Positions 1 through 64,000 of a stretch of 64,000 nucleotides of DNA are shown piece after piece. The position numbers and the translations under genes are program-made. Origin of the DNA: Terriglobia bacterium (GTDB lineage: Bacteria; Acidobacteriota; Terriglobia; Terriglobales; Acidobacteriaceae); contig JAIQGK010000010.1 of NCBI GenBank assembly GCA_020072645.1, forward strand, positions 62,001 to 126,000, in the 5' to 3' direction. The notes under the pieces are model-generated. The model had not been told where the DNA came from. It ran no database searches and saw only the letters and a program-made list of their open reading frames with translations. Every line of letters begins with the position of its first letter. Positions within the stretch are counted from its first letter, which is position 1.

Positions 1-841
1 TATTATCGAGGAGTGCAAGGTCCACCGTCCCTGTACCAACTTTGACAATTTTATAAAGTTCTCCAGGCTGCCCACCCATGGTGAGAGTCACTACTTCGTC
101 GATTTTGGGAACATGATACGGATTTGCCTCAAATCGGTCTGTTGGCACCTTGAATAAATCCTGGGCGAATTTCGGCAACTGGCCGGTGCCATACATCGAA
201 TCGGAATTCGCCAAGTAAGGGGGCAGCACTTCGGTATAGCCGTGCTCGCTGGTGTGCAGGTCGAGCATAAAGTTGGCCAGAGCCCGCTCCAGCTTGGCGC
301 CCAGGTCCCAATAGACGGCGAACCTCGCGCCAGTGAGCTTGACGGCGCGTTTCATGTCCAGCACTCCCAACTGCTCGCCCAGCTCCCAGTGTGGCTTGGG
401 CTTAAAGCTGAACTTCGGCAACTCTGTAAGCTCGTTTCCTGCCGCGTCGATACCGAACCATTTCCGAACTTCCTTGTTGTCCTCAGCCGATGTGCCCTTC
501 GGCACCAACTCATGCGGCACGTTGGGAATCCCAGCCAGCAGCATGCGCAATTCTTTGTCGATTGCCGCTGCTTGCCGCTCCAGTTCATCGCCCTGTATTC
601 GCAACGCTCGTGTCTGCTCCATCTCCGCGCTGGCATCCTGCCCGGCCTTTTTCAGCCGCGCGATCTCTTCTGATGCGCGATTGCGTTGCGCCTTCAATGT
701 CTCGGACTGGGTAATCAGGGCTCGACGCGATTCATCGATTTCGCGGAAGCCGCCCAACACCTGTTGCGGGTCCATCCCACGCCGCCGCAGCATTTTTTCA
801 ACCTGTGTGAGGTTCTCTCGGAGGTAAGCAAGATCAAGCAT
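1..841 (-). CDS. serS: seryl-tRNA synthetase, N-terminal part (cut by window edge)
   Basis: Class II aminoacyl-tRNA synthetase that charges tRNA-Ser with serine in the cytoplasm. The frame is open from ATG at 841 to the window edge (280 codons). It starts [20 protein letters not shown], the typical start of the N-terminal coiled-coil tRNA-binding arm. That arm runs to about residue 110, and the start of the catalytic core follows with [25 protein letters not shown]. In most SerRS proteins the motif-2 strand PTAEVPVTN follows within about 10-25 residues. Here about 49 further residues ([18 protein letters not shown] and onward) are read without reaching it, so an insertion in the catalytic domain is likely. 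Motifs 2 and 3 lie outside the window. Identity is secure; the insertion is the odd point. Confidence 0.93.
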
Positions 842-870
842 GAATCAATTACTTTACCAAAGGATAATAT

Positions 871-891
871 CCCGAGCGTAGCGAGGGACCC
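871..891. repeat. short dispersed intergenic repeat (CCCGAGCGNAGCGAGGGA type)
   Basis: The word CCCGAGCGTAGCGAGGGACC sits just upstream of serS. A close variant (CCCGAGCGAAGGGAGGGATC) occurs at 4604-4623. It is partly palindromic. Such words are found as scattered intergenic copies in acidobacterial genomes; function unknown. The rest of 842-1080 holds repeated cgatgacg/cggcgat words and no credible gene. Confidence 0.45.
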
Positions 892-1080
892 ATTTTCCCT
901 GAAAAGCACCCCACGTCACCAGCAGACTACGCAACGACCACTCCGTCTTCCTCCGATCAGCGTCGATCCGCAGTAAGGTTTTGCTTGGTTTGCCGATGAC
1001 GCGCGATGACGGCGATGTCGGCGATCCCGGCGATTCCAATCAGTGTTATCAGTGTCGATCAGTGGTAAAGTTTGGGTTTC

Positions 1081-1227
1081 ATGGAAAAAAAGATTTTTTG
1101 GCTGCTCTTTACCGTGCTGGGCGCGCTGATGGGAGTTCTTCTCCCGCTGTGGTGGAACCTGGCGCTTACCTTGCCACTGCTCGTCTTTTGCTGGTGGGTT
1201 GTCTATCGCAGCGGATGGTTTAATTGA
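1081..1227 (+). CDS. 48-residue predicted inner-membrane peptide
   Basis: ATG to TGA encodes 48 residues: a Lys-containing start (MEKKIFWLLF), two closely spaced hydrophobic stretches (about 5-20 and 24-42, rich in Leu, Trp and Val) and a short RSGWFN tail. The composition is that of a real membrane hairpin and not random translation, with positive charges at the N-terminus and just before the C-terminus. It has no strong Shine-Dalgarno sequence (only a weak GGTAAAG about 15 bases upstream). It lies divergent to serS and codirectional with the peptidase downstream. Function unknown. Confidence 0.55.
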   Translation: MEKKIFWLLFTVLGALMGVLLPLWWNLALTLPLLVFCWWVVYRSGWFN

Positions 1228-1339
1228 GATGGTTTAGCTGAAATGCTCCGCACTCTAAGTCCTTTCATCCATTGCAACCGCAGCAAAAATCGAGGTACTC
1301 TCATAGCCATCTTTCCTTTGTTCCTGCATGAGAGTGCCT

Positions 1340-3196
1340 ATGATTCGCCGAACTTTTCTCTTCGTTTCTGTTCTCATCTGTAGTATTGCCGCGCAAGCTG
1401 ACCAGCAATGGGTCGAGGTTGACTCATCGCACTTTTCCGTTGCCACCGATGGCGGAGAAAAACGTGCCCGTGACGTCGCGCAACGTTTTGAACAGATGCG
1501 CATGGCATTTGGTGTGATCTTCAAAAAAGTCAGTGTCAACACGGCGCCTTTGCAGATCATTGCATTTCGTAACGGTAAAGAGTTGCGGCAGTTCGCGCCG
1601 CTCTACGGAGGCAAACCAATCGAGGTGGCCGGATTTTTCCTGGGCAACGCAGGCCGTGGCGGCCCCGGATCCAATGAAGAGCGCCAGTATATTGCCCTGG
1701 ATCTTTCGCAGGAGGATAGCTGGGGAACGGTTTTTCACGAATACGCGCATCTGCTGATCAACAGCAACTTTCCTCCATCGCCGGTCTGGTTCGATGAAGG
1801 TTTTGCGGAATACTGTTCCTCTCTGAAGGTGGACAAAAAGGAAATTGACATCGGCCTGGTCAAGCCTGAATTGCCTGAGTTGCTAAGCCAAAGCCGCTGG
1901 TTGAAGATTGTTGACCTGTTCAGCGTGAGCCACGACTCGCAGATCTACAACCGCGATGACCGCCGCTCAGTCTTCTACGCGCAATCCTGGCTGACAGTGC
2001 ATTTCTTCATGGCAAAAAACATGATGAAGCAGGTTGCCACCTACGTACGAATGACAGAGGACCAGCATGTGGCGGTGCCGGAAGCGATCCGGAGCAGCTT
2101 TGGCATGGAGCCAGAAGCTCTGCAAAAGGCAATTGAGGGTTACTTCCGCGTCGGAACAATGTATTTTCGCGCGCCCACGCCACCCGGCGCTGAAACAGTG
2201 CAGTTTAAATCGCACCCTTTAAGTGATCTGGACATAAAGTCCGTGCTGGCGGACCTGGACTATCATTCCCGCGACTACCGTGCCAGAGGCATTACGGAAT
2301 TTCAGGAGATACTGGCAAAACAGCCGGAAAATGTTGTGGCAAATCGGGGACTTGGCTATGAGGCCATGCAAAAGAATGATTGGGACAACGCCAGTGAGCA
2401 CTTCAAACGCGCTGCCGCCCAGGACGTAAAGGACCCACAGATCCACTACCTGCTGGCATTGATGATGAGCCGGAAAGGCATGTCATCTGAGAACAAGGAA
2501 AAGCTGGATGTCATCAGAAAAGAGCTTACTGCCGCGATCTCACTGGAGCCGAATTATCCTGACGCCTACAACCTCCTGGGCATGAACCTCTCCTATGCCG
2601 GAGAAAAGCAGGAAGCGATTGACGCCCTGCAAAAGGCCGTTGCTTTGAGCCCAAGGAATCCCTGGTTCTCGGGCAATCTTGCCAATGCTTATCTCCAGGC
2701 GCAGGACCTCGATCATGCTATTCCCTTGTTGCAGCAGTTGCGGATGAGCTCTGAGCCTGGGATCGCGTCCATGGCCGCCCAACAATTGCAACAGGTGGAA
2801 GCTTACAGATCGGCTGTTAGCGACCATGGGGCACAATCGGGCAATAGGCAGACTGCCGTCCAGCCGGTTGAACTCAATAGAGTGCCGGATGAAGAGGGAA
2901 AGTCCACAGGTTCGTCACAAAGCGGGGAGGAAATACGGACGCTTCCTGCATCAAACAATCCGGTGCTGTTCCTGAAGGGTGTTCTTGTATCGGTGGACTG
3001 TTCCGCCGCGCCTGCCGCTACGATCACTATTTCTTCTGGCGGAAAGAAATGGAAGATGCTGGCGCCGCAATCGAAGAAACTGGTCCTGATTGGAGCGGAC
3101 GAGTTTTCCTGCTCATGGACGAACCGTAAAGTGTCCGTCAACTATCGTAAGAGCGGAGATGATCAGGGGAATCTGGTGAGCATGGAACTTGAATAA
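1340..3196 (+). CDS. secreted gluzincin-type metallopeptidase-like protein with TPR repeats (DUF1570-like)
   Basis: About 618 residues. A signal peptide is clear from MIRRTFLFVSVLICSIAAQA, which is why ATG 1340 is preferred to the in-frame ATG at 1328. Zinc-peptidase motif: HEYAH at about residues 133-137, with the third ligand probably Glu157 in WFDEGFAEY, the HExxH...E arrangement of gluzincins and DUF1570 proteins. From about residue 310 to 480 there are TPR-like helices (NRGLGYEAMQKNDWDNASEH, PDAYNLLGMNLSYAGEKQEA), followed by a Ser/Gln-rich linker and a C-terminal beta domain with two cysteines. It probably acts in the periplasm or outside the cell; substrate unknown. It stands alone, with tRNA-Thr following. 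Confidence 0.8.
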   Translation: MIRRTFLFVSVLICSIAAQADQQWVEVDSSHFSVATDGGEKRARDVAQRFEQMRMAFGVIFKKVSVNTAPLQIIAFRNGKELRQFAPLYGGKPIEVAGFFLGNAGRGGPGSNEERQYIALDLSQEDSWGTVFHEYAHLLINSNFPPSPVWFDEGFAEYCSSLKVDKKEIDIGLVKPELPELLSQSRWLKIVDLFSVSHDSQIYNRDDRRSVFYAQSWLTVHFFMAKNMMKQVATYVRMTEDQHVAVPEAIRSSFGMEPEALQKAIEGYFRVGTMYFRAPTPPGAETVQFKSHPLSDLDIKSVLADLDYHSRDYRARGITEFQEILAKQPENVVANRGLGYEAMQKNDWDNASEHFKRAAAQDVKDPQIHYLLALMMSRKGMSSENKEKLDVIRKELTAAISLEPNYPDAYNLLGMNLSYAGEKQEAIDALQKAVALSPRNPWFSGNLANAYLQAQDLDHAIPLLQQLRMSSEPGIASMAAQQLQQVEAYRSAVSDHGAQSGNRQTAVQPVELNRVPDEEGKSTGSSQSGEEIRTLPASNNPVLFLKGVLVSVDCSAAPAATITISSGGKKWKMLAPQSKKLVLIGADEFSCSWTNRKVSVNYRKSGDDQGNLVSMELE

Positions 3197-3354
3197 ACGC
3201 CGCGACGCAGTTTACCGCGTGGCCTTTACGGCTTTGCCGCTCTCTCTTAGAATAGATTGAGGCGTTTTCGCGGCGTCTGAGCCGCGAGCCGAAATCCTGA
3301 CCCTGAGCTTGCGAAGGGGAAGGATCTCCCCCGTCCTGCTAGTCAACTTTTTTG

Positions 3355-3430
3355 GCCGACGTAGCTCAGTTGGTAGAGCAGTCGATTCGTAATCGACAGG
3401 TCATCGGTTCAAGTCCGATCGTCGGCTCCA
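3355..3430 (+). tRNA. tRNA-Thr, anticodon CGT
   Basis: A 76-nt cloverleaf: acceptor stem GCCGACG/CGTCGGC, D-arm GCTCAGTTGGTAGAGC, anticodon stem GTCGA/TCGAC around loop TTCGTAA (anticodon CGT at 3388-3390), T-arm ATCGGTTCAAGTCCGAT, and an encoded CCA. It reads ACG threonine codons. Codons of the overlapping 74-residue open frame are merely translation of the tRNA. Confidence 0.97.
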
Positions 3431-3698
3431 TATTTCTTTGTCGCTGCGCTCCAAACCACCTGAGATTTTCATTTCCTTTGAAATTCGCTGCCTCGCAGCT
3501 TATTGCTTGCCACTTCGCGCTAGGCCGTCATCGAATGGCGAGAGGTTCCAGGAACTCTGCCGACCCTCTCTGGTGACACGTAACTAAACTGCTACGTTTT
3601 CCACACTTTGCGGAGATTTCCTCTTGCTATTTCTGCCTGTTCTTTCGCATAATATTCTGTACTTAGGAAGAAAGACTTCGTACTTCCAAAGGCCACGA

Positions 3699-4571
3699 GT
3701 GGAAAGATACGATCGATCACACGTTCTGCGGATCCTTCGCATTACAGCTCGGCAGCTGGCAGGCTGGGAAAAAGCCGGTTTGTTGCCTGCGGCGGAATCC
3801 TATTCTTTCTTTGACCTCCTGCAAATCAAGAAGCTGCGCGATCTCCGCGCCAAGCGCGTGCGCTCCGCCGTGATCCTTGAATCATTGCGCGCCATGCGCC
3901 AAGTTGCGGGCATGGAAAACCCGTTGATGGAAATGGGGACGTTCGCCAGCCAGTCGCGCGTAGTGTTTCGCCATCAGGGCTCGGCGATGGAGCCGCTGGC
4001 CGGACAGTTCGTGATGGATTTCAACCAGCGCGAAGTTGTCGAGTCGCACAAGATTCATGCCATGCGCGCCGCAGAAACCGCCAGCGAGTTCTTTGCCCGC
4101 GGAGTGGCCCTGGAAGAAGATCCCGGCACACAGGCTGAGGCCATTGACAATTATAAGAAGTGTGTTGACCTTGATCCCACGCACGCCGCCGCTTATATCA
4201 ACCTGGGCACGCTCTTTTATAACCGCCATGATTACGTGCAGGCTGAGCACTTTTACCGCAAGGCGATTGAAGTCGATCCGCGCTATGCGCTCGCTTATTT
4301 CGATCTGGGCAACGTGCTCGACGAAACCGGCCGCTTGCCCGACGCTATCCGCGCATACCAATCCGCCATCTCACTGGCCCCGACGTATGCGGACGCGCAT
4401 TACAACTTGGCATTGGCTTTTGAAAAAGCCCGCCAGCCGCGCAAGGCCCTCCATCACTGGCAGGCTTATACCCGTCTCGACACCGTTGGTCCATGGTCTA
4501 TTCATGCGCGCAACCAGATGAGAAAAATCCTGGCCGCGGATGAGTTGAAGCTGGTTCCGAAGAAAAAATAG
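3699..4571 (+). CDS. MerR-type HTH fused to TPR repeats, putative regulator
   Basis: About 290 residues from GTG 3699 (VERYDRSHVLRILRITARQL). An upstream in-frame ATG at 3624 would add 25 unlikely residues. Residues about 1-70 form a MerR-like winged helix (ITARQLAGWEKAGLLPAAES, then FFDLLQIKKLRDLRAKRV). From about 150 to 265 there are at least three TPR units (AAYINLGTLFYNRHDYVQAE, ALAYFDLGNVLDETGRLPDA, ADAHYNLALAFEKARQPRKA). The family combination is recurrent in Acidobacteriota. It probably binds DNA and uses the TPRs for a protein partner; target unknown. There is no membrane segment. Confidence 0.78.
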   Translation: MERYDRSHVLRILRITARQLAGWEKAGLLPAAESYSFFDLLQIKKLRDLRAKRVRSAVILESLRAMRQVAGMENPLMEMGTFASQSRVVFRHQGSAMEPLAGQFVMDFNQREVVESHKIHAMRAAETASEFFARGVALEEDPGTQAEAIDNYKKCVDLDPTHAAAYINLGTLFYNRHDYVQAEHFYRKAIEVDPRYALAYFDLGNVLDETGRLPDAIRAYQSAISLAPTYADAHYNLALAFEKARQPRKALHHWQAYTRLDTVGPWSIHARNQMRKILAADELKLVPKKK

Positions 4572-4580
4572 TTTTGTAAT

Positions 4581-4626
4581 CCCGAGCGCGGCGTTTTCCG
4601 AAGTCCCGAGCGAAGGGAGGGATCCC
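4581..4626. repeat. second copy of the CCCGAGCG intergenic repeat
   Basis: Two tandem half-copies, CCCGAGCGCGGCG and CCCGAGCGAAGGGAGGGATC, directly follow the HTH-TPR gene. They match the copy near 871. This may be a dispersed element or may act as a 3' stem; no U-tract follows, so it is not called a terminator. Confidence 0.45.
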
Positions 4627-4702
4627 TATAGCTACGATGCTGCTTGATCAAACAGCGCCCAACGCTGTTACTATTCTGGAACTGCTTAACAGGGCATAAA
4701 GT

Positions 4703-5110
4703 ATGGAGATTGATTTTTGTCCGCGCTGGATTCTCACCAGGCTCCGCGTCCCTGAACGGAGCCAGCATCACCTAGCCATGTTGATTTCCACGTTGGTCGT
4801 TTTGCTATTGGTTCCAATCATTCCGCACGTGCCCCATTTCTGCCTGATGAAAAAGCTTTTGGGGATTCCCTGTCCTGGATGCGGCATTTCACATTCGCTG
4901 ATGGCGGCGCTCAGGTTCGATCTCGCAAAGGCGTGGTTCTTCAATCCCGCTGGTATTGCCGTTGCATTGCTATTTTGCTATCAGATCGTAGCGCGGCCAG
5001 TTGCCATTGCGCTGCCTCAAGCGGCCGCTGCCGTGTCATCGATTTCACGTTACGGTTCGAACATCACGGTGATACTATTGTTCCTCGTTTGGAGCTATAG
5101 AGTGTTTTAA
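4703..5110 (+). CDS. DUF2752 family membrane protein
   Basis: 135 residues with three or four membrane segments (about 30-47, 60-75, 85-105, 115-133). The signature CPGCGISHSLMAALRFD followed by AWFFNPAG is the hallmark of DUF2752 (CPxCGxTRA..ALxxGD...NP). The two cysteines may bind metal or form a disulphide. Function is unknown in the whole family. The next gene begins 9 bases after the stop and carries its own CxxC pairs, so the two probably form an operon. Confidence 0.85.
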   Translation: MEIDFCPRWILTRLRVPERSQHHLAMLISTLVVLLLVPIIPHVPHFCLMKKLLGIPCPGCGISHSLMAALRFDLAKAWFFNPAGIAVALLFCYQIVARPVAIALPQAAAAVSSISRYGSNITVILLFLVWSYRVF

Positions 5111-5119
5111 GGGGGATGA

Positions 5120-5287
5120 ATGGCGGCAATTTCGTGTTCCAAGTGCAATACCATGACGGAGCGGGCGGGCTATCCCACATGGGCGATTGTCGTAAGCATT
5201 TGCTTCTTTCCCGTCGGGCTGCTTTCACTGCTGGCCGGTCGCAAGCCGACTACTTGCGGCCATTGCGGCTTCACCTGGAACGCGTGA
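5120..5287 (+). CDS. 55-residue zinc-ribbon/membrane microprotein next to DUF2752
   Basis: A small gene with a strong GGGGG ribosome-binding site at 5111-5115. The product has an N-terminal CSKCN and a C-terminal CGHCG pair around one hydrophobic segment (WAIVVSICFFPVGLLSLLAG). The layout is that of a split zinc ribbon bracketing a transmembrane helix, as in short zinc-ribbon membrane proteins near DUF2752/TM2 genes. Both cysteine pairs would face the same side only if the segment is a hairpin. It is translationally linked to the DUF2752 gene (9-base gap). Function unknown, but the codon-level conservation of the Cys pairs makes it credible. Confidence 0.7.
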   Translation: MAAISCSKCNTMTERAGYPTWAIVVSICFFPVGLLSLLAGRKPTTCGHCGFTWNA

Positions 5288-5333
5288 TCAATCTCCAAGA
5301 TAGGCTTCTTGTCGTTCGTCTTGAAAACTGCCG

Positions 5334-5522
5334 GTGACCGACTCAAACTCAACGCGTCTTCAGCGCTGTGAAACGCAGCTTCAGGATTTTCTGTCCGTAA
5401 CTTTGAGCGACGAGCCAATCGAAATACTGAGCGCGACCGTTGTGCACGGAAAAGGTCAGCCCATGAGTTCCGACGACCAGTCGCGGCCTGCCACGCTGAT
5501 TACAATGGCTTTTGCCCGCTAA
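5334..5522 (+). pseudogene. truncated DinB-like gene start (partial duplicate of 6368 gene)
   Basis: From about 5352 the DNA repeats, with only a few changes, the start of the DinB gene at 6383-6437: both encode LQRCETQLQDFL(S/A)VTLS. After about 20 codons the similarity fades (IEILSATVVHGKGQPMSS against METLGEKPVSGKWSAHE; the GKxQ/W..S words still align loosely). The frame then runs into the 3' end of the oppositely oriented membrane-protein gene and stops. It has none of the DinB helices needed for function. Read as a gene fragment left by duplication. Confidence 0.6.
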
Positions 5523-6243
5523 CTGCCCGACGATCCGACCACCATATCCAAAACGCTGAGATGATCAACAAAGAAAATGCAATGGGCCCATGAGGCATTG
5601 TGTGGCTCATCTGCAGCTCCCAGCCAAAGCCGACCAATAACAACAGGGCCGGTATAGGAGCTTTGCGGGCAAGCCACAGCGCCACAGCCACAAAAAGCGC
5701 GGAGGCAAATGCAGCCCATGATCCTGTCAGGCTGATCGCTGATCCCACGCCGCCAACCCATGGATCAACCCATGTGGTGTTCAGCACCAGCGCCACGCCG
5801 CTCACCTGATCAGGAGTGAGATGTCCCTGGCTTGCCAGACTCTGCGTGTTCAGAATAGTGCGGGCCATGCCGCTGCCGCCAATGGAATCAAGCGCAGTGT
5901 AGTAGATGAGAAAAATAAACGTAGCTAGACGGGAGAGCCAGCTAAAGAAGACGGCTGCGCTGCCATGCTCGTCCTCCACGCGGCGGACCATCAGCCATAG
6001 CCCGACCGCCACCAGGGCCACCATCGGCGTTTGGATGGTATGGAGCAGAAACCACCAGTGCGGGCCCGGATAGGCCAGCGCCTGGTACGCCCGATTGTAA
6101 GGCTGAGGATGGGAAACGTACTGGTACATTCCCGGATTTTGTGTGAAACCTGCAGGATGGAAAAGCTCAATGACTGCCAGCACCAGCGGCGCTATGAACA
6201 AACATACCCACCAGAGTACCTTGCGGACCGCATGATTGGACAT
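5500..6243 (-). CDS. multi-pass membrane protein, unknown function
   Basis: 247 residues with about seven hydrophobic helices: VLWWVCLFIAPLVLAVIELF, a segment around WWFLLHTIQTPMVALVAVGL, then LATFIFLIYYTALDSIGG, two in the middle, and two at the C-terminus. The start is MSNHAVRKVLWW, with GGAGTG upstream. No residues point to a reaction. It lies between the DinB fragment and the intact DinB gene, so it may have been inserted into, or copied together with, that locus. Confidence 0.7.
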   Translation of the reverse strand: MSNHAVRKVLWWVCLFIAPLVLAVIELFHPAGFTQNPGMYQYVSHPQPYNRAYQALAYPGPHWWFLLHTIQTPMVALVAVGLWLMVRRVEDEHGSAAVFFSWLSRLATFIFLIYYTALDSIGGSGMARTILNTQSLASQGHLTPDQVSGVALVLNTTWVDPWVGGVGSAISLTGSWAAFASALFVAVALWLARKAPIPALLLLVGFGWELQMSHTMPHGPIAFSLLIISAFWIWWSDRRAVSGQKPL

Positions 6244-6367
6244 GCCACACTCCTTGCTTTTCAGGCCATGAACTGTGCGGCAAAGTATAGCGCAGCAAGT
6301 CTATAAGGACGCGCAAAAACGAAATTACTGGCCGCTCAGGAAATATGGATGTGTTACAAATCTCTTC

Positions 6368-6829
6368 GTGCTCCAATCTTGCCTTCAGCGCTGTGAAACG
6401 CAGCTTCAGGATTTTTTGGCCGTAACTTTGAGCGGCGTTTCTATGGAGACGCTAGGCGAGAAGCCGGTCTCCGGCAAATGGTCAGCTCATGAACAACTCG
6501 CACATCTCGCCCGCTATCACCAGATATTTCTTCAGCGTATTGAGCGCATTCTTGCCGAGCAGGCCCCGGAATTTTCCCGTTATCGCGCTGAAGACGATCC
6601 TGAATGGCCGGCATGGACGAGCCTGCCAACTCCGCAGCTTCTAGTGCGAATTTCTTCCATGCGCGCGAAGCTTATGGCCCGACTGCGATCATTGAACGAA
6701 GAAGATTTTGCTCGCACAGGCGTTCATCCCAAGTTTGGCTCGATGAGTCTTTCACTGTGGCTGGAGTTCTTTCTCGTGCATGAGGCACATCATTTGTATG
6801 TGGTGCTTCAGCTCGTGAGAGGAAGATGA
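6368..6829 (+). CDS. DinB family protein (four-helix metal-binding fold)
   Basis: About 153 residues from GTG 6368 (VLQSCLQRCETQLQDFLAVT); the frame is open further upstream to 6275 but that stretch is not protein-like. The metal-site histidines of DinB/YfiT proteins appear in order: His in KWSAHEQLAHLARYHQ (helix 2) and the HEAHHLY motif near the C-terminus. DinB-like proteins include bacillithiol-, mycothiol- and glutathione-type thiol transferases and proteins of unknown role; which one this is cannot be told. The start has a degraded copy at 5352-5410. Confidence 0.75.
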   Translation: MLQSCLQRCETQLQDFLAVTLSGVSMETLGEKPVSGKWSAHEQLAHLARYHQIFLQRIERILAEQAPEFSRYRAEDDPEWPAWTSLPTPQLLVRISSMRAKLMARLRSLNEEDFARTGVHPKFGSMSLSLWLEFFLVHEAHHLYVVLQLVRGR

Positions 6830-6838
6830 AGGCGCTTT

Positions 6839-7618
6839 TTACACGTCAGCTAGGCTGAGCGGCCGTGGCGATTTGCCATCTATATCTGTAAATCCGTACT
6901 CCTGTGCCAGCGCAGCCACCACCAGCACTTTGCCGGATTTGCGCATGACCTCATTCTCGTTCGCCAGTGCTACTACCGCTCTTCCTGTAAATTCCGGAGA
7001 CTCTGAGTTGCTCAAATCAAGCCATTCTGCGGCGGCCATGATCTTCTCCGTTCGCACAAGCCCTGGATAAAGCGATACAGCTGCAACATTGTGCTCCTTG
7101 AGCTCTGCTGCCATATCCGATGTCAATTTGTCTGTCGCCGCTTTGGCAACACCATACGCAACGTTGCCAATATGCTTTTGCGCCGCCCAGAAAGAAATGT
7201 TCACAATGAGTCCGCTGCGCTGCAAAAGCATCAATGGCGCTGCCAACCTGCTGGCCACATACGCCGCGCGGACGCCCGTCTGGAACATTGAGTCCCAGCG
7301 CCAGCGGGGCTGTTGCCAGAATGGGCGCGACCATGTGAACTCGCCGTTTTCCATCATATTTTCATACCCGCCCCAGGCATTATTCACAAGCACATCAATG
7401 CGGCCTTGCTCCTGGCTGATTTGCGCAAACGTACGCTCAACCTGCTGATCGTTGCTGTGATCGCATAGGATCGCGGTGCCTTTGCCTTGAATGTAGCTCA
7501 TGTCCGCGACGCTTCGTCCTGTGATGTACACCATGAATCCGGCCTGGCACAGTTCCTGCGCGACGCCTTTTCCCACGCCCCGGCTGGCGCCTGTCACAAC
7601 GGCAACACGTTTTTGCAT
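6839..7618 (-). CDS. short-chain dehydrogenase/reductase (DHRS1-like)
   Basis: 259 residues from ATG 7618, chosen because AAGGGGTGAG sits 7 bases upstream and the protein then opens directly with the Rossmann strand MQKRVAVVTGASRGVGKG. NAD(P)-binding TGxxxGxG, the NNAWGG motif, a Ser in NISFWAAQ and the catalytic YGVAK are all present. The long loop after NNAWGGYENM and the helix GVRAAYVASRLAAPLM resemble human DHRS1-type enzymes. Substrate unknown. It stands apart from the kinase gene downstream (94-base gap). Confidence 0.85.
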   Translation of the reverse strand: MQKRVAVVTGASRGVGKGVAQELCQAGFMVYITGRSVADMSYIQGKGTAILCDHSNDQQVERTFAQISQEQGRIDVLVNNAWGGYENMMENGEFTWSRPFWQQPRWRWDSMFQTGVRAAYVASRLAAPLMLLQRSGLIVNISFWAAQKHIGNVAYGVAKAATDKLTSDMAAELKEHNVAAVSLYPGLVRTEKIMAAAEWLDLSNSESPEFTGRAVVALANENEVMRKSGKVLVVAALAQEYGFTDIDGKSPRPLSLADV

Positions 7619-7712
7619 ACACTCACCCCTTAAGCATCCCCCGTATATACAGAAGGTGCTCGGGAGCGTCAAATAAAACGCTCACGTATTTGATCCGGGA
7701 AGAAAAGGAAAC

Positions 7713-9026
7713 TCAGTAGGCCAGCAGTACACGCAAATCCCTGACGTTGTTCCCCGTCGGTCCTGTCTGAATCGCATCGCCCAGCTTTTGAAACAATGGA
7801 AATGAATTGAAGCCGTTGAAGTGTGCGGCTACAGCGAGCCCGGCTTTCTGAGCACGTTCCAGAGTCGTGCCATCAGCCACTGCGCCTGCCGCTGGGCTGT
7901 TGCCATCGATGCCGTCCGTCCCCGCGCTCAGCACTGCGATGTTTTCTCCAGCAATTTTCTGCGCGCAGTAGAGAGCAAAGTGCTGGTTGCGTCCACCGGC
8001 TCCTGCATTGGCTGGAACTTTCACCGTGACCTCGCCGCCGGAAATGATGCAGACCTTTGCCACGCTCTTTCTCAATGCCCGCAGACGCTCCAGCAGATAG
8101 TCCGCCGCGCGTGCGTAATCCCAGTCGTCGCAGCTATGGTCGATTTCAACGGCAAACCCGTGCCTTGCCGCCGCTGTGGCCGCCGCTTTTTCTGCCGTCT
8201 CATTCGACAGCACCTTCCACCAGCGTGAGCGGACAAACGCTGCGTCATCCTGCTTAGGCGTTTCATCCAGCGCGTGCCGTTCAAAAAGTTCTCTTACCGA
8301 CGCAGGAAACTCCGGCAGCATATTGTGCTCATGCGCGATGCGGTAACAATCTTCCACCGTGCTTGAATCGGGCATGGTTGGCCCGGAGGAAAGGGAATCC
8401 AGAGCATTTTCCGGCACGTCAGAAACCATGATCGAAACCTGCTGCGCCCCGTTCGCGGCGTGCGCCATGCGCCCGCCTTTGACTGCCGAAAGGTGCTTGC
8501 GTATGGCATTGATCTGTGCGATCGGCGCTCCGGAGTTGACGAGTGCCTTGTATGTCGCGATGAGATCGGGGAGAGAGATCTCTGAGTCCACCGGTTTTTC
8601 CACCGCGGCCGATCCACCGCCGCTTACCAAAAAGATAACCAGTGATTGCGCGTTCAGCGCGCCCAGAGTTTTCAAAATCGCTTCGGCCCCGCGCACGGAT
8701 TCTTCATTGGGCTGCGGATGTCCTCCGGCAAAATAACGGTAGCCGACAAGCTGGTAGGGATGCTGGTTTGGATCAACGATGATTCCTTCGACCGCTGTTG
8801 CCCCGACCTGACGCGCAAGAATCTCCGCCATGCGATGCGCTGCCTTGCCAAACGCAATCGACACCACGCGAGTATAAGACTTGAGGTCATAAAGGTCGTC
8901 GCACACGCGCAGCACGCCGCGCTGGTAATGCACCTGACGATCAAACGCCTTTTCAATGCTGGCTTCGGATAAAGCGTGAAGGAAAATCTCACGCGCCGCG
9001 GAGCGCATGCTGTGGGCAATCGACAT
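7713..9026 (-). CDS. glycerate 2-kinase family (GckA/TtuD; DUF4147-MOFRL)
   Basis: 437 residues. The family phosphorylates D-glycerate with ATP to 2-phosphoglycerate, feeding the glyoxylate/tartrate route into glycolysis. Landmarks are the N-terminal glycerate-kinase domain (SIAFGKAAHRMAEIL; FLVSGGGSAAVEKPV; LSAVKGGRMA; VSDVPENALDSLSSGPT) and the C-terminal MOFRL domain (CIISGGEVTVKV, GGRNQHFAL, SAGTDGIDGNSPAAGA). Length and motifs match intact members. Its ATG shares one base with the stop of the hydrolase gene upstream (TAATG), so the two are translationally coupled. Confidence 0.92.
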   Translation of the reverse strand: MSIAHSMRSAAREIFLHALSEASIEKAFDRQVHYQRGVLRVCDDLYDLKSYTRVVSIAFGKAAHRMAEILARQVGATAVEGIIVDPNQHPYQLVGYRYFAGGHPQPNEESVRGAEAILKTLGALNAQSLVIFLVSGGGSAAVEKPVDSEISLPDLIATYKALVNSGAPIAQINAIRKHLSAVKGGRMAHAANGAQQVSIMVSDVPENALDSLSSGPTMPDSSTVEDCYRIAHEHNMLPEFPASVRELFERHALDETPKQDDAAFVRSRWWKVLSNETAEKAAATAAARHGFAVEIDHSCDDWDYARAADYLLERLRALRKSVAKVCIISGGEVTVKVPANAGAGGRNQHFALYCAQKIAGENIAVLSAGTDGIDGNSPAAGAVADGTTLERAQKAGLAVAAHFNGFNSFPLFQKLGDAIQTGPTGNNVRDLRVLLAY

Positions 9027-9718
9027 TAGCTGGCTTCCGCCTGACGACCCGGTGCGAAAAGCCTGCTTACCCAGGCGTGGATGGCTGCCTGCATCTCCGG
9101 CAGATGGCCTTCAAAAAAATGGTCGCCGCCCTCCACAATCACCATTTCTTTCGGTTCGGGAGCAGCCTCAACAACCTTTTTCAGGCTCTCAGGAGGACCA
9201 TATTGGTCGCGTGATCCGCTGACAAAGAGTTTTGGCCGCGTACAGTCTGGAAGGTATTTATAAGAATAAGCACGGCCTTCTACGCCGACTGGCGTCCCCA
9301 GCGAGATCAGACCAACTACGCGCTGGTCGTCACAACCCACCCGCAGGCCCGTCGCGGCGCCAAATGAAAATCCGCAGAAGATTATGGGCAAGTGAAACGC
9401 TGAATCAAGCCAGTTCAGCGCTGCGCGAACGTCTTCCTGCTCCCCATGTCCGCGATCATGCTCGCCATCGCTCAAACCCGCGCCGCGAAAGTTGAAACGC
9501 AGCACTGGGAAGCCAAAGCCGCTCAGGGTTTTCATGGCATGGTAAACGACTTTGTTATGCATCGTGCCGCCGAATAAAGGATGCGGATGGCAGACCAGCG
9601 CCGCGTGCGTAGCGTCTGGCTGGCCCTGATTCAGTAATGCTTCCAGCCGTCCGGCGGGTCCATTGAGGAAGAAAGATTTGATTCCGTTGGCCACATTTCT
9701 TTTTATCACAGCACTCAC
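9026..9718 (-). CDS. alpha/beta hydrolase (small dienelactone-hydrolase-like)
   Basis: 230 residues. Alpha/beta hydrolase fold with HPHPLFGGTMHNKVVY (oxyanion region), FNFRGAGLSDG, nucleophile elbow GFSFGA, acid in SGSRDQYGPP and catalytic His in EGGDHFFEGH. Proteins with this exact HPHPxxGGxMxNKVV pattern are conserved hydrolases of unknown substrate (K07018 group). It overlaps the glycerate kinase gene by one base, the first gene of a two-gene operon. No signal peptide, so cytoplasmic. Confidence 0.87.
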   Translation of the reverse strand: MSAVIKRNVANGIKSFFLNGPAGRLEALLNQGQPDATHAALVCHPHPLFGGTMHNKVVYHAMKTLSGFGFPVLRFNFRGAGLSDGEHDRGHGEQEDVRAALNWLDSAFHLPIIFCGFSFGAATGLRVGCDDQRVVGLISLGTPVGVEGRAYSYKYLPDCTRPKLFVSGSRDQYGPPESLKKVVEAAPEPKEMVIVEGGDHFFEGHLPEMQAAIHAWVSRLFAPGRQAEAS

Positions 9719-9748
9719 CCTTCAGCCTTCAGCTGTCAGTGAATGCTA

Positions 9749-9825
9749 ACCGCAACGGACGCGAAGGCCGCAAGGGAATGAAGTCAAATCGTCAATTCCT
9801 TTGCGTACTTTGCGCACTTGGCGGC
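9749..9825. repeat. imperfect inverted repeat, CCGCAACGGACGC family
   Basis: Left arm CCGCAACGGACGCGAAGGCC and right arm ending TTTGCGCACTTGGCGGC are imperfect inverted copies of about 27 bases. The same arms occur at 14941-15021. It lies in the space between divergent hydrolase and M20 genes. This is one of several repeat families in the window's intergenic DNA; it could form a long hairpin in RNA. It is followed by the word TTTCTCCGTGTCTCCGTGGTG, also seen in part near 43425. Confidence 0.6.
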
Positions 9826-9896
9826 GAATCGATATTTGCTTTTCTCCGTGTCTCCGTGGTGAGATTTGGTTTAACCATTTATCCTGTAGAGCACTC

Positions 9897-10898
9897 ATGG
9901 ATCCCGTTGCCTTAACCCGCAGGCTCATCGACATTGAATCCATCTCCGGCAATGAAGGCGCCGTTGGTGCAGAGCTCTATGAAGTGCTCTCCAACATGGG
10001 TTACACCACGCATAAAATGCCGGTGGCCCATGAACGGTTCAATGTCGTGGCCACAATTGACGGACAGAAGCCGGAGCTGGTTTTCTCCACGCATATGGAC
10101 ACCGTGCCGCCGTTCATTTCTTCATCTGAAGACCACGACAACATTTACGGTCGTGGCGCATGCGACGCCAAGGGGATCATCGCCGCGCAAATCGCCGCAT
10201 GCCAGCGTTTGCGCAAGGAAGGCCGCGCTGTTGGCATGTTGTTTCTGGTGGGTGAGGAGCGTGACAGCCAGGGCGCGAAGGTGGCCAATGAAAATCCGCT
10301 GGGCAGCCGCTATCTGATCAACGGTGAGCCCACGGAAAACAAGATTGCTACGTCGTCCAAGGGCGTGCTTCGCCTTCTTCTAACGGCCAAAGGAAAGATG
10401 GCGCACTCAGCGTACCCTGAGCTTGGCGAATCGGCCATTGACAAGCTGCTGACCGCCCTGGAGCGTTTGCGGGCCATGGAGTTGCCGGTGGACCCGGAAG
10501 CCGGGCCATGCACGCTGAATATCGGGCTGATCGATGGCGGACGGGCCACCAACGTGATTGCCGATCATGCGCGGGCCCAGTTGCTCTACCGCCTGGTGGG
10601 ACCCAGTGAGGCGCTGCGAAAGCAGATCTTGCAAGCTGTCGAGAATCTGGCTGAAGCTGAATTCGTGCTGGAAATTCCGTTCATGAAGCTGCGCACCGTG
10701 GAAGGCATTGAGAGTATGGTAGCCAAATTCACGACGGATATTCCTGCGCTCACCAACTGGGGTACTCCAGTGCTGATCGGTCCGGGGTCGATCCATGTTG
10801 CCCATACCGAACGCGAATACATTTCCAAGAAGCAGCTGCATGAAGCGGTGGAGCTTTATTGCTCAATCGCTCGGCAACTGCTGGAAAGCAGCAGCTAG
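9897..10898 (+). CDS. M20 family metallo-deacylase/peptidase (ArgE/DapE/LysK-like)
   Basis: 333 residues from ATG 9897, which begins exactly at the family's MDPVALTRRLIDIESISGNE. The in-frame upstream extension to 9801 runs through the repeat and is rejected. Di-zinc motifs in order: STHMDTVPP, YGRGACDAKG, VGEERDSQGA, INGEPTENK. The dimerisation insert (GKMAHSAYPELGESAID) is present. M20 enzymes remove acyl groups from amino acids or cleave dipeptides; the short length and INGEPT motif resemble ArgE/LysK-type deacylases, but no arginine or lysine genes are next to it. Confidence 0.87.
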   Translation: MDPVALTRRLIDIESISGNEGAVGAELYEVLSNMGYTTHKMPVAHERFNVVATIDGQKPELVFSTHMDTVPPFISSSEDHDNIYGRGACDAKGIIAAQIAACQRLRKEGRAVGMLFLVGEERDSQGAKVANENPLGSRYLINGEPTENKIATSSKGVLRLLLTAKGKMAHSAYPELGESAIDKLLTALERLRAMELPVDPEAGPCTLNIGLIDGGRATNVIADHARAQLLYRLVGPSEALRKQILQAVENLAEAEFVLEIPFMKLRTVEGIESMVAKFTTDIPALTNWGTPVLIGPGSIHVAHTEREYISKKQLHEAVELYCSIARQLLESSS

Positions 10899-10900
10899 CA

Positions 10901-11020
10901 GTTAGCAAATGGCAATTAGCTTGAGCATGGGGAGTCGAAGAGCATGTCCGCTCATTGCCGCCAGTCCATTCGATACTCATCCGGCTTTAGCTGGGCTAGT
11001 GGCTAATTGCTAATTGCCGA
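10901..11020. repeat. inverted GGCAATTAGC repeat between convergent genes
   Basis: GTTAGCAAATGGCAATTAGC at 10901-10920 is mirrored by GGCTAATTGCTAATTGCCGA at 11001-11020. The related word GGTAATTGCTAACTGGCG appears near 33412-33429. It lies between the convergent M20 and GNAT genes and slightly enters the GNAT stop region. It may serve as a bidirectional hairpin, but there is no clear T-tract. Confidence 0.5.
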
Positions 11021-11519
11021 TTCTCAGCGGCCGTTCCGTCCACTGCACGTCCCAGTATTTCCCAAACTTGTACCCGACCTGGGTGAAAATGCCTACGTTC
11101 TTGAAGCCAAAAAATTCATGCAGCTTCGCTGAACCATCATTCGGCAACGTATAGCCGCCGACGATTCGGTTGATGTTTTCGCGGGCCAACGCCTCAAACA
11201 ATCCGGCATAAACTTTTCTGCCAATTCCTTTGCCCACGCTTTCATGACCGCAATAGATCGTGGTTTCCACCGTTGTGTCATACGCTGTTTTGGGGCGGAA
11301 ACGCGTAGTGCCGGCATAGCCCAGCACCAGACCGTCTTCTTCGGCGACGACCAGACGATAGCGACCGGTCAGCGCGAACTGCTCAAACCATGCCGCGCGC
11401 CGCTCAACCGTGTACGGCTCAACGTCAAACGTGACGGGGGTATGGATCACGTAATGGTTGTAGATCTCCGTCAGTCGCGGAAGGTCGGCACGATTCGCCG
11501 GACGGATGCGGATGCTCAT
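11010..11519 (-). CDS. GNAT N-acetyltransferase (phosphinothricin acetyltransferase-like)
   Basis: 169 residues from ATG 11519 (GGAG 10 bases upstream; a TTG at 11528 would overlap that site). GNAT fold: MSIRIRPANRADLPRLTEIY, the TFDVEPYTVERRAAWFEQF segment typical of the PAT/MnaT group, acetyl-CoA loop after VGKGIGRKVYAGLFEAL, and a C-terminal QVGYKFGKYWDVQWTER. Members acetylate the alpha-amino group of methionine sulfone/sulfoximine or phosphinothricin-like compounds. The substrate here is inferred only from family. Confidence 0.85.
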   Translation of the reverse strand: MSIRIRPANRADLPRLTEIYNHYVIHTPVTFDVEPYTVERRAAWFEQFALTGRYRLVVAEEDGLVLGYAGTTRFRPKTAYDTTVETTIYCGHESVGKGIGRKVYAGLFEALARENINRIVGGYTLPNDGSAKLHEFFGFKNVGIFTQVGYKFGKYWDVQWTERPLRIGN

Positions 11520-11559
11520 CGAAGGCAAACTCCGTTGAAAAATTACGGCCGAAATAATT

Positions 11560-12915
11560 CTAAGCGGTGGGAAGCATAGCCGCGCGCTCTGCTTCTTCTC
11601 TCTGCTTGCGAAGTACCCCGGCGCGTCCGTCGTAATGCCAGAAGGCGGGATAAATCACCGCCAGCAGTCCGGTGCCTAAGACACAAAGAATACCGCCTGA
11701 AGCCACTGACGTGCGAATACTGAACAGGCTGGCGACAATCCCAGCTTCGGCGTTGCCAAGCATTGGTCCGGACATGTAGCTGACCATTTCAATTCCTGCC
11801 AGCCGTCCGCGCAGGTGATCTGGAATGGTCTGGTTCCAGATGGTCATGCGAAACAGGCCGCTTACCATGTCTCCCGCGCCTGCTACGGCCAGCCACAGCA
11901 GAGCAAGCCAAAGCCGGTCAGCAAATCCAAAAGCGATGATCGCCACGCCCCAGATTGCTGCCGCAATCGTTACCACCATGCCGTGGCGATGAGCGCGCGC
12001 CGACCAGCCTGAGGCGACTGAGGCGAAGAATGCGCCCACAGACGGTGCCGCATAGAGCAGTCCCACCGCAGCTCCTCCGAATTTTGTTGCGATAGCAGGG
12101 AACAACGCCATGGGCATACCGAAGAACATCGCGTTCATGTCAATCAGGTAAGTGCCCATCAGTTCCGGCCGGCTGCGCGCATAACGCAGGCCTTCAATTA
12201 GCGACCGAAGGCTGGGACGATCAGCATTCAGCGGAGGCGGCGTGGCCCGCATCATCCACAGCGCAACAAGTGAAATCACAAAGGTGCTGAGATCGATAGA
12301 ATATGCGACCGCGGGTCCGGCGGCGGTGGCCAGAACTCCTCCGAGCGCGGGGCCAAGCACGCCTCCGAGCGTGGTACCGACTGCGCGCAAAGCTGAAACA
12401 GCAGGTATCAGGTCGGCTGGAACCAGACGAGGCGTTAGTGCTTCCAACGACGGTCGCTTGAGGCCGTTCAATCCGGCGATGGCCGTGGCGAACAGAAAAA
12501 GCACCCAGACTTGCGGATGCGGTAGCAGCGAGTTCAGGACAAGCAAGGCGCTGCTCACCGCCATAAGCAATTCCGTCATGAGCACCATGCGGCGGCGGTC
12601 CACATAGTCAGCCAGCGCTCCGCCGACAAAGGCCATGGTGATGGTGGGAACAAATTCCGCGACGCCCAACAGTCCCACAGCAAGCGATGAGCGCGTGAGC
12701 TGGTACATCTGCCACGGCAGCACAACAAAGGTCATCATCGAGCCGAAGAAAGAAATTGTCTGGCTGAGAAAAAGCAGGCGGTAGTCACGCGAGACCCTGA
12801 GAGGCGCGGGATTGATGGCGAAGGCGCTGAAAAGCCCCCTGTCCGCACCGGCCGAAGGTTCCGGTACGGGATCGGGCTTAAGATGCGCCGGACTGTGCTG
12901 CTGCGGCGTTTCCAC
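11560..12915 (-). CDS. MFS exporter (EntS/MFS_3-like)
   Basis: 451 residues, 12 predicted membrane helices, with a polar N-terminus of about 45 residues. Motifs: DYRLLFLSQTISFFGSMMTF in helix 1, GGALADYVDRRRMVL for the cytoplasmic loop between helices 2 and 3, and LKRPSLEALTPRLVPADLIP after helix 4, the last typical of MFS_3 and enterobactin exporter EntS-like proteins. It probably exports a small molecule; substrate unknown. It runs in the same direction as the GNAT gene, with 31 bases between the stop of this gene and the GNAT open frame. Confidence 0.85.
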   Translation of the reverse strand: METPQQHSPAHLKPDPVPEPSAGADRGLFSAFAINPAPLRVSRDYRLLFLSQTISFFGSMMTFVVLPWQMYQLTRSSLAVGLLGVAEFVPTITMAFVGGALADYVDRRRMVLMTELLMAVSSALLVLNSLLPHPQVWVLFLFATAIAGLNGLKRPSLEALTPRLVPADLIPAVSALRAVGTTLGGVLGPALGGVLATAAGPAVAYSIDLSTFVISLVALWMMRATPPPLNADRPSLRSLIEGLRYARSRPELMGTYLIDMNAMFFGMPMALFPAIATKFGGAAVGLLYAAPSVGAFFASVASGWSARAHRHGMVVTIAAAIWGVAIIAFGFADRLWLALLWLAVAGAGDMVSGLFRMTIWNQTIPDHLRGRLAGIEMVSYMSGPMLGNAEAGIVASLFSIRTSVASGGILCVLGTGLLAVIYPAFWHYDGRAGVLRKQREEAERAAMLPTA

Positions 12916-12988
12916 GTTGGAAATATAACTTACAAGCGAAACCTTGGCTCAACGCAGCTACCGTGATGCGAAGGGGCAGTCCTCGCGC

Positions 12989-14032
12989 TTAGCGAGCGAA
13001 TCTGTGCTCTCCCACGGGACTCAGGAAACCGGCGATCATGGGCAGGCGGGCAGCGCCGATTAATCCGGCATCACCGCCGAGCAGAGCTTTGGTGATCATG
13101 GTGCCACGGACGGAGCGGCTCGGCGCATTACCGGCTTGTACATTTTTAGTCGGCGCAGTGGCGCGATAGACAAAAGAATTTCTGCCCACGGTTTCCAGCA
13201 TCAAGGGAGCAAAAGCATCCCAGGCGCTGGATACTCCGCCGCCAATCACATACATGGGGAAGTTGAAGATATTCACCATATCGGCAATGACCATTCCCAG
13301 CGCTTTGCCAACTCGCTCAAAAACGGCGCGGGCCTGCGCATCGCCTTGCATGGCAAGATCAAAAATCACTTTGGAACTAAATTCGACGTCTTCCTTGAGG
13401 GCACGGGCCATCTGGGGTGCATTGCCACTTGCAATCGCCTCCTGCGCCATGCGCTTGATCGCCGTGGCGGAAGCATATTGTTCCAGGCAGCCTCGGCTGC
13501 CACAGTTGCAGGGATGTCCATCAGGTTCCACATTGATGTGGCCCAACTCGCCAGCCATTCCGGTCATGCCGTGCCAGATTTGCCCCTGCAACACCAGGCC
13601 GCCACCCACTCCTGTTCCCAGAGTGAACATGCACATGTCATCCACGCCGGCTGCGGCGCCCAGCCATTTTTCTCCCAACGCGGCAGCGTTGGCGTCGTTT
13701 TCCAGGATGACCGTGGTTTTCAGGCGGCGCTGAATCTCATCGCGCACTGGATAGTTATGCCAGCCGGGAAGGTTGGGCGACTCACGCAGCATGCCCGTCT
13801 GCATTTCAATGATTCCGGGAACCCCAATGCCGATCCCGGCCAGATCACCGGCGCCGCGCTGCTTGGCCACAACCTCCTGGATCGCGACGCACATCTCGTC
13901 GATCACCTGATCGCGTCCGCGCGCGACCTTGGTGTCCGTGGTAATTCTCTCCAACACTCTGCCGTTGCTGTCCACCGCGGCAATACGCAGGTTGGTGCCG
14001 CCCAGATCAACTCCAATGGCCAATACCGTCAT
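12989..14032 (-). CDS. ROK family sugar kinase, probable glucokinase
   Basis: 347 residues. ROK fold with the ATP-binding start MTVLAIGVDLGGTNLRIAAV, sugar-binding LENDANAAALGEKWLGAA, the phosphate motif TLGTGVGGGLVLQG, catalytic GELGHINVEPDG and the zinc site CNCGSRGCLEQYAS. It phosphorylates glucose (or a related hexose) with ATP. Size and motifs match bacterial glucokinases rather than ROK repressors, as no N-terminal HTH is present. No sugar transporter is nearby. Confidence 0.88.
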   Translation of the reverse strand: MTVLAIGVDLGGTNLRIAAVDSNGRVLERITTDTKVARGRDQVIDEMCVAIQEVVAKQRGAGDLAGIGIGVPGIIEMQTGMLRESPNLPGWHNYPVRDEIQRRLKTTVILENDANAAALGEKWLGAAAGVDDMCMFTLGTGVGGGLVLQGQIWHGMTGMAGELGHINVEPDGHPCNCGSRGCLEQYASATAIKRMAQEAIASGNAPQMARALKEDVEFSSKVIFDLAMQGDAQARAVFERVGKALGMVIADMVNIFNFPMYVIGGGVSSAWDAFAPLMLETVGRNSFVYRATAPTKNVQAGNAPSRSVRGTMITKALLGGDAGLIGAARLPMIAGFLSPVGEHRFAR

Positions 14033-14152
14033 TTGGGATTATGACTCCTCTGCAGGAGCAGATGATGCCTGCATAGATTAATAGCTTACCGCAGCGATTG
14101 CGAGTTTCTGCCGCTGTTGAAGATCCAAAGCGAACGGTCTATCTTTTCCGGC

Positions 14153-14929
14153 ATGCAAATTAAAGGAAAAATAGTGGTAGTGACCGGCGGGGCCAACGGA
14201 ATCGGGCGGGCGCTCTGCCTCAGGTTTGCGAAAGAAGGCGCTCGATTTGTTGCTGTGTCTGACGTAGATGAAGCAAACGGCAAAGCAGTGGCGAATGAGA
14301 TAGAGAAAGGCCATGCGGGATTTTTCCCCTGCGATGTATCGCAGGAAGCACAGGTAAAAAATCTGGTTGAGTCGGTGACCATTGCGGCCGGACAGGTGGA
14401 TATCTTCTGCTCAAATGCGGGAATTGCCGTTAGCGGCGGACCGGAAGCCTCAGACCGCGACTGGAAGCGTAGCTGGGACATTAATACAATGGCCCACGTT
14501 TACGCCGCTCGCGCAGTGTTGCCGCAGATGCTCGCGCGCAAAGAGGGTTATCTGCTGCAGACCGTCTCCGCTGCGGGATTGCTGACCTCCCTGGGTTCCG
14601 CGCCTTACGCGGTCACCAAGCATGCTGCGCTGGGCTTTGCCGAGTGGCTGGCGATTACCTATGGTGAACAGGGAATTCGCGTTTCCGCGCTCTGCCCGCA
14701 AGGTGTGCTCACGAACATGCTCAAGGCGGACCATCCAGGCACAAAAATGCTGCAAGCCGGAGCGATTGAGCCTGAGCAGGTGGCGGACGACGTTGTAAAA
14801 GCCATGGCTGAAGAAAAATTCATGATCCTGCCTCATCCAGAAGCGGGTAAATTTTTTCAGAACAAGGCCAACGATTATCAGCGGTGGATCAGAGGCATGC
14901 AGAAGTTGCAGAGGAATTTGATCGTCTAA
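14153..14929 (+). CDS. short-chain dehydrogenase/reductase
   Basis: 258 residues from ATG 14153, where the protein opens with MQIKGKIVVVTGGANGIGRA. The in-frame upstream ATG at 14117 would precede the Rossmann strand by a tail. Cofactor motif TGGANGIG, CSNAGIAVSGG (NNAG equivalent), catalytic Ser in LLQTVSAAG and YAVTK are present. The C-terminus (FFQNKANDYQRWIRGMQKL) resembles SDRs of the FabG/short alcohol dehydrogenase group that act on hydrophobic substrates. Substrate unknown. Confidence 0.84.
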   Translation: MQIKGKIVVVTGGANGIGRALCLRFAKEGARFVAVSDVDEANGKAVANEIEKGHAGFFPCDVSQEAQVKNLVESVTIAAGQVDIFCSNAGIAVSGGPEASDRDWKRSWDINTMAHVYAARAVLPQMLARKEGYLLQTVSAAGLLTSLGSAPYAVTKHAALGFAEWLAITYGEQGIRVSALCPQGVLTNMLKADHPGTKMLQAGAIEPEQVADDVVKAMAEEKFMILPHPEAGKFFQNKANDYQRWIRGMQKLQRNLIV

Positions 14930-14940
14930 GAAGAACATTC

Positions 14941-15021
14941 ACCGCAACGGACGCAAAGAGCGCAAGGTAAAGAATTTCGGCGCAGGCTCTTGCTCCTTTG
15001 CGGACTTTGCGTCCTTCGCGG
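14941..15021. repeat. imperfect inverted repeat, second copy of CCGCAACGGACGC family
   Basis: ACCGCAACGGACGCAAAGAG at 14941-14960 and TTGCGTCCTTCGCGGC at 15006-15021 are inverted partners. The left arm is almost identical to 9749-9768. It sits between convergent SDR and mutM genes. The two copies share arms but not the spacer, which suggests arms under constraint or a mobile hairpin element. Confidence 0.6.
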
Positions 15022-15045
15022 CTAAGGTTTTGTTTGCTGCAGGAT

Positions 15046-15858
15046 TTACTTCTGGCACTTCGGACAATAATGCGTTCCCCTGCCGCCGACCACGATCTTC
15101 TTAATCGGAGTCTTGCAGGTCAGGCATGGCTTGCCTTCGCGGCCATAGGCGCGGTGCTGGATTTGGAAGTAACCGGCTTCGCCGTCGGCGTCAACGTAAT
15201 CTGAAATCGATGACCCTCCGGCGGCAATGGCAAGGCGCAAAACTTTTTGCAGAGCTGCGTGCAGCTTGCGCAGCTCGGATTTCGTAAGCGTATTGGCCCG
15301 GCGGCGCGGACGGACATGAGCGCGGAACAAAGCTTCATCGGCATAGATGTTCCCCACACCATGCAGCAGCTTTTGATTGAGCAGCGCAGCTTTTACAGGC
15401 GCTTTGCTGGCATGGAAAAGTCGTGCGAATTCTTCTGCGCTGATGCTCAGCGGCTCAGCGCCGGGGCCGGTGAAACCTGTCTGGCGGACTTCAAGACGGC
15501 CAAAGCGCCGTGGATCGACGAACCGCAGCTCACGCCCGGAAGCAAGCTTGGCTATGAGATGAGTATGCTTTGGAGTCTCCGTTTGTGGAGTTGCCACCAG
15601 CATTTGGCCGGTCATTCCCAGGTGGACAATCCATTGCTGGCCGCCAGCAGCTTTTCCCGAGGCCAGATCGAAGACGATATGTTTGCCCACGCGCCGCACC
15701 CTCTCTACCTGTGCTCCTTCCAGAGCCCCGGAAATTTCAGCGGCCGACGACTTGAGAGGCTCAGGCTTGCTGCCCAACCAGACTGAATCAATGCGGTCCC
15801 CCGCGACGCGCTTGTTCAACCCGTTGGCAATGGTTTCGACTTCTGGCAGTTCAGGCAT
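15046..15858 (-). CDS. mutM: formamidopyrimidine-DNA glycosylase (8-oxoG repair)
   Basis: 270 residues, full length. Base-excision repair enzyme that removes 8-oxoguanine and cuts the abasic site. It starts MPELPEVETIANGLNKRV, with catalytic Pro2 and Glu3. The helix-two-turn-helix (LLHGVGNIYADEALFRA) and C-terminal zinc finger (CLTCKTPI...HYCPKCQ) are intact. Upstream, at 15943-15966, a second in-frame ATG opens with the same eight residues MPELPEVE but stops after 29 codons; that remnant is listed separately. Confidence 0.96.
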   Translation of the reverse strand: MPELPEVETIANGLNKRVAGDRIDSVWLGSKPEPLKSSAAEISGALEGAQVERVRRVGKHIVFDLASGKAAGGQQWIVHLGMTGQMLVATPQTETPKHTHLIAKLASGRELRFVDPRRFGRLEVRQTGFTGPGAEPLSISAEEFARLFHASKAPVKAALLNQKLLHGVGNIYADEALFRAHVRPRRRANTLTKSELRKLHAALQKVLRLAIAAGGSSISDYVDADGEAGYFQIQHRAYGREGKPCLTCKTPIKKIVVGGRGTHYCPKCQK

Positions 15859-15942
15859 CGTTTTCCCTGGATCACCCTATTGATGAGAGATCCTTCGTCT
15901 GCGGCTCAGGATTTCGCCTGCAGGCTCACGCCTGCAAAGCGG

Positions 15943-15966
15943 CTCAACCTCTGGTAGTTCAGGCAT
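15943..15966 (-). pseudogene. orphan copy of the first eight mutM codons
   Basis: The reverse strand from 15966 reads ATG CCT GAA CTA CCA GAG GTT GAG, encoding MPELPEVE, the conserved mutM/nei start, 108 bases upstream of the true start and in the same frame. It then diverges into a repeat-like GCGTGAGCCTGCAGGCGAAA segment and meets TAG at codon 30. Synonymous differences from the true start (CTA/CTG, GAG/GAA, GTT/GTC) suggest an old duplication or the start of a lost paralogue. It is not translated usefully. Confidence 0.5.
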
Positions 15967-16082
15967 CTCAATAAATCATCTCATGGATTGCGGCAGGCAA
16001 TTCACTTGCGGGTGACAACTTGAATTCAGGTTGATTGAAGCCCGGCCAAGAGCCGTTACAATGGAATCGCCACGGGAGGCAT

Positions 16083-17135
16083 TTGAAATTCTTCGACAAA
16101 AAAACTGCCCAGGCTTTATTGACCATCCTGGTCTTTGCCCTGGTACTCATGTTTTTGTACGTGGCGTGGCGTGCGCTGATCACGTTTTTGTTTGCAATTT
16201 TCTTCGCTTACATACTCGAAGCTCCCGTTTCAAAGCTGCAAACTTGGCTTAGAGGATCGCGTCCGGCGTCCATTGCGGTGGTGTACCTGCTGTTTGCTGG
16301 CTTGATGATCTTGACTTTGTCCCTTCTTGGCCCGCCAGTCATGGACGAGGCGACCAAACTGGTTCAACAAGCCCCGGAGCTGGAAAAGAAACTCAGTTCA
16401 GGCGATCTGTTGAAACAGTTGGGCGCCAGGCATGGCTGGAATGGCGCCATCATGGAGGGGATCAACCACTATCTCGACAACCACAGAGGTGAGCTGATCG
16501 GTGCGACGCAAAACTTCGTGTTGCGCGCCGCCAAGAACCTTCAAAGTATGTGGTGGCTTTTCCTGGTTCCGATTCTGGCAATTTTCTTTCTTAAGGATGG
16601 GCACCAGCTAAGCCAGAACATCATCAATTCGGTGGAAGACACTCGCAACCGGCGCATGCTGGCGGAAACGGTGCGGGAGATGGATTCCATGCTGGGACAT
16701 TTCATCCGCGCCCAATTGACGCTGGCCGGACTTGCCATGCTGGTGGTGACCTTTGTGCTTTGGATCATGCGTGTACCGTATGCTTTCGCCCTCGGTCCGG
16801 CTGCCGGCGCCCTGGAATTTATTCCCGTGGTCGGTCCTGCCATTGGCGGGTTAATGGTCCTGGGAGTCGCATTGCTCTCGGGCTACAACCACTTCTGGTG
16901 GTTATTTATCTTCCTGCTCGTCTGGAGATGCATCCAGGATTACGTCACGTCGCCCAGGATTATGGGGGAATCGCTGGAACTGCATCCCCTGGCGGTACTG
17001 TTCGGCGTCTTTGCCGGTGGGGAAGTGGCAGGGGTTATCGGCGTATTTTTATCCATCCCGGTGCTGGCCACGCTGAGAATCTTATGGCATACATGGCTAC
17101 TTTATCGTAGGACCGGGCAGAAACAGACGACCTGA
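16083..17135 (+). CDS. AI-2E family transporter (PF01594-type membrane protein)
   Basis: 350 residues. TTG 16083 is chosen because GGGAGG lies at 16074-16079 and the open frame further upstream is not protein-like. About eight membrane helices; typical features are the first two helices (TILVFALVLMFLYVAWRALI, FLFAIFFAYILEAPVSKL), the soluble stretch with KLVQQAPELEKKL, and the C-terminal PRIMGESLELHPLAVLFGVF signature. Members include TqsA and Na+/H+ antiporter-like exporters; no quorum-sensing genes are here, so the substrate is open. Confidence 0.85.
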   Translation: MKFFDKKTAQALLTILVFALVLMFLYVAWRALITFLFAIFFAYILEAPVSKLQTWLRGSRPASIAVVYLLFAGLMILTLSLLGPPVMDEATKLVQQAPELEKKLSSGDLLKQLGARHGWNGAIMEGINHYLDNHRGELIGATQNFVLRAAKNLQSMWWLFLVPILAIFFLKDGHQLSQNIINSVEDTRNRRMLAETVREMDSMLGHFIRAQLTLAGLAMLVVTFVLWIMRVPYAFALGPAAGALEFIPVVGPAIGGLMVLGVALLSGYNHFWWLFIFLLVWRCIQDYVTSPRIMGESLELHPLAVLFGVFAGGEVAGVIGVFLSIPVLATLRILWHTWLLYRRTGQKQTT

Positions 17136-17212
17136 CCAGAATGGCATTCAATCGAGATTGGCAACTAATAATTCGTGAACTGTCGAGTTGCCGGCTGCAT
17201 CTCAATTGACTT

Positions 17213-17998
17213 ATGCAGCAGGATTCTGCCCGCCGAAGCGCTGAAGAGATACTGGAACAAGTCATCGAAAATGCCCGGGACGAACTCTCCCGCTCTACTG
17301 TTGGCCTGTTGTTTTCAGGGTTGGCCGGGGGGCTGAGCATGGGCTTGACCGGCTTGGCCGTAGCGCTGGCCCTGAGCTATCTTGGCAAAGGGCCGATCCA
17401 GGAATTTCTCTCGTTCTTCTTTTATCCCATCGGATTCATTGTTGTGGTGATTGGAAGGGCACAACTGTTTACCGAAAACACGCTTTTCCCCGTCGTGCTG
17501 GTACTGGATGAGCGCAAGCACTTCCTGAACACGCTGCGGCTCTGGGCGGCTGTTTTCATTTCCAATGTTGCCGGAGCAGTTTTCTTTGGCTGGCTGGTAA
17601 TGAAGACAGGAGCGCTCTCGCCGAACTTTGCTGACGCCCTGGCGGACCTGGGTTTGCAGGCTGCCAACGGACATTTTACGTTTATTTTTGCCAAGGGAAT
17701 CATTGGCGGCTGGTTGATTGCCCTGGTGGCATGGATGGTCAGCGCCAGCCATTGGACCATCGGACAAATCGCGGTCACCTGGATGCTCACATTTATCGTT
17801 GGCGCGGGACATTTTTCGCATTGTATTGCCAGCAGCGCGGAGATTATTGCCGCCATCATGTCCGGGCATCTTCACTTCAGCAGCTATTTTCAATGGCTGC
17901 TCCCGGCTACTCTGGGCAATATTGTGGGAGGCGTCTCAATTGTGAGCCTCTTAAATTTCGGACAGGTACGAGGCGGCAAGATGCCCTCAAAATCCTAA
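17213..17998 (+). CDS. formate/nitrite transporter family channel (YfdC-like)
   Basis: 261 residues, six membrane helices. FNT features: GLAGGLSMGLTGLAVAL near helix 1, VVIGRAQLFTENTLFPVV (the conserved FT/SEN loop), and GNIVGGVSIV in the last helix, which matches the GN(I/V)VGG signature. Members pass small monovalent anions (formate, nitrite, hydrosulfide). The soluble N-terminus (EEILEQVIENARDELSRS) puts it in the YfdC subgroup, whose substrate is unsettled. It begins 77 bases after the AI-2E gene, possibly in the same transcript. Confidence 0.86.
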   Translation: MQQDSARRSAEEILEQVIENARDELSRSTVGLLFSGLAGGLSMGLTGLAVALALSYLGKGPIQEFLSFFFYPIGFIVVVIGRAQLFTENTLFPVVLVLDERKHFLNTLRLWAAVFISNVAGAVFFGWLVMKTGALSPNFADALADLGLQAANGHFTFIFAKGIIGGWLIALVAWMVSASHWTIGQIAVTWMLTFIVGAGHFSHCIASSAEIIAAIMSGHLHFSSYFQWLLPATLGNIVGGVSIVSLLNFGQVRGGKMPSKS

Positions 17999-18095
17999 GC
18001 TGGGGGATGTTCCCGAGCCTTGCCTCTTCTTTGCATCCGCGCGGCTGGCTGTATAATCGAGCGTTCGCTTACTCTCTTTTTTGAGGCTTTCCGCA

Positions 18096-18683
18096 ATGGC
18101 AATATCTGGAATCGCGGCAATACCCGCGTTGAAAGAAGTTTATACGCAGCTCAAAACGCGCATGGACAAAGCGGTGGAAGATTTCCGCGCCAACCTGGCT
18201 GCGGCGCGTACCGGCCGCGCGACTGTGAACATGCTCGGTCCGGTCCGCGTACCTTATTACGGATCTGAGATGCCGCTGAACCAGGTGGCCACAGTGCATT
18301 CGCCTGAATCGCAGTTGCTCACAGTCCAGCCATACGATCCGGGGATCATTGCCGATATTGAGAAGGCCATTCGCTCGGCAGGACTGGGGCTGAATCCGCA
18401 GAATGACGGCAAGCTGATCCGTATTCCGGTGCCGCCGCTGACGGAAGAGCGCCGCAAGGACATGGTGAAGCATCTGCACAAAATTCTGGAAGACCATCGC
18501 ACCGCCATACGCAATGTGAGACGCGATGGCAATGAAGCCATCAAAAAAGCAATGAAAGACAAAAAAATCTCTGAAGATGAAGAGAAGAAAGCGCTGGATG
18601 AAGTACAAAAGCTGACCGATGCCGAGATCAAGAAGATGGAAGAAATGGGCGCGGCCAAAGAAAAAGAATTGATGACGGTCTAG
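18096..18683 (+). CDS. frr: ribosome recycling factor
   Basis: 195 residues from ATG 18096. Releases ribosomes from mRNA after termination, together with EF-G. The family pattern is complete: KTRMDKAVEDFRANLAAART, GRATVNMLGPVRVPYYG, MPLNQVATVHSPESQLLTVQ, PYDPGIIADIEKAI and the helical C-terminus EEEKKALDEVQKLTDAEIKK. pyrH and tsf, frequent partners elsewhere, are absent. A hairpin terminator follows. Confidence 0.96.
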   Translation: MAISGIAAIPALKEVYTQLKTRMDKAVEDFRANLAAARTGRATVNMLGPVRVPYYGSEMPLNQVATVHSPESQLLTVQPYDPGIIADIEKAIRSAGLGLNPQNDGKLIRIPVPPLTEERRKDMVKHLHKILEDHRTAIRNVRRDGNEAIKKAMKDKKISEDEEKKALDEVQKLTDAEIKKMEEMGAAKEKELMTV

Positions 18684-18703
18684 AATTTGGTACGAGACGA
18701 AGC

Positions 18704-18730
18704 AAAAGGCCCGGTATTCGAGCCTTTTTC
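18704..18730 (+). terminator. rho-independent terminator after frr
   Basis: AAAAGGC at 18704-18710, an 11-base loop, then GCCTTTTT at 18722-18729. A short stem followed by T residues 20-45 bases after the frr stop. The A-run on the left side lets it work for the convergent gene as well. Confidence 0.7.
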
Positions 18731-18753
18731 ATTTTGTGAACTCCAGCCTGTGA

Positions 18754-19932
18754 TTAATGCGGCAGTTTTTTCCAATCATCCAGGATCACCGGTTTGCCAT
18801 CGCGAACCACAGTGGTATAGATCTGGTCAAAACCCTTGTGGCGCGTAGGGCTGTATTTCAACGTTAGTTTTGGCCCCAATCCCATATCCTTGTTCTGGAT
18901 GGATTCCAGTGCAGTGATCAATTTCTCCCGAGTCAGGTCTTTGCCGGCGCGCTTCAGGCCTTCTACCAGCACCATGGCGTCCACAAAGCCTTCCAGGCTC
19001 ACAAAGCTGGGCTGTTCATTGGGGTAATAAGTTCTCAAAGCATCACGATAAAGAGCAACAGTGGGAAAATCAGTACGCGTGTAAGGCGGCACAACCTGGG
19101 TGATGACCGTGCCCTCCGCATCTTTGCCGGCTTCAGTGATAAATTTTTCGGTTCCGACAAAAGAGACAGTAAGGAAGATTGGATGCCATCCAGTTGCGTG
19201 CGCTTTCTTGATAATTTCCGCTACAGGCCCGTACGGGCCGACGATCAAAACGGCTCCGGGGTTCATGGGGCGGACTGAGTCCAATCCTTTTTCGACGTCG
19301 AGCGTGTTGCGCGGGAAGGTGCCCGTCCCAACCGGCGCGGCATTATGCTTCTTCAAGGCAAGTTGCAAGCCGCTGAGCACGGCCTGGCCGAACGCGTCGT
19401 CCTGATAAATCACGCCGATCTTATGAATGCCTAGGACGTTCCAGAGATTGTCAACCTGCTCGCGCGTCTCATCGTAATAAGAAGCGCGGACATTCATTAC
19501 GTAGTGCTTCAAAGGCGTGTAGAGCATTTCTGCGCCGGTGAAGAGCCCGACTACAGGAACCTTGTTCGCTTCAGCCAGGGGAACGTACTTAGCGGCCGTC
19601 GGCGTCCCGACAAAAAATCCTGCACTGAAAACACCTTCTTTTTGCAGGCGTCTGAAGCAGTTTTCCGCATTAGCAGGCTCGTAGCCATCGTCGAAGGCAA
19701 GCAACTGGATCTTGCGGCCAAACACGCCGCCATTAGCATTCACATTCTTGAGATAGGCCGTGGCGCCGACAATCGTTTGCCTGCCAAGGAACTGGGCAGG
19801 ACCATCCAAAGCCGAGCAGGAGCCAATCAATATCTGATTATCACTGATGCCGGGAATTTTTTGTGCCTGAGCAGTCGATGCCAAAGCCATCAATGCAAGC
19901 AGAATGATGAACTTGCGTGAAAATATGTTCAT
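18754..19932 (-). CDS. periplasmic substrate-binding protein, branched-chain amino acid ABC type
   Basis: 392 residues from ATG 19932 (AAGAAGGTG 5 bases upstream); an upstream ATG at 20016 would spoil the signal peptide. Signal peptide MNIFSRKFIILLALMALAST. The mature start KIPGISDNQILIGSCSALDG and the fold of Peripla_BP_6/LivJ proteins are clear (GRKIQLLAFDDGYEPANAEN; KIGVIYQDDAFGQAVLSG). No permease or ATPase is adjacent, so it is an orphan binding protein. Ligand unknown: probably an amino acid or other small carboxylate. Confidence 0.86.
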   Translation of the reverse strand: MNIFSRKFIILLALMALASTAQAQKIPGISDNQILIGSCSALDGPAQFLGRQTIVGATAYLKNVNANGGVFGRKIQLLAFDDGYEPANAENCFRRLQKEGVFSAGFFVGTPTAAKYVPLAEANKVPVVGLFTGAEMLYTPLKHYVMNVRASYYDETREQVDNLWNVLGIHKIGVIYQDDAFGQAVLSGLQLALKKHNAAPVGTGTFPRNTLDVEKGLDSVRPMNPGAVLIVGPYGPVAEIIKKAHATGWHPIFLTVSFVGTEKFITEAGKDAEGTVITQVVPPYTRTDFPTVALYRDALRTYYPNEQPSFVSLEGFVDAMVLVEGLKRAGKDLTREKLITALESIQNKDMGLGPKLTLKYSPTRHKGFDQIYTTVVRDGKPVILDDWKKLPH

Positions 19933-20335
19933 ACAGCACCTTCTTCTGCGTAACGTGGCGGTGATAGTTGCGGCAACAGCCGCGCACCGCAATGCGAACA
20001 ATAAAGATGTTGACAACTCGTGTTACAGCCAACCGCTGGAGGTTAATGCCTATAGTACCTCTGTTCTAGCGGTTTGAAGCGGCTTATACGGGCGCCTCCA
20101 CTTGACTGCACAGATTCAGGCTTTGCAGGCCGTTTTCGTCTTAATTGCAGCATGGCTTGGCTGGGCTGGCTTTGCCGCAACTTATTTCGCTGGTTTAGGC
20201 GCTGGGTTTGACTTTCCTGACGACGCGATTGTCGTTGACATTGATCTGGGCAAACTAACATAATTTTTGGTCTGCCTGAACTGATGGGGAACACAATCGT
20301 CCCAAATTGGGAAAGGATGTGCTTCTTTACATCGC

Positions 20336-22672
20336 ATGGCAGTTGGTGCCAGAATGTCCGCCGCCGACCTTTCTGCGCGTGGCATCATGCCCAGCATGGA
20401 ACCTACTCACGAAGAGCCTCAGCCCCGGCAGTCTTTGCTGGTTCGCATAGTCATTGCATTGCCGAATTGGGGGTTGCGCGTCCTGCTGTGGTTCTTATCC
20501 CGGATCATCTATCGAGTGAAGGTGCTGGGCAAGGAGAATATTCCGGGCAAAGGCGGGGCGCTGCTGGTCTCCAATCACATGTCTTTTGTGGATGTGGTAT
20601 TGATTAGCGCGGCGGCCAATCGTCCCATACGTTTTCTGATATTCAGCGATGTTTACAACATCCCCTTCATTAAACCGTTTGCACTGCTCATGCGCGCCAT
20701 TCCCATTCCCACGGAGTTGCGCCCCCGGGACATCGTCCGCGCTTTTCGCGAAGCTAGTGATGCCATTCGGGCAGGTGAATTAGTGTGTGTGTTTGCCGAG
20801 GGCCACATCACCCGCACCGGTTCCATGCTGCCGTTCCGCAAAGGTATGGAGCGGATCATTCGCGGCCTGGATGCGCCCATCGTTCCTGTGAACCTACACG
20901 GCGTGTGGGGAAGCATCTTTAGTTATGAGCGTGAGCGGTTCTTATGGAAAGCGCCGCGCCGCATGCCGTATTGCGTGACCGTGAGCTTTGGTGGATGGCT
21001 TCCTTCGACTGCGAACGCCGCGGAAGTCCGGCGGGCGGTCCAAGCGCTGCAAGCCGCGGCATTTGATGCAGACCGCGTGCCTCGCCACACGCTTGACCGC
21101 GCTCTGGTGCGCACGGCGCGGCGCTATCCCTTCCGCTTCTGCATGGGCGATGCACGCTTTCCTGAAGTGAGCTTTGCCAGCATGCTGCTAAAACTCATTT
21201 TCGTCGCACGAAGGCTGCGGTCGCAGTGGAAAGACCAGGAGATGGTAGGCGTGCTGATGCCTCCCTCCGTAGGCGGGGCGCTGGTGAATTTCGCCGCTGT
21301 GTTGCTCGGCAAAGTTCCCGTGAACCTAAACTACACCGCCAGCACTGAGACTCTGGAATCCTGCGCGCAACAATGCGGCCTGAAGACGGTAGTTACGTCA
21401 AAGCTCTTTCTGGAAAAGCTTGCCGCCATGAACAAGATTGAGGTACCCGGGCAGTCGATATATCTGGAAGATGTGCTGGTCAAGCCTAAATCAAGCGAAA
21501 AGATTCTTGCGCTGCTTATCGCCATCTTTCTGCCTTATACCCTGATAAAGCGGGCCGTGGGCGCACAGAAGCGCACCACCAATGATCTGGCGACCATTAT
21601 TTTTTCCAGCGGCAGCACCGGCGATCCCAAAGGCGTGATGCTCACGCACCATAACGTGCTGGCCAATATCCGGCAAATGACGCAGGTATTTTCTTTTACC
21701 AGCGAAGACAAATTGATGGGCGTGCTGCCGTTCTTCCATGCGTTTGGCTTTACGGTGACTTTGTGGCTTACCGGAACTTATGGCGTTGGCGTGGTGTTCC
21801 ATCCCAGCCCGCTGGACTCGCAGATTATCGGCGAGTTGACTCGGAAGTACCGTGTGACGTTTCTGATTACCACTCCGACTTTTTTGCAGGCGTACACGCG
21901 CCGCGTTCCCAGAGAGGATTTTGCCAGCCTGCGATGCGTGCTGGTGGGCGCGGAAAAACTTCCAGAACGGGTGGCCCGCGCGTTTGAAGACCAGTTCGGA
22001 GTCCGTCCTCTGGAAGGTTACGGCTGCACGGAGTGCGCGCCTGTTGTGGCTGTGAACATTTTTGATTATCGCGCTCCCGGCATCGTGCAGCTCGGTGCGC
22101 GCCAGGGCACTATTGGACATCCCTTGCCGGGCATGAGCGTTCGCATTGTCGATCCGGAGACCGGACAGCCGTTGCCACCGGACACTCCGGGAATGCTTTT
22201 GGTGCGCGGGCCCAACGTGATGCAGGGATATCTGGGGCGTCCGGAAGAAACGCGCCAGATTTTACAGGACGGTTGGTACACCACGGGTGACATTGCCGCC
22301 GTGGCGGACGATGGCTTTTTAACGATCACAGATCGCCTGAGCCGCTTCAGCAAAATTGGCGGTGAAATGGTCCCGCACGTAAGGGTCGAAGAAAAATTAC
22401 ATGAGCTGGCGGAAACGTCAGAGCAGGTTTTTGTAGTCTCGGCCGCTCCTGACGAAAAAAAGGGAGAGCGGCTGGTGGTGCTCCACACTCTCAGCAACGA
22501 ACAACTTGCACCTGTACTGGCGAAACTTACCAGCGCCGATCTTCCGCCGCTGTGGAAGCCGCGCAAAGACCAGTTCTTCCACGTGGACGCTCTGCCCATC
22601 CTGGGCACGGGCAAAATGGACCTGCGGGCGTTGAAAGCGCAGGCTAGTTCGATGGCGGCGGCGACTGTTTAA
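20336..22672 (+). CDS. aas: bifunctional acyltransferase / acyl-ACP (AMP) ligase
   Basis: Up to 778 residues; starts at 20336, 20354, 20387 and 20396 are all possible. Residues about 60-250 are a PlsC-type acyltransferase (SNHMSFVDVV with the HX4D motif; FAEGHITRTGSML as the FPEG equivalent). Residues about 280-770 are an AMP-forming ligase (IIFSSGSTGDPKGVMLTHHN; GYGCTECAPVVAVN; GWYTTGDIAAVADDGFLTI). The layout matches E. coli Aas but lacks the MFS domain that some relatives carry. It would recycle lysophospholipid by acylating it with an activated fatty acid at the inner membrane. Confidence 0.9.
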   Translation: MAVGARMSAADLSARGIMPSMEPTHEEPQPRQSLLVRIVIALPNWGLRVLLWFLSRIIYRVKVLGKENIPGKGGALLVSNHMSFVDVVLISAAANRPIRFLIFSDVYNIPFIKPFALLMRAIPIPTELRPRDIVRAFREASDAIRAGELVCVFAEGHITRTGSMLPFRKGMERIIRGLDAPIVPVNLHGVWGSIFSYERERFLWKAPRRMPYCVTVSFGGWLPSTANAAEVRRAVQALQAAAFDADRVPRHTLDRALVRTARRYPFRFCMGDARFPEVSFASMLLKLIFVARRLRSQWKDQEMVGVLMPPSVGGALVNFAAVLLGKVPVNLNYTASTETLESCAQQCGLKTVVTSKLFLEKLAAMNKIEVPGQSIYLEDVLVKPKSSEKILALLIAIFLPYTLIKRAVGAQKRTTNDLATIIFSSGSTGDPKGVMLTHHNVLANIRQMTQVFSFTSEDKLMGVLPFFHAFGFTVTLWLTGTYGVGVVFHPSPLDSQIIGELTRKYRVTFLITTPTFLQAYTRRVPREDFASLRCVLVGAEKLPERVARAFEDQFGVRPLEGYGCTECAPVVAVNIFDYRAPGIVQLGARQGTIGHPLPGMSVRIVDPETGQPLPPDTPGMLLVRGPNVMQGYLGRPEETRQILQDGWYTTGDIAAVADDGFLTITDRLSRFSKIGGEMVPHVRVEEKLHELAETSEQVFVVSAAPDEKKGERLVVLHTLSNEQLAPVLAKLTSADLPPLWKPRKDQFFHVDALPILGTGKMDLRALKAQASSMAAATV

Positions 22673-22753
22673 TTCCTGGTCGGATCAAAAAAGCATTGTA
22701 GTGTGATATCTGCTTCCGCAAGAGGCGCTTCAACAGATTAGGAGTTCAAATCC

Positions 22754-22993
22754 ATGAGACGGAGTAATTTTGCTTTGCGCCTACAGCCTTCACTGTTGGA
22801 AGAAGCCCGAAAGGCGGCAGAATCGGAAGGTGTGGCACTGAATCAGCTAATTAACGTCGAGGTCGCGGAAAAGATCTCTGCTTTGCGTACGCAGGAATAT
22901 TTTGTTGAGCGTGCGCGGCGGTCAAATCGAAAAGACACGCTTCGTATTCTGGATCGAGCGGGCAAGGGCAGTCCTCCCGTCGCGGGGAGATGA
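22754..22993 (+). CDS. putative ribbon-helix-helix antitoxin (HicB-like)
   Basis: 79 residues with TTAGGAG upstream. It opens with a short strand (SNFALRLQPSLLEEARKAAE) and continues EGVALNQLINVEVAEKISAL, which is the Arc/HicB ribbon-helix-helix pattern seen in many orphan antitoxins. Relatives usually end in GDELP; here that word is present one frame over, right at the stop (GGGGAGATGAACTTCCC near 22985-23001), so the last few codons may be shifted. No toxin gene is recognisable on either side. Confidence 0.6.
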   Translation: MRRSNFALRLQPSLLEEARKAAESEGVALNQLINVEVAEKISALRTQEYFVERARRSNRKDTLRILDRAGKGSPPVAGR

Positions 22994-23168
22994 ACTTCCC
23001 GCAGCAAAAGGCCGGCCTGCCCAGGGACGAAAGCCTGCTCGAAAAGCGGTCTCCGAAAGTTCTGCCATCGGGAAGCAGTGCGAGAAAAGGCGGCGATCCT
23101 AAGTTCTACCTTCGAGAAGCTGCCCAGCTCTGCAATGCGGAACTGGCGCGGAAAGAGATTGAAATTAA

Positions 23169-23402
23169 TCATCGCACCGCATCCCACGAATCGGCGGGCT
23201 CAATGGCCGACTCAATGTCGCCAGTGATCTTTACGATGCCCTCCAGCCGCCCTAAAAATTCGCGGGGAGCCTCTTCCGCCCGAACCAGCTTGGCGACAGG
23301 ACGGCCGCCCTTGGTGGTCAACACAGCTTCTTTGGTCTTCTGAGCCCAATCCAGTATGGCCTAACACCATGCCCGGAATTCTTTTAGAGATATTTTCCGC
23401 AT
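23169..23402 (-). pseudogene. Phd/YefM-family antitoxin with premature stop
   Basis: The reverse strand reads MRKISLKEFRAWC, then TAG, then AILDWAQKTKEAVLTTKGGR and PVAKLVRAEEAPREFLGRLE through a normal end (PADSWDAVR, stop), all in one frame of 78 codons. The part after the stop is an excellent Phd-type antitoxin (T(K)GGRPVAKLV is the core). Codon 14 TAG would cut it before the useful part, and no in-frame restart lies nearby. No PIN or RelE/Doc toxin follows. Read as a dead antitoxin; readthrough is an unlikely alternative. Confidence 0.7.
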
Positions 23403-23508
23403 CACTACATTTTGGCACATTGCAATTCACCACCGAAGAGTTACTTTGGAGCGAATGTCGAGACATTCTATCCATGATCGTCTCGCTTCTTGCCCTTATA
23501 ATGTCCCT

Positions 23509-25653
23509 ATGAAGAAGGTGGTCCACGCCGTTTGCTCGCACGATTGCCCTGACGCCTGCGGCATCTTGATTACCGTGGAAGATGGCCGGGCCACGCGCGT
23601 CCAAGGCGATCCGGCGCATCCGGTAACGCGCGGCTTTCTTTGCGCGAAAGTTACCAAATATCTTGATCGCGTTTACTCACCTGATCGAGTGATGCACCCC
23701 ATGCGCCGCACGGCCCCTAAAGGACACGGCAAAGGCGATGCAAGCGACTTCACGCGAATTTCATGGGATGAAGCGCTGGAGGAAATCAGCTCGCGCTTCA
23801 AGAAGATTTCCGCTGAGTTCGGCCCCGAAGCGATCCTTCCATATTCATATGCCGGAAACATGGGTGTGCTGAGCTATTCCGGAATGGCGCACAGGTTCTT
23901 CCATCGGCTGGGGGCTTCGCAACTGGACCGCACGATCTGCGCTTCTGCCGGCGGAGCAGGCATGGCAACGGTCACAGGACGCAATGTGGGGACAGAGCCG
24001 CAACAGTTTCGCGATTCCAAATACATTATTGCCTGGGGCGCGAACATTCACGCCACCAACGTGCATCTGTGGCCGTTTATTGCGGAAGCGCGGCGCAATG
24101 GCGCCAAGTTGGTAGTGATCGATCCTTACAAGACTCGCACGGCGAAGAGCGCTGACTGGTATCTGCCGATCAATCCGGGTACGGATGTTGCTCTGGCGCT
24201 GGCGATGATGCACGTGATTATCAACGAAGACCTATACGACAAAGATTACGTCAGCAAATACACGCTAGGTTTTGAGCAACTGCGGCAACGCGCGCAGGAG
24301 TATCCGCCGGAGAAGGCGGCCGCATGGACCGGAATCAGCGCGGACGACATTCGCAAGCTGGCGCGCGAGTATGCCACGGTGCGCCCCGCGGTGATCCGCG
24401 TGAACTACGGCGTGCAGCGATCGCAAAATGGCGGTTCCGCGATACGCGCTATTGCCATGCTGCCTTGCATTACCGGCTCGTGGGCTGAAGTTGGAGGGGG
24501 AATTCAGCTTTCCACCAGCGGAGCTTTTTATCTGAACATGCAGGCGCTGGATCGCCCTGACCTGATGCAGAAAAGCCCGCTGGGACGCGCGGCGCGCGTG
24601 GTCAACATGTCTGAGCTTGGCAAGGCGCTGAATACGTTGAGTGATCCGCCGGTGAAGGCCATCTTTGTTTACAACTCAAATCCGGCAGTCGTAGCGCCGA
24701 ACCACAATGATGTCATCCGCGGTTTTATGCGCCCAGATTTGTTCACGGTCGTCCATGAGCAGTTCTTCACTGATACAACGACGTATGCCGATATCGTACT
24801 GCCCGCGACGACATTCCTTGAGCATAAAGACCTGAACAAAGCTTACGGTCACACATATCTTCAAATATCGAACCAGGCAATTGCGCCGCTGGGCGAGAGC
24901 AGATCAAACACTGACGTGTTCCGTGAGCTGGCGCAAAAGATGGGCTTTACCGACGATTGTTTCCAGCAAAGCACGGATGGGATGATTGACGCTACGCTCA
25001 CCAGAGCTGAGAACCAGCAGCTTCCAAAAGGCTGGGAGCGCTGGATGGAAGGCATGACTCGCGAGCGGCTGGAAAAAGCAGGCCACGTGCGGCTGAACCT
25101 GGGCGACGGACCATTTTTGCCGTTTGCCAAAGGCGGGTTTGCCACGCCCAGCGGCAAGGCAGAGCTTTACAGTGAAAGCCTTGCGGCAAAGGGAATGGAT
25201 CCTGTGGTTTCATTCGCTCCGGCTCAAGAATCCCGCCTATCGGAAGGCGCAAAGAAATTTCCGCTGGAACTGCTGGCGCGCAAAGCCGATAACTTTCTCA
25301 ACAGTTCGTTCACCAACATTCCGTCCCTGCAGAAGATGGAGCAGCCGGAGTTGTTGGAGATCAGCACTGCGGACGCCCATCGCCGGAACATCCATGAAGG
25401 CGATTGGGTACGGGTGTTCAATGGGCGCGGCGAAGTCAGGCTGCGTGCCCACGTGAATGGCGCGGTACAGGCTGGCGTGGTGGCGGCGCGGCTGAATGCT
25501 GCGCGTTTCGCGCCGGACGGCAACAGCATCAACGTCCTCACCTCAGAGACGCTTACCGATATCGGCGGTGGTGCGACGTTTTATTCCTGCCTGGTGGAGG
25601 TTGAAGCCAGTACCGAACCGCGACGCAAAATGAATGCCGCGGCAAAATCCTGA
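23509..25653 (+). CDS. molybdopterin-dependent oxidoreductase with N-terminal 4Fe-4S site
   Basis: 714 residues from ATG 23509, which starts just before the cluster motif. [4Fe-4S] ligands: CSHDCPDACG and a fourth Cys in GFLCAKV. Molybdopterin domains follow (FTRISWDEALEEISSRFKKI, GANIHATNVHLWPF, LPINPGTDVALALAM, NSNPAVVAPNHNDV, FFTDTTTYADIVLPATTFLE) with the C-terminal molydopterin-dinucleotide-binding barrel (LLARKADNFLNSSFTN). There is no Tat signal, so it is cytoplasmic. It belongs to the YyaE/anaerobic dehydrogenase group of the DMSO-reductase family; neither an electron-transfer subunit nor the substrate can be assigned. Confidence 0.88.
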   Translation: MKKVVHAVCSHDCPDACGILITVEDGRATRVQGDPAHPVTRGFLCAKVTKYLDRVYSPDRVMHPMRRTAPKGHGKGDASDFTRISWDEALEEISSRFKKISAEFGPEAILPYSYAGNMGVLSYSGMAHRFFHRLGASQLDRTICASAGGAGMATVTGRNVGTEPQQFRDSKYIIAWGANIHATNVHLWPFIAEARRNGAKLVVIDPYKTRTAKSADWYLPINPGTDVALALAMMHVIINEDLYDKDYVSKYTLGFEQLRQRAQEYPPEKAAAWTGISADDIRKLAREYATVRPAVIRVNYGVQRSQNGGSAIRAIAMLPCITGSWAEVGGGIQLSTSGAFYLNMQALDRPDLMQKSPLGRAARVVNMSELGKALNTLSDPPVKAIFVYNSNPAVVAPNHNDVIRGFMRPDLFTVVHEQFFTDTTTYADIVLPATTFLEHKDLNKAYGHTYLQISNQAIAPLGESRSNTDVFRELAQKMGFTDDCFQQSTDGMIDATLTRAENQQLPKGWERWMEGMTRERLEKAGHVRLNLGDGPFLPFAKGGFATPSGKAELYSESLAAKGMDPVVSFAPAQESRLSEGAKKFPLELLARKADNFLNSSFTNIPSLQKMEQPELLEISTADAHRRNIHEGDWVRVFNGRGEVRLRAHVNGAVQAGVVAARLNAARFAPDGNSINVLTSETLTDIGGGATFYSCLVEVEASTEPRRKMNAAAKS

Positions 25654-25924
25654 GCAGGGCCACGTCGGCAGGCGTTTCGCAGAGAGTCTTACAATCCCGC
25701 TGGAAGCTTCCACTAAAAATGTGTGCAAGATTGGGAATCTGGCGCGTTCCAAACACCGGGGAGTAGTCCGCCCAAAAAGCCGGACAGCCCATTTTCAACA
25801 AAAGTTATGATTTCCGCCCTGCGATGGTTCATCAAAGCGCGGGAATTATTTAAGCAGGCGGGCAATTCCGAAAAGACAAAAATGAGAAGAATGCGCTGGT
25901 TTGAGAGATTTTAGGGTGAGGGAT

Positions 25925-28834
25925 ATGTCCAAGTGGCACTTCGGCGGTAACTCCCGTATAATCTGGCTTTTCCCACCTTGCTCAGAGGGTAGTCATATAG
26001 CTCCGTCGTTAATTCAGGAAACCAGTTCCAAGCATGTCGCGCGGATCGGTCCCTTAGGGCTGATTCTGTGCCTGTTGCTTTTGGGATTGGTTCCCAAGGT
26101 CTTTGCCGCGCCGCAGACCGGCCAGCTCATTCAGGACATTGAGATCACCGGTAACCGCCGTATTCCAACTGAAACCGTCAAATCGCGCATTTATACCCGT
26201 GCGGGCGATGTTTATGACGAGGCGGCGCTGCAACGCGATCTGAGATCGGTCTGGAACAGCGGCTATTTTGAAGATGTCCGCATGGAGCGTGAGCAGTCCG
26301 CCAAGGGTTGGATCATCCATATTTATGTGCGGGAAAAGCCGACGATCCGGACCATCGAGTATCACGGCCTGAATTCGGTTTCGCAAAGCGACGTTCTGGA
26401 GCGCTATAAGAAAGTCAAAGTCCCGCTGACCGTGGACAGTCCATACGATCCCACCAAGGTGATCAAGGCCAAGGTGGTGTTGCAGCAATTGCTGGCCGAA
26501 CATGGCCGCCAGTTTGCCACCATCAACATACAGGTACAGCAGGTTCCTCCGGCGTCAGTTTCCGTGACGTTTAACGTGAAGGAAGGGCCAAAGATCAAGG
26601 TCGGCAAAATCACGTTTGTGGGCAATAAACACGTGAAGAGCCGCACGCTCCGCGCGGCCATGAAGAATCTCAAGCCGGTCGGCGTTCCCCGATCCATCTT
26701 CCTGGAAAACATTTTTGCCCGGACCTTTGACGCTTCAAAACTGGAAGAGGACGCGGAGCGCGTCCGCGAAGCGTTGCAGACATATGGTTACTTCCAGGCC
26801 GTAGTGGACGATCCCAAGATAAAGTTGCGCGACACTTCATCAAAGTTTCATCTTCCGCTAATACAAAAAGGTCAGGGCAAGGTAATGGACATTACCGTGC
26901 CAATCGAGGAAGGCGATAAGTACAGGCTCAAGGCAATCAATTTTACAAACAACAAAGCCATCCTCAACAAGCAGCTGCTGCGGAGCGTTTTCCCCATCAA
27001 GGATGGAGAAACCTTCAACAAGCAGCTGATCGGCAAGGGCCTGGACAACTTGCGCAAGGCTTACGGCGAGCTGGGGTATATCGACTTTACGCCAGTGCCG
27101 ACGACTGAAATTGACGATCAAAAGAAGATGATCACCCTGAACATTGAGATGGAAGAGGGCAAGCCGTATTTTGTCCGCCGGATCGAGTTCCAGGGGAACA
27201 CCACAACGCGCGATCGCGTTATCCGCCGTGAATTACTGGTGCAGGAAGGGCAGGTATTTAACAGCCGTCTGTGGGACATCAGCGTGCTTCGCCTGAACCA
27301 GTTGAATTATTTCGACGCGCTTAAACCGGAAGACGATACCGAACGCAAGCTCGACCAGAAGAATGGCACAGTCGATCTGACAGTAAAGGTCAAAGAGAAG
27401 GGTAAGAACAGCATTGGCCTTACGGGCGGTGTGAGCGGACTGGAAGGTTCGTTCATCGGGTTGAATTATGAGACCAATAACTTTCTTGGCCTGGGCGAAA
27501 CACTGCAGGTACAGGCCAACGTTGGCAGCCTTTCCCGCGTGCTGCTGTTTGGGTTCACCGAACCTTATATGTTTGACCGGCCGCTGACGCTCGGATTCAC
27601 GGTGTACAGCCGCAGGTTTGATTTCAACCAGGCCCGTCAGGCATCCATCAATGCCGGACAGAATTTGAACCTTCCGCAGTCGGTGCTGAACCAGCTATTG
27701 AACTACAACCAGTCCAGCACGGGATTCACCGCATCATCGAGCTATCTGCTGGGACATTCTTTCAAGCGCGTGGGACTGACCTACACGCTGGACAATACGA
27801 CGATTAACACATTCAGCGATGCGTCGCGCAATCTGTTCCAGACGCTGAATTTCCGGAACATCTCTGGTCCAGACGCGCTGAAGGGCATTGTTACAAGTTC
27901 TTTAACGCCCTCGTTTGGTTTCAGCACCATTGATAGTCCCATCCGTCCGCATCGTGGGAAGAGCCTGTTTATTTCCAGTGAAGTTGCCGGTCTGGGCGGT
28001 AACGTAAAGTTCTACCGGCCGCTCATCGCTTTCACGCAGTGGAAGCCGTTGTACCATCAGAACACTTTGGGCGTGCGCATCCAGGGCAGCTTTATCAATG
28101 GCTTTGCCGGGTCTGAAGCGCCGCCTTACCAGCGCTTCTATATGGGCGGAGAAAACGACTTGCGCGGCTTTGACGTGCGCACGGTTTCTCCTTATGTATT
28201 CGTCAGCACGGTACAGAATTTCCAGCTCACCAACCCTGACGGCAGCCCGGTGCCAATCGATCCGACGAACCCGCGGCGTGGGAACGTAACCGTGCCGCTG
28301 CCGGTGAATAACATCACGCTGCCCGGCGGCGATACACAGTTTGTGGCAAACGCCGAGTACAGAGTGCACGTTGTGGGACCGGTTACGCTGGCGCCCTTTG
28401 CCGATTTCGGCATGGACTTTGTCACTCTTCCGTCACAGCTGAAAGTCAGCTCAGATTCGCTGACGCTGCTGAACAGCACTGTTTTTGGCTGCCCCGCGAT
28501 CGTTAATTTCCAGTGCTCCGGAGGTCAACCCTTTCCATTCAGTGGAGACCTGAAGCCGGTTGACGGCACCAACTACGTGCCGCGCATGTCCACGGGGCTG
28601 GAGCTGCAGGTGCTGCTGCCGATCGTGCAACAGCCGTTCCGAATTTACTATGCGTACAATCCGCTTACGCTGAATACCATTGTCCATTCTCCCAGTCCTA
28701 TTTCGCGGAGCATGTTCCCGGTGGGTTCGGTGGGCGATTTTAGTTTTCAATCCGCGATCTCCGCGCTGGCCCCAGATTTTCGCCTGCAGGAGCCGCGTAA
28801 GACGTTTAGATTCACCATCAGCACCACTTTCTAA
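25925..28834 (+). CDS. bamA: outer-membrane assembly factor BamA (Omp85)
   Basis: About 969 residues. Core of the BAM complex that folds beta-barrel proteins into the outer membrane. A hydrophobic signal (GPLGLILCLLLLGLVPKVFA) is followed by five POTRA domains (first at IQDIEITGNRRIPTETV; last at YFVRRIEFQGNTTTRDRVIR). From about residue 500 comes the 16-strand barrel (GLTGGVSGLEGSFIGLNYET; YMGGENDLRGFDVRTVSPYV with the RGF lid-lock motif), ending in Phe. The start is uncertain: a TATAAT sits inside the first codons at 25957, and ATG 26034 would give a textbook signal MSRGSVP-LGLILCLL if one base were missing. Upstream 25654-25924 holds nothing recognisable. Confidence 0.93.
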   Translation: MSKWHFGGNSRIIWLFPPCSEGSHIAPSLIQETSSKHVARIGPLGLILCLLLLGLVPKVFAAPQTGQLIQDIEITGNRRIPTETVKSRIYTRAGDVYDEAALQRDLRSVWNSGYFEDVRMEREQSAKGWIIHIYVREKPTIRTIEYHGLNSVSQSDVLERYKKVKVPLTVDSPYDPTKVIKAKVVLQQLLAEHGRQFATINIQVQQVPPASVSVTFNVKEGPKIKVGKITFVGNKHVKSRTLRAAMKNLKPVGVPRSIFLENIFARTFDASKLEEDAERVREALQTYGYFQAVVDDPKIKLRDTSSKFHLPLIQKGQGKVMDITVPIEEGDKYRLKAINFTNNKAILNKQLLRSVFPIKDGETFNKQLIGKGLDNLRKAYGELGYIDFTPVPTTEIDDQKKMITLNIEMEEGKPYFVRRIEFQGNTTTRDRVIRRELLVQEGQVFNSRLWDISVLRLNQLNYFDALKPEDDTERKLDQKNGTVDLTVKVKEKGKNSIGLTGGVSGLEGSFIGLNYETNNFLGLGETLQVQANVGSLSRVLLFGFTEPYMFDRPLTLGFTVYSRRFDFNQARQASINAGQNLNLPQSVLNQLLNYNQSSTGFTASSSYLLGHSFKRVGLTYTLDNTTINTFSDASRNLFQTLNFRNISGPDALKGIVTSSLTPSFGFSTIDSPIRPHRGKSLFISSEVAGLGGNVKFYRPLIAFTQWKPLYHQNTLGVRIQGSFINGFAGSEAPPYQRFYMGGENDLRGFDVRTVSPYVFVSTVQNFQLTNPDGSPVPIDPTNPRRGNVTVPLPVNNITLPGGDTQFVANAEYRVHVVGPVTLAPFADFGMDFVTLPSQLKVSSDSLTLLNSTVFGCPAIVNFQCSGGQPFPFSGDLKPVDGTNYVPRMSTGLELQVLLPIVQQPFRIYYAYNPLTLNTIVHSPSPISRSMFPVGSVGDFSFQSAISALAPDFRLQEPRKTFRFTISTTF

Positions 28835-28847
28835 AGGAAGTGTTTGT

Positions 28848-28877
28848 TTGACGCTGGCGGAGGCCACAACCTATAAT
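28848..28877 (+). promoter_or_regulatory. sigma-70 type promoter for the ompH pair
   Basis: TTGACG at 28848-28853 and TATAAT at 28872-28877, 18 bases apart, lie about 110 bases before the first ompH start. The match to the housekeeping consensus is strong. It gives the chaperone genes their own transcript in addition to readthrough from bamA. Confidence 0.7.
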
Positions 28878-28984
28878 TTGGGTACCCGTTCCCACCGCAG
28901 ATTTCACGCACTCATTGAGCTGCCCTCGTGACCGTGTATCGCGAAGAATAGTTACCTGAGAACCACCAAGGAGTCCAATATTTC

Positions 28985-29638
28985 ATGGCAAGATACATCA
29001 ATACCCGCGTCCTAAGTCTCGCACTGGTCCTGGTCTGGGGAATTTCAGCCGCCCGCGCGCAGGCACCCGCCGCAGGCTCAGCTGCCGGCAATAAAGTAGG
29101 CATTGTTAGCATCCAGGACGCTATTGCCAACACCAATGAAGGCAAAAAAGAACTGGAAGCTTTGCAACAGAAGTTCGCTCCCCGCCAGGCAGCGTTACAG
29201 ACCCAGAATGACGAACTGGAAAACATGAAAAAGCAACTCCAGGCGCAGGGTGACAAACTAAGTGACGAAGAGCGCAACAACCGCGTCCGGTCGGCCACTG
29301 AGAAGCAGAAGACCCTGCAAAGGAGCGCTGAAGATTTCCAGAATGAAGTACAGACAGCGGAGCAGGAAATCCTGAACCGGTTGGGCAAAAAGATGCTTGA
29401 CGTGCTGGAGAAGTACGCAAGAACGAATGGCTACGCAGTGGTGATGGACGTTTCCAACCCGCAAACTCCAGTGCTGTACGCGAATCCGGGAACCAACATC
29501 ACCAAGAACCTGATAGACGCTTACAACGCAGAGTCGCCGACGGCGGCGCCTGCGCCGAAACCAGCGGCAACCAAGCCGGCGGGCGCTGCTGCCGCACGGC
29601 CTCCGGCTTCCGGCGCAGCTACGCCCAAGAAGCCTTAA
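28985..29638 (+). CDS. periplasmic chaperone Skp/OmpH family, copy 1
   Basis: 217 residues with AAGGAG upstream. Signal peptide ending about ARAQA, then the Skp pattern: strand KVGIVSIQDAIANTNEGKKE, two long coiled-coil tentacle helices (LEALQQKFAPRQAALQTQND to ILNRLGKKMLDVLEKYARTN) and a final strand GYAVVMDVSNPQTPVLYA. Skp holds unfolded outer-membrane proteins for BamA, so its place after bamA fits. It ends with an Ala/Pro/Lys-rich tail of about 40 residues not found in E. coli Skp. Its neighbour is a clear paralogue. Confidence 0.9.
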   Translation: MARYINTRVLSLALVLVWGISAARAQAPAAGSAAGNKVGIVSIQDAIANTNEGKKELEALQQKFAPRQAALQTQNDELENMKKQLQAQGDKLSDEERNNRVRSATEKQKTLQRSAEDFQNEVQTAEQEILNRLGKKMLDVLEKYARTNGYAVVMDVSNPQTPVLYANPGTNITKNLIDAYNAESPTAAPAPKPAATKPAGAAAARPPASGAATPKKP

Positions 29639-29697
29639 GCTTTCGGCGTTTGCTGGAACAGCCACGCCGCAACTAATCCAAGGAGCACGTAAAAAGC

Positions 29698-30429
29698 ATG
29701 AGCATGGCACAACTCAAAACTCTGGCGCTGGGTTTCGGTCTGAGCGCCGTACTCGGCACGTTTGCCTGCGCACAGGGCGCAGCGGCACCATCCGCGAGCA
29801 CTCCCTCAGCCGCGAACGCGCCATCCGCCAGCACCCCGGCGCCTACAGGGCCGGTGCCTACCAAGATTGGCGTGGTCAACATTCAGCAGGCGATTCAGGA
29901 ATGCGCTGAAGGCAAGAAGGAAATTGACGCGCTGCAGCAGAGGTTCGCTCCCAAGCAGGTTGAACTCAAGCAACAGAGCGATGACGTTGAGGCACTGAAG
30001 AAGCAATATCAGGCTCAAGCGGACAAGTTAAGTGATGACGAAAAGAGCAGCCGGGCCAAAGCCATTGACACCAAGCAGAAGGCCTTGCAGAGAAATTATG
30101 AAGATGCTCAGGCTGAATTCCAGCAGGCAGAGCAGGACGTGATTAATCGCATTGGATCAAAAATGGTGAACGTGTTGGAGAAATACTCCAATGCCAACGG
30201 CTTTGCCGTGGTGCTGGATGTTTCCAACCCACAGACTTCGCCAGTGCTCTGGGCCACGCAGGGAACCGTTATCACCAAAGAGCTGGTGGACGCTTACGAC
30301 AAAGAGAACCCAGCCGGCGCGACTGCTCCCGCAACCAAGCCAGCAGGCGCAGCAAAAGCGCCAGCCCAGCGCCCGGCGACAACTCCAACTCGTCCGGCAA
30401 CAGCTTCTCCGACACCGAAGAAACCATAA
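29698..30429 (+). CDS. periplasmic chaperone Skp/OmpH family, copy 2
   Basis: 243 residues with AAGGAG-like site (CCAAGGAGCACG) upstream. Signal peptide (ALGFGLSAVLGTFACAQG), an Ala/Ser/Pro-rich linker of about 30 residues, then the Skp core (KIGVVNIQQAIQECAEGKKE, EIDALQQRFAPKQVELKQQS, DVINRIGSKMVNVLEKYSNA, NGFAVVLDVSNPQTSPVLWA) and an Ala/Pro/Thr-rich tail. Around half of its core residues match copy 1, so this is a tandem duplication. It differs by low-complexity sequence at both ends. A strong terminator follows. Confidence 0.9.
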   Translation: MSMAQLKTLALGFGLSAVLGTFACAQGAAAPSASTPSAANAPSASTPAPTGPVPTKIGVVNIQQAIQECAEGKKEIDALQQRFAPKQVELKQQSDDVEALKKQYQAQADKLSDDEKSSRAKAIDTKQKALQRNYEDAQAEFQQAEQDVINRIGSKMVNVLEKYSNANGFAVVLDVSNPQTSPVLWATQGTVITKELVDAYDKENPAGATAPATKPAGAAKAPAQRPATTPTRPATASPTPKKP

Positions 30430-30449
30430 TTGTTCCTGAGAATCACACG

Positions 30450-30475
30450 GGCCGCCTGCGCAGGCGGCCTTTTTA
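30450..30475 (+). terminator. rho-independent terminator after the ompH pair
   Basis: Perfect stem: the 20-base palindrome GGCCGCCTGCGCAGGCGGCC at 30450-30469, followed by TTTTTA. It closes the bamA-ompH-ompH transcript 20 bases after the last stop. Confidence 0.92.
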
Positions 30476-30541
30476 TTTTTGCCTACAACGGAACTTCGGC
30501 GGAACTCTCCGGTGTCAAATCACTTCCATGAGGTGAGAAAA

Positions 30542-31264
30542 ATGTTTGGAGATACGCTGCTTGAATCTTCATCCGCGCCGCGCAAAGGAAAACGCTGGCC
30601 CATGGCAACTGCATTTACCGCGGAAGCAATCGTTGGAGGCTTGCTGGTAGTCATTCCACTGCTTTCAACTGGAGTCATACCGGTTTCCGCGCGGGTTCTA
30701 ATCTATACGCCGGTGAAACCCGTAACTCTTGATCGAGTGGAAAGAGTCCGCACCGATCATGCGTCAGCTTCCGGTCCGGCGCGATCTGGGCCGAGAACAA
30801 CGGCTGTTTTTACGTTCAATAATCACCAGAGCACAATTCCCGATCGTCCATGGTCCGTTCCAATCGGTGAACCACCTACGCCCGGACCTCAAGGAGGCGG
30901 TAACCAGACTGACAAGCAGCTCAGCGACTTCATGTCCGATGGTCCCAGCAAGACCAATGTGAAATTCGGCGGCCCCAAGCGCGTTACTTCACAGTTGTCT
31001 GAGGGGCAGCTTGTGAATCGTGTGGAACCGATCTATCCGCACATCGCGGCGGTCAGCGGGATTCAGGGCCAGGTAAAATTACATGCCATCATTGGCCGCG
31101 ACGGCAAGATCCAGAGTTTGAATGCAATCAGTGGACATCCTTTGCTGCTGCACGCCGCGCTTGATGCCGTGGCGCAGTGGCGCTATCGCCCATATGTGTT
31201 GAACGGTGAGGCGGTTGAAGTGGAGACGTTCATCACCGTCAACTTCAAGAAAGAAATGCACTAA
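30542..31264 (+). CDS. TonB-like protein (energy-transducer C-terminal domain)
   Basis: 240 residues from ATG 30542 (GAGGTGAG 6 bases upstream). A cytoplasmic N-terminus (FGDTLLESSSAPRKGKRWPM), one membrane helix (EAIVGGLLVVIPLLSTGVIP), a Pro/Gly-rich linker of about 110 residues, and a TonB C-terminal domain with EPIYPHIAAVSGIQGQVKLH and the VAQWRYRPYVLNGEAVEVET signature. It would pass energy from ExbBD to an outer-membrane receptor such as that at 53925, although proteins of this type in Acidobacteriota are numerous and pairings are unknown. The N-terminal half resembles acidobacterial TonB paralogues rather than E. coli TonB. Confidence 0.85.
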   Translation: MFGDTLLESSSAPRKGKRWPMATAFTAEAIVGGLLVVIPLLSTGVIPVSARVLIYTPVKPVTLDRVERVRTDHASASGPARSGPRTTAVFTFNNHQSTIPDRPWSVPIGEPPTPGPQGGGNQTDKQLSDFMSDGPSKTNVKFGGPKRVTSQLSEGQLVNRVEPIYPHIAAVSGIQGQVKLHAIIGRDGKIQSLNAISGHPLLLHAALDAVAQWRYRPYVLNGEAVEVETFITVNFKKEMH

Positions 31265-31519
31265 GCGTGAGGGCTGAGCGGGCAGGAGGCTGTGGAAAAC
31301 TTTGTGCAAATGTGTCTGAGGCAGCAGAGTAGCACAATATTTTTCAATAACTTAAGCAATCTGCCCCACCAGCGCTGCACTTTATAAAACTCTTATTATC
31401 AACCTGTTAGACGGGGCGGCGCGTGAGCGCAGAGCTTGCACCACAAATGGGCATGTACTTTCGTGAAAAACAGGAGATTTGCACATTTACTGCGCGCAAC
31501 TTTTCACTGGCCAGCTGCA

Positions 31520-33325
31520 TCACGCGCCCTCGCCGACTTTGAGCACGGCAAGGAAGGCCTCCTGAGGGATGTCGACTTTGCCGATGCGCTTCATCCGCTT
31601 CTTGCCTTCTTTTTGTTTTTCCAGAAGCTTGCGTTTGCGCGAGATGTCACCGCCGTAACACTTGGCCAGCACGTTTTTGCGGATGGCCGCCACGGTTTCA
31701 CGGGCAATAATCTTGGCCCCAATCGAGGCCTGAATGGCGACTTCAAACATCTGCCGCGGGATGAGTTCGCGCATCTTCGAGACGAGCGCGCGTCCGCGAT
31801 CATAAGCGAAGTCGCGATGCACGATGATGGAGAGCGCGTCCACCGGATCGCCGGCCACCAGGATATCGAGCTTCACCATGGGCGACTCCCACGTCCCGGC
31901 AAGATGATAATCAAGCGACGCATAGCCACGCGAGATGGTCTTCAGCCGGTCATAAAAATCCAGCACGATTTCATTCAGCGGCAGCTCATAGGTCAGCATG
32001 ACGCGGCTGGCGCTTACGTACTCAAAGCCTTTTTGCTTGCCGCGCTTGTCTTCCACCAGCTTGAGAATGCCGCCCACGTATTCTTCATTGGTCAGGATGG
32101 TGGCCAGAATCACCGGCTCTTCAATCTTGGCGATCTCACTCTGATTGGGCCAGCGTGAAGGATTATCGACTTGAACTTTCTCGCCGTCAGTCTTGGTAAT
32201 GTCATAGCGCACGCCCGGCGCGGTGGTGATGAGCTCCAGGCCAAATTCGCGCTCAAGGCGTTCCTGAATAATTTCCATGTGGAGCAGGCCGAGAAAGCCG
32301 CAGCGGAAACCGAAGCCCAGCGCAGCGGAGCTTTCCGGCTCAAAGAAGAAAGAAGAATCATTGAGCCGCAGCTTTTCCAGCGCTTCACGAAGCGCGGTGT
32401 GCTCGTGCGCGTCCACGGTGTAGAGTCCGGCAAAGACCATGGGCTTGAGTTCTTCAAAGCCGGGAAGCGGCTCAATGGCCGGGCGCGCGTCGTCGGTGAT
32501 GGTGTCGCCGATCTTGGTGTCAGAGACGGTTTTGTTGTTGGCGACGATGAATCCCACTTCGCCAGCCACCAGTTCGTCAATTTCCACCGGCTTGGGCGTG
32601 AGCACGCCAAGAGTTTCCACATCGAGCGTTTTGCCGTTCCACCACAGGCGCACTTTCATGCCCTTGCGCAGAGTTCCCTGAAAAAGCCGGGCCAGCACGA
32701 TGACGCCGCGATAAGGATCGAACCATGAATCGAAGATCAGGGCCTGCAAAGGATTATCGGGATCGCCCTTGGGAGGAGGCAGGCGCTTGACGATGGCTTC
32801 CAGCAGCTCCGGCACGCCCAGCCCGCTCTTGGCGCTTACCAGCATGGCGTCTTTTGTGTCCAGGCCCACGGTCTGCTCGATCATTTCTTTGGCGCGCGGT
32901 ATGTCGGCGCTGGGCAGATCAATCTTGTTGATGACCGGAATAATTTCCAGCCCGTGATTGATAGCCAAATAAGCGTTGGCCAAGGTCTGTGCTTCGACGC
33001 CCTGAGAAGCGTCCACTACGAGTAAAGCGCCCTCGCACGAGGCCAGCGAACGCGAAACTTCATAAGAAAAATCGACGTGGCCGGGGGTATCGATCAGGTT
33101 GAGCTGATATTCCTGCCCGTCCTTGGCTGTGTACTTCATCCGGACAGCGTGGGCCTTGATGGTGATGCCACGCTCACGCTCCAGATCCATAGCGTCTAGC
33201 ACCTGTTCCTGCATCTCGCGCAGGGCGAGCGCTCCCGTCAGCTCCAGGAGCCGGTCAGAAAGCGTGGATTTGCCATGATCAATGTGGGCGATGATGGCAA
33301 AATTTCGGATGTGTGCGCGGTCCAT
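31520..33325 (-). CDS. lepA: elongation factor 4 (LepA), back-translocating GTPase
   Basis: 601 residues, full length. GTPase motifs AHIDHGKST (P-loop), [11 protein letters not shown] and NKIDLPSAD, then EF-G-like domains and the LepA-specific C-terminal domain ([39 protein letters not shown]). It binds the ribosome and promotes movement back by one codon or helps subunit assembly. It is a monocistronic gene; 255 bases of gap lie downstream with no recognised feature. Confidence 0.97.
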
Positions 33326-33429
33326 GAGGATGGGCTTAGTCTTTCATTTTAGCATCTTGTAATCAGCAAATAGCATTCAGCCCTGAAACAGTCATGGGGG
33401 AAGTGTGGATGGGTAATTGCTAACTGGCG

Positions 33430-33632
33430 TTACCGATCATGCCCGGCGAACGCGAGTTTGCCGGCGTGTTTTTTCATCAGTTTTTGAAACGCCGGAGCGA
33501 CACAATCTCGCGCAGAGCAATATGCACAGCCTCCGTCCGTGACTTGGCGCCAAGAGTTTTCGCTGCTTCGTCCACGAGCCGTGCGTTAATCTTACCGACG
33601 TTTTTGCAGCCATGCACTTCGAGTTTTATCAT
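33430..33632 (-). pseudogene. VapB-type antitoxin gene with one or two frameshifts
   Basis: Reverse-strand translation gives NARLVDEAAKTLGAKSRTEA then VHIALREIVSLRRFK, a VapB (DUF2191-type) antitoxin core, and stops at TGA (33477-33479). One base later the family's usual end LMKKHAGKLAFAGHDR, stop continues in the next frame, down to 33430. The lost base lies in the A-run of TTTCAAAAACTGATG. At the 5' side ATG 33613 begins MAAKTSV, which joins RINARLVDEA if another base is restored. The open frame from ATG 33632 (MIKLEVHGCKNVGK) is an artefact of that shift. No VapC (PIN) toxin gene is present. Read as a decayed orphan antitoxin. Confidence 0.7.
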
Positions 33633-33709
33633 ACTGGGGGAACATCCGTAGCGGGCTATTTGCTTCAGCCGTCCCGCTGAAGCAGGATCTGTTGTTGATG
33701 TACCCCTTT

Positions 33710-33765
33710 CCCGGCACTTGTCCTCGCTCTCCCGCGCTGCGGGATCGCTTCGGAGCCATGCCGGG
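33710..33765. repeat. nested palindromes in a 400-base non-coding gap
   Basis: CCCGGCA (33710-33716) pairs with TGCCGGG (33759-33765), enclosing a second hairpin CCCGCGCTGCGGG (33731-33743). The gap 33633-34044 between the vapB remnant and the amidohydrolase contains no credible gene. This element could fold as a long stem-loop RNA; a partial CCGTCCCGCTGAAGC word lies just before it. Confidence 0.5.
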
Positions 33766-34044
33766 CTATTCTCATCCGCGCCTGGTGTTCTGACCGAGTA
33801 GATTCAGAATTGGGATGAATCCTTTTTCCCGCCCCTAGAGTTATCGCGCGCAGCCGGGGGCGGCTGCGGTCCACAATAGTTTTAGGCGGACTCTTCAAGT
33901 ATCATGCGGTCAGAGCACTAGCGGCGCTGGATTGTTTAAGCTGAATCTCCTCCAAGAAAGTCCATGACCAAACTCCGCTGCCCCTTGCATGAGTCTATGC
34001 CTGCATTTATGCTGCATGTTCCTGAACCACTGGAGGCTTCTTCC

Positions 34045-35463
34045 ATGCGCCGTTTATTCATCGCTCTGATGGTCGTTAGCTGTGCCACATGTTTCGCCCA
34101 ACCACAACCGCAGCCAACGATCAAAGATTTCATCCGCGTGCAGTCGCCGGTGATCGCGCTGGAACACGTGCGCGTGATTGACGGCACAGGGGCGGCGGCG
34201 AAGGCCGACCAGACGATCTTAATCTCCGATGGAAAAATTATGGCCATAGGCAACACGCTGCTTGTGCCGCCCAATGCGAACCGCATGGACATGAGCGGTT
34301 ACTCCGCGCTGCCTGGGCTGGTGGGCATGCATGACCATCTTTTTTATCCGGGCGGCGGGAGCCTCTACCATGACATGCCTTTCAGCTTTCCGCGGCTCTA
34401 TCTGGCGCTAGGTGTAACCACGATCCGGACGACCGGCAGCATGGAGCCTTATACCGACCTGGAAATCAAGAAAGCCGTGGACGCTGGAAAAACTCCCGGC
34501 CCCAAGATCAACGCCACCGGCCCCTACCTGGAAGGGGAAGAGAAGCCGCTGTTTCTGCTGCAACTGCACGGGCTCAGCGGCCCCGATGACGCCACGCGCA
34601 CGGTGGAGTACTGGGTAGCGGAGGGCGCGCGCTCATTCAAGGTCTATAACTACCTGACGCGCGCGGAGTTGAAAGCGGTGGTGGATACGGCGCATAAGCA
34701 CGGCATCAAGGTCACGGGGCATCTGTGTTCGATCGGGTTCCGTGAGGCGGCGGAGCTTGGCATTGACGATCTGGAGCATGGGCTTACGGTGGATACGGAA
34801 TTTCATCCGGACAAGAAGCCAGATGTTTGTCCCAATCCAAACCAGGCGGTAGCTGCGGCTGCCAAACTGGAAGTAACGAGCGAGCCGATCCAGACGACGA
34901 TCAAGATGCTTGTGGCGAAACATGTGGCTGTAACATCAACACTGCCGGTGTTTGAGCAGTTTGTGGCTTCGCGCCCGGACGTGCCGCAGAAGGCGCTGGA
35001 TATGCTGAGCGACGAGGCCGCCAAGGCATACCACGCGAATCGCGCGCGCGTCGGGCAGAACCCGCAGAGCCCGTGGCCAACGATGTTCCAGCGCGAAATG
35101 GAATTTGAGCGAGCGTTTGTGAAAGCCGGAGGAACACTGCTTGCGGGCCTGGATCCTACGGGCCTGGGCGGCATCATTGCCGGCTTTGGCGATTTGCGCG
35201 AAGTTGAACTGCTGGCGGAATCAGGGTTTACGCCGCTGGAGTCGATCAAGATCGCCACGCTAAACGGCGCGCAATTTCTGGGCGTCGCCGACCAGGTTGG
35301 CTCGCTCGCACCGGGAAAGCAGGCGGACATCATGCTGGTGAAAGGCGATCCTTCAAGCAAAATCGCCGACATAGAAAATGTTGAGTTGGTGTTCAAGGAC
35401 GGTGTGGGTTGGGACTCAAAGAAGCTGATTGATTCGGTGAAAGGGCAGGTGGGCGTGAGGTAA
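34045..35463 (+). CDS. secreted amidohydrolase (imidazolonepropionase/prolidase-like)
   Basis: 472 residues from ATG 34045, chosen for the GGAGG at 34032 and the signal peptide MRRLFIALMVVSCATCFAQ that follows at once. Metal-dependent hydrolase barrel: LPGLVGMHDHLFYPGG (HxH), KVYNYL with the bridging Lys (FKVYNY), GIKVTGHLCS, DDLEHGLTVD, LLAGLDPTGLGG (Asp), and the PGKQADIMLVKGDP end strand. Such enzymes hydrolyse cyclic amides, dipeptides or xenobiotics outside the cytoplasm. Substrate unknown. It stands alone. Confidence 0.86.
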   Translation: MRRLFIALMVVSCATCFAQPQPQPTIKDFIRVQSPVIALEHVRVIDGTGAAAKADQTILISDGKIMAIGNTLLVPPNANRMDMSGYSALPGLVGMHDHLFYPGGGSLYHDMPFSFPRLYLALGVTTIRTTGSMEPYTDLEIKKAVDAGKTPGPKINATGPYLEGEEKPLFLLQLHGLSGPDDATRTVEYWVAEGARSFKVYNYLTRAELKAVVDTAHKHGIKVTGHLCSIGFREAAELGIDDLEHGLTVDTEFHPDKKPDVCPNPNQAVAAAAKLEVTSEPIQTTIKMLVAKHVAVTSTLPVFEQFVASRPDVPQKALDMLSDEAAKAYHANRARVGQNPQSPWPTMFQREMEFERAFVKAGGTLLAGLDPTGLGGIIAGFGDLREVELLAESGFTPLESIKIATLNGAQFLGVADQVGSLAPGKQADIMLVKGDPSSKIADIENVELVFKDGVGWDSKKLIDSVKGQVGVR

Positions 35464-35502
35464 GCAGTCAGCAACCGGTAGTCAGCAGTCTGCCAAAGAA
35501 AT

Positions 35503-35604
35503 CGCCGCAGATTTCCGCTGATGAACGCAGATCAAAACGGGTAGCCGCGAATCAACGGCGAAAGACGCGAATCAATTTCTGTTTTTGATTAGTTTTGATT
35601 CGCG
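35503..35604. repeat. intergenic repeat block with CGCGAATCAA hairpin
   Basis: CGCCGCAGATTTCCGCTGAT, GCCGCGAATCAACGGCG and an inverted pair CGCGAATCAA (35566-35575) / TTGATTCGCG (35595-35604). These phrases (CGCAGATTTCCGCTGATG-type) belong to a repeat family found between genes in several phyla. It lies between the convergent amidohydrolase and treZ genes and may act as a bidirectional hairpin. Confidence 0.6.
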
Positions 35605-35623
35605 AAATTCGTGGCTTGCTTTT

Positions 35624-37411
35624 TCACCGCATGTCTAGGCTCTCTACCCAAACGCTAACAGCGTAGCCATCCTCTTCTTCAGCCAGAGCTTTTTCCCATC
35701 CAGCGCCAAGTTCAGGAAGAGCAGAGGCGCCCTGAATTCGCGCGAAGACTTTGAGAGTGGGTTCTTCGCAGGGAATCTGCATGTGGATGATGCCGTCAAT
35801 TAATTTGGCTTCGCAGGTCGGCTCGCAATCTTTCATGAATTTTTTGCGCAGCGCGAGCAGAGACGTGTACCAATCCAGCATTGGATTTTCACCCTGCGTT
35901 AGCTGCCAGTTGAGTTTTGATCGCTTGAAGGTCACGGAGTCCTGCGGATCAGGCACATGGTGGCCGGCAAAATCAAAGTCTTTGAACTCCTGCTGGCGGC
36001 CTTCGCGTACGGCCTGCTGCAAGATGGGATCGCCGTAGTCCGTAAAGAAGAGGAAAGGATTGGGCTCGTCATATTCCTGGCCCATAAAGAGCAACGGCGT
36101 TTCTGAAGCCAGCAGCAGAAGCGCCGCAGCAAGCATTCGAGCGCCGCGAGGGACAAGCGCAGTAAGCCTCTCACCCGTGGCGCGATTGCCGACTTGGTCA
36201 TGGTTCTGGATGCAGATCACGTGCGCTGCGGCGGGCATGCCGGCGCTGCTCGTGCCGCGCGGGCGTCCACTCCAAAAATGGAACGGCTCACCCTGAAAGA
36301 CGAAGCCGTGCGTGAGCGCGCGGGTGATTTGATCCGGGCGGCCGAAATCCTGGTAATAGCCTTTACGCTCACCGGTAAAGAACGCGTGGATGGCGTGATG
36401 AAAATCGTCACTCCAGATTGCGTCAAGTCCAAAGCCGCCGGCTTTAGGGGCGCGGACGATCTTAGTATCGTTTTCGTCGGTTTCAGCGATGACATAAACG
36501 TGGCGGCCGAGTTCACTGGCCAGGGCGGCAACGTCGGCTTTGATTTCAGCCAGAATGTGGCGTGACGAATCATCCTTGATGGTCTGTACCGCATCAAGCC
36601 GAAGGCCATCCATGTGATACTCACGCACCCAGTAAAGCGCGTTTTGCGCGAAATAACGGCGGACGCCTTCGCACCCGGGCTGATCGTAATTGATGGCTTC
36701 GCCCCACGGCGTTTGATGTTTGTCAGTGAAGTAAGGGCCAAACAGCCACAGGTAATTGCCTTCATTGCCCAAATGGTTGTAAACCACGTCAAGCATCACG
36801 GCCAAGCCGATGGCGTGTGCTGCATTGACCAGTCGCTTGAGGCCTTCAGGACCGCCATAACTGGCCTGGACCGCGTATGGTGAAACGCCATCATAACCCC
36901 AGTTACGTGTCCCGGGAAAAGCGGCGACCGGCATAATTTCGATCACGGTGACGCCAAGCTTTTTAAGGTAAGGCAGCTTGGTGATAGCTGCGTCGAACGT
37001 GCCTTGCGGCGTGAACGTGCCGATGTGGAGTTCATAGATTACGTAGTCGCGCAGCGGAAGGCCGCGCCAGGCGGAGTCAGTCCACGCGAATGTCTCAGGA
37101 TCGACGATCTCCGTTGGCCCGTGAACGCCTTCCGGCAGCAGCCGCGATACGGGATCGGGCACAGGCTTGTTCTGGTCGACGATGTAAGAGTATCTGTCAC
37201 CGGGGCGGGCAAAGGCCTGGAGTGAGAAGTAGCCGTCGGATGCTTGCATCGGCCAGTCGTGATTGCCTTGGTCGTTGTTCAGGCGTAGCGTGACGGTTTT
37301 TGCCGATGGCGCCCAGACGCGGAAGTCGCAGTTGTCGCCAGCGAGATGAGCACCGAGCATTTTAGACATTGCGTTGTTAGATACGGCGTTGCTAAGTGTA
37401 TGGCTGCTCAC
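35624..37411 (-). CDS. treZ: malto-oligosyltrehalose trehalohydrolase
   Basis: 595 residues (or about 578 if ATG 37360, MLGAHLAGDNCDFRVWAP, is used, which fits the family better). It splits trehalose from maltooligosyltrehalose. A CBM48-type N-terminus (FRVWAPSAKTVTLRL) precedes a GH13 barrel: VMLDVVYNHLGNEG (region I), DGLRLDAVQTI with the Asp nucleophile (II), VIAETDEND with the Glu acid (III) and ICIQNHDQVGNR (IV). The TreZ-specific LPYLKKLGVTVIEIMPVAAF and PSWNWGYDGV-like FPGTRNWGYDGVSPYAVQAS are present. The partner treY is not nearby, which is unusual since they are normally adjacent. Confidence 0.94.
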   Translation of the reverse strand: MSSHTLSNAVSNNAMSKMLGAHLAGDNCDFRVWAPSAKTVTLRLNNDQGNHDWPMQASDGYFSLQAFARPGDRYSYIVDQNKPVPDPVSRLLPEGVHGPTEIVDPETFAWTDSAWRGLPLRDYVIYELHIGTFTPQGTFDAAITKLPYLKKLGVTVIEIMPVAAFPGTRNWGYDGVSPYAVQASYGGPEGLKRLVNAAHAIGLAVMLDVVYNHLGNEGNYLWLFGPYFTDKHQTPWGEAINYDQPGCEGVRRYFAQNALYWVREYHMDGLRLDAVQTIKDDSSRHILAEIKADVAALASELGRHVYVIAETDENDTKIVRAPKAGGFGLDAIWSDDFHHAIHAFFTGERKGYYQDFGRPDQITRALTHGFVFQGEPFHFWSGRPRGTSSAGMPAAAHVICIQNHDQVGNRATGERLTALVPRGARMLAAALLLLASETPLLFMGQEYDEPNPFLFFTDYGDPILQQAVREGRQQEFKDFDFAGHHVPDPQDSVTFKRSKLNWQLTQGENPMLDWYTSLLALRKKFMKDCEPTCEAKLIDGIIHMQIPCEEPTLKVFARIQGASALPELGAGWEKALAEEEDGYAVSVWVESLDMR

Positions 37412-37442
37412 GTATGTTGAGAAGGACCCAACAGCCTTCAGG

Positions 37443-38075
37443 ATGCATCAACAAAAAAAGCCAGAATTGATTTTAGCTTCGTCTTCGCCGCGGCGTCAGG
37501 AGTTGCTGCGCGAAATCGGGATTCCGTTTCAGGTGCATGCCGCGAACATCAATGAAGACCAATTCGCCCACGAGCCGCCGATCGAATATGCGCTGCGGCT
37601 GGCGCGGGAAAAAGCGCAGGCAGTTGCAGCGCAGTATCCGCAGAGCTACGTGCTGGGCGCGGACACAATCGTCGTGATCGAGGGCGAAGTGCTGGGCAAG
37701 CCAATAGACCACGCTGACGCGATGCGCATCTTGCGGCGTCTTTCGGGGCGCAGCCATGAAGTCACGACAGCGGTAAGCCTGATTGCGCCGAGCGCAGTTT
37801 CTCCCAGCATAGTTCCATCGGAAACAGTCGCGCCCGGCACGCTCGCGGAGACGCGTGCCAGCACAACGAAAGTTTACTTTCGTGAAATTGCCGAAGCCGA
37901 GATTCAGCAGTATGTTGCCGGCGGTGAACCCATGGACAAAGCCGGAGCATACGCCATACAAGGCGGCGCATCACGCTGGACCGACCGCATCGAGGGGGAA
38001 TTTTCCAATGTGGTGGGATTGCCTCTGTCTTTGGTGACAGAGATTTTAAAAACTACCGGGTTAATGAAAAGCTGA
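37443..38075 (+). CDS. maf: Maf family nucleotide pyrophosphatase
   Basis: 210 residues from ATG 37443. House-cleaning enzyme that hydrolyses dTTP/UTP or modified nucleotides. Signature LILASSSPRRQELLREIGI at the start, VLGADTIVVIEGEVLGKPID and MDKAGAYAIQGGASRWTDRI (the Maf QG/F motif) are intact. A loop of about 25 residues (APSAVSPSIVPSETVAPGTL) is inserted after EVTTAVSLI, longer than in E. coli YhdE. The gene diverges from treZ (31 bases) and its stop touches the stop of tatA, with no bases between. Confidence 0.93.
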   Translation: MHQQKKPELILASSSPRRQELLREIGIPFQVHAANINEDQFAHEPPIEYALRLAREKAQAVAAQYPQSYVLGADTIVVIEGEVLGKPIDHADAMRILRRLSGRSHEVTTAVSLIAPSAVSPSIVPSETVAPGTLAETRASTTKVYFREIAEAEIQQYVAGGEPMDKAGAYAIQGGASRWTDRIEGEFSNVVGLPLSLVTEILKTTGLMKS

Positions 38076-38252
38076 TTATTTCTTTTCAGCAGGCTGAGCG
38101 GCACCCTCGCCATCTTTCATTGCGCCCTTGAAATTTTTGATCGCGTCGCCCAGGCCTTTGCCCAGATCGCCCAGCTTGCTAGGACCAAAAAATATCAATG
38201 CGATGACCAGAATGATCAGCAGCTCAGGTACACCAAGTTTTCCACCAAACAT
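38076..38252 (-). CDS. tatA: twin-arginine translocase subunit TatA
   Basis: 58 residues from ATG 38252 (GGAG 8 bases upstream); an in-frame ATG at 38318 would add a non-TatA tail. One membrane helix (GVPELLIILVIALIFF), the hinge FGPSKLGDLGKGLGDAI and an amphipathic helix, then a charged end. TatA forms the pore for folded proteins with a twin-arginine signal. TatB/TatC are not here. Tail-to-tail with maf, zero bases between stops. Confidence 0.93.
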   Translation of the reverse strand: MFGGKLGVPELLIILVIALIFFGPSKLGDLGKGLGDAIKNFKGAMKDGEGAAQPAEKK

Positions 38253-38413
38253 TGTTTTGCTCCGTCCAGGAAACACCGTGAAGCAGGCTTCCGTGGGTTT
38301 GTTATTAAGATTCATCACGATTGTAGGTCAACCAAACAGGGGAGTCAAAGAAACATTGAAAACTAAGGACTTTAAGTAACTCAATCTTAAGTTCTTTAAT
38401 AAATCCTTATGTT

Positions 38414-39592
38414 TCATAGACTTTGGACCAACGTGGCGACTAAGGCGGTTCGCTTAGGCAGCTCCTGGATTACAACGGACTCATTAGGAGCGTGCGCCCC
38501 CTCGCCCAGCGCGCCCAGCCCGTCCAGGGTCGGTATGCCCAGTGCCGATGTAAAGTTTCCGTCTGATCCGCCGCCGGTAGAAGACTCCTCCAGCTTCCAT
38601 CCCATGGTTGCGGCGATCTCTTGAGCCATGCCAAAAAGCCGCCCGGTGCCTTCCGTCCGTTCCATGGGTGGGCGATTGATTCCGCCACTCAGCTCAATAG
38701 CGCAATCCGGATCGAACGGCTTGAGCGCGGCAAATTTTTTTTCCAGCTCTGCGGCGTCAGCGGCGCGGGCAATGCGCAAGTCAACCTCAGCCCAGGCTTC
38801 CGCGGCAATCACGTTGCTGCGTGTTCCCCCCTGGATCACTCCGGGGTTCACCGTGATTCCGCGCGCGAGATCGGTAAATTTCACGATCTCCAGAAGCTGG
38901 CGCGCCAACTCAACAATGGCGCTGCGGCCTTTCTCAAAATCCACGCCAGAGTGGGATGCCCGGCCGCGCACGCGGATCGTCATGTCGCCCACGCCTTTGC
39001 GTGAAGTTTTTAGATGTCCCTGCGGACCCTGTGAAGGCTCCAGCACCAGCACAGCCTCACAGCTTTTGGCTGTGGCCTCCACGATCGGGCGGCCCGTGGT
39101 GCTGCCAACTTCTTCGTCGGTATCCAGCAGGATAGTTACGGGTCGATGCGCCGCGCCGGATTCTTTGAGCGCGCGCAAGGCAAAAATCATCATGGCAATT
39201 CCGGCCTTCATGTCATACACGCCGGGACCAAAAACGCGTTCAGCTTCCATGCGGAACGGCATCTTCGCCAGAGTGCCCATCGGCCAGACGGTATCAAAGT
39301 GTCCCAGGAGAAGTACGGGCTTGCCCACGCCGCCGGCAAATTCAGCTTTCAGGTGATTGCCCGCCGCTTCCTGCGGATAGAAAGTTACCTGTCCGCCCAG
39401 GCGTTCAAACACTTCCGCCAGGAATGCGCCCATGCGGTCCACCGCGGCTTTGTCGTCGCTGGGTGATTCAATCTCCACCATCTTCCGCAGCAGTGAAAGC
39501 ATTTCGCTCTCATGCTGCTGGCAGAAAGCAAGGTGGGCAAGTGCGGTTTGGCTGGCGGCTTTGGTGGTCATATCCGCATGATAAATGCTCAT
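38414..39592 (-). CDS. M20 family metallopeptidase (CPG2/glutamate carboxypeptidase-like)
   Basis: 392 residues from ATG 39592 (MSIYHADM; an ATG at 39571 is a close alternative, and the track-like extension to 39733 is not protein-like). Zinc motifs: LLLGHFDTVWPMGTLAK, FGPGVYDMKAGIAMMIF, LLDTDEEVGSTTG, LVLEPSQG; the dimerisation domain has VRGRASHSGVDFEKG. This pattern is that of carboxypeptidase G2-type enzymes, which release C-terminal glutamate from peptides or folate. No signal peptide, so cytoplasmic. Confidence 0.88.
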   Translation of the reverse strand: MSIYHADMTTKAASQTALAHLAFCQQHESEMLSLLRKMVEIESPSDDKAAVDRMGAFLAEVFERLGGQVTFYPQEAAGNHLKAEFAGGVGKPVLLLGHFDTVWPMGTLAKMPFRMEAERVFGPGVYDMKAGIAMMIFALRALKESGAAHRPVTILLDTDEEVGSTTGRPIVEATAKSCEAVLVLEPSQGPQGHLKTSRKGVGDMTIRVRGRASHSGVDFEKGRSAIVELARQLLEIVKFTDLARGITVNPGVIQGGTRSNVIAAEAWAEVDLRIARAADAAELEKKFAALKPFDPDCAIELSGGINRPPMERTEGTGRLFGMAQEIAATMGWKLEESSTGGGSDGNFTSALGIPTLDGLGALGEGAHAPNESVVIQELPKRTALVATLVQSL

Positions 39593-39859
39593 TGTCTTTT
39601 CCCGACGTCCGAATCCCGATGTCCTTGATGTCCCTATCTCCCTGGATGTCGCAGCATTGTGAACACAATGCGGTAAACGTCTCTCCAGGTTGCGTAAAGA
39701 GTCTCGCCGCCTATTGGACATTCCACAATCCAAGCCAATTCCATGCGCCTGAAGTCTTCCCTCGTATCTATTTCATTTTTCGGAATTTTTTTCGAAGGGA
39801 GACTCCTCGAAATTGCGTTATGAAAATATTACGAGCAGAATTTAACGGAAGAGGTTCTC

Positions 39860-42238
39860 ATGAAGCAGAAGAGAATGCCGCTGCAGACCATGCGGCCCGT
39901 TGGACATCCTTCCCCGTTTCCACCGCGACGCGATTATTCTTCGCTTTCGATCAAGGATCTGCTTGATGCGCGTGACGCCTATCATGTGTATCTCGCCAGC
40001 CTCGAAAATGTCGTCGGAACAGCAGTGGGCCGGTATCTTATTCACCATAAAGACTGGTATGCAGAGCATCCTCCGGATCAGCCGCGACCGGAAGGCTATC
40101 CGCGCGTCACGGAGCCCAGAACGCTGTTGAACTCCATTATTCGGCCATGGTCCTGGCCAGCCGTATTGGTCTTCGTGCGTGACTGGCAAGAAGCGGGAAA
40201 GCTCGGCTCCGAGCTTGTTCCCAGAACTCTGTACCTGCAGGATGGCCGCGCCATACCCACATGCGTGATTCTCGCCCAGCCTGATGAAGCGCCAGCTACA
40301 CTGGCTCCAGGCCCTTCCTTCAACAGTTCCATGCTCGGCGGCGGTTATTCCTGCATGCGCCAGCATCAGGGCGAGCAGAGCCTAGGCACTTTCGCTTGCC
40401 TGATTCGTAAAGGCGGCTCCTACTACGCACTTACGAACCGTCACGTTGCAGGTGGGGAAGGCGAAGAGGTGCGCGCATTCATTCGCGGCGCGTACCAGCG
40501 TGTCGGAGTGACGTCAAGCATCGCCGTCGATCGTCAACTGATGAGCGGAGCATTCCCCAGTTGGGCCGGTTCGCGGACCTATCTCACGCTCGATGCAGGC
40601 CTTGTCCGTATCGACGACATACGCCAATGGACATCCCAGGCTTTTGGCATTGGCGAAATCGGAGAAATCTTTGATGCCACAGAGCAATCGATCACGCTTG
40701 ACCTGATCGGCTGCCCGTTGCGAGCTTTCGGGGGTTCCAGCGGCGTTTCCGAAGGCGAAATCATGGCGCTTTTCTTCCGCTTTGCTTCGTCTGGTGGGTT
40801 CGATTACGCAACCGACCTGTTGATTGGCCCCAGAATGAATCAGGGTCCGGATCACCCGCTGACACAACCTGGTGATTCCGGGACTGTCTGGTACTACGAT
40901 CCGCCCCAACAGGCGCAGCAAAAGGAGACAGAATCGCAGGATTTTGACGACCGGATGCTGCCGCCTGACCGTGGCAGACGCGCGCGCCGACTTCGGCCAG
41001 TGGCAATGCAGTGGGGCGGCCAGCGGTTTGTGGATTCGGCCGGGATTCGCAGCTCATTTGCTCTGGCCTCATTCATGTCCACAATTTGCCGATCTCTAGA
41101 TGTGGAGGTGGTTCGCAATTGGAGCACGGGCCATGACGAGTATTGGGGGAAAATTGGTCACTTCAGTATCGGCTGGAAAGCTTGTGATCAGGTATCGGGC
41201 ACTTTGAGTGAGCTCCTAAGAGCTAATCAGGAGCGGATAGGCTTTGACGATGAAACCATCAGCCAAGGCAAGGAGTTCCGAGTTGGACGCTCCGGCTTTG
41301 TTCCACTCGTTGACGTTCCAGATTACGTTATGGTCACACCAGGCTCAGGCCGCCCCAACGAGGCGATTCAGCACTTTGCCGACATCGACATTCAAGACAT
41401 AAATGGCGGTCCATCGCTCTTGGACCGTTGCTTCAAAGATCCGAAGAACATCTCAGCCAAGGTTTGGAAGGATTATTTTGATGGCTTTGCCGCTCGTGGT
41501 GCAGGACCCGAAGAGGGGTGCCTCCCGTTTCGTGTCTGGCAAATATGGGAAGCTATGGTCGAGTACTTGAAAAATGGTGACGTTCTGCATTTTGTGGCTG
41601 CCGGCGGTATCATGGGCCACTATGTTGGGGATGCTTCACAGCCCTTACATTGTTCGTATCTGCATCACGGTGTCCCTCCCATGATGGAAGTGGATGGCCG
41701 GGAATACCCCTTTCCTCGTGATAGCGATGAGTTTGCGGCTTTCAAGAAAACCGCAGAGGCCAAAATCCATGGGATTTACGAGGAGCAAATGCTGGAGGTT
41801 GACACCGCAACCGCGCTGGCCGGCGTTGATGAGGCGCTGCAGAATGGCCACGAAGACGTGCCCGACATTGAGACCGGCCATGATGCGGGTATCGCGATCA
41901 TCAAATTGATGCACGATGCACAAGGCCGGCTTTCTCCCATGGACATCATTAAAGCTGATGATCCGAGCCTTGGACCAACCGCCCGCTCAAAAGCTCTGTG
42001 GGAAAACAAAAAGGTGCGCGAAGCGACTATCCAATCGCTGGCTGATAGCGTGATGATTCTTGCTGCGCTCTGGTCCAGTGCATGGAAGGCCGGTAAAGGG
42101 AACAAGATCAGTAAATCGAAGATAAAGGAGTTCTCTGAAAAAGAACTGCAAAAGATCTACCGCAAAGAAAAAGACTTCATCCCGAGTCTGAGCCTTCAAG
42201 AAATGGCCGATAGCGGGGAATTCGAACCTCCAAAGTAG
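39860..42238 (+). CDS. trypsin-like serine protease fused to an S1/P1-nuclease-like zinc domain
   Basis: 792 residues with no signal peptide. Part one (about 160-400) has a chymotrypsin-type triad in order: His195 in YYALTNRHVAGG, Asp245 in YLTLDAGLVRI, Ser340 in LTQPGDSGTVW. Part two (about 440-760) resembles zinc phospholipase C/S1-P1 nucleases: YWGKIGHFSIG, RPNEAIQHFADIDI, and the signature GHYVGDASQPLHCSYLHHG (His587, Asp591, His597), then the helix with ETGHDAGIAI. A basic C-terminal helix (KISKSKIKEFSEKELQKIYR) ends it. Such a fusion is not one I recognise. It points toward the RiPP locus on the other strand. It may act as an effector or in self/non-self degradation, but this is guesswork. 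Confidence 0.65.
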   Translation: MKQKRMPLQTMRPVGHPSPFPPRRDYSSLSIKDLLDARDAYHVYLASLENVVGTAVGRYLIHHKDWYAEHPPDQPRPEGYPRVTEPRTLLNSIIRPWSWPAVLVFVRDWQEAGKLGSELVPRTLYLQDGRAIPTCVILAQPDEAPATLAPGPSFNSSMLGGGYSCMRQHQGEQSLGTFACLIRKGGSYYALTNRHVAGGEGEEVRAFIRGAYQRVGVTSSIAVDRQLMSGAFPSWAGSRTYLTLDAGLVRIDDIRQWTSQAFGIGEIGEIFDATEQSITLDLIGCPLRAFGGSSGVSEGEIMALFFRFASSGGFDYATDLLIGPRMNQGPDHPLTQPGDSGTVWYYDPPQQAQQKETESQDFDDRMLPPDRGRRARRLRPVAMQWGGQRFVDSAGIRSSFALASFMSTICRSLDVEVVRNWSTGHDEYWGKIGHFSIGWKACDQVSGTLSELLRANQERIGFDDETISQGKEFRVGRSGFVPLVDVPDYVMVTPGSGRPNEAIQHFADIDIQDINGGPSLLDRCFKDPKNISAKVWKDYFDGFAARGAGPEEGCLPFRVWQIWEAMVEYLKNGDVLHFVAAGGIMGHYVGDASQPLHCSYLHHGVPPMMEVDGREYPFPRDSDEFAAFKKTAEAKIHGIYEEQMLEVDTATALAGVDEALQNGHEDVPDIETGHDAGIAIIKLMHDAQGRLSPMDIIKADDPSLGPTARSKALWENKKVREATIQSLADSVMILAALWSSAWKAGKGNKISKSKIKEFSEKELQKIYRKEKDFIPSLSLQEMADSGEFEPPK

Positions 42239-42484
42239 CTGGCGGGGAAGACGCAAGATGAAGCGCAATTCAGAATGGAGAAAAGGGAGAACCTGAACCG
42301 GATAAGGGTTCCGTAAGCAGAGCAAGTAGCAAGAGGCTCGCCACTACCACGGGCCATCGCGGTTCAATGGACCCTATCGGAGCCGGTTCTCTCATTGCTA
42401 GGCGACGTGCGATTCACGAGGACACTTCTCGCGCAGCGCCTCGCCCGCGGCGTGGTCCCGCCTGCCCCAGAATTTCCCAGGCGT

Positions 42485-43180
42485 TCAATTGGGCTCTCCA
42501 TCAGAGGGTTGGCCATAATCCGGCTTGGGCAGCAGACGGTCGCGGTCGTAAGGCGGATCTTCGTGCGTGGGAATGGGATCATTGGGCCAATCCTTCTGCC
42601 ACTGCTGGCGAAAGTCGTCGTCCGCGTAATACTTGAGGTAGAGCACCATATCCTGCTCGCTGCAGCCGCCAAGCAACTGGATGTGATACGCGGAATTCGC
42701 ACCCAGCGCCAATGCCTTTGTTTCTTCCCGCAGGGAATTGGTCCACAGATGGGTGTAGAGTTCGCGGTCACTGAGATGATCTGTCTGTTCTACAAACACA
42801 CGAAGCAAGGCGAGCTTTTGGATTATGTCCCATAGTGTTGCCGTCAGTTCCTCATCCGTGAGCGAATCCGGCGGTGGGAGTAACACGCCCGCGTTCTCAA
42901 GCTGCTGGAAGTGGGTCGTCCAGGGAGCTTCCTCGTAGTCCACAACGTGTTTCCAAAATCCTTCTTCCACTTCGGCGGGCAGCCCAGAGGGATAGTCGTC
43001 CAGCGTGCCAACCGTCATCTGGCCGCCGCAAAGCTCTTCTGCGCGGCGTTTCAAGTCTTCGATTCTCTCTTCCGGGGTTCCCTTCTTCCGGTCATCCTCA
43101 GCTTTAGGCTTTACAGCTTTGGGCTTTGCTTTGGGTTTTGCTGCTTTGCGCTTTGCCACTTTAGGCTTAGGCTTTGCCAT
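42485..43180 (-). CDS. conserved-looking protein with histone-H1-like basic tail
   Basis: 231 residues with CGGAGATAACAA upstream of ATG 43180. The first 32 residues are almost only Lys, Pro, Ala, Arg and Val (AKPKPKVAKRKAAKPKAKPK), like the DNA-binding tail of histone H1 or bacterial Hc1/AlgP proteins. The rest is acidic and helical: LTDEELTATLWDIIQKLALL, VFVEQTDHLSDRELYTHLWT, ending in a Pro/Asp-rich stretch. I do not recognise the folded part. It is the next gene on the strand after the ATP-grasp ligase, 294 bases on, so a link to the RiPP genes is possible but not shown. Confidence 0.6.
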   Translation of the reverse strand: MAKPKPKVAKRKAAKPKAKPKAVKPKAEDDRKKGTPEERIEDLKRRAEELCGGQMTVGTLDDYPSGLPAEVEEGFWKHVVDYEEAPWTTHFQQLENAGVLLPPPDSLTDEELTATLWDIIQKLALLRVFVEQTDHLSDRELYTHLWTNSLREETKALALGANSAYHIQLLGGCSEQDMVLYLKYYADDDFRQQWQKDWPNDPIPTHEDPPYDRDRLLPKPDYGQPSDGEPN

Positions 43181-43344
43181 TTGTTATCTCCGGCGTGGAG
43201 CGATGGCGCACAGGTCCGCGCTGCACCGCTCAGCAGTCAAAAAATTAAAGATAAAAGACAAAAGTTACGCGGGAAATCCTACACGAGCTCGGGTCGGCTT
43301 TCTACCGACACAACAGCGCAAGTTCAGAGTCTATATCCGCGATC

Positions 43345-43366
43345 ATCCGCGCAAATCCGCGGTAGA
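43345..43366. repeat. ATCCGCG...ATCCGCGGTAGA dispersed repeat, copy 1
   Basis: The 22-base word here recurs at 46754-46775 with three changes in the middle. It lies in the 293-base gap between the ATP-grasp ligase and the next gene, which also holds cgatcatccg words and TTTCTCCGTGTCTCAGCGAC (related to the word after the repeat at 9845). No gene is seen in the gap. Confidence 0.5.
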
Positions 43367-43474
43367 GCTGCCCGATCATCTGATCTCCTGGTCACGCGCG
43401 ATCATCCGATCTGCGTTTTCTCCGTGTCTCAGCGACTCCGTGGCAGGTTTGCCCGCTGCCCTCATCCGCCACTT

Positions 43475-44569
43475 TCACGCTTCTATCGAAACATAGCTGG
43501 CATCTGGATCAGCTTCTTCCGGCAACTGCTGGTCTTTGGCCGGGGATGCGAGGTAGTCACTCAAGGAAGGAAATTCTGACTGTCTTGCTTCGAGCATCTG
43601 CCGTGATGATCCTTCCGGCGAGGTCAGAAAAGCCAGGAATTTTTCCTGCACATGAAGACCGGCATTGGCTGCGTCGAGCCAGAGGAACTGTCCACCTTCA
43701 TTGACTTCAAGGAACCACCACCGGTCCTGATTGTCGATGGCGAAGTCAAAGCTGCCGCAGGCGATACCGGATTTGGCCGCGAACGCCAGCACGGATTTTT
43801 CAACCTCCGGCGGTGTGATGACGGCTTCTACTCTCACTAAGCCTTGCGTGGCGTCCCCGCGCCAGTCGAGCGCGCCCTTGAGGCTGTGAAGAGCATAGGA
43901 ATACACTGCCGCGCCCAGCAGTACCATGCGTACGTCGAATTTCTTGACGACCAACTCCTGGTAGATGGCAGGCGCGTAGGTGAGCACTTCGTCGCTGGGC
44001 AGCTTGTCCGCGCTGAGTTCAAAAGTCTCAGTAACCATCACCGGGCCACCCTGCTCTTTTTCCCAGATGTGCGTGGAGAAGGTCTTGCAGATCATCCGTT
44101 GAGGATTGCCGCGAAAATACTCTCGTACGGCTTGCGGCGAGTTGGTCATCAACGTCCGGGGCACGTTCATGCCGCAGGCGCGGGCCAGCACGAGCTGGAC
44201 GGATTTATTGGTGATGAAGCGCGAGGCCGCGTATTTGTTGACCACGCGCACTGGCAAAGCTTCAAGAAGATACATCAGAGAATCAAAAAACGAGCGGTAT
44301 TCATTGGCTGCAAACTTTGCGTCTTCAGGGGCCGTTTGCGGATTGGGCTTGGGGTCCACTGGCTTGCGAATCCAAACCACGTCGCCGGACTCAACCAGAT
44401 GATGGCCAAATTTGAGCTGCGTATTCGCGAGCAAAGAGATGGATGCCTGTTTGGTCTCTGCCCATCCCAGGCCCGCCCAGCAGGCCACGGAGTACCCGGC
44501 TTGCTCCAGCGCCCACTTCAACGGGGCGGTATGACTATCATTCTCCGGAGCGGTGATCAATATCTTCAT
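43475..44569 (-). CDS. ATP-grasp ribosomal peptide ligase (MvdD/MdnC-like RiPP maturase)
   Basis: 364 residues from ATG 44569 (AGAGGGAAG 6 bases upstream). ATP-grasp enzymes of this family close omega-ester or omega-amide rings between Thr/Ser/Lys and Asp/Glu side chains of a precursor. Family traits: N-terminal MKILITAPENDSHTAPLKWA, NKSVQLVLARACGMNVPRTL (leader-binding region follows in MvdD/MdnC), PQAVREYFRGNPQRMICKTF, the conserved KKFDVRMVLLGAAVYSYAL and the metal-binding ACGSFDFAIDNQDRWWFLEV then NEGGQFLW. The two genes directly upstream encode matching small peptides. C-terminal about 45 residues are extra and acidic. Specific ring chemistry is inferred from family. Confidence 0.85.
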   Translation of the reverse strand: MKILITAPENDSHTAPLKWALEQAGYSVACWAGLGWAETKQASISLLANTQLKFGHHLVESGDVVWIRKPVDPKPNPQTAPEDAKFAANEYRSFFDSLMYLLEALPVRVVNKYAASRFITNKSVQLVLARACGMNVPRTLMTNSPQAVREYFRGNPQRMICKTFSTHIWEKEQGGPVMVTETFELSADKLPSDEVLTYAPAIYQELVVKKFDVRMVLLGAAVYSYALHSLKGALDWRGDATQGLVRVEAVITPPEVEKSVLAFAAKSGIACGSFDFAIDNQDRWWFLEVNEGGQFLWLDAANAGLHVQEKFLAFLTSPEGSSRQMLEARQSEFPSLSDYLASPAKDQQLPEEADPDASYVSIEA

Positions 44570-44686
44570 CTTTTTCTTCCCTCTTAAGCTGCAGCGGACG
44601 GCGCGATTGGACACCGTCCGCGCAGGATTCCTTGCTTTGATTTTGCGCGGGCAATTCATGAGGCGGACGCCCGCGCAAGTTTCGGA

Positions 44687-44839
44687 TCAACCTGTCGTAT
44701 CACCATCGCAGCCGACCGTCCCCGGGCGGGGGATGGTGCATACGGTGAGCGTCGAGAAACCGCCGACCACATGGTCGGCTTCGCTAGGCGCCAACTCTTT
44801 GGCGCCCTGACGGCCCAGTACTCTATTGTCATTGTTCAT
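44687..44839 (-). CDS. RiPP precursor peptide 2 (graspetide-like)
   Basis: 50 residues with GAAAGGAAAAAGCAC before ATG 44839. Leader: NNDNRVLGRQGAKELAPSEA. Putative core after VVGG: FSTLTVCTIPRPGTVGCDGD then TTG. It is a clear paralogue of the peptide at 44875: shared RVLxRQxAxELxPxE in the leader and TLTxC...GTxxCD..T.G in the core. Core hydroxyls (Ser29, Thr30, Thr32, Thr35) and carboxylates (Asp45, Asp47) are the groups joined by ATP-grasp ligases; two conserved Cys (34 and 44) are an added feature. The ligase gene begins 117 bases downstream. Confidence 0.82.
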   Translation of the reverse strand: MNNDNRVLGRQGAKELAPSEADHVVGGFSTLTVCTIPRPGTVGCDGDTTG

Positions 44840-44874
44840 GTGCTTTTTCCTTTCGTGTCCACCGCAAGTTGAAG

Positions 44875-45024
44875 TTAGCCCACCGTGTCGCAGTCCTTGG
44901 TTCCAAGAGTGGGATTCCAGGAACAGATCGTCAACGTGTTGATATTGCCGCTGACATGCTCAACTTCCGCCGGGGTCAGCTCACGTGCGTTTTGGCGGCT
45001 CAGTACTCTGGTGCTTTCTTTCAT
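44875..45024 (-). CDS. RiPP precursor peptide 1 (graspetide-like)
   Basis: 49 residues, with a strong AAGGAAAGGAAAAGACT before ATG 45024. Leader: ESTRVLSRQNARELTPAEVE, followed by HVSG (a possible processing site like the xxGG/SG ends of many leaders). Core: NINTLTICSWNPTLGTKDCD then TVG. Conserved with the second peptide: TLT, a Cys two residues later, GT, CD and the T-x-G end. It is the first gene of the unit; the second precursor follows after 35 bases. Ring residues would be Thr30/Thr32/Thr39 and Asp44/Asp46 by analogy with graspetides, unproven. Confidence 0.82.
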   Translation of the reverse strand: MKESTRVLSRQNARELTPAEVEHVSGNINTLTICSWNPTLGTKDCDTVG

Positions 45025-45389
45025 AGTCTTTTCCTTTCCTTTTTTTGATGTAGTTGTGGTGTGCCGATGGATGCGACACTTTCCATTGAAGATAGCGAGT
45101 GATCGATCTCACTGCGGCTATCGCCATCGGCGAAGCCGGTGACGGTGATCAGTGGACAATGGCACCGTGCAAACGGTGGTTTGGACTGCGCCAGGACCGT
45201 TGGACGGCTTCCAATTCCATGATGCCATCTCCCGCGCGAGCCAGATAAGAATTCTATAAGTCTATCCGGCCAAACCCGCGAAATTCAAGGAATTGGAGAC
45301 GTAGAAAGCGCTCTGGAGTGCCAAATCAGACACGCCGATAAGTGCCATATTGGAGCCGTTTTACGAGAGGGAAGCCGGAAACAAACTGC
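45025..45389. other. 365-base gap upstream of the precursor genes
   Basis: No gene of useful length on either strand and no third precursor copy. A TATAGAAT word occurs on the reverse strand near 45250-45257 but lacks a properly spaced -35, so the promoter for the RiPP unit is not assigned. The gap is AT-richer near 45240-45300. Confidence 0.4.
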
Positions 45390-45992
45390 TTACCGGCCGG
45401 GTGGCTCGATGGTGATTCCCTGGTTCCAGTCTGTGAACCTGGCGAAGACGCTTCCGTCCCGGGCCTTGAAATCGCGCGGCAAATGGTCGTCCAGGCCGAG
45501 GCAGACGGTATAAACATTGTCCACTGTCCACTCGCGGCAGCTTTCTCCTTCTGCTGTGCGCTGCGCGCCGCGAGCGAATGAGGCGTGATGCCGCACCGCA
45601 CGGTCAAATTCAGCGGTGATGGCCATGGCTTTGGCTACAGCACTGCCAAACAGTACAGGCTGATCTTTGCTGAAGAGGCACGGGTTGGGAGTGTAACCTT
45701 TGTCGCTCGAGGGCAACCCGTCTGTCCACCACTGGTCGCCCACGCGAATGGTGTGCCCTGCCTGCGCCCCGGTCAGCGCAAGGTCTTCGCGGTCCGGACA
45801 AACCACCGCCACTTTGCCCCACAACCCTGCGCCGTTTGCGGAATGCATCTCCAGTGAAACTCTCCAGCTTCTGGCGGCATGCAGCGCCTCATTGGCTTGC
45901 GCGATCTCGGGATCGACCCGCAGCGAATAGAACACGCCAAGCAGGACCAGCAGTACTAGCGCCGCGGCCATCCCAAGCAGTTTCAATGTCAC
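45390..45992 (-). CDS. membrane-anchored protein, paralogue B of a tandem pair
   Basis: 200 residues from GTG 45992, which overlaps the upstream stop (GTGA). N-terminal signal-anchor TLKLLGMAAALVLLVLLGVF, then an exported domain with paired cysteines (VAVVCPDRED, NPCLFSK, ESCREWTV, YTVCLGLDD) and the end FARFTDWNQGITIEPPGR. It shares the layout C..W.V...C(L/I)..DD(H/N)LPR......W N..(I)(T/P)I(E/D)PP with its neighbour. This looks like a distant LolA/LprI-type beta fold that measures or binds a small molecule, but I cannot assign it. Same strand as the RiPP genes. Confidence 0.7.
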   Translation of the reverse strand: MTLKLLGMAAALVLLVLLGVFYSLRVDPEIAQANEALHAARSWRVSLEMHSANGAGLWGKVAVVCPDREDLALTGAQAGHTIRVGDQWWTDGLPSSDKGYTPNPCLFSKDQPVLFGSAVAKAMAITAEFDRAVRHHASFARGAQRTAEGESCREWTVDNVYTVCLGLDDHLPRDFKARDGSVFARFTDWNQGITIEPPGR

Positions 45993-46651
45993 TGGCGCAG
46001 TTCCGCCGGAGGGTCGATGGGAAGCGGCTTGTTCCAGTTGGTAAGGACCATCTGCATGGAGTTTTCCGCAGTACGCATGCGCCGGGGAAGATTGTCGTCA
46101 GGATTGATGCAGTAATCGAAACTCTTCTCCGTACCATTGGGTTGATGGAAAGTTACTTTCCATTGGCGGCAGGGCTCGCCGGAGACCTCGTCCATCTCCC
46201 CTTTTTCAATGCGTGCCAGCGCGCGAATCAATTTAAATGCAGGCCAGGGCGCGGCCTGTACCGCTGAAGGAGCTCCTGCGCAACCAGGTGCGAGGCGGCC
46301 GCTGATGCCGGGAAGCGCGCCCCAGGCTCCGGTTGAGGGTGATTTTAGATACTCTGCCGCGCCAATGGTAATTCGGTCCGTCTCCGGATAGGGTTGCGAA
46401 TTGGGCGGAGGATCCAGGAATGTGGTCCTTGTGATCATATGTGATCTGTCTGGGCACGCGATTTCAAGCAGGTTGTACCACGATGTGGCTTTGTCATGTC
46501 CCGTCAGTTCCAAACGGTAACTCTGCGCATTGTTCAGCGCAGCTTCAGTTTTCAGAAACTGCTGCTCGCCTGCGCTGGGCCTGAAGAATGAGTATCCCAA
46601 CCCAACCAGAAGAAGGATGGGAGCTATACGAATCAGAAAGTACTTGAGCAC
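45989..46651 (-). CDS. membrane-anchored protein, paralogue A of a tandem pair
   Basis: 220 residues from GTG 46651 (AAGGA 9 bases upstream). The open frame reaches back to 46789, but the GTG gives a signal-anchor start (LKYFLIRIAPILLLVGLGYS) parallel to its paralogue, which also starts with GTG. Exported part: AALNNAQSYRLELTGHDKAT, EIACPDRSHMI, EPCRQWKVTF, YCINPDDNLPRRMRT, VLTNWNKPLPIDPP. The pair overlaps by four bases and is surely cotranscribed. Function unknown. Confidence 0.7.
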   Translation of the reverse strand: MLKYFLIRIAPILLLVGLGYSFFRPSAGEQQFLKTEAALNNAQSYRLELTGHDKATSWYNLLEIACPDRSHMITRTTFLDPPPNSQPYPETDRITIGAAEYLKSPSTGAWGALPGISGRLAPGCAGAPSAVQAAPWPAFKLIRALARIEKGEMDEVSGEPCRQWKVTFHQPNGTEKSFDYCINPDDNLPRRMRTAENSMQMVLTNWNKPLPIDPPAELRQ

Positions 46652-46753
46652 GATGCACGTCCTTGCCGCGTCAATTGCGTGCCTTAATTTGCCCCAGAGT
46701 GATGAATCTTGAAAAGTTACGTTGGTTTCCCGAGGCAATAAGGACGAGCTCGG

Positions 46754-46775
46754 ATCCGCGTCCATCCGCGGTAGA
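46754..46775. repeat. ATCCGCG...ATCCGCGGTAGA dispersed repeat, copy 2
   Basis: ATCCGCGTCCATCCGCGGTA at 46754, matching 43345 except in the middle. It is in the gap between the paralogue pair and the Ig-like protein. A hairpin GGCAGCCCGGGTACGAGCTGCC near 46794-46815, followed by GTTCTTCC, could act as a terminator for the Ig-like gene's neighbour, but its T-tract is poor. Confidence 0.45.
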
Positions 46776-46863
46776 TTGGTTCCAAACAAAAACGGCAGCC
46801 CGGGTACGAGCTGCCGTTCTTCCGACGAAGGAGCGCCCTCAGAGCGCCTTGGAGAAAGTCGAT

Positions 46864-47823
46864 TTACTGCACGTTAACGTTTTCCGTCAGGCGATAAAGC
46901 TTGCCTGCCGTGTCCCACGCCTGCACCACCAGAATGTGAGTGCCTTTGGCAGCGGAAATCTGCTGGTCAAAGGTCGGCCCGGAAGAAGCGCCCACTAAAG
47001 CGCCGTCAAGATAAGCCTTCATGGCCGTGATCGATGCCGTATTGTTCTGCACGCTGGCATCCACCCGGAACGGCGATTGCACATCGTCCCCATCATTAGG
47101 AGTGGTCTGATAGATGCCCGGGTTGCAAGTGCTGCCTTTGGGCGGGCAGTCAGCCTCATAATATGTCTTGATGCCTACGCTGCTCTTGTAAACGGTGTTG
47201 TTGGTGTCCCAGGCCACCACGGTCAGGGTATGGCTGCCGGGAGAGCTGCTGATGCCGCCGGCGACCACGCTGCTTTGTCCGGACGCAGGCGCGAAATCGA
47301 AAACGTCAGTGCTGTCCACGTACGCTCGAACAAATTTGATGGCGGTGTTGCCCTTAAAACCGGCGGTAAAGGCAATATTCTGTGAGATCACCGAACCGGT
47401 GGTTGGAGCGCAGATGCGAACGCCCACGCCGGTGACCGGGCAGCTAAAGGGCAGATTGCCGGTGACGCTGAAGTATTCTGCCGCCTGATAAAGCCGGCCA
47501 AAGTCGTCCCATGCATTGATGACCAGATGATGCGTGCCGTTGGAGACGCCCCCCTCAAACAAGCTGAGCGAACCGCCGCCATTCTGGAAGATCAGCTTGC
47601 CATCAATATAAACCTTCATGTTGGTAATGCTGCCAGAAGTCGGGTTGGCCGTGGCTTCAAAGTGCGGTACCTGGTAAACGGTGGAGTTGGCGCTGGGCTG
47701 GCAAATGGCCAGATGGCCGCTGGCCGGTTCAGGACAGGCAGCGGATGCTTGCAAAGAAACGCATAATGCGAACGCGACGACTGTGAAGCTGATCTTGAGA
47801 TTAGGCAGGGATGGGAACTTCAT
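46864..47823 (-). CDS. secreted protein with three Ig-like repeats
   Basis: 319 residues. Signal peptide (ISFTVVAFALCVSLQASA), then three repeats of about 90 residues. Each has a Cys-rich lead-in (CPEPASGHLAICQP; CPVTGVGVRICAP; CPPKGSTCNPGIYQ), a strand set ending in (K/R)(V/A)Y(I/V/L)D, and HxLxVxAWDxxxxxY (HHLVINAWDDFGRLYQ; HTLTVVAWDTNNTVYKS; HILVVQAWDTAGKLYR). This is the pattern of bacterial Ig-like/Big domains in Acidobacteriota surface proteins. Probably an adhesin or structural secreted protein; no enzyme motif. Confidence 0.8.
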   Translation of the reverse strand: MKFPSLPNLKISFTVVAFALCVSLQASAACPEPASGHLAICQPSANSTVYQVPHFEATANPTSGSITNMKVYIDGKLIFQNGGGSLSLFEGGVSNGTHHLVINAWDDFGRLYQAAEYFSVTGNLPFSCPVTGVGVRICAPTTGSVISQNIAFTAGFKGNTAIKFVRAYVDSTDVFDFAPASGQSSVVAGGISSSPGSHTLTVVAWDTNNTVYKSSVGIKTYYEADCPPKGSTCNPGIYQTTPNDGDDVQSPFRVDASVQNNTASITAMKAYLDGALVGASSGPTFDQQISAAKGTHILVVQAWDTAGKLYRLTENVNVQ

Positions 47824-48365
47824 GACTGATGGGGCCCCTTGAAAAACCGGAAATTTGAAAGATCGTGATGCATGGGTAAAAGCAATTCAAAAGCCAAGTT
47901 GCTGCTCTCTGAAATTTTCTTCAGCGAGCAGAGTAGCTCCTCAAAAAGGACAAAAGTGAGCACCAAAGTGCTCAAGGAGAGTAGATAAAGGATTACCGGG
48001 GAAGGTTGAATATCGTCAACTCTTTGTTGAAATCCAGCCGCTGCCGGGAAGGGACAATTCCACCGAAGCCGCCCGAATTCATCTCGTCGCAGCCCCCAAT
48101 ACTTCTAAGCGATACCACCGCCCGCACAATTTTGTCGCTGTTCGTCAGCTATCAGGGGTCGAGGCATCTGCCGCATGCCGTTAGCTGCGATGCTTTATTG
48201 AGCAAAGTCCTGCCGCGGCAATTGTCGGCCTCTAGGCCAAGCCGAGGCACATGCCAATCGCAAAACTTCGTCATGGAAGCACCCACGGATAAAGAGAAAC
48301 GATGTTGAAGCAGGCTGCTGCAAATGCCCGTCCACTGATACAATACCTGCAGCCGCAAAAACTCC
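47824..48365. other. non-coding gap of about 540 bases before tRNA-Ser
   Basis: No open frame here has a plausible start and composition. The only clear structure is a small perfect hairpin GAGCAC-CAAA-GTGCTC at 47958-47973, in an A-rich stretch upstream of the Ig-like gene's start, which could be an operator. A TACAAT at 48339 may be the -10 of the tRNA. Confidence 0.4.
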
Positions 48366-48459
48366 GGAGAGGTGGCCGAGTGGCTGAAGGCGGCGGTTTG
48401 CTAAACCGTTATAGGGGCTAACACCTCTATCGGGGGTTCGAATCCCCCCCTCTCCGCCA
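48366..48459 (+). tRNA. tRNA-Ser, anticodon GCT
   Basis: 94 nt class II tRNA with long variable arm: acceptor GGAGAGG/CCTCTCC, D-arm GGCCGAGTGGCTGAAGGC, anticodon loop TTGCTAA (GCT at 48400-48402), variable arm TATAGGGGCTAACACCTCTA, T-arm CGGGGGTTCGAATCCCCCC, discriminator G and an encoded CCA. It reads AGC/AGU serine codons. A tyrosine integrase gene ends 51 bases after it, so its 3' end is the likely attachment site. Confidence 0.97.
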
Positions 48460-48510
48460 GAATCTGTAAGTCCTTCCAGCAGAGCAATTTCTAGAAGTGC
48501 CAAGGTTTCT

Positions 48511-49671
48511 TCACTGCAACACGATTGTCGGCGATTCGGCCGCCGGTTGCATACTGGTTGCATAAATCGCTTCCAGTGTGCGCATTGCGGCAGTGGCATC
48601 CAAACTGACCGACTTTACATAGGCATTCATCGTGGTGCTGAGATTCGAATGCCGCAGTATGGCCTGAATGACTTTGTCCTTCACGCCAAGCCGGTAAAGA
48701 TTGGTTGCCAGACCCCTGCGGAAAGCATGCCAGCCGTGCCACTGGATGCCGGCTTTCCCCAGCATTGGTTTGATGACCTCAAACGCCAGCATGTCAAAGT
48801 TCATCGGGCGTCCAAGACTGTTTGGGAACATTAGGCCGCTTGTCGGATTCCCGGCGGCCTGCCGCTTCTGCTCGAGGAACCGTGCCAAAGGTGCGATCAC
48901 CGGAATGGGCGCCGAACTCTTGGCTGTCTTGGGCTCACCGATATGACCCCGCCAAACCGACTGGGTAATCCGGATCTGCTCGCCGTCGTAGTTCTCCCAC
49001 TGGAAACCCCTGAGCTCTCCCTTGCGTGCGCCGGTGAATGCAGCCGCCGCAACAATGGGAGCAATGCCTGGTGGGACCACGACCAACATCCGCATGATCT
49101 CCTCAAGCGAGTAAGCGTGGGTTTCCGCGCTTGCTCGCGCCTTGGGGATCGGCACATCCCGCATGGGATTCGGCGAGTTCAGTATCCCGATGCGCCGGGC
49201 ATAGCTGAACACTCCGCTCAACATGTTCTTGATGTGCCCCAAGGTCCTCCGCGTCAAATCCTCGCTACGAGCGATGTCCAACAAGAGCTGTTCACCCTCA
49301 ACCGGCCTGAAATCTCGCATTGCGATTTCTGTCCGAGGTTTCAGGTATCGCAGCCACATATTCTTGTAGCCGCGGTAAGTGGATGGGCGCTTTTGCTCTT
49401 CGATGTATGGCAAGTAGCGGTTATCGACGAAAGTTTCCAAGGTCATAGTGCTTTCCGGTGTGTGAGTGCCATCATTAAAGGGCTGCAGAAATTCTGCTGC
49501 GAGCACCTGCGCTGCACGCTTGCTTCGGTACTGCCCCGAAGCTGCACAGAGCTTTTTGCATTTCTGTAAGCGAACTGCCTCGCCGCCCTGCAAAACGTTG
49601 TCATAGTAGCGGAGATACCAGTTATCTCCTTTGCGAAAAACATAGCCTGACTGATGACGAGTCCGTTTCAT
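48511..49671 (-). CDS. tyrosine recombinase / phage-type integrase
   Basis: 386 residues. An N-terminal AP2-like arm-binding part (RKGDNWYLRYYDNVLQGG), a SAM-like core-binding domain (MTLETFVDNRYLPYIEEQKR), and a catalytic domain with Arg in FTGARKGELRGF, His-x-x-Arg in HGWHAFRRGLATNL, His in ILRHSNLSTTMNAYVKS and the Tyr nucleophile of the same stretch. It ends 51 bases from the tRNA-Ser 3' end. Complete, so the element could have remained mobile until its other genes failed. Its start overlaps the Xis stop by four bases (ATGA). Confidence 0.9.
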   Translation of the reverse strand: MKRTRHQSGYVFRKGDNWYLRYYDNVLQGGEAVRLQKCKKLCAASGQYRSKRAAQVLAAEFLQPFNDGTHTPESTMTLETFVDNRYLPYIEEQKRPSTYRGYKNMWLRYLKPRTEIAMRDFRPVEGEQLLLDIARSEDLTRRTLGHIKNMLSGVFSYARRIGILNSPNPMRDVPIPKARASAETHAYSLEEIMRMLVVVPPGIAPIVAAAAFTGARKGELRGFQWENYDGEQIRITQSVWRGHIGEPKTAKSSAPIPVIAPLARFLEQKRQAAGNPTSGLMFPNSLGRPMNFDMLAFEVIKPMLGKAGIQWHGWHAFRRGLATNLYRLGVKDKVIQAILRHSNLSTTMNAYVKSVSLDATAAMRTLEAIYATSMQPAAESPTIVLQ

Positions 49672-49904
49672 TGCTTCTCCTTTCCACGGCCTCGCCCCAT
49701 ATCCCTGTTGTTAGCACCAACTATACGCCTTTCCGCCCAGGCGTCCAGCTCAGGGCTGCCCCACCGGAACCTCACGTACTTACCAAACCTCACATGCGGC
49801 AAAGGATCTTCCGCGCGCTGGCGCACACGCTCACGAACCCAGGTTTCTGGCACATTCCAGCGAGAGGCGAGCTGTTTGCTGTCAATGAATTGGTACTCTG
49901 CCAT
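49668..49904 (-). CDS. excisionase/AlpA-like HTH protein
   Basis: 78 residues. Winged-helix MerR/HTH_17 pattern: FIDSKQLASRWNVPETWVRE then VRFGKYVRFRWGSPELDAWA. Placed directly before the integrase with a four-base overlap, the normal position for a recombination directionality factor. A basic C-terminus (GRGRGKEKQ) ends it. GAGCAT upstream is a modest ribosome-binding site. Confidence 0.75.
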   Translation of the reverse strand: MAEYQFIDSKQLASRWNVPETWVRERVRQRAEDPLPHVRFGKYVRFRWGSPELDAWAERRIVGANNRDMGRGRGKEKQ

Positions 49905-50033
49905 ATGCTCCTCTTGAATTGCTCATCCGTTCTGCCGATCAAAGGTGCTCTTCTTTTTTGGTCATACCGAGGGGTGTTCGCTGCTAGGGCATTAAGTTTC
50001 AGGCGTAAATGGTCGCAACTTATGCAAATGTGT

Positions 50034-50903
50034 TCACTTGCTCTGCTCTGCGATGTATTCTTGTGCTCGGGCCTCAGCTTCCCATTTCTTCTCGGCCAAC
50101 TGCTGGTCTGTGAGCGGCGGCGGAAAGTTGTAAGGCTTCTTCGATTCAGACTGAGATTTTTTCTTTGCCTGGTCTTCCGTGAGTGCAGTTCTAAGTTGGG
50201 TACCCGCGGTTAAAGTGCCCGTCCGCAGTTCGCGCCGGGTGTTCAAGGCGCGCCGTTTCGTCCACTCTTCTGGCGATGGTGTAGTTTGTCTCATTGCGAG
50301 TTCGGGCAGGAGGTGATGCAAGTCCTCGGGAAGCTGCAAAGGGAAGCATTTAGTGGACTCATATGCCTTATAACCGGCTAAGAAATCATCGCGCCTGAAA
50401 TGAAGTTCACTACCCGGAGTTTGTTCGATCGCCTTTAACCCTCCCGCGAATCGGACCGCATAGGTAATCTTCGGCGGTAACTTTGGGGGATACTCCATGA
50501 TCAATTCGCCAGTGGTCTCATGCCGGCCTCGATAAATCCCGCGGCCTTCGCTTCCGTAGCAGCCGAGATAGCTGATCACAGTGAGCCACGCTTGCTGGGC
50601 TTCCGATTCTTGAGTCTTTTCCTGGTTTAGGCCTGCACGCTCACGGATATCCGCAAGTGTTGGGGTAAATCTACATTCCCGAATACAAGCGCTGATTAAT
50701 GCGTCAAATGCTGCCCCTCCAATCCGCCTAAAGATCAGTTCGAACTCTGAAAGGTAAAGATCATTTGCTTCCACAGTCAGCGGCTGCCCCGGAAATGCAC
50801 TCTGCAATGTTGCTAATCTTTTCGCCAGCCATGCGTCCAGTTCGTCTCCGCTCGAGGGCGGTGTTGAGGTTGCTGGCAATAGCTTCCGTTTTGCCTGTTC
50901 CAT
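50034..50903 (-). CDS. phage-type helicase-loader-like protein
   Basis: 289 residues from ATG 50903 (AGAAGGA 5 bases upstream; an in-frame ATG at 50939 is possible). The first half is all-helical with FELIFRRIGGAAFDALISAC and RECRFTPTLADIRERAGL, the RFxPxxxDIRE pattern seen in loaders and inhibitors of replicative helicases of phages (G39P/DnaT-like N-domains). The C-terminal part is basic and low in complexity (KKKSQSESKKPYNFPPPLTD). It overlaps the preceding initiator gene by 143 bases. Assigned by position and one motif, so tentative. Confidence 0.5.
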   Translation of the reverse strand: MEQAKRKLLPATSTPPSSGDELDAWLAKRLATLQSAFPGQPLTVEANDLYLSEFELIFRRIGGAAFDALISACIRECRFTPTLADIRERAGLNQEKTQESEAQQAWLTVISYLGCYGSEGRGIYRGRHETTGELIMEYPPKLPPKITYAVRFAGGLKAIEQTPGSELHFRRDDFLAGYKAYESTKCFPLQLPEDLHHLLPELAMRQTTPSPEEWTKRRALNTRRELRTGTLTAGTQLRTALTEDQAKKKSQSESKKPYNFPPPLTDQQLAEKKWEAEARAQEYIAEQSK

Positions 50904-51824
50904 ATTTTCCTTCTTTGCTTTGACCGAGAGGCTTGCCATACCTATTCAGAGGCCCTTCGGAAAATTCCAAAATTGTGCCGATCCAGCGGTAAATTTCTTC
51001 AGCTGCACTGACCTCTCCGGCTGCGACACTTTGAGCGCGATAGCCTAGGCAGCGTTGGAAGGTTTCTAGGGTGGTGTTTGGGTGCTCTCGCAGCCATATA
51101 TCCAGGTTCCTGAAATCCTTCGCGGTTGGCTGAAAAGTATCGCGGCCGCTCAAACGCTCCCGGTAGATCTTCAGGTATTCGATAAAACGTCGACGTCGAT
51201 AGTTGGGTGTCGCCTCATGCGACAATGTTATTTTTCTTTTGATATTTTCTTTTGATAGTTTCTTTTGTTGGTTTACTGAGTGACCCCCAAAGGGTTCATT
51301 CTGTGGACCCGAGACAGCTGATTCAGTCGAAGGGTTAACTGAGTTTCGGGGTCCACTTAGTGGACCCCTTTTCTTGGCGGTTCTGGAGTTTTCCCGGAGG
51401 TAGGTAAGAACATTTATAGGCGCACAATTCAAATTAATCTTCCACATGTGCCCGAGTTGGCGTCCGGTTCTGGAATCTTTTGCCATGGGCCCCTTCTGCA
51501 ACAGGCCGGCTGCGGCGAGCATCTCGCACCGTTCCGAACACCATTTGTCAGTAAGGCCAGTCGCTTTCGAAAGCTGAGTTGCAGAGATCGCGTCCCGCTC
51601 CTTGTGCCAGCATAGGTCTTTCGGACAATGTGGGAGATAATTTTCCAATCGCTTGGCTCCACTATCGCGAGGAACTTATCCAGAAGAATATTCGGAAACT
51701 GGGTGGTGTTAGGCTTCAGCTCCCTCGCGGGCAGTTCAGCCTCGCTAATCGCCTTTGTCGTCGCGGTGCTTCCGAGTCCATGCGATTCGGCTTCATCGGT
51801 ACTGTTTCCAGCCGAATTCCTCAT
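50761..51824 (-). pseudogene. replication initiator gene (phage O-like) with a one-base frameshift
   Basis: The first part (51824 to about 51610) ends ...NTTQFPNILLDKFLAIVEPS then DWKIISHIVRKTY; the second frame continues WHKERDAISATQLSKATGLT then DKWCSERCEMLAAAGLLQ. Families of this kind read RKTYGWHKERDAIS without a break, and the DNA TATGCTGGCAC lacks one base of TATGGCTGG. Total length is 1064 bases, one short of a multiple of three, as expected for a single deletion. The product would be a 354-residue winged-helix protein with a basic middle region. It starts right after the AlpA-like stop. Alternative: a programmed frameshift, less likely as no slippery run is present. Confidence 0.7.
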
Positions 51825-52034
51825 TTAGAGGCTGCCCTTTTGTGTTTGATCGGTTTTCTTGCGGCGAACCGTGCCGCGACGCAATAAGTCGTTCACGCTC
51901 CTATTTGGAATTCTCACCGAGCGGCCGAGCTTTACATATTCAAGAACTCCGCGTCGAAGCCAAGTTCGTATTGTGATTGGAGCCAGCCCTAGCTCATTCG
52001 CTAGGTCCGCTACTTTCCAATGCTTAATTGACAT
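51825..52034 (-). CDS. AlpA/HTH_17-type DNA-binding protein
   Basis: 69 residues from ATG 52034 (AGGAG 9 bases upstream). HTH: WKVADLANELGLAPITIRTW then RGVLEYVKLGRSVRIPNRSV, a MerR-like winged helix as in AlpA/Xis proteins; very basic C-terminus. First gene of the element's packed reverse-strand block; the next ATG follows its stop directly. Probably the regulator of the replication/integration genes. Confidence 0.75.
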   Translation of the reverse strand: MSIKHWKVADLANELGLAPITIRTWLRRGVLEYVKLGRSVRIPNRSVNDLLRRGTVRRKKTDQTQKGSL

Positions 52035-52128
52035 GTGACTGACTCCTGAAGCATCTCTTTGACTATGACGAAACAAATATTGCATATTCAGTACCGTCTA
52101 GAAAGTAAATCCAGAATGTTCTAGACGC

Positions 52129-52947
52129 ATGGAGCCCATGACATTTGAATGGTACAAATCCGATTTCCCTTCCTTGTTTGTAAAAAAATGGAAAGGAAAA
52201 TCGCTTGCAGACTCTACATATGGAGACGTAGAGTGCATTGAGTCAACACAATGGAACGAATGGAAAGAGAATGATGCACTTGAGTCCGGGTCTCGACCGC
52301 CGATGGTTTTATTCAATGACTCCAATCGTCTATTCATCCGCACTACTTTGCGCAAAACGTACGAGCTGGAAGAGAAAGACAAAAACCGGTCGCTTTTTCC
52401 GCACCACACTTTTCGTTTACTGAAATCCGGCGACGTCGGCGAACTTCTCAGTTTTCTAAACGAATGGGGACCGTTGACTTGGAGCGTTGCCGACCTCGGA
52501 TTTGGAACATGGGATTGGGTTGATGCTCACGACTTTTGGGTTCGTCAATTGAGGTTTTTGGTACTGACGGACCTCTTCTTTTCCAGCTCTGCTGATGCAC
52601 TCAGACGGGCTTGGCTTAACCTATTCCGAGTTCTTCCTGAACTCGATTCGATAGATCCGCCGATCAACTCTGAACCAGGAAATCCAGGCGAAGGTTTTTA
52701 CGAATTCGACCTTCCTTGGGTTCGAGTTCATAAACCCGCAAGGGAATGGATTTCTCGTTCTCCTGAAAAAGCGCTTCGCGAGGAAGCGATGTGGCTTCTA
52801 GCCCGGGCAATTACTTCGTCAAATTCCGGGGGAATCTGGAGGTGGATACCAGTGAGAGGAGGCGTGAGATCAGGCTGGCTCTTCAGCCAACTCCGCAGCC
52901 GTTCCCGGATCGGTGGGGTAAACTTCGGCTTGCGTCCAGGACGGTGA
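52129..52947 (+). CDS. protein of unknown function, C-terminus replaced by IS630 DNA
   Basis: 272 residues as an open frame, but only about the first 244 look like native protein (to about 52860). The rest is an antisense reading of an IS630 transposase fragment. The native part is rich in aromatic and acidic residues (FEWYKSDFPSLFVKKWKGKS, LLSFLNEWGPLTWSVADLGF, ADALRRAWLNLFRVLPELDS). It has no domain I recognise. The low-GC codon use near the start, and a location between a mobile element and an IS, suggest acquired DNA. Truncated, so its activity is doubtful. Confidence 0.5.
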   Translation: MEPMTFEWYKSDFPSLFVKKWKGKSLADSTYGDVECIESTQWNEWKENDALESGSRPPMVLFNDSNRLFIRTTLRKTYELEEKDKNRSLFPHHTFRLLKSGDVGELLSFLNEWGPLTWSVADLGFGTWDWVDAHDFWVRQLRFLVLTDLFFSSSADALRRAWLNLFRVLPELDSIDPPINSEPGNPGEGFYEFDLPWVRVHKPAREWISRSPEKALREEAMWLLARAITSSNSGGIWRWIPVRGGVRSGWLFSQLRSRSRIGGVNFGLRPGR

Positions 52948-53111
52948 GGAATGCGTTCGGCCTGCCCCGTTTTTCTCTTGTGCGCAACCAGCTTCCCTAC
53001 ATAACGAAGGCTTACCTTGAACCGTTGTGCGATCTCTTCCTGGGTTTGTTGGCCTTCCTCGCAACACTGCAAGATTCTGCGCCGCAACTCGTCTCCGAAT
53101 GCTTTCGCCAT
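52728..53111 (-). pseudogene. IS630-family transposase, N-terminal fragment
   Basis: The first 83 codons (53111 to about 52862) are the helix-turn-helix half of an IS630 transposase: MAKAFGDELRRRILQCCEEG, EIAQRFKVSLRYVGKLVAHK, IPHRPGRKPKFTPPIRERLR. After SQPDLT, where LRELQ.RL normally follows, the frame passes into the unrelated neighbouring gene and ends. The DDE catalytic half is absent, so it is inactive. Confidence 0.75.
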
Positions 53112-53158
53112 CCTCTATGTTGCCGCAGGAGCTTCGCCGAACTTACAGTAGCATAGCT
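52862..53158. mobile_element. IS630 remnant
   Basis: Spans the transposase fragment and about 45 bases beyond its start (CGAACTTACAGTAGCATAGC near the end), presumably the left terminal repeat. The right half of the element is missing. It lies between two convergent genes that both lose their normal C-terminus at its borders. Confidence 0.6.
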
Positions 53159-53594
53159 TCAATCAGTACCCTATTAACTAAAATGGTATAAAGAGTACGG
53201 CCCCGTGACAATGGAGGATGACGTCGTGACTTTTCGGCTATGGCGAGAACGGTCGATTTTGCTGAAAAGAACTGCTCCCTGGACATTCCAAAACTCATGC
53301 TCACTTTTTGCCCGACGCCAATGCCAAATTGGGCTGATGCATTTGTTTCAACAAATCTATAGACACTTTCGGCACTCGTTACATAATCCACATCCAGTGA
53401 GACATTATCCCGATGTACATCGTGCGTTGCAGAGCCCTTAGCACAGGTCGATTTCCGAGTCCCAGTCAGCATGTCAACGCCCTCCAGCAAAACAACTGAA
53501 GAGCCAGTAGCCAGTCTTCCATCAGCATGCAAATCGCCTACGAACATATAAGCGACTAAGCGACAGCAATTAGCAATAATGCATGGCGCATCAT
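53143..53594 (-). pseudogene. exported-protein gene damaged at both ends (tentative)
   Basis: A good ribosome-binding site (AAGGAG at 53600-53605) precedes ATG 53594, whose frame reads MMRHALLLIAVA, a signal-peptide-like start, and then stops (TAG). The neighbouring frame continues LVAYMFVGDLHADGRLATGS, then SAESVYRFVETNASAQFGIG and GQKVSMSFGMSREQFFSAKS, so one lost base near codon 10-12 would join them. The 3' end runs into the IS630 remnant near 53158. The longer open frame to 53733 has no start signal. Function unknown. Confidence 0.4.
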
Positions 53595-53891
53595 AGTTTC
53601 TCCTTAAGGTGTTGAGATTTGAGTCGGAAGGTTTTAGCGCGCGATCCATCAATTTTGCAAGGAAAATGAATTTTTTCTGAACCATCTTGCCGAAGCCGGA
53701 GACAGGTGTTCCCCAGAATATTTCCGAGTGCAATGATGAATGCCCCGCAACTCCTAAAGACGCCCTGATTTAGCTCGAAAAATATAGATCTAAACGGGCG
53801 TTTGCGGGGTATTGGGGAGAACTATAGGGTACCAGACCCGAAGAACAAATAATCCCCTAAGCCTTCTGAGAGATCCGCTTCGGGGTGACAT

Positions 53892-53915
53892 CCCCATCTC
53901 TGGCAAGAGATGGGG
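53892..53915. repeat. perfect 10-bp inverted repeat after the receptor gene
   Basis: CCCCATCTCT-GGCA-AGAGATGGGG, 10 bases after the receptor stop on the reverse strand. It has no U-tract in either direction, so it is a weak or rho-assisted terminator or a 3' stabilising stem. Confidence 0.55.
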
Positions 53916-53924
53916 AAAATGGTT

Positions 53925-56900
53925 TTAGAAGGCTAAGCGCAGACCAAATTGAACCTGGCGTGCGAGGTCCGCAGAGTTAAACGCCAGCGGGACGCTTCCT
54001 GGAATCGTCCCGTTGAAGTCTAAGGCCTTGACACCCCGAAGGGCATAAGGACCATTCAGCAAGTTGCCGCCATTGGGAAATCTCGTAGCTGCTGCTGCTG
54101 CCGCAGTGCCTGCCGGGAAAATGCCATTTACACCAGTAAAGTTAGTGTGATTCAGTACGTTGGCGATGGTCACGCTGGCCTGGAGACGCACGGTTTCATG
54201 GTCCCTGGAAACACGGAAGTCCTTTTTGATGTTTTGGTCCCAGCGATAGTTCCAGGGCAGGATACCGCTATTCCGCGGAGCATTGAAGGGGCGAGCCTGG
54301 TTGAGCGCTTCCTGCACGAGGCCGTTGCCAAACACGCCTGCAGGAGGACTGTCGAAAAGCTCAAACCGGGTGCCGGAGTGGATACTTACGACCGGCGACA
54401 GAGTTATATCGGCCAGCGCGCGCGTGAAAAAGTTTCCTGCGTTGTACTGGAAAGGCGTGGTATAGACCGCGCCTGCGGACAATATGTGGGAGACGTTGTA
54501 GGCAGAAACCGCGCGCTCCTTGCCCAGACTAGTTGGGAAGTAAGAGCTATTGAACGAGAAGAAATCCAACACATCGTCGATAGCCCTTGCGTAAGTGTAG
54601 TTTGTCTGGAATTGCAAGTGATCGACGAAGCGGCGGGTTAGAGAGATCGTTCCCGCGTGATAGATGGCGCTGCCGCAAGCACAGAATGACGTGAGCGTCT
54701 CGAATTTGGGCTGGCCTCCGATTAGTGGGTTGTTCGCTGGATTGGGAGTGAGAATGGGACCCAGCAGCGGATCGAAGTTACCGCTGTTTACGAACCCTAT
54801 TTCCAGCGGATCCTGCAAGTGGATCGTGTGCTGCACATTGTAACCGACTTCCATCGACATGTTTCTGGTCAATTCTCGCTGGACGCTCAGGCTGCCTTGA
54901 ATGCTGTAGTTGTTCTTATAGCCAGTCGCGGGAATCACGATCCCCGTGCCATTGGGCTGGCCTGGAGCAATGGGGATTCCAGCAGCGGCATAGTCTGCCG
55001 CAGTTACGATTCCCAGGCCAGGAAAATTTCCAGACTCAAACAGCCGCCCAACCAGTGCATTGTAGCCAGGCGTGCCCAGGCTCTCCACTGCCTGGGCAAA
55101 ACCGAGTGATCCATTTGGGTTGTAGAGGTTGGAATAGTAGGAATTCTGAAATTGGGCGGGAGCAACGAATACGCCGCCGCCGGCACGGAGCACGGTTTTG
55201 TGGTCAGCAAATATGTCATAGGCAATGCCCAATCGGGGTGAAGCATAGTAGTTGGGATTTTGACCAGAGAATGATTCCTGATCCACATCGAACCGTATTC
55301 CCGCATCGACCGTAATCCGCGACGACATTCTCCATGAATCCTGAAAGTAGACGCCGCCGTAGTGCGCCCAATTGGAGATGAAAGCATTGTTGCCGGTGGA
55401 GGTGCGAAATTGGGTCGGCAGCCCAGCGGTAAATGCCTGAAGCGAGGTAAGGTTAGCGGCGGATGGGCCCAGGCAATTCGGGGCAGTTGCGGGTACTCCG
55501 CCCACGCATCCCGATCCAAATGCGCCGTCCGGGACTCCAGGCTGGCTCTGGAGGAAGAAGTTGACTCCAATGAGTTGAGGCACCAATGGCGACTTTGCTC
55601 CGCCGGCCAAAACTACAGGTGTAACCCCGGGGACAAAAGCAATCAGCGAGTGAGCATACAGGTTGCTGAAAAAAGTGTATTTTACCGGCCGATAGGATTC
55701 TCCCAATTTGAAGGTATGTTTACCGTGAGACCAGGTAACGCTGTCTTCAAACTGATAACGACGCTGGTGAGCAAATACTTCTGCTCCCAGAATGGGGCCA
55801 AATGTGCCAAAGCCGTCGGCAAACACGTCAAAGGGCGTGGTAGGACCGCCGCGACCATTGTTCCAAGTCAGGTCGATAATGTCTTCGGGGACGATCTGTA
55901 CCCTCAGGATATTGAGGAACGTTGGGCTGAATACGTGACTCCAGGTTATCAGCGCTTCCCAGTCGCGAACCGTATCGTTCTGGGCATAGCTGCCCGCAAC
56001 AGAGGGGCCGACGCCCCCGCCATAACCGCCTGCGCTTGCACCCAGATCGATAGGAGCGTCCTCTCGCTCATGCAGAAAACGGAATGTGAGGGTGTTTTTG
56101 TCATTCAGCTGCCAATCCAGACGGGCCACGCTGTCGATCCATCTTTGGTCGGCTGGGACAAAGCCGCTCTGGCCATCAACTAACTGGTGCAAGCAGTTGA
56201 AGGAAGCACAGAAGGTATTCGTCGAAGGAACTAGGGCACTGCTCAAAGCAGAACCCAGAGCCGGATTCAGAGCCGAAACTTGGCTCACATAGTTACGCTG
56301 GGCAAGAGCAATCCCCGCATCGCCTGTTTGCATATCATTCAAGCCCAGAAGAAACGGAGTATTGAAGTTTTTAAGACTCTCGAAAACCGTCCTGTAAGCC
56401 TCGGTATTCAGGAAGAAGAAGAGCTTGTCTTTGATCAGCGCGCCTCCCACGGAGCCGCCAACATGGTAATCCTGGTTTGTGGCATTGTTGTTACCGATTT
56501 GGAAAAATGGCTTGGCATCCGTTATCTGATCGCGAAACAGCCCGAAAAGATTGCCGTGCAGTTGATTTCCACCGGATTTGGTTACCACATTAATGTGTTC
56601 GGCCAAGGTGAAGCCAAACTCTGCGTTAAACGAATTGCGATTGACCTGCAGTTCCTGGATGGCATCTGGAGAGATGTGCACTGTGCGAGTGATGCCCACC
56701 CCGTATTCATTCTCGCCACCATCAATCGTAACCAATCCGCCGCGCCCATTGCCGCCTGCGGTGGTGAAATTGCTCGTCGAAAACGCTCCGATATTGCGTT
56801 GTGCCCCTGAAGAGTGAATGGCATTGGCATTAGTTACCCCTGGTAATAACTGGATGGTTGTTGAGAAATCGCGGCCAATGCTGGGGATGTTCTGCTCTGC

Positions 56901-57341
56901 GACTTGGTTGATGTAATCGGCTTGTTGGGTCTGCGTTACTTGAATCACTGGCGCGGTGTCGCCCGTGACTTCTATGGTTTCCGACGTAGAACCTATCTTC
57001 AGATATGCATCGTAAACGGAAATCGTGCCCACCGCCAGGGTAAAGGTTTTTACCACTTCTTTTTGGAATCCTTGAGCTTCAACGCTGATCTGGTATACCC
57101 CAGGCTTCAATGCCGGTACCGTATAACCGCCGTCGAAATTGGCTATCACGGTTTTGGTGAAACCCGTCGCCGGATTGGTCACGGTGATATTGGCGGATGC
57201 AATGACCGCTTCTTGCGAGTCATAGACGGTTCCCTTGAGCGTGGCCGTTGAATAATCCACTTGCGCATGAGCAGACAGTGCCCCTACCAAGGCCATAAGC
57301 AGTGCAGAGAAGAGACAATGCCTTTTCAGTCTTGTGAACAT
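53925..57341 (-). CDS. Oar-like TonB-dependent outer-membrane receptor with CarboxypepD-regulatory domain
   Basis: 1138 residues from ATG 57341 (GGAGGAAAG just upstream; signal peptide MFTRLKRHCLFSALLMALVG). Residues about 28-115: carboxypeptidase-regulatory-like domain (ATLKGTVYDSQEAVIASANI, PALKPGVYQISVEAQGFQKE). Then a plug-like domain (NIPSIGRDFSTTIQLLPGVT, GGENEYGVGITRTVHISPDA, IQELQVNRNSFNAEFG) and a large barrel ending VQFGLRLAF. This architecture is the hallmark of Acidobacteriota, which carry many copies for uptake of oligosaccharides or other large nutrients; ligand not assignable. It is flanked by no hydrolase or transporter. Confidence 0.92.
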   Translation of the reverse strand: MFTRLKRHCLFSALLMALVGALSAHAQVDYSTATLKGTVYDSQEAVIASANITVTNPATGFTKTVIANFDGGYTVPALKPGVYQISVEAQGFQKEVVKTFTLAVGTISVYDAYLKIGSTSETIEVTGDTAPVIQVTQTQQADYINQVAEQNIPSIGRDFSTTIQLLPGVTNANAIHSSGAQRNIGAFSTSNFTTAGGNGRGGLVTIDGGENEYGVGITRTVHISPDAIQELQVNRNSFNAEFGFTLAEHINVVTKSGGNQLHGNLFGLFRDQITDAKPFFQIGNNNATNQDYHVGGSVGGALIKDKLFFFLNTEAYRTVFESLKNFNTPFLLGLNDMQTGDAGIALAQRNYVSQVSALNPALGSALSSALVPSTNTFCASFNCLHQLVDGQSGFVPADQRWIDSVARLDWQLNDKNTLTFRFLHEREDAPIDLGASAGGYGGGVGPSVAGSYAQNDTVRDWEALITWSHVFSPTFLNILRVQIVPEDIIDLTWNNGRGGPTTPFDVFADGFGTFGPILGAEVFAHQRRYQFEDSVTWSHGKHTFKLGESYRPVKYTFFSNLYAHSLIAFVPGVTPVVLAGGAKSPLVPQLIGVNFFLQSQPGVPDGAFGSGCVGGVPATAPNCLGPSAANLTSLQAFTAGLPTQFRTSTGNNAFISNWAHYGGVYFQDSWRMSSRITVDAGIRFDVDQESFSGQNPNYYASPRLGIAYDIFADHKTVLRAGGGVFVAPAQFQNSYYSNLYNPNGSLGFAQAVESLGTPGYNALVGRLFESGNFPGLGIVTAADYAAAGIPIAPGQPNGTGIVIPATGYKNNYSIQGSLSVQRELTRNMSMEVGYNVQHTIHLQDPLEIGFVNSGNFDPLLGPILTPNPANNPLIGGQPKFETLTSFCACGSAIYHAGTISLTRRFVDHLQFQTNYTYARAIDDVLDFFSFNSSYFPTSLGKERAVSAYNVSHILSAGAVYTTPFQYNAGNFFTRALADITLSPVVSIHSGTRFELFDSPPAGVFGNGLVQEALNQARPFNAPRNSGILPWNYRWDQNIKKDFRVSRDHETVRLQASVTIANVLNHTNFTGVNGIFPAGTAAAAAATRFPNGGNLLNGPYALRGVKALDFNGTIPGSVPLAFNSADLARQVQFGLRLAF

Positions 57342-57892
57342 CTTTCCTCCAATTGTGAAACGGACTAGCCCTATAAAAGAGTCAGTCTTTATCTCAATGC
57401 GCAATGATTCCTTGGACGCTAATGGGAAATCCTGTTGTGAGTAGCGTTCCGTCATATTCAACGCGATAACCCTGGATTGTTCCGATGAACGAGCTCAGTA
57501 CCTAGAGGAAATTGCCATTGTCGGTAATCGAGAAATCAATGGGAACACTCTTTGGCCCGCCTGTATCTGCTGCAACTTCATGCGCTAAGTCAAAGATTTT
57601 CATATAAATGCTGTCCGGATCATTCAAGTAGCTTAAGCACATCATTTAGATCATTGAGATCGCAGCAGTTAAAGGCCAAACCTGCAAAACAGATCTGCAA
57701 TTTCAATGACAAAACATGTTCAAAGCAGGAAATGAAAAAATGCCCTTGCAGAGCGCCGCAATTTGCTGCCAGGCAAGGAGGGTAAAGCAAGAAGGCCACA
57801 CAGCACACAGCTAAACAACCGTTCAAACTCTTCAAAAATGCCTGCACTTTTATCGTGCATTCAAACACAAAACTTCACTGCCTAGTTGGCAA
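57342..57892. other. 550-base gap upstream of the receptor gene
   Basis: Two overlapping open frames (57552-57785 forward, 57620-57868 reverse) are Cys-rich translations with no ribosome-binding site and are not supported. The gap probably contains the receptor promoter and its control; no operator or convincing -10/-35 pair is recognised. Confidence 0.4.
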
Positions 57893-58204
57893 CTAAACTT
57901 GCCCGTTACCAGGATTTGGGATAGTTGCTGTTGTTTCATCCACTTTGGTGATGTCCATAGAAAACGGTTCGATATAGCACTTGGCGCGGTCTTGGAGCAC
58001 ACTCAATCCAATCTGGTCGCCCAGTTTAATCGACCAAAGTCGGACGTGCGGAAGTGGATACTGGAGTGAATGCCAAGCACCAACTTGAGCAACTCGCCTA
58101 AAAGTGATTTGCAGATTTTGGAAGCTTAGACACGCAATCGAACTGCAACTCTGACTCATTTGTCGTAGATTCGAGGAGATTCCTTGCATGAATATTGGAA
58201 TCAA
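57893..58204 (-). CDS. short hypothetical protein or gene remnant
   Basis: 103 residues, ATG 58204, no good ribosome-binding site. The C-terminal half (WHSLQYPLPHVRLWSIKLGD then QIGLSVLQDRAKCYIEPFSM) reads like real protein, the N-terminal third less so. It could be the tail of a decayed gene. No domain recognised. Confidence 0.25.
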   Translation of the reverse strand: MIPIFMQGISSNLRQMSQSCSSIACLSFQNLQITFRRVAQVGAWHSLQYPLPHVRLWSIKLGDQIGLSVLQDRAKCYIEPFSMDITKVDETTATIPNPGNGQV

Positions 58205-58352
58205 AGCTTATCTCATAGATTAGACAGATCTAAAGATACTAATTCCCACAATGACACCTTTGTTTGTCATGGTTTCAGAGCGCCGCTCGGATCACGACCA
58301 GCCCCCAGGTGTGACGCGGGATAAAGATTACTATTCAGATGTCGACAGCGAA

Positions 58353-58766
58353 TTAGTAGGTGAAACGTCCATATGCTATTGACAAAAATACGAATACGAG
58401 AACCAGTGGCGCCACGGCTTCCGAATTTTCTTTTCTGCGAAGGTGAACAACAAGAGCTCCTAACATCAAGATTGCCAGGGAGATCCCAGCAATCGGAGTG
58501 AGAAGCGGCGCAATATTCAAAAGTGTTGGCAGGACTATGCCGATACCACCAGCGACTTCCGCTACGCCTATCAGCTTTACGGCGCCTGCAGAAAAATCAT
58601 TCACCCAAAACCAGCGGAATTTTTCGGCTAATTTCTCTTTTGGTTGGACAATTTTGTTAAGTCCACCAAACACGAAACCAAACGCTAATATCGTTTGCAT
58701 CACCCATAGAGCAACATTTATATAATGGTTTATAAAGAAATAAAAAATAATGAAATAGCAATTCAT
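58353..58766 (-). CDS. DoxX-like membrane protein
   Basis: 137 residues; the likely mature-like region starts near residue 18 (NVALWVMQTILAFGFVFGGL). Four membrane helices; typical DoxX/DUF4870-like features are GGLNKIVQPKEKLAEKFRWF, VKLIGVAEVAGGIGIVLPTL and the C-terminal FVFLSIAYGRF. The first 17 residues (very Phe/Ile/Tyr-rich) may not be translated: family members start at the N-V-A-L position, where this gene has ATA. Function in the family: unknown, sometimes linked to thiosulfate or redox stress. Confidence 0.75.
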   Translation of the reverse strand: MNCYFIIFYFFINHYINVALWVMQTILAFGFVFGGLNKIVQPKEKLAEKFRWFWVNDFSAGAVKLIGVAEVAGGIGIVLPTLLNIAPLLTPIAGISLAILMLGALVVHLRRKENSEAVAPLVLVFVFLSIAYGRFTY

Positions 58767-58847
58767 AAAGGAATAATAGGTTTCTGCTATGCCCGCGATA
58801 CTCTGTTAGGCAAAGAGATCGCGGGCCGAGTGGTGATGGCAGTCAAA

Positions 58848-59801
58848 TTAAGCTACCGGCTGTATCGGATAATATTCTGTTTCCTCTTGCGAAAGTCCAG
58901 CAAGCATGGTGCTTTGTTCCCATACGCTCCGGGCTTTGTTTTCGTCGCGCGAGTCGGGCGACGATTGGATTTCCCCAAAACGGAAGAAATATCTTCCACT
59001 CACGCCCGAGTATTTCGGATCGGCCACAAGGCTTCCGAGCCCACGGCCTGCTTCCTCGTCCGTTGTCAGGTGTGAACCCATGAATTTGATGAACCAGGGC
59101 TGCATCATGAGTTTCTTCATAATAGGATTCGCATCTCTTCCGGCTTGCGTGGTGGGAACGACACCGGGAGACCATGCATTCACTGTGAGTTGTATTTTTT
59201 CCTGCCGAAATCTTCGATCAAGTTCGTAGGCTGTCATCATGGTATATAGCTTTGCCGTTCCATAACGTGCGATGGGTTTCATATTGGCGGCAGTGCCTTT
59301 GGCTTTCGCTAAATCCTCCACAGGACCATATCGAGGAGGAGCGATCTTTCCCATCTTGGTCGCAGCGGGATCATGAAGATCGCTCGATACAAACACGATG
59401 CGAGCCGGCGCAGTCATCTGTTTGACAAGAAGGTTGGCCAGCAGAAAATGACCTAGAAAATTCAACTGAAAAGTTCGCTCAAAACCATCTTCGGTAAACT
59501 CCGCTGATTTTGCTTTCATGTTGTTACCGCCCGCATTGAGAACGAGGGCCGCGATTGGAGGGAGTTGCATGGAGGCCAGGGCCGCGGGCAGGCTGCGAAC
59601 GGAAGCAAGAGAGTAAAGATCAAGCTGCGCAAAGCTAAGGCGCGCGTCAGGATGAATGCTCTTGACAGCGCTCATTGCGGCATGTGCCTTTTCCCTGTTG
59701 CGACAGGCCAAAACGATGTGCCAGTCGGGTATAGCGGCAAGAAACTTGGTTGTGGCGAAGCCGATACCGACATTCGCTCCCGTGATGATAACTGTTTTCA
59801 T
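58848..59801 (-). CDS. short-chain dehydrogenase (retinol-dehydrogenase-like)
   Basis: 317 residues from ATG 59801, directly at MKTVIITGANVGIGFATTKF. NAD(P) motif TGANVGIG, LACRNREKAHAAMSAV (NADP-preferring Arg), LVLNAGGNN, Ser in IVFVSSDLHD and YGTAK. This pattern and length match WWOX/retinol-dehydrogenase-type SDRs of the 13/14 group. It lies downstream of the efflux operon (149-base gap) on the same strand. Substrate unknown. Confidence 0.86.
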   Translation of the reverse strand: MKTVIITGANVGIGFATTKFLAAIPDWHIVLACRNREKAHAAMSAVKSIHPDARLSFAQLDLYSLASVRSLPAALASMQLPPIAALVLNAGGNNMKAKSAEFTEDGFERTFQLNFLGHFLLANLLVKQMTAPARIVFVSSDLHDPAATKMGKIAPPRYGPVEDLAKAKGTAANMKPIARYGTAKLYTMMTAYELDRRFRQEKIQLTVNAWSPGVVPTTQAGRDANPIMKKLMMQPWFIKFMGSHLTTDEEAGRGLGSLVADPKYSGVSGRYFFRFGEIQSSPDSRDENKARSVWEQSTMLAGLSQEETEYYPIQPVA

Positions 59802-59950
59802 TTCTTCACTCTCTATGGATTGAACTGACACGTCTCTTCCTTCACACTGCCCGAACCATACTGCTGGTCGCGAATCGCAAATTCTGGTAAGTGATATCTA
59901 TCAATTACCAAACTAAATATTCCTAAATCGGTACGATCCGACGGTTACCC

Positions 59951-61159
59951 TCATCGCGCCATCACCTGCACCTTTTGGCCCTCACCAAGATTTGCGCCAG
60001 GCGAGGTAACCACGACATCGCCGTTTTTCAGCCCTTTCTGTACTTCGACTTCTCGTTCCGTCTCGCTGCCCCGCAGAATGGAAACCCGTTTGGCAGTGCC
60101 ATCTCGGACGATCCAGACGAAAGCATCGTTTCCTTCGCGCAAAATGGCCTTCTTAGGAATGAAAATACGAGGTCTATCCTTGAGGACAGCGCGTTTTTCC
60201 AGAAAGTTTGCCTTGACGCTCATCTCCGGCTTGATGACAGCAAGATTCGGTTGACGGATTTGCACTTCGACTCGAACCGTAGCTTTCTGCCGATCGGCCG
60301 CAGGATAGATCTTCACCAGCGTTGCATCGAAGCGCGCGTCCGGGTAGGCATCGGGTACAACCAGGGCCGGCATGCCCATTGACAATTTGCTGATATCTGA
60401 CTCGTTGATATCAACTTCAGCACGCATGTCGGCAGTATCGGCCAGTTGCGCGATATCGGTAGCGCCTCCACCAGCTTGGACTTGCCCGCCATAATTGATC
60501 GTGTCTCCCAATTCGCGATACTTTTGCAAGATAACACCGTCGATCGGCGATATGATCACGCACTGATTCACTTCAAACTTTGCGTAGTCAATAGCAGCCT
60601 CGTCTCGCCTCAAAGAGGATTGGGCCACAGCCAATGCATTTTCGGATATGTCGAAATCATCCTTGGAGATGATCCCCGCTGTATACAGTTCGCGCTGGCG
60701 CTGTGCCTTGGCAGCCATCAGGCGAAGATTGGCATAGGCAAGATCGCGATTTGCGACGGCCTGCCGCAGTTGCGCTTGATAATCTCGATCATCAATCCTC
60801 GCCAGCAAGTCTCCTTTTTTGACTCGCTGTCCCTCTTCGATCGGCTCTTCGACAATCTGCCCGAGAATCTTGGTTCCTACGATAATGTATTTATGGCGGG
60901 TTACAACGTAGCCCGTTCCGGTCAACAGCGTCGCGGACTGGCTGCCCTGTTGGGTCGTGACCATGAAAGTTTCAACTGTAGCTCGACGCACCAGCGCGCG
61001 CAGATAGAGAACATAAGCCGAACTAGCAAGCACAAGAATACCAATCAAAAGAAGCCCGAGGATTCCACGAGACTTTCCGCGTCCGCGTTTCCGTTCCGGG
61101 CGACGCGCGATGCGCAAAGTATCGAGCGTGTCGAATTTGCGAACTGAAGGAGAAGACAT
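59951..61159 (-). CDS. periplasmic adaptor (MacA/HlyD family)
   Basis: 402 residues. A basic cytoplasmic start (RIARRPERKRGRGKSRGI), one membrane anchor (LLLIGILVLASSAYVLYLRA), the lipoyl/barrel-sandwich half (GQIVEEPIEEGQRVKKGDLL), a coiled coil, the second lipoyl half (CVIISPIDGVILQKYRELGD) and a beta-barrel domain (DINESDISKLSMGMPALVV). It links an inner-membrane ABC exporter to an outer-membrane channel. Last gene of the operon; no TolC gene appears in the window. Confidence 0.9.
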   Translation of the reverse strand: MSSPSVRKFDTLDTLRIARRPERKRGRGKSRGILGLLLIGILVLASSAYVLYLRALVRRATVETFMVTTQQGSQSATLLTGTGYVVTRHKYIIVGTKILGQIVEEPIEEGQRVKKGDLLARIDDRDYQAQLRQAVANRDLAYANLRLMAAKAQRQRELYTAGIISKDDFDISENALAVAQSSLRRDEAAIDYAKFEVNQCVIISPIDGVILQKYRELGDTINYGGQVQAGGGATDIAQLADTADMRAEVDINESDISKLSMGMPALVVPDAYPDARFDATLVKIYPAADRQKATVRVEVQIRQPNLAVIKPEMSVKANFLEKRAVLKDRPRIFIPKKAILREGNDAFVWIVRDGTAKRVSILRGSETEREVEVQKGLKNGDVVVTSPGANLGEGQKVQVMAR

Positions 61160-61162
61160 TTT

Positions 61163-62326
61163 CTATATCCTGCGGAGTGCTGATGCGACGCTCAGCCTCA
61201 TCGCCCTCCGCGCCGGCAACCATCCACCGGCGATTCCTATGAGGCCAGCGAAAAACAAGGCCTGTATCACGATCGGGAGAGTCACGCGAAAGCCAAACTC
61301 GAGTGTCGCGGAGGCCAGGCCTGCATTGAAACTGGTGGAGAACCAGTTAATAGGCATGGCCAACAGTACGCCAATCGTGCCGGCTGCCAGCGCCAGCACC
61401 AGCGACTCAACCAGAAAAGAAGCCACGATCGCCGAGGGGCGAAAACCCAGGGCACGAAGTGTTGCAATCTCCGTAGTGCGCGCGGAAACAGCTGCGTACA
61501 TCGTATTCATCGCAGCAAAGATAGCGCCAAAAGCCATGATCCCCGCTACCAGCATCCCAAGCACGCGCACCTGGTCAGCGACAGCGGACTGCTCACGGTA
61601 ATAGTCCGATTCCCTTTCGGATTGAAGATTGATTCGAGGATCGTCGGTCATCCGCTGGATCAGCGCGGAGGCGTCGGCTCCGCTCGCTAGTTTTAGACGA
61701 ACACTGTTGAAGACCGTTCCACGATTCGCGTCTTCCTGCAGACTATGCACATCGCCCCAAACTTCCGATTCAAATGAACTGCCACCCGCCTCGAAGATTC
61801 CGACGACGCTCCAGGACCTCCGGCCAAAGCGCATGCTTGAACCCAGGTTGCATCCCGGATAGCGCCCAACCAGCGCCTTACCGATAATGATTTCGCTGAG
61901 GCCCGGCGTGAACTTGCGTCCAGCGATGATATGAACCTGATCGTGAACTGCGAACCCAACGGGGAGCAGGCCGCGAACGGCCAGGCTATCCAGGCCTGCA
62001 TTCTGACGGGTCATCAGGATTTGCTCCGCCAGTTCAGCCGACGCCAGAGGATTTCCATCAGCGTCGCGGCGTATCTCCGTCAAAAACTTGAGGGCGTCGA
62101 ATTGATCAATCTTCACGGAAGAGCCGGTCTCGGTGGTTGAACCGCGGGCCAAAACGATTATGTTGTCGTCTGAGCCGCTATGCTGGATTGCGTGGGAGAT
62201 TCCTGAGACCATCGCCATGGCCACGACGAAAACCGCCACTACTAGCGCGATACCTCCGCCGGTCATGGCATTCGACACCCGCCGGACCATCAGGCTTCTT
62301 CGGTTATATTTCAGGGGAATGGCCAT
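61163..62326 (-). CDS. ABC transporter permease (MacB/FtsX type), second of two
   Basis: 387 residues; one N-terminal helix (AMTGGGIALVVAVFVVAMAM), a periplasmic MacB-PCD-like domain, and three C-terminal helices (RVLGMLVAGIMAFGAIFAAM, ATLRALGFRPSAIVASFLVE, LALAAGTIGVLLAMPINWF). Its stop lies 3 bases before the adaptor start. It pairs with the permease upstream to form the exporter core as a heterodimer, whereas E. coli MacB is a homodimer fused to its ATPase. Confidence 0.88.
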   Translation of the reverse strand: MAIPLKYNRRSLMVRRVSNAMTGGGIALVVAVFVVAMAMVSGISHAIQHSGSDDNIIVLARGSTTETGSSVKIDQFDALKFLTEIRRDADGNPLASAELAEQILMTRQNAGLDSLAVRGLLPVGFAVHDQVHIIAGRKFTPGLSEIIIGKALVGRYPGCNLGSSMRFGRRSWSVVGIFEAGGSSFESEVWGDVHSLQEDANRGTVFNSVRLKLASGADASALIQRMTDDPRINLQSERESDYYREQSAVADQVRVLGMLVAGIMAFGAIFAAMNTMYAAVSARTTEIATLRALGFRPSAIVASFLVESLVLALAAGTIGVLLAMPINWFSTSFNAGLASATLEFGFRVTLPIVIQALFFAGLIGIAGGWLPARRAMRLSVASALRRI

Positions 62327-62327
62327 T

Positions 62328-63476
62328 TCAATCCACTATCCTGAGCGCATCGCTAATCTTCCGCCGCAATGCAGATCTTGCCGGCACATATGAACTCAAT
62401 AGCCCTATCAGAATCGAGGCGAGGACCGTCTCCAAAAGCACGGCGATGGGGATCTGAATGGCGCCAACGAACGGTCCAAGAACATCCGATGTCACCGAGA
62501 AGACCTTCAGCAGACCGAACGCTGCTCCGACGCCCAGAATGCAGGCGGAGAGAGCGGTGACCACCGATTCAGCAATCAGTAAACGCAGAATCCGCGAGGA
62601 ACGAAAGCCGATCGAGCGCATGACTGCAATCTCATTCCGCCGCTCCCGAATCGACATAGCAGCAGCATTCGCGGCAACCAATCCAATCGTGAGCACGATG
62701 ATCAAGCCAAGCAACCTGGCAAGCGTGAAAAACATTCGAAAGCGGCCGATCACGTTGCCCAGAAACACCGCCTCAGAATCGCACTGCGTCTCCGCCGAGG
62801 AATTTGCAAATTGTGAATTCAATGCCTGAATGATTTGAGGAACAGCAGCCGAGCTGTCGGCGCGCACCCAAAAATTATCGACACGGCCAGGACGCCCTTG
62901 TAACTCCTCGAGATAGTCCCGGTGAAATATCATGAAGCTCGGCGCTGGTCCCTTCGCAATGGTTCCTACGATAGTTAGCGAGACACTTACCGGGTAATAG
63001 CCTGCCCCCCGTAGCTGGATTTGCTGGCCAACGGCAAGATGGAAGCGCTTCATCGTGCCTTCAGCCACGAGACATGCGGTACGAAGCTTCTTGTATTGCT
63101 CGACGCTGCCAGGAGAAAACCCCCAGTCAGGCCACATCACGTCGATTTGCCCGGGGTCAACGGCAATATTGGGGAATTGATCCGAGACCTCATGATAGAT
63201 GCCGCCAAAGAAGTTTTCCGGTGTAACGGCGACAACGTGGGGAGTAGCGGCAATCTTGCTCTTATAAGCTTCCGGCAACGGATAGGCCAGCCCCATCTTT
63301 GTGCGGCAAGCAAGTCGAACCGAGGAAGCGGAGTCGGCAAGCACGTGATTGGCAACCGTAGGAAGGCTTACCAGGGCGGAAAAGATGAATAGAGACACGG
63401 CGATCGACAGCACGGTCAGAATCGTCCTACGCTTGTTGCGGAACAGATTCTTTAAGACGAGAGTTGCGAACTTCAC
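62328..63476 (-). CDS. ABC transporter permease (MacB/FtsX type), first of two
   Basis: 382 residues with the same topology as its neighbour: KNLFRNKRRTILTVLSIAVS in the first helix region, a periplasmic domain (LACRTKMGLAYPLPEAYKSK onward), and IAVMRSIGFRSSRILRLLIA in the last FtsX domain. It overlaps the ATPase stop by four bases and leaves one base before the next permease. Identity between the two permeases is low, so each likely has its own role. Confidence 0.88.
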   Translation of the reverse strand: MKFATLVLKNLFRNKRRTILTVLSIAVSLFIFSALVSLPTVANHVLADSASSVRLACRTKMGLAYPLPEAYKSKIAATPHVVAVTPENFFGGIYHEVSDQFPNIAVDPGQIDVMWPDWGFSPGSVEQYKKLRTACLVAEGTMKRFHLAVGQQIQLRGAGYYPVSVSLTIVGTIAKGPAPSFMIFHRDYLEELQGRPGRVDNFWVRADSSAAVPQIIQALNSQFANSSAETQCDSEAVFLGNVIGRFRMFFTLARLLGLIIVLTIGLVAANAAAMSIRERRNEIAVMRSIGFRSSRILRLLIAESVVTALSACILGVGAAFGLLKVFSVTSDVLGPFVGAIQIPIAVLLETVLASILIGLLSSYVPARSALRRKISDALRIVD

Positions 63477-64000
63477 CGATCTTCTCCCCCGATAAGGACG
63501 CTCTCGGCATGGATAAAGACGCCCTTGTCCAAGCGAAAGATGCTGTCCACATAACGCTCAGCGCGTGAATCGTGGGTCACCATAACAATGGTCTTCTTGA
63601 ACCGCCGATTGAGTTCGGAAAGAAGAGTGAGAATTTCCTCGGCGGACTTCGCATCGAGGTCGCCAGTTGGCTCATCGGCAACGACGATCGTTGGATCAGT
63701 AACGATAGCACGCGCGATCGCCACCCTTTGCTCCTGCCCACCGGAGAGTTGCCGTGGATAATGGTTCATCCGTTCGGCCAATCCCACTGCCTCCAGTGCG
63801 GCCTCGACATGGGTCTTGCGTTCCGCTTTATCGAGGTCAGTGAGCAGGAGCGGCAATTCGACGTTCTCAAATGCTGTTAAGACCGGGATCAAGTTATAGA
63901 ACTGGAATACGAGACCGATATGGCGAGCACGCCAATCTGCGAGATCGTTCTCATTCATTCCAGTGATCTCTTCGCCGCCAACGGAAACATGTCCTGAAGT
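63473..64000 (-). CDS. ABC transporter ATP-binding subunit (MacB/LolD-like), cut by window edge
   Basis: The C-terminal 175 residues are inside the window; the Walker A motif and start lie beyond position 64000 (the ATG at 63958 is an internal Met). Seen here: Q-loop [20 protein letters not shown], signature [20 protein letters not shown], Walker [15 protein letters not shown], and switch His in VMVTHDSRA. The FYNLIP and LPLLL words are those of MacB/LolD/FtsE-type ATPases. Drives the two permeases downstream. Confidence 0.92.

What the first reader, a model, noticed from the sequence alone, without database searches (positions are those of the whole stretch)
43475..45024. Compact RiPP locus: two related precursor peptides plus an MvdD/MdnC-type ATP-grasp ligase
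Seen: two 49-50-residue genes in tandem (44875-45024 and 44687-44839), each with a strong purine-rich ribosome-binding site and a shared leader/core pattern, directly followed by an ATP-grasp gene with the traits of graspetide ligases. Known: MvdD/MdnC/PsnB ligases make omega-ester or amide rings between Thr/Ser/Lys and Asp/Glu in a core peptide next to their gene. Inferred: this makes a graspetide. The leader does not carry the PFFARFL motif of microviridins and the core lacks TxKxPSD, so it belongs to none of the classical groups I know.
Basis: partly seen in the sequence, partly recalled or inferred. Interest (0 to 1): 0.92.

Follow-up and report, generated by a model that had tools for sequence, protein, structure and literature searches.

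The report
Acidobacterial graspetide precursors and their ligase
This short stretch encodes two tiny precursor peptides and the enzyme that most likely staples them into rings (a graspetide), and it is one outpost of a much larger set: about 34 related peptides and four such enzymes in the same soil bacterium.

Summary
Two tandem 49- and 50-residue genes with a common leader precede an ATP-grasp gene on the minus strand (43475-45024). Sequence, predicted fold and catalytic residues place the enzyme among graspetide synthetases (MdnC, CdnC, PsnB). It falls under every curated NCBIfam cut-off and sits in a well-supported Acidobacteriota clade. In 399 genomes of the class, the close ligase and the precursor occur in the same 6. 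The window genome, very likely Candidatus Angelobacter SRVP-2, holds 34 precursor candidates: 2 here, 14, 3 and 7 before three paralogous ligases, and 8 with no adjacent ligase. A long peptidase-exporter frame precedes precursors in 9 of 10 precursor-bearing genomes tested; 0 of 8 others has one. Sixteen orthologous precursor pairs show purifying selection in leader and core (dN/dS 0.13 and 0.14). Cores carry Thr/Ser before Asp/Glu, and cysteines in even numbers in 67 of 70. Best reading: a distinct graspetide lineage making side-chain ester rings (at most two each here), probably plus a disulfide, with the exporter shared across loci. No ring was observed, and membership in published RODEO groups 1-43 could not be checked. 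New variant of a known kind.

The parts
44875..45024 (-). Precursor P1 (49 aa). Leader residues 1-27 (45024-44944), ends SGN; core INTLTICSWNPTLGTKDCDTVG (44943-44878)
   Evidence: leader profile E 8.8e-13; the profile includes this peptide; orthologue in L042, dN 0.110, dS 0.438
44687..44839 (-). Precursor P2 (50 aa). Leader residues 1-27 (44839-44759), ends GG; core FSTLTVCTIPRPGTVGCDGDTTG (44758-44690)
   Evidence: leader profile E 1.4e-12; the profile includes this peptide; absent from the orthologous locus L042
43475..44569 (-). Graspetide synthetase (ATP-grasp ligase, 364 aa); probable start ATG at 44569, not 44659
44570..44686 (-). P2-ligase gap holding two GC-rich hairpins (about 44678-44643 and 44625-44589); possible read-through attenuator or RNA-stability element
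   Evidence: MFE -49.0 kcal/mol, z -3.97; 13 of 16 precursor-ligase gaps have z below -1.5
43461..45242 (-). Cassette conserved with L042 in two blocks (87% and 83% DNA identity; P2 lies in the part missing from L042)

Best explanation
A graspetide cassette. The ligase recognises the shared leader (RVLxRQxA(R/K)ELxPxExxHVxG in P1 and P2), phosphorylates core Asp side chains with ATP and lets Thr/Ser hydroxyls attack, closing omega-ester macrolactones. P1 and P2 each have only two core acids (D44/D46 and D45/D47), so at most two rings each. The paired cysteines (C34/C45 and C34/C44) probably then form a disulfide. The leader is cut at the small-residue (GG-type) site, most likely by the C39 peptidase-exporter encoded elsewhere in the genome before the 14-precursor array, so the window cassette would depend on it in trans. 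The product is probably a secreted protease inhibitor, as characterised graspetides were said to be in 2022 (PMC8939145, passage). Shown here: genes, enzyme family, catalytic residues, leader-ligase association, selection on P1 and on the cores of relatives, exporter co-occurrence. Inferred: ring formation, ring number, disulfide, trans export and inhibitory function.
For: NCBIfam graspetide-ligase models hit it: TIGR04187 2e-47, MvdD 2.2e-35, MvdC 7.6e-32. PDB sequence hits: MdnB 2.4e-21, CdnC 5.5e-21, PruB (9bou), AMdnB, MdnC, PsnB, and then only a nanobody at E 0.54. The model (pLDDT 90.3) has graspetide synthetases (PruB by its title an ATP-grasp ligase) as its 31 best Foldseek rows; RimK starts at rank 32, and one MdnB chain falls lower, at rank 42. 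K122, K162, R214, D235, R237, D275, E288 and N290 are the same in all 42 aligned rows (window included) and in the five solved synthetases aligned. Ligase at E<=1e-40 and precursor at E<=0.001 occur in the same 6 of 399 class genomes. Leader profile: as above. Cores: >=2 T/S and >=2 D/E in 70 of 70; T/S precedes D/E in 0.834 of pairs against 0.500 (sd 0.026) in 2000 shuffles. dN/dS 0.13 (leaders) and 0.14 (cores) over 16 orthologue pairs; Asp/Glu changed in 1 of 49 sites, Cys 0 of 24, T/S 7 of 98, Gly 4 of 38, other 27 of 179; D/E+T/S+Cys against 'other', Gly left out: Fisher p 0.0012. C39 frame of 700 aa or more in 9 of 10 precursor-bearing and 0 of 8 precursor-free genomes (Fisher p 0.0004).
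Against: No chemical or transcript evidence. All NCBIfam scores are far under the curated cut-offs (161.9 against 350 bits for TIGR04187). No C39 domain lies in the window, and P1's site is SGN (its orthologue's TGS), not GG. One precursor-bearing genome (G143) has no C39 frame of exporter length. At looser thresholds the link breaks: two same-family genomes (G066, G111) have distant ligases (E 2.9e-25 and 1.2e-16) but no precursor of this family (where at most 16 candidates per genome were scored), and 45 of 66 non-Acidobacteriota loci had no upstream leader hit at E<=0.01. One orphan candidate (C5:124371) has a single core acid. Related peptides are not independent, so the shuffle test and the cysteine parity overstate significance.
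Confidence: 0.88

Rival explanations
1. The ATP-grasp enzyme adds something to the peptides (amino acids, as RimK adds glutamate, or another cap) instead of closing side-chain rings.
For: RimK has the same overall fold and appears from rank 32 of the structure search and as a weak profile hit (TIGR00768, 1.3e-4). ATP-grasp ligases that join peptides are also known in RiPP pathways (pheganomycin, passage of PMC7794033).
Against: The 31 best structural rows are graspetide-type ligases, and the E-values of the three best graspetide profiles are about 27-43 orders of magnitude better than RimK's. The cores carry an ordered Thr/Ser-then-Asp/Glu pattern and keep it.
Confidence: 0.05
2. A graspetide locus in decay: a satellite cassette, without exporter, that no longer makes a secreted product.
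For: No C39 domain in the window; in the related MAG L042 P2 is missing and another precursor is broken.
Against: Ligase dN/dS 0.20 and P1 dN/dS about 0.25 against L042; all catalytic residues intact; an exporter gene exists elsewhere in the same genome.
Confidence: 0.06
3. The peptides are bacteriocins or signals with a GG leader that work unmodified, and the neighbouring ATP-grasp gene is incidental.
For: GG-type leaders; weak bacteriocin-leader profile hits for several relatives, one of them (a Legionella peptide, L091) over the TIGR01847 cut-off, 18.1 against 15.7 bits.
Against: Ligase and precursor in the same 6 of 399 genomes; a precursor directly upstream of each Acidobacteriota clade ligase scanned; leader shared with ligase-linked ORFs in Pseudomonadota.
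Confidence: 0.02

Closest known systems
Microviridins and chryseoviridin (ligases MdnB/MdnC, AMdnB, CdnC)
   Same: Same ligase fold and catalytic residues; small leader-core precursors beside the ligase, several per locus in some (PMC8939145 passages).
   Different: No PFFARFL-type leader and no TxKxPSD core (0 of 31); 39 of 70 cores without Lys, 46 of 70 with two or four Cys; ligase 18-23% identical to these chains in the structure alignments.
MvdD-like loci of Legionella, Lysobacteraceae, Oxalobacteraceae, Azospirillum and others (L054-L119)
   Same: Ligases about 25-34% identical; 21 of 66 non-Acidobacteriota-clade loci other than the 13 Acidobacteriota ones have a recognisably common leader upstream at E<=0.01.
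   Different: Acidobacteriota ligases form a separate clade, 18 rows, 100/99 support, stem 1.3 changes per column; different core patterns.
PruB (9bou, Streptomyces coelicolor) and the TIGR04187 family
   Same: Best family profile hit (TIGR04187) and third-ranked structural match (PruB).
   Different: Under the TIGR04187 cut-off (161.9 against 350 bits); PruB lacks the Trp of DWR.
Group 13 graspetides (graspimiditides)
   Same: A few are reported from Acidobacteria (PMC13001092, one passage), so graspetides in this phylum are not new as such.
   Different: Those are defined by an isoaspartyl methyltransferase beside the ligase; no such Pfam family was hit in the window neighbours scanned or in the 10 neighbour genes.
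Prochlorosins (lanthipeptides; recalled, not fetched)
   Same: Works like them: many precursors with one leader, few enzymes, some precursors far from any enzyme gene.
   Different: Different chemistry (ATP-grasp ligase, not lanthionine synthetase); here orthologous cores are under purifying selection.

Membership tests
Graspetides (class) | ATP-grasp ligase of the MvdD/MdnC/PsnB kind with catalytic residues | tested here: met
Graspetides (class) | Precursor with conserved leader and variable core encoded next to the ligase | tested here: met
Graspetides (class) | Core with Ser/Thr/Lys donors and Asp/Glu acceptors | tested here: met
   70 of 70 cores, and 2 of the 3 weaker orphans
Graspetides (class) | Dehydrative side-chain rings (-18 Da each) | not testable with these tools
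   needs coexpression and mass spectrometry
Microviridin group | PFFARFL leader and TxKxPSD core; MvdC/MvdD equivalog cut-offs | tested here: not met
   0 of 31 own precursors; 110.7 of 425 and 122.4 of 475 bits
TIGR04187 (GRASP_SAV_5884) | Curated score cut-off 350 bits | tested here: not met
   161.9 bits
Graspetide leader motif Phhx(1,2)h (about half of precursors in PMC8939145) | Pro followed by hydrophobics within the leader | tested here: not met
   0 of 31 own leaders
Core signature TxxxTx(6-10)Dx(1-4)D (branch 1 of PMC8939145, candidate phyla) | That spacing in the core | tested here: inconclusive
   8 of 31 own precursors fit it; the pattern is loose
RODEO graspetide groups 1-43 (PMC13097080) | Place in the published sequence similarity network | not testable with these tools
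   group tables are supplementary files, with no look-ups allowed; 'acidobacter' occurs 0 times in the main text
Group 13 graspetides (graspimiditides) | Isoaspartyl methyltransferase gene beside the ligase | tested here: not met
   not among the Pfam hits of the window neighbours scanned or of 10 neighbour genes at four other ligase loci
C39 (PCAT) export of GG-type leaders | Small residues at the cut site, and a peptidase-exporter in the genome | tested here: met
   GG, GA, AA, GS or AG in 67 of 70; the other three end GN (P1), RG and GD; C39 frame of 700 aa or more in 9 of 10 precursor-bearing genomes; ABC domains shown for two of these exporters

The most novel reading that the evidence does not exclude
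A distributed, genome-wide graspetide factory: four paralogous ligases and a shared exporter serve 34 precursors, eight of them orphans with no ligase beside them. Its products are doubly stapled: side-chain ester rings plus a native disulfide, or even native cysteine thioesters (thioesters are reported only as non-native linkages in the introduction of PMC13097080).
Probability: 0.4. Interest if true: 0.75.

Novelty: new variant of a known kind. Interest (0 to 1): 0.56.

Why it matters
It adds an Acidobacteriota ligase clade, a leader that links it to part of the Pseudomonadota graspetides, and a large set of natural substrates (34 candidates in one genome, an array of 14) for a few enzymes: a ready-made test of what graspetide synthetases tolerate. 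Even cysteine counts point to a disulfide-plus-ester scaffold. The producers are common, uncultured soil bacteria known for rich NRPS/PKS gene content (PMC9723581, abstract and passages). [quoted passage not shown] Angelobacter species, which may be this one; the words graspetide, ATP-grasp, microviridin and bacteriocin do not occur in its main text.

Tried and rejected
AlphaFold with a 4-row alignment gave a useless model (pLDDT 41.9); a 42-row alignment fixed it. In viral contigs 18 stretches matched a pattern and none encoded a relative. Plasmids hold only distant ones: 77 records, all under 60% identity. No Pfam family reaches its cut-off for ligase or peptides, and PHROGs has none. I asked whether each precursor has its own 3' hairpin: the difference is small (31 precursors, mean MFE -19.5 against -17.1 after 143 long ORFs, p 0.02), so it carries little weight; the P1-P2 gap has no hairpin (z 0.91). 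Cassettes near tRNA genes (5 of 16 distinct loci, counted by hand) are a weak signal and not independent. I considered RimK-like glutamylation, a decaying locus and an incidental neighbour; see rivals. Rows dropped: one search kept the best 80 of 101 relatives (79 loci). One search used 48 of those 79 loci and one search used 41 (truncated, masked or near-duplicate rows left out). One search used 70 peptides and left out three weaker orphans read, one C2-array orthologue used only, masked, frameshifted or truncated copies, and the peptides of the more distant Acidobacteriota branch (L040/L052, L041, L053). In one search at most 16, and at most 5, candidates per genome were scored. A C1 C39 frame of 528 aa in the window genome was not examined.

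Full report
WHAT IS THERE. On the minus strand, 45024 to 43475, lie P1 (49 aa), P2 (50 aa) and an ATP-grasp gene. The gaps are 35 and 117 bases once the ligase start is placed at 44569, where its relatives start. Both peptides have purine-rich ribosome-binding sites. No Pfam (at its cut-off), NCBIfam or PHROGs family covers the two peptides.

THE ENZYME. NCBIfam's graspetide-ligase models hit strongly but under their curated cut-offs: TIGR04187 161.9 of 350 bits, MvdD 122.4 of 475, MvdC 110.7 of 425. Sequence search of the PDB returns MdnB, CdnC, PruB, AMdnB, MdnC and PsnB, and after them only a nanobody at E 0.54 (also 51). A confident model (pLDDT 90.3, 42 rows) has chains of these same proteins as its 31 best Foldseek rows, E 3e-21 to 6e-15; RimK follows from 4e-14, and one MdnB chain ranks lower, 42nd. 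Lys122, Lys162, Arg214, Asp235, Arg237, Asp275, Glu288 and Asn290 are the same in all 42 rows (window included) and in the five solved synthetases aligned.

THE GENOME. The window is part of contig C10 of a 6,435,735-base, 42-contig genome. A published vernal-pool MAG, SRVP-Angelobacter-2, is given as 6.44 Mb in 42 contigs (PMC9723581, abstract and passages), so the identity is very likely, but inferred. The genome has four close ligases, the three others 49-54% identical to this one, and two distant ATP-grasp relatives. A first search gave 31 places at E<=10, of which 30 were read out as precursors and one, at E 2.76, was not followed. A profile search gave 34 matches at E<=0.001: 2 here, 14 before the C2 ligase, 3 before C19, 7 before C3, and 8 with no ligase next to them (C1, C5, C6, C7, C29, C19:62725, C3:121519, C3:212113). 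Of the three weakest (C5, C3:121519, C3:212113), two have at least two core acids and one has a single one.

RELATIVES. Of 399 genomes of the class, 6 have the ligase at E<=1e-40 and the same 6 have a precursor at E<=0.001. More distant ligases occur without this precursor: G066 and G111 in the phylum search at E<=1e-15. In the genus, 6 of 9 genomes have the ligase and 7 of 9 a precursor; in the seventh, 81% complete, the precursors lie at a contig end. A scan of the species-genome collection kept the best 80 of 101 relatives, 79 loci. Eleven of these fall in the Acidobacteriota clade of the tree, and L046 (67% identical, masked) was left out of it; beyond them identity drops from 37% or more to 26-34%, in Legionella, Lysobacteraceae, Oxalobacteraceae and others. 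In a 60-row tree the clade has 18 rows, 100/99 support and a stem of 1.3 changes per column; one further Acidobacteriota row (L120) lies outside it. Each of the four window-genome ligases pairs with one from another MAG in that tree, so the four types are older than the species.

THE LEADER. A profile built only from 30 leaders of the window genome finds ORFs within 1.5 kb upstream, same strand, of 12 of 13 Acidobacteriota and 21 of 66 other ligases at E<=0.01. Nineteen hits lie elsewhere: 12 are array members beyond 1.5 kb or beside the second ligase of L045, and the other 7, in other loci, look like precursors by eye. Twenty column-permuted profiles found nothing. The leader is therefore shared with part of the Pseudomonadota graspetides. 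It lacks the Phhx(1,2)h motif reported for about half of precursors (0 of 31; PMC8939145: abstract, section 5, first third of section 6 and passages seen).

THE CORES. In 70 peptides of the clade every core has at least two Thr/Ser and two Asp/Glu; Thr/Ser precedes Asp/Glu in 83.4% of pairs against 50.0% (sd 2.6) in shuffles; 39 of 70 have no Lys; cysteine counts are 0 in 21, 1 in 3, 2 in 42 and 4 in 4; 38 of 70 fit T-x-(T/S)-x-C-(T/S/F)...(D/N)-G-(D/E). P1 and P2 keep TLT-x-C-(S/T) and a pair of Asp. Over 16 orthologue pairs dN/dS is 0.13 for leaders and 0.14 for cores; Asp/Glu changed in 1 of 49 sites, Cys in 0 of 24, Thr/Ser in 7 of 98, Gly in 4 of 38, others in 27 of 179. These peptides are functional and individually conserved, not a free-running diversity generator; only P1 of the window's two could be tested. 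Even cysteine counts suggest disulfides; relatedness weakens the statistics. Eight of 31 own precursors fit the loose signature TxxxTx(6-10)Dx(1-4)D of another published branch.

EXPORT. The genome has one C39 frame of exporter length (728 aa), directly before the 14-precursor array, with C39, ABC membrane and ATPase domains; a 528-aa C39 frame on C1 was not examined. In 18 genomes tested, a C39 frame of 700 aa or more occurs in 9 of 10 with precursors (not in G143) and 0 of 8 without; in each of the nine, one starts 2.1-2.3 kb upstream of a precursor, about one exporter gene (distances worked out by hand; p 0.0004). The window has none, so export in trans is inferred. The cut site is GG in 40 of 70; P1 ends SGN and its orthologue TGS.

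RNA AND MOBILITY. The P2-ligase gap folds into two strong hairpins (z -3.97) and 13 of 16 precursor-ligase gaps have z below -1.5; a role in setting the peptide-to-enzyme ratio is a guess. In L042 the cassette sits, turned round, beside the same tRNA-Ser(gct) that lies 3 kb away in the window.

KNOWN OR NEW. Graspetides are well known; a 2026 survey counts 21,584 predicted graspetides and adds 19 groups to 24 (PMC13097080: abstract, sections 5 and 7, passages). Its group tables could not be read, so this may be one of its groups. A few group 13 graspetides are reported from Acidobacteria (PMC13001092, one passage). PMC9723581 reports an unspecified ribosomal-peptide cluster family shared within Ca. 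Angelobacter, which may be this one. Searches joining acidobacteri with microviridin, ATP-grasp or RiPP terms and graspetide with disulfide gave no title or abstract start that describes this system; of the papers listed I looked at passages only of PMC7794033 and PMC13001092 besides those named.

VERDICT. Observation confirmed, interpretation supported, context enlarged. New variant of a known kind; interest 0.56.

Noticed in passing
window 48366-51648: tRNA-Ser(gct) followed by a phage-type integrase (48511-49671) and a gene with a replication-initiation O-like match (50761-51648): likely remains of an integrated element next to the graspetide cassette.
   Followed up: partly
window 45390-46789: Two related adjacent genes (200 and 266 aa), each with a hydrophobic stretch by eye and no Pfam, NCBIfam or PHROGs match; no relative among the other 13 loci compared.
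   Followed up: partly
window 46864-47823: Protein with three Big_7 immunoglobulin-like stretches and a signal-like N-terminus by eye.
   Followed up: no
window 39860-42238: 792-aa protein with a Nal1_C-like region (residues 247-342) and an unassigned C-terminal part.
   Followed up: no
L042:5178-5441: A broken copy of the C19:62725-type precursor lies upstream of the P1 orthologue, so that orphan type may once have belonged to this cassette.
   Followed up: partly
G000:C12:285433 and G000:C3:628112 (L022, L023): Two further, distant ATP-grasp relatives in the same genome, 28-31% identical over about 215-240 residues.
   Followed up: no
G462:C159:63560-67834: Three distant ATP-grasp relatives in a row in another Acidobacteriota genome.
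   Followed up: no
L054-L119 (Legionella, Lysobacteraceae, Oxalobacteraceae, Azospirillum and others): Short ORFs with a related RVLAxxLAKEL-like leader directly upstream of many ligases; several Legionella cores end in a VDW-type motif, by eye.
   Followed up: partly
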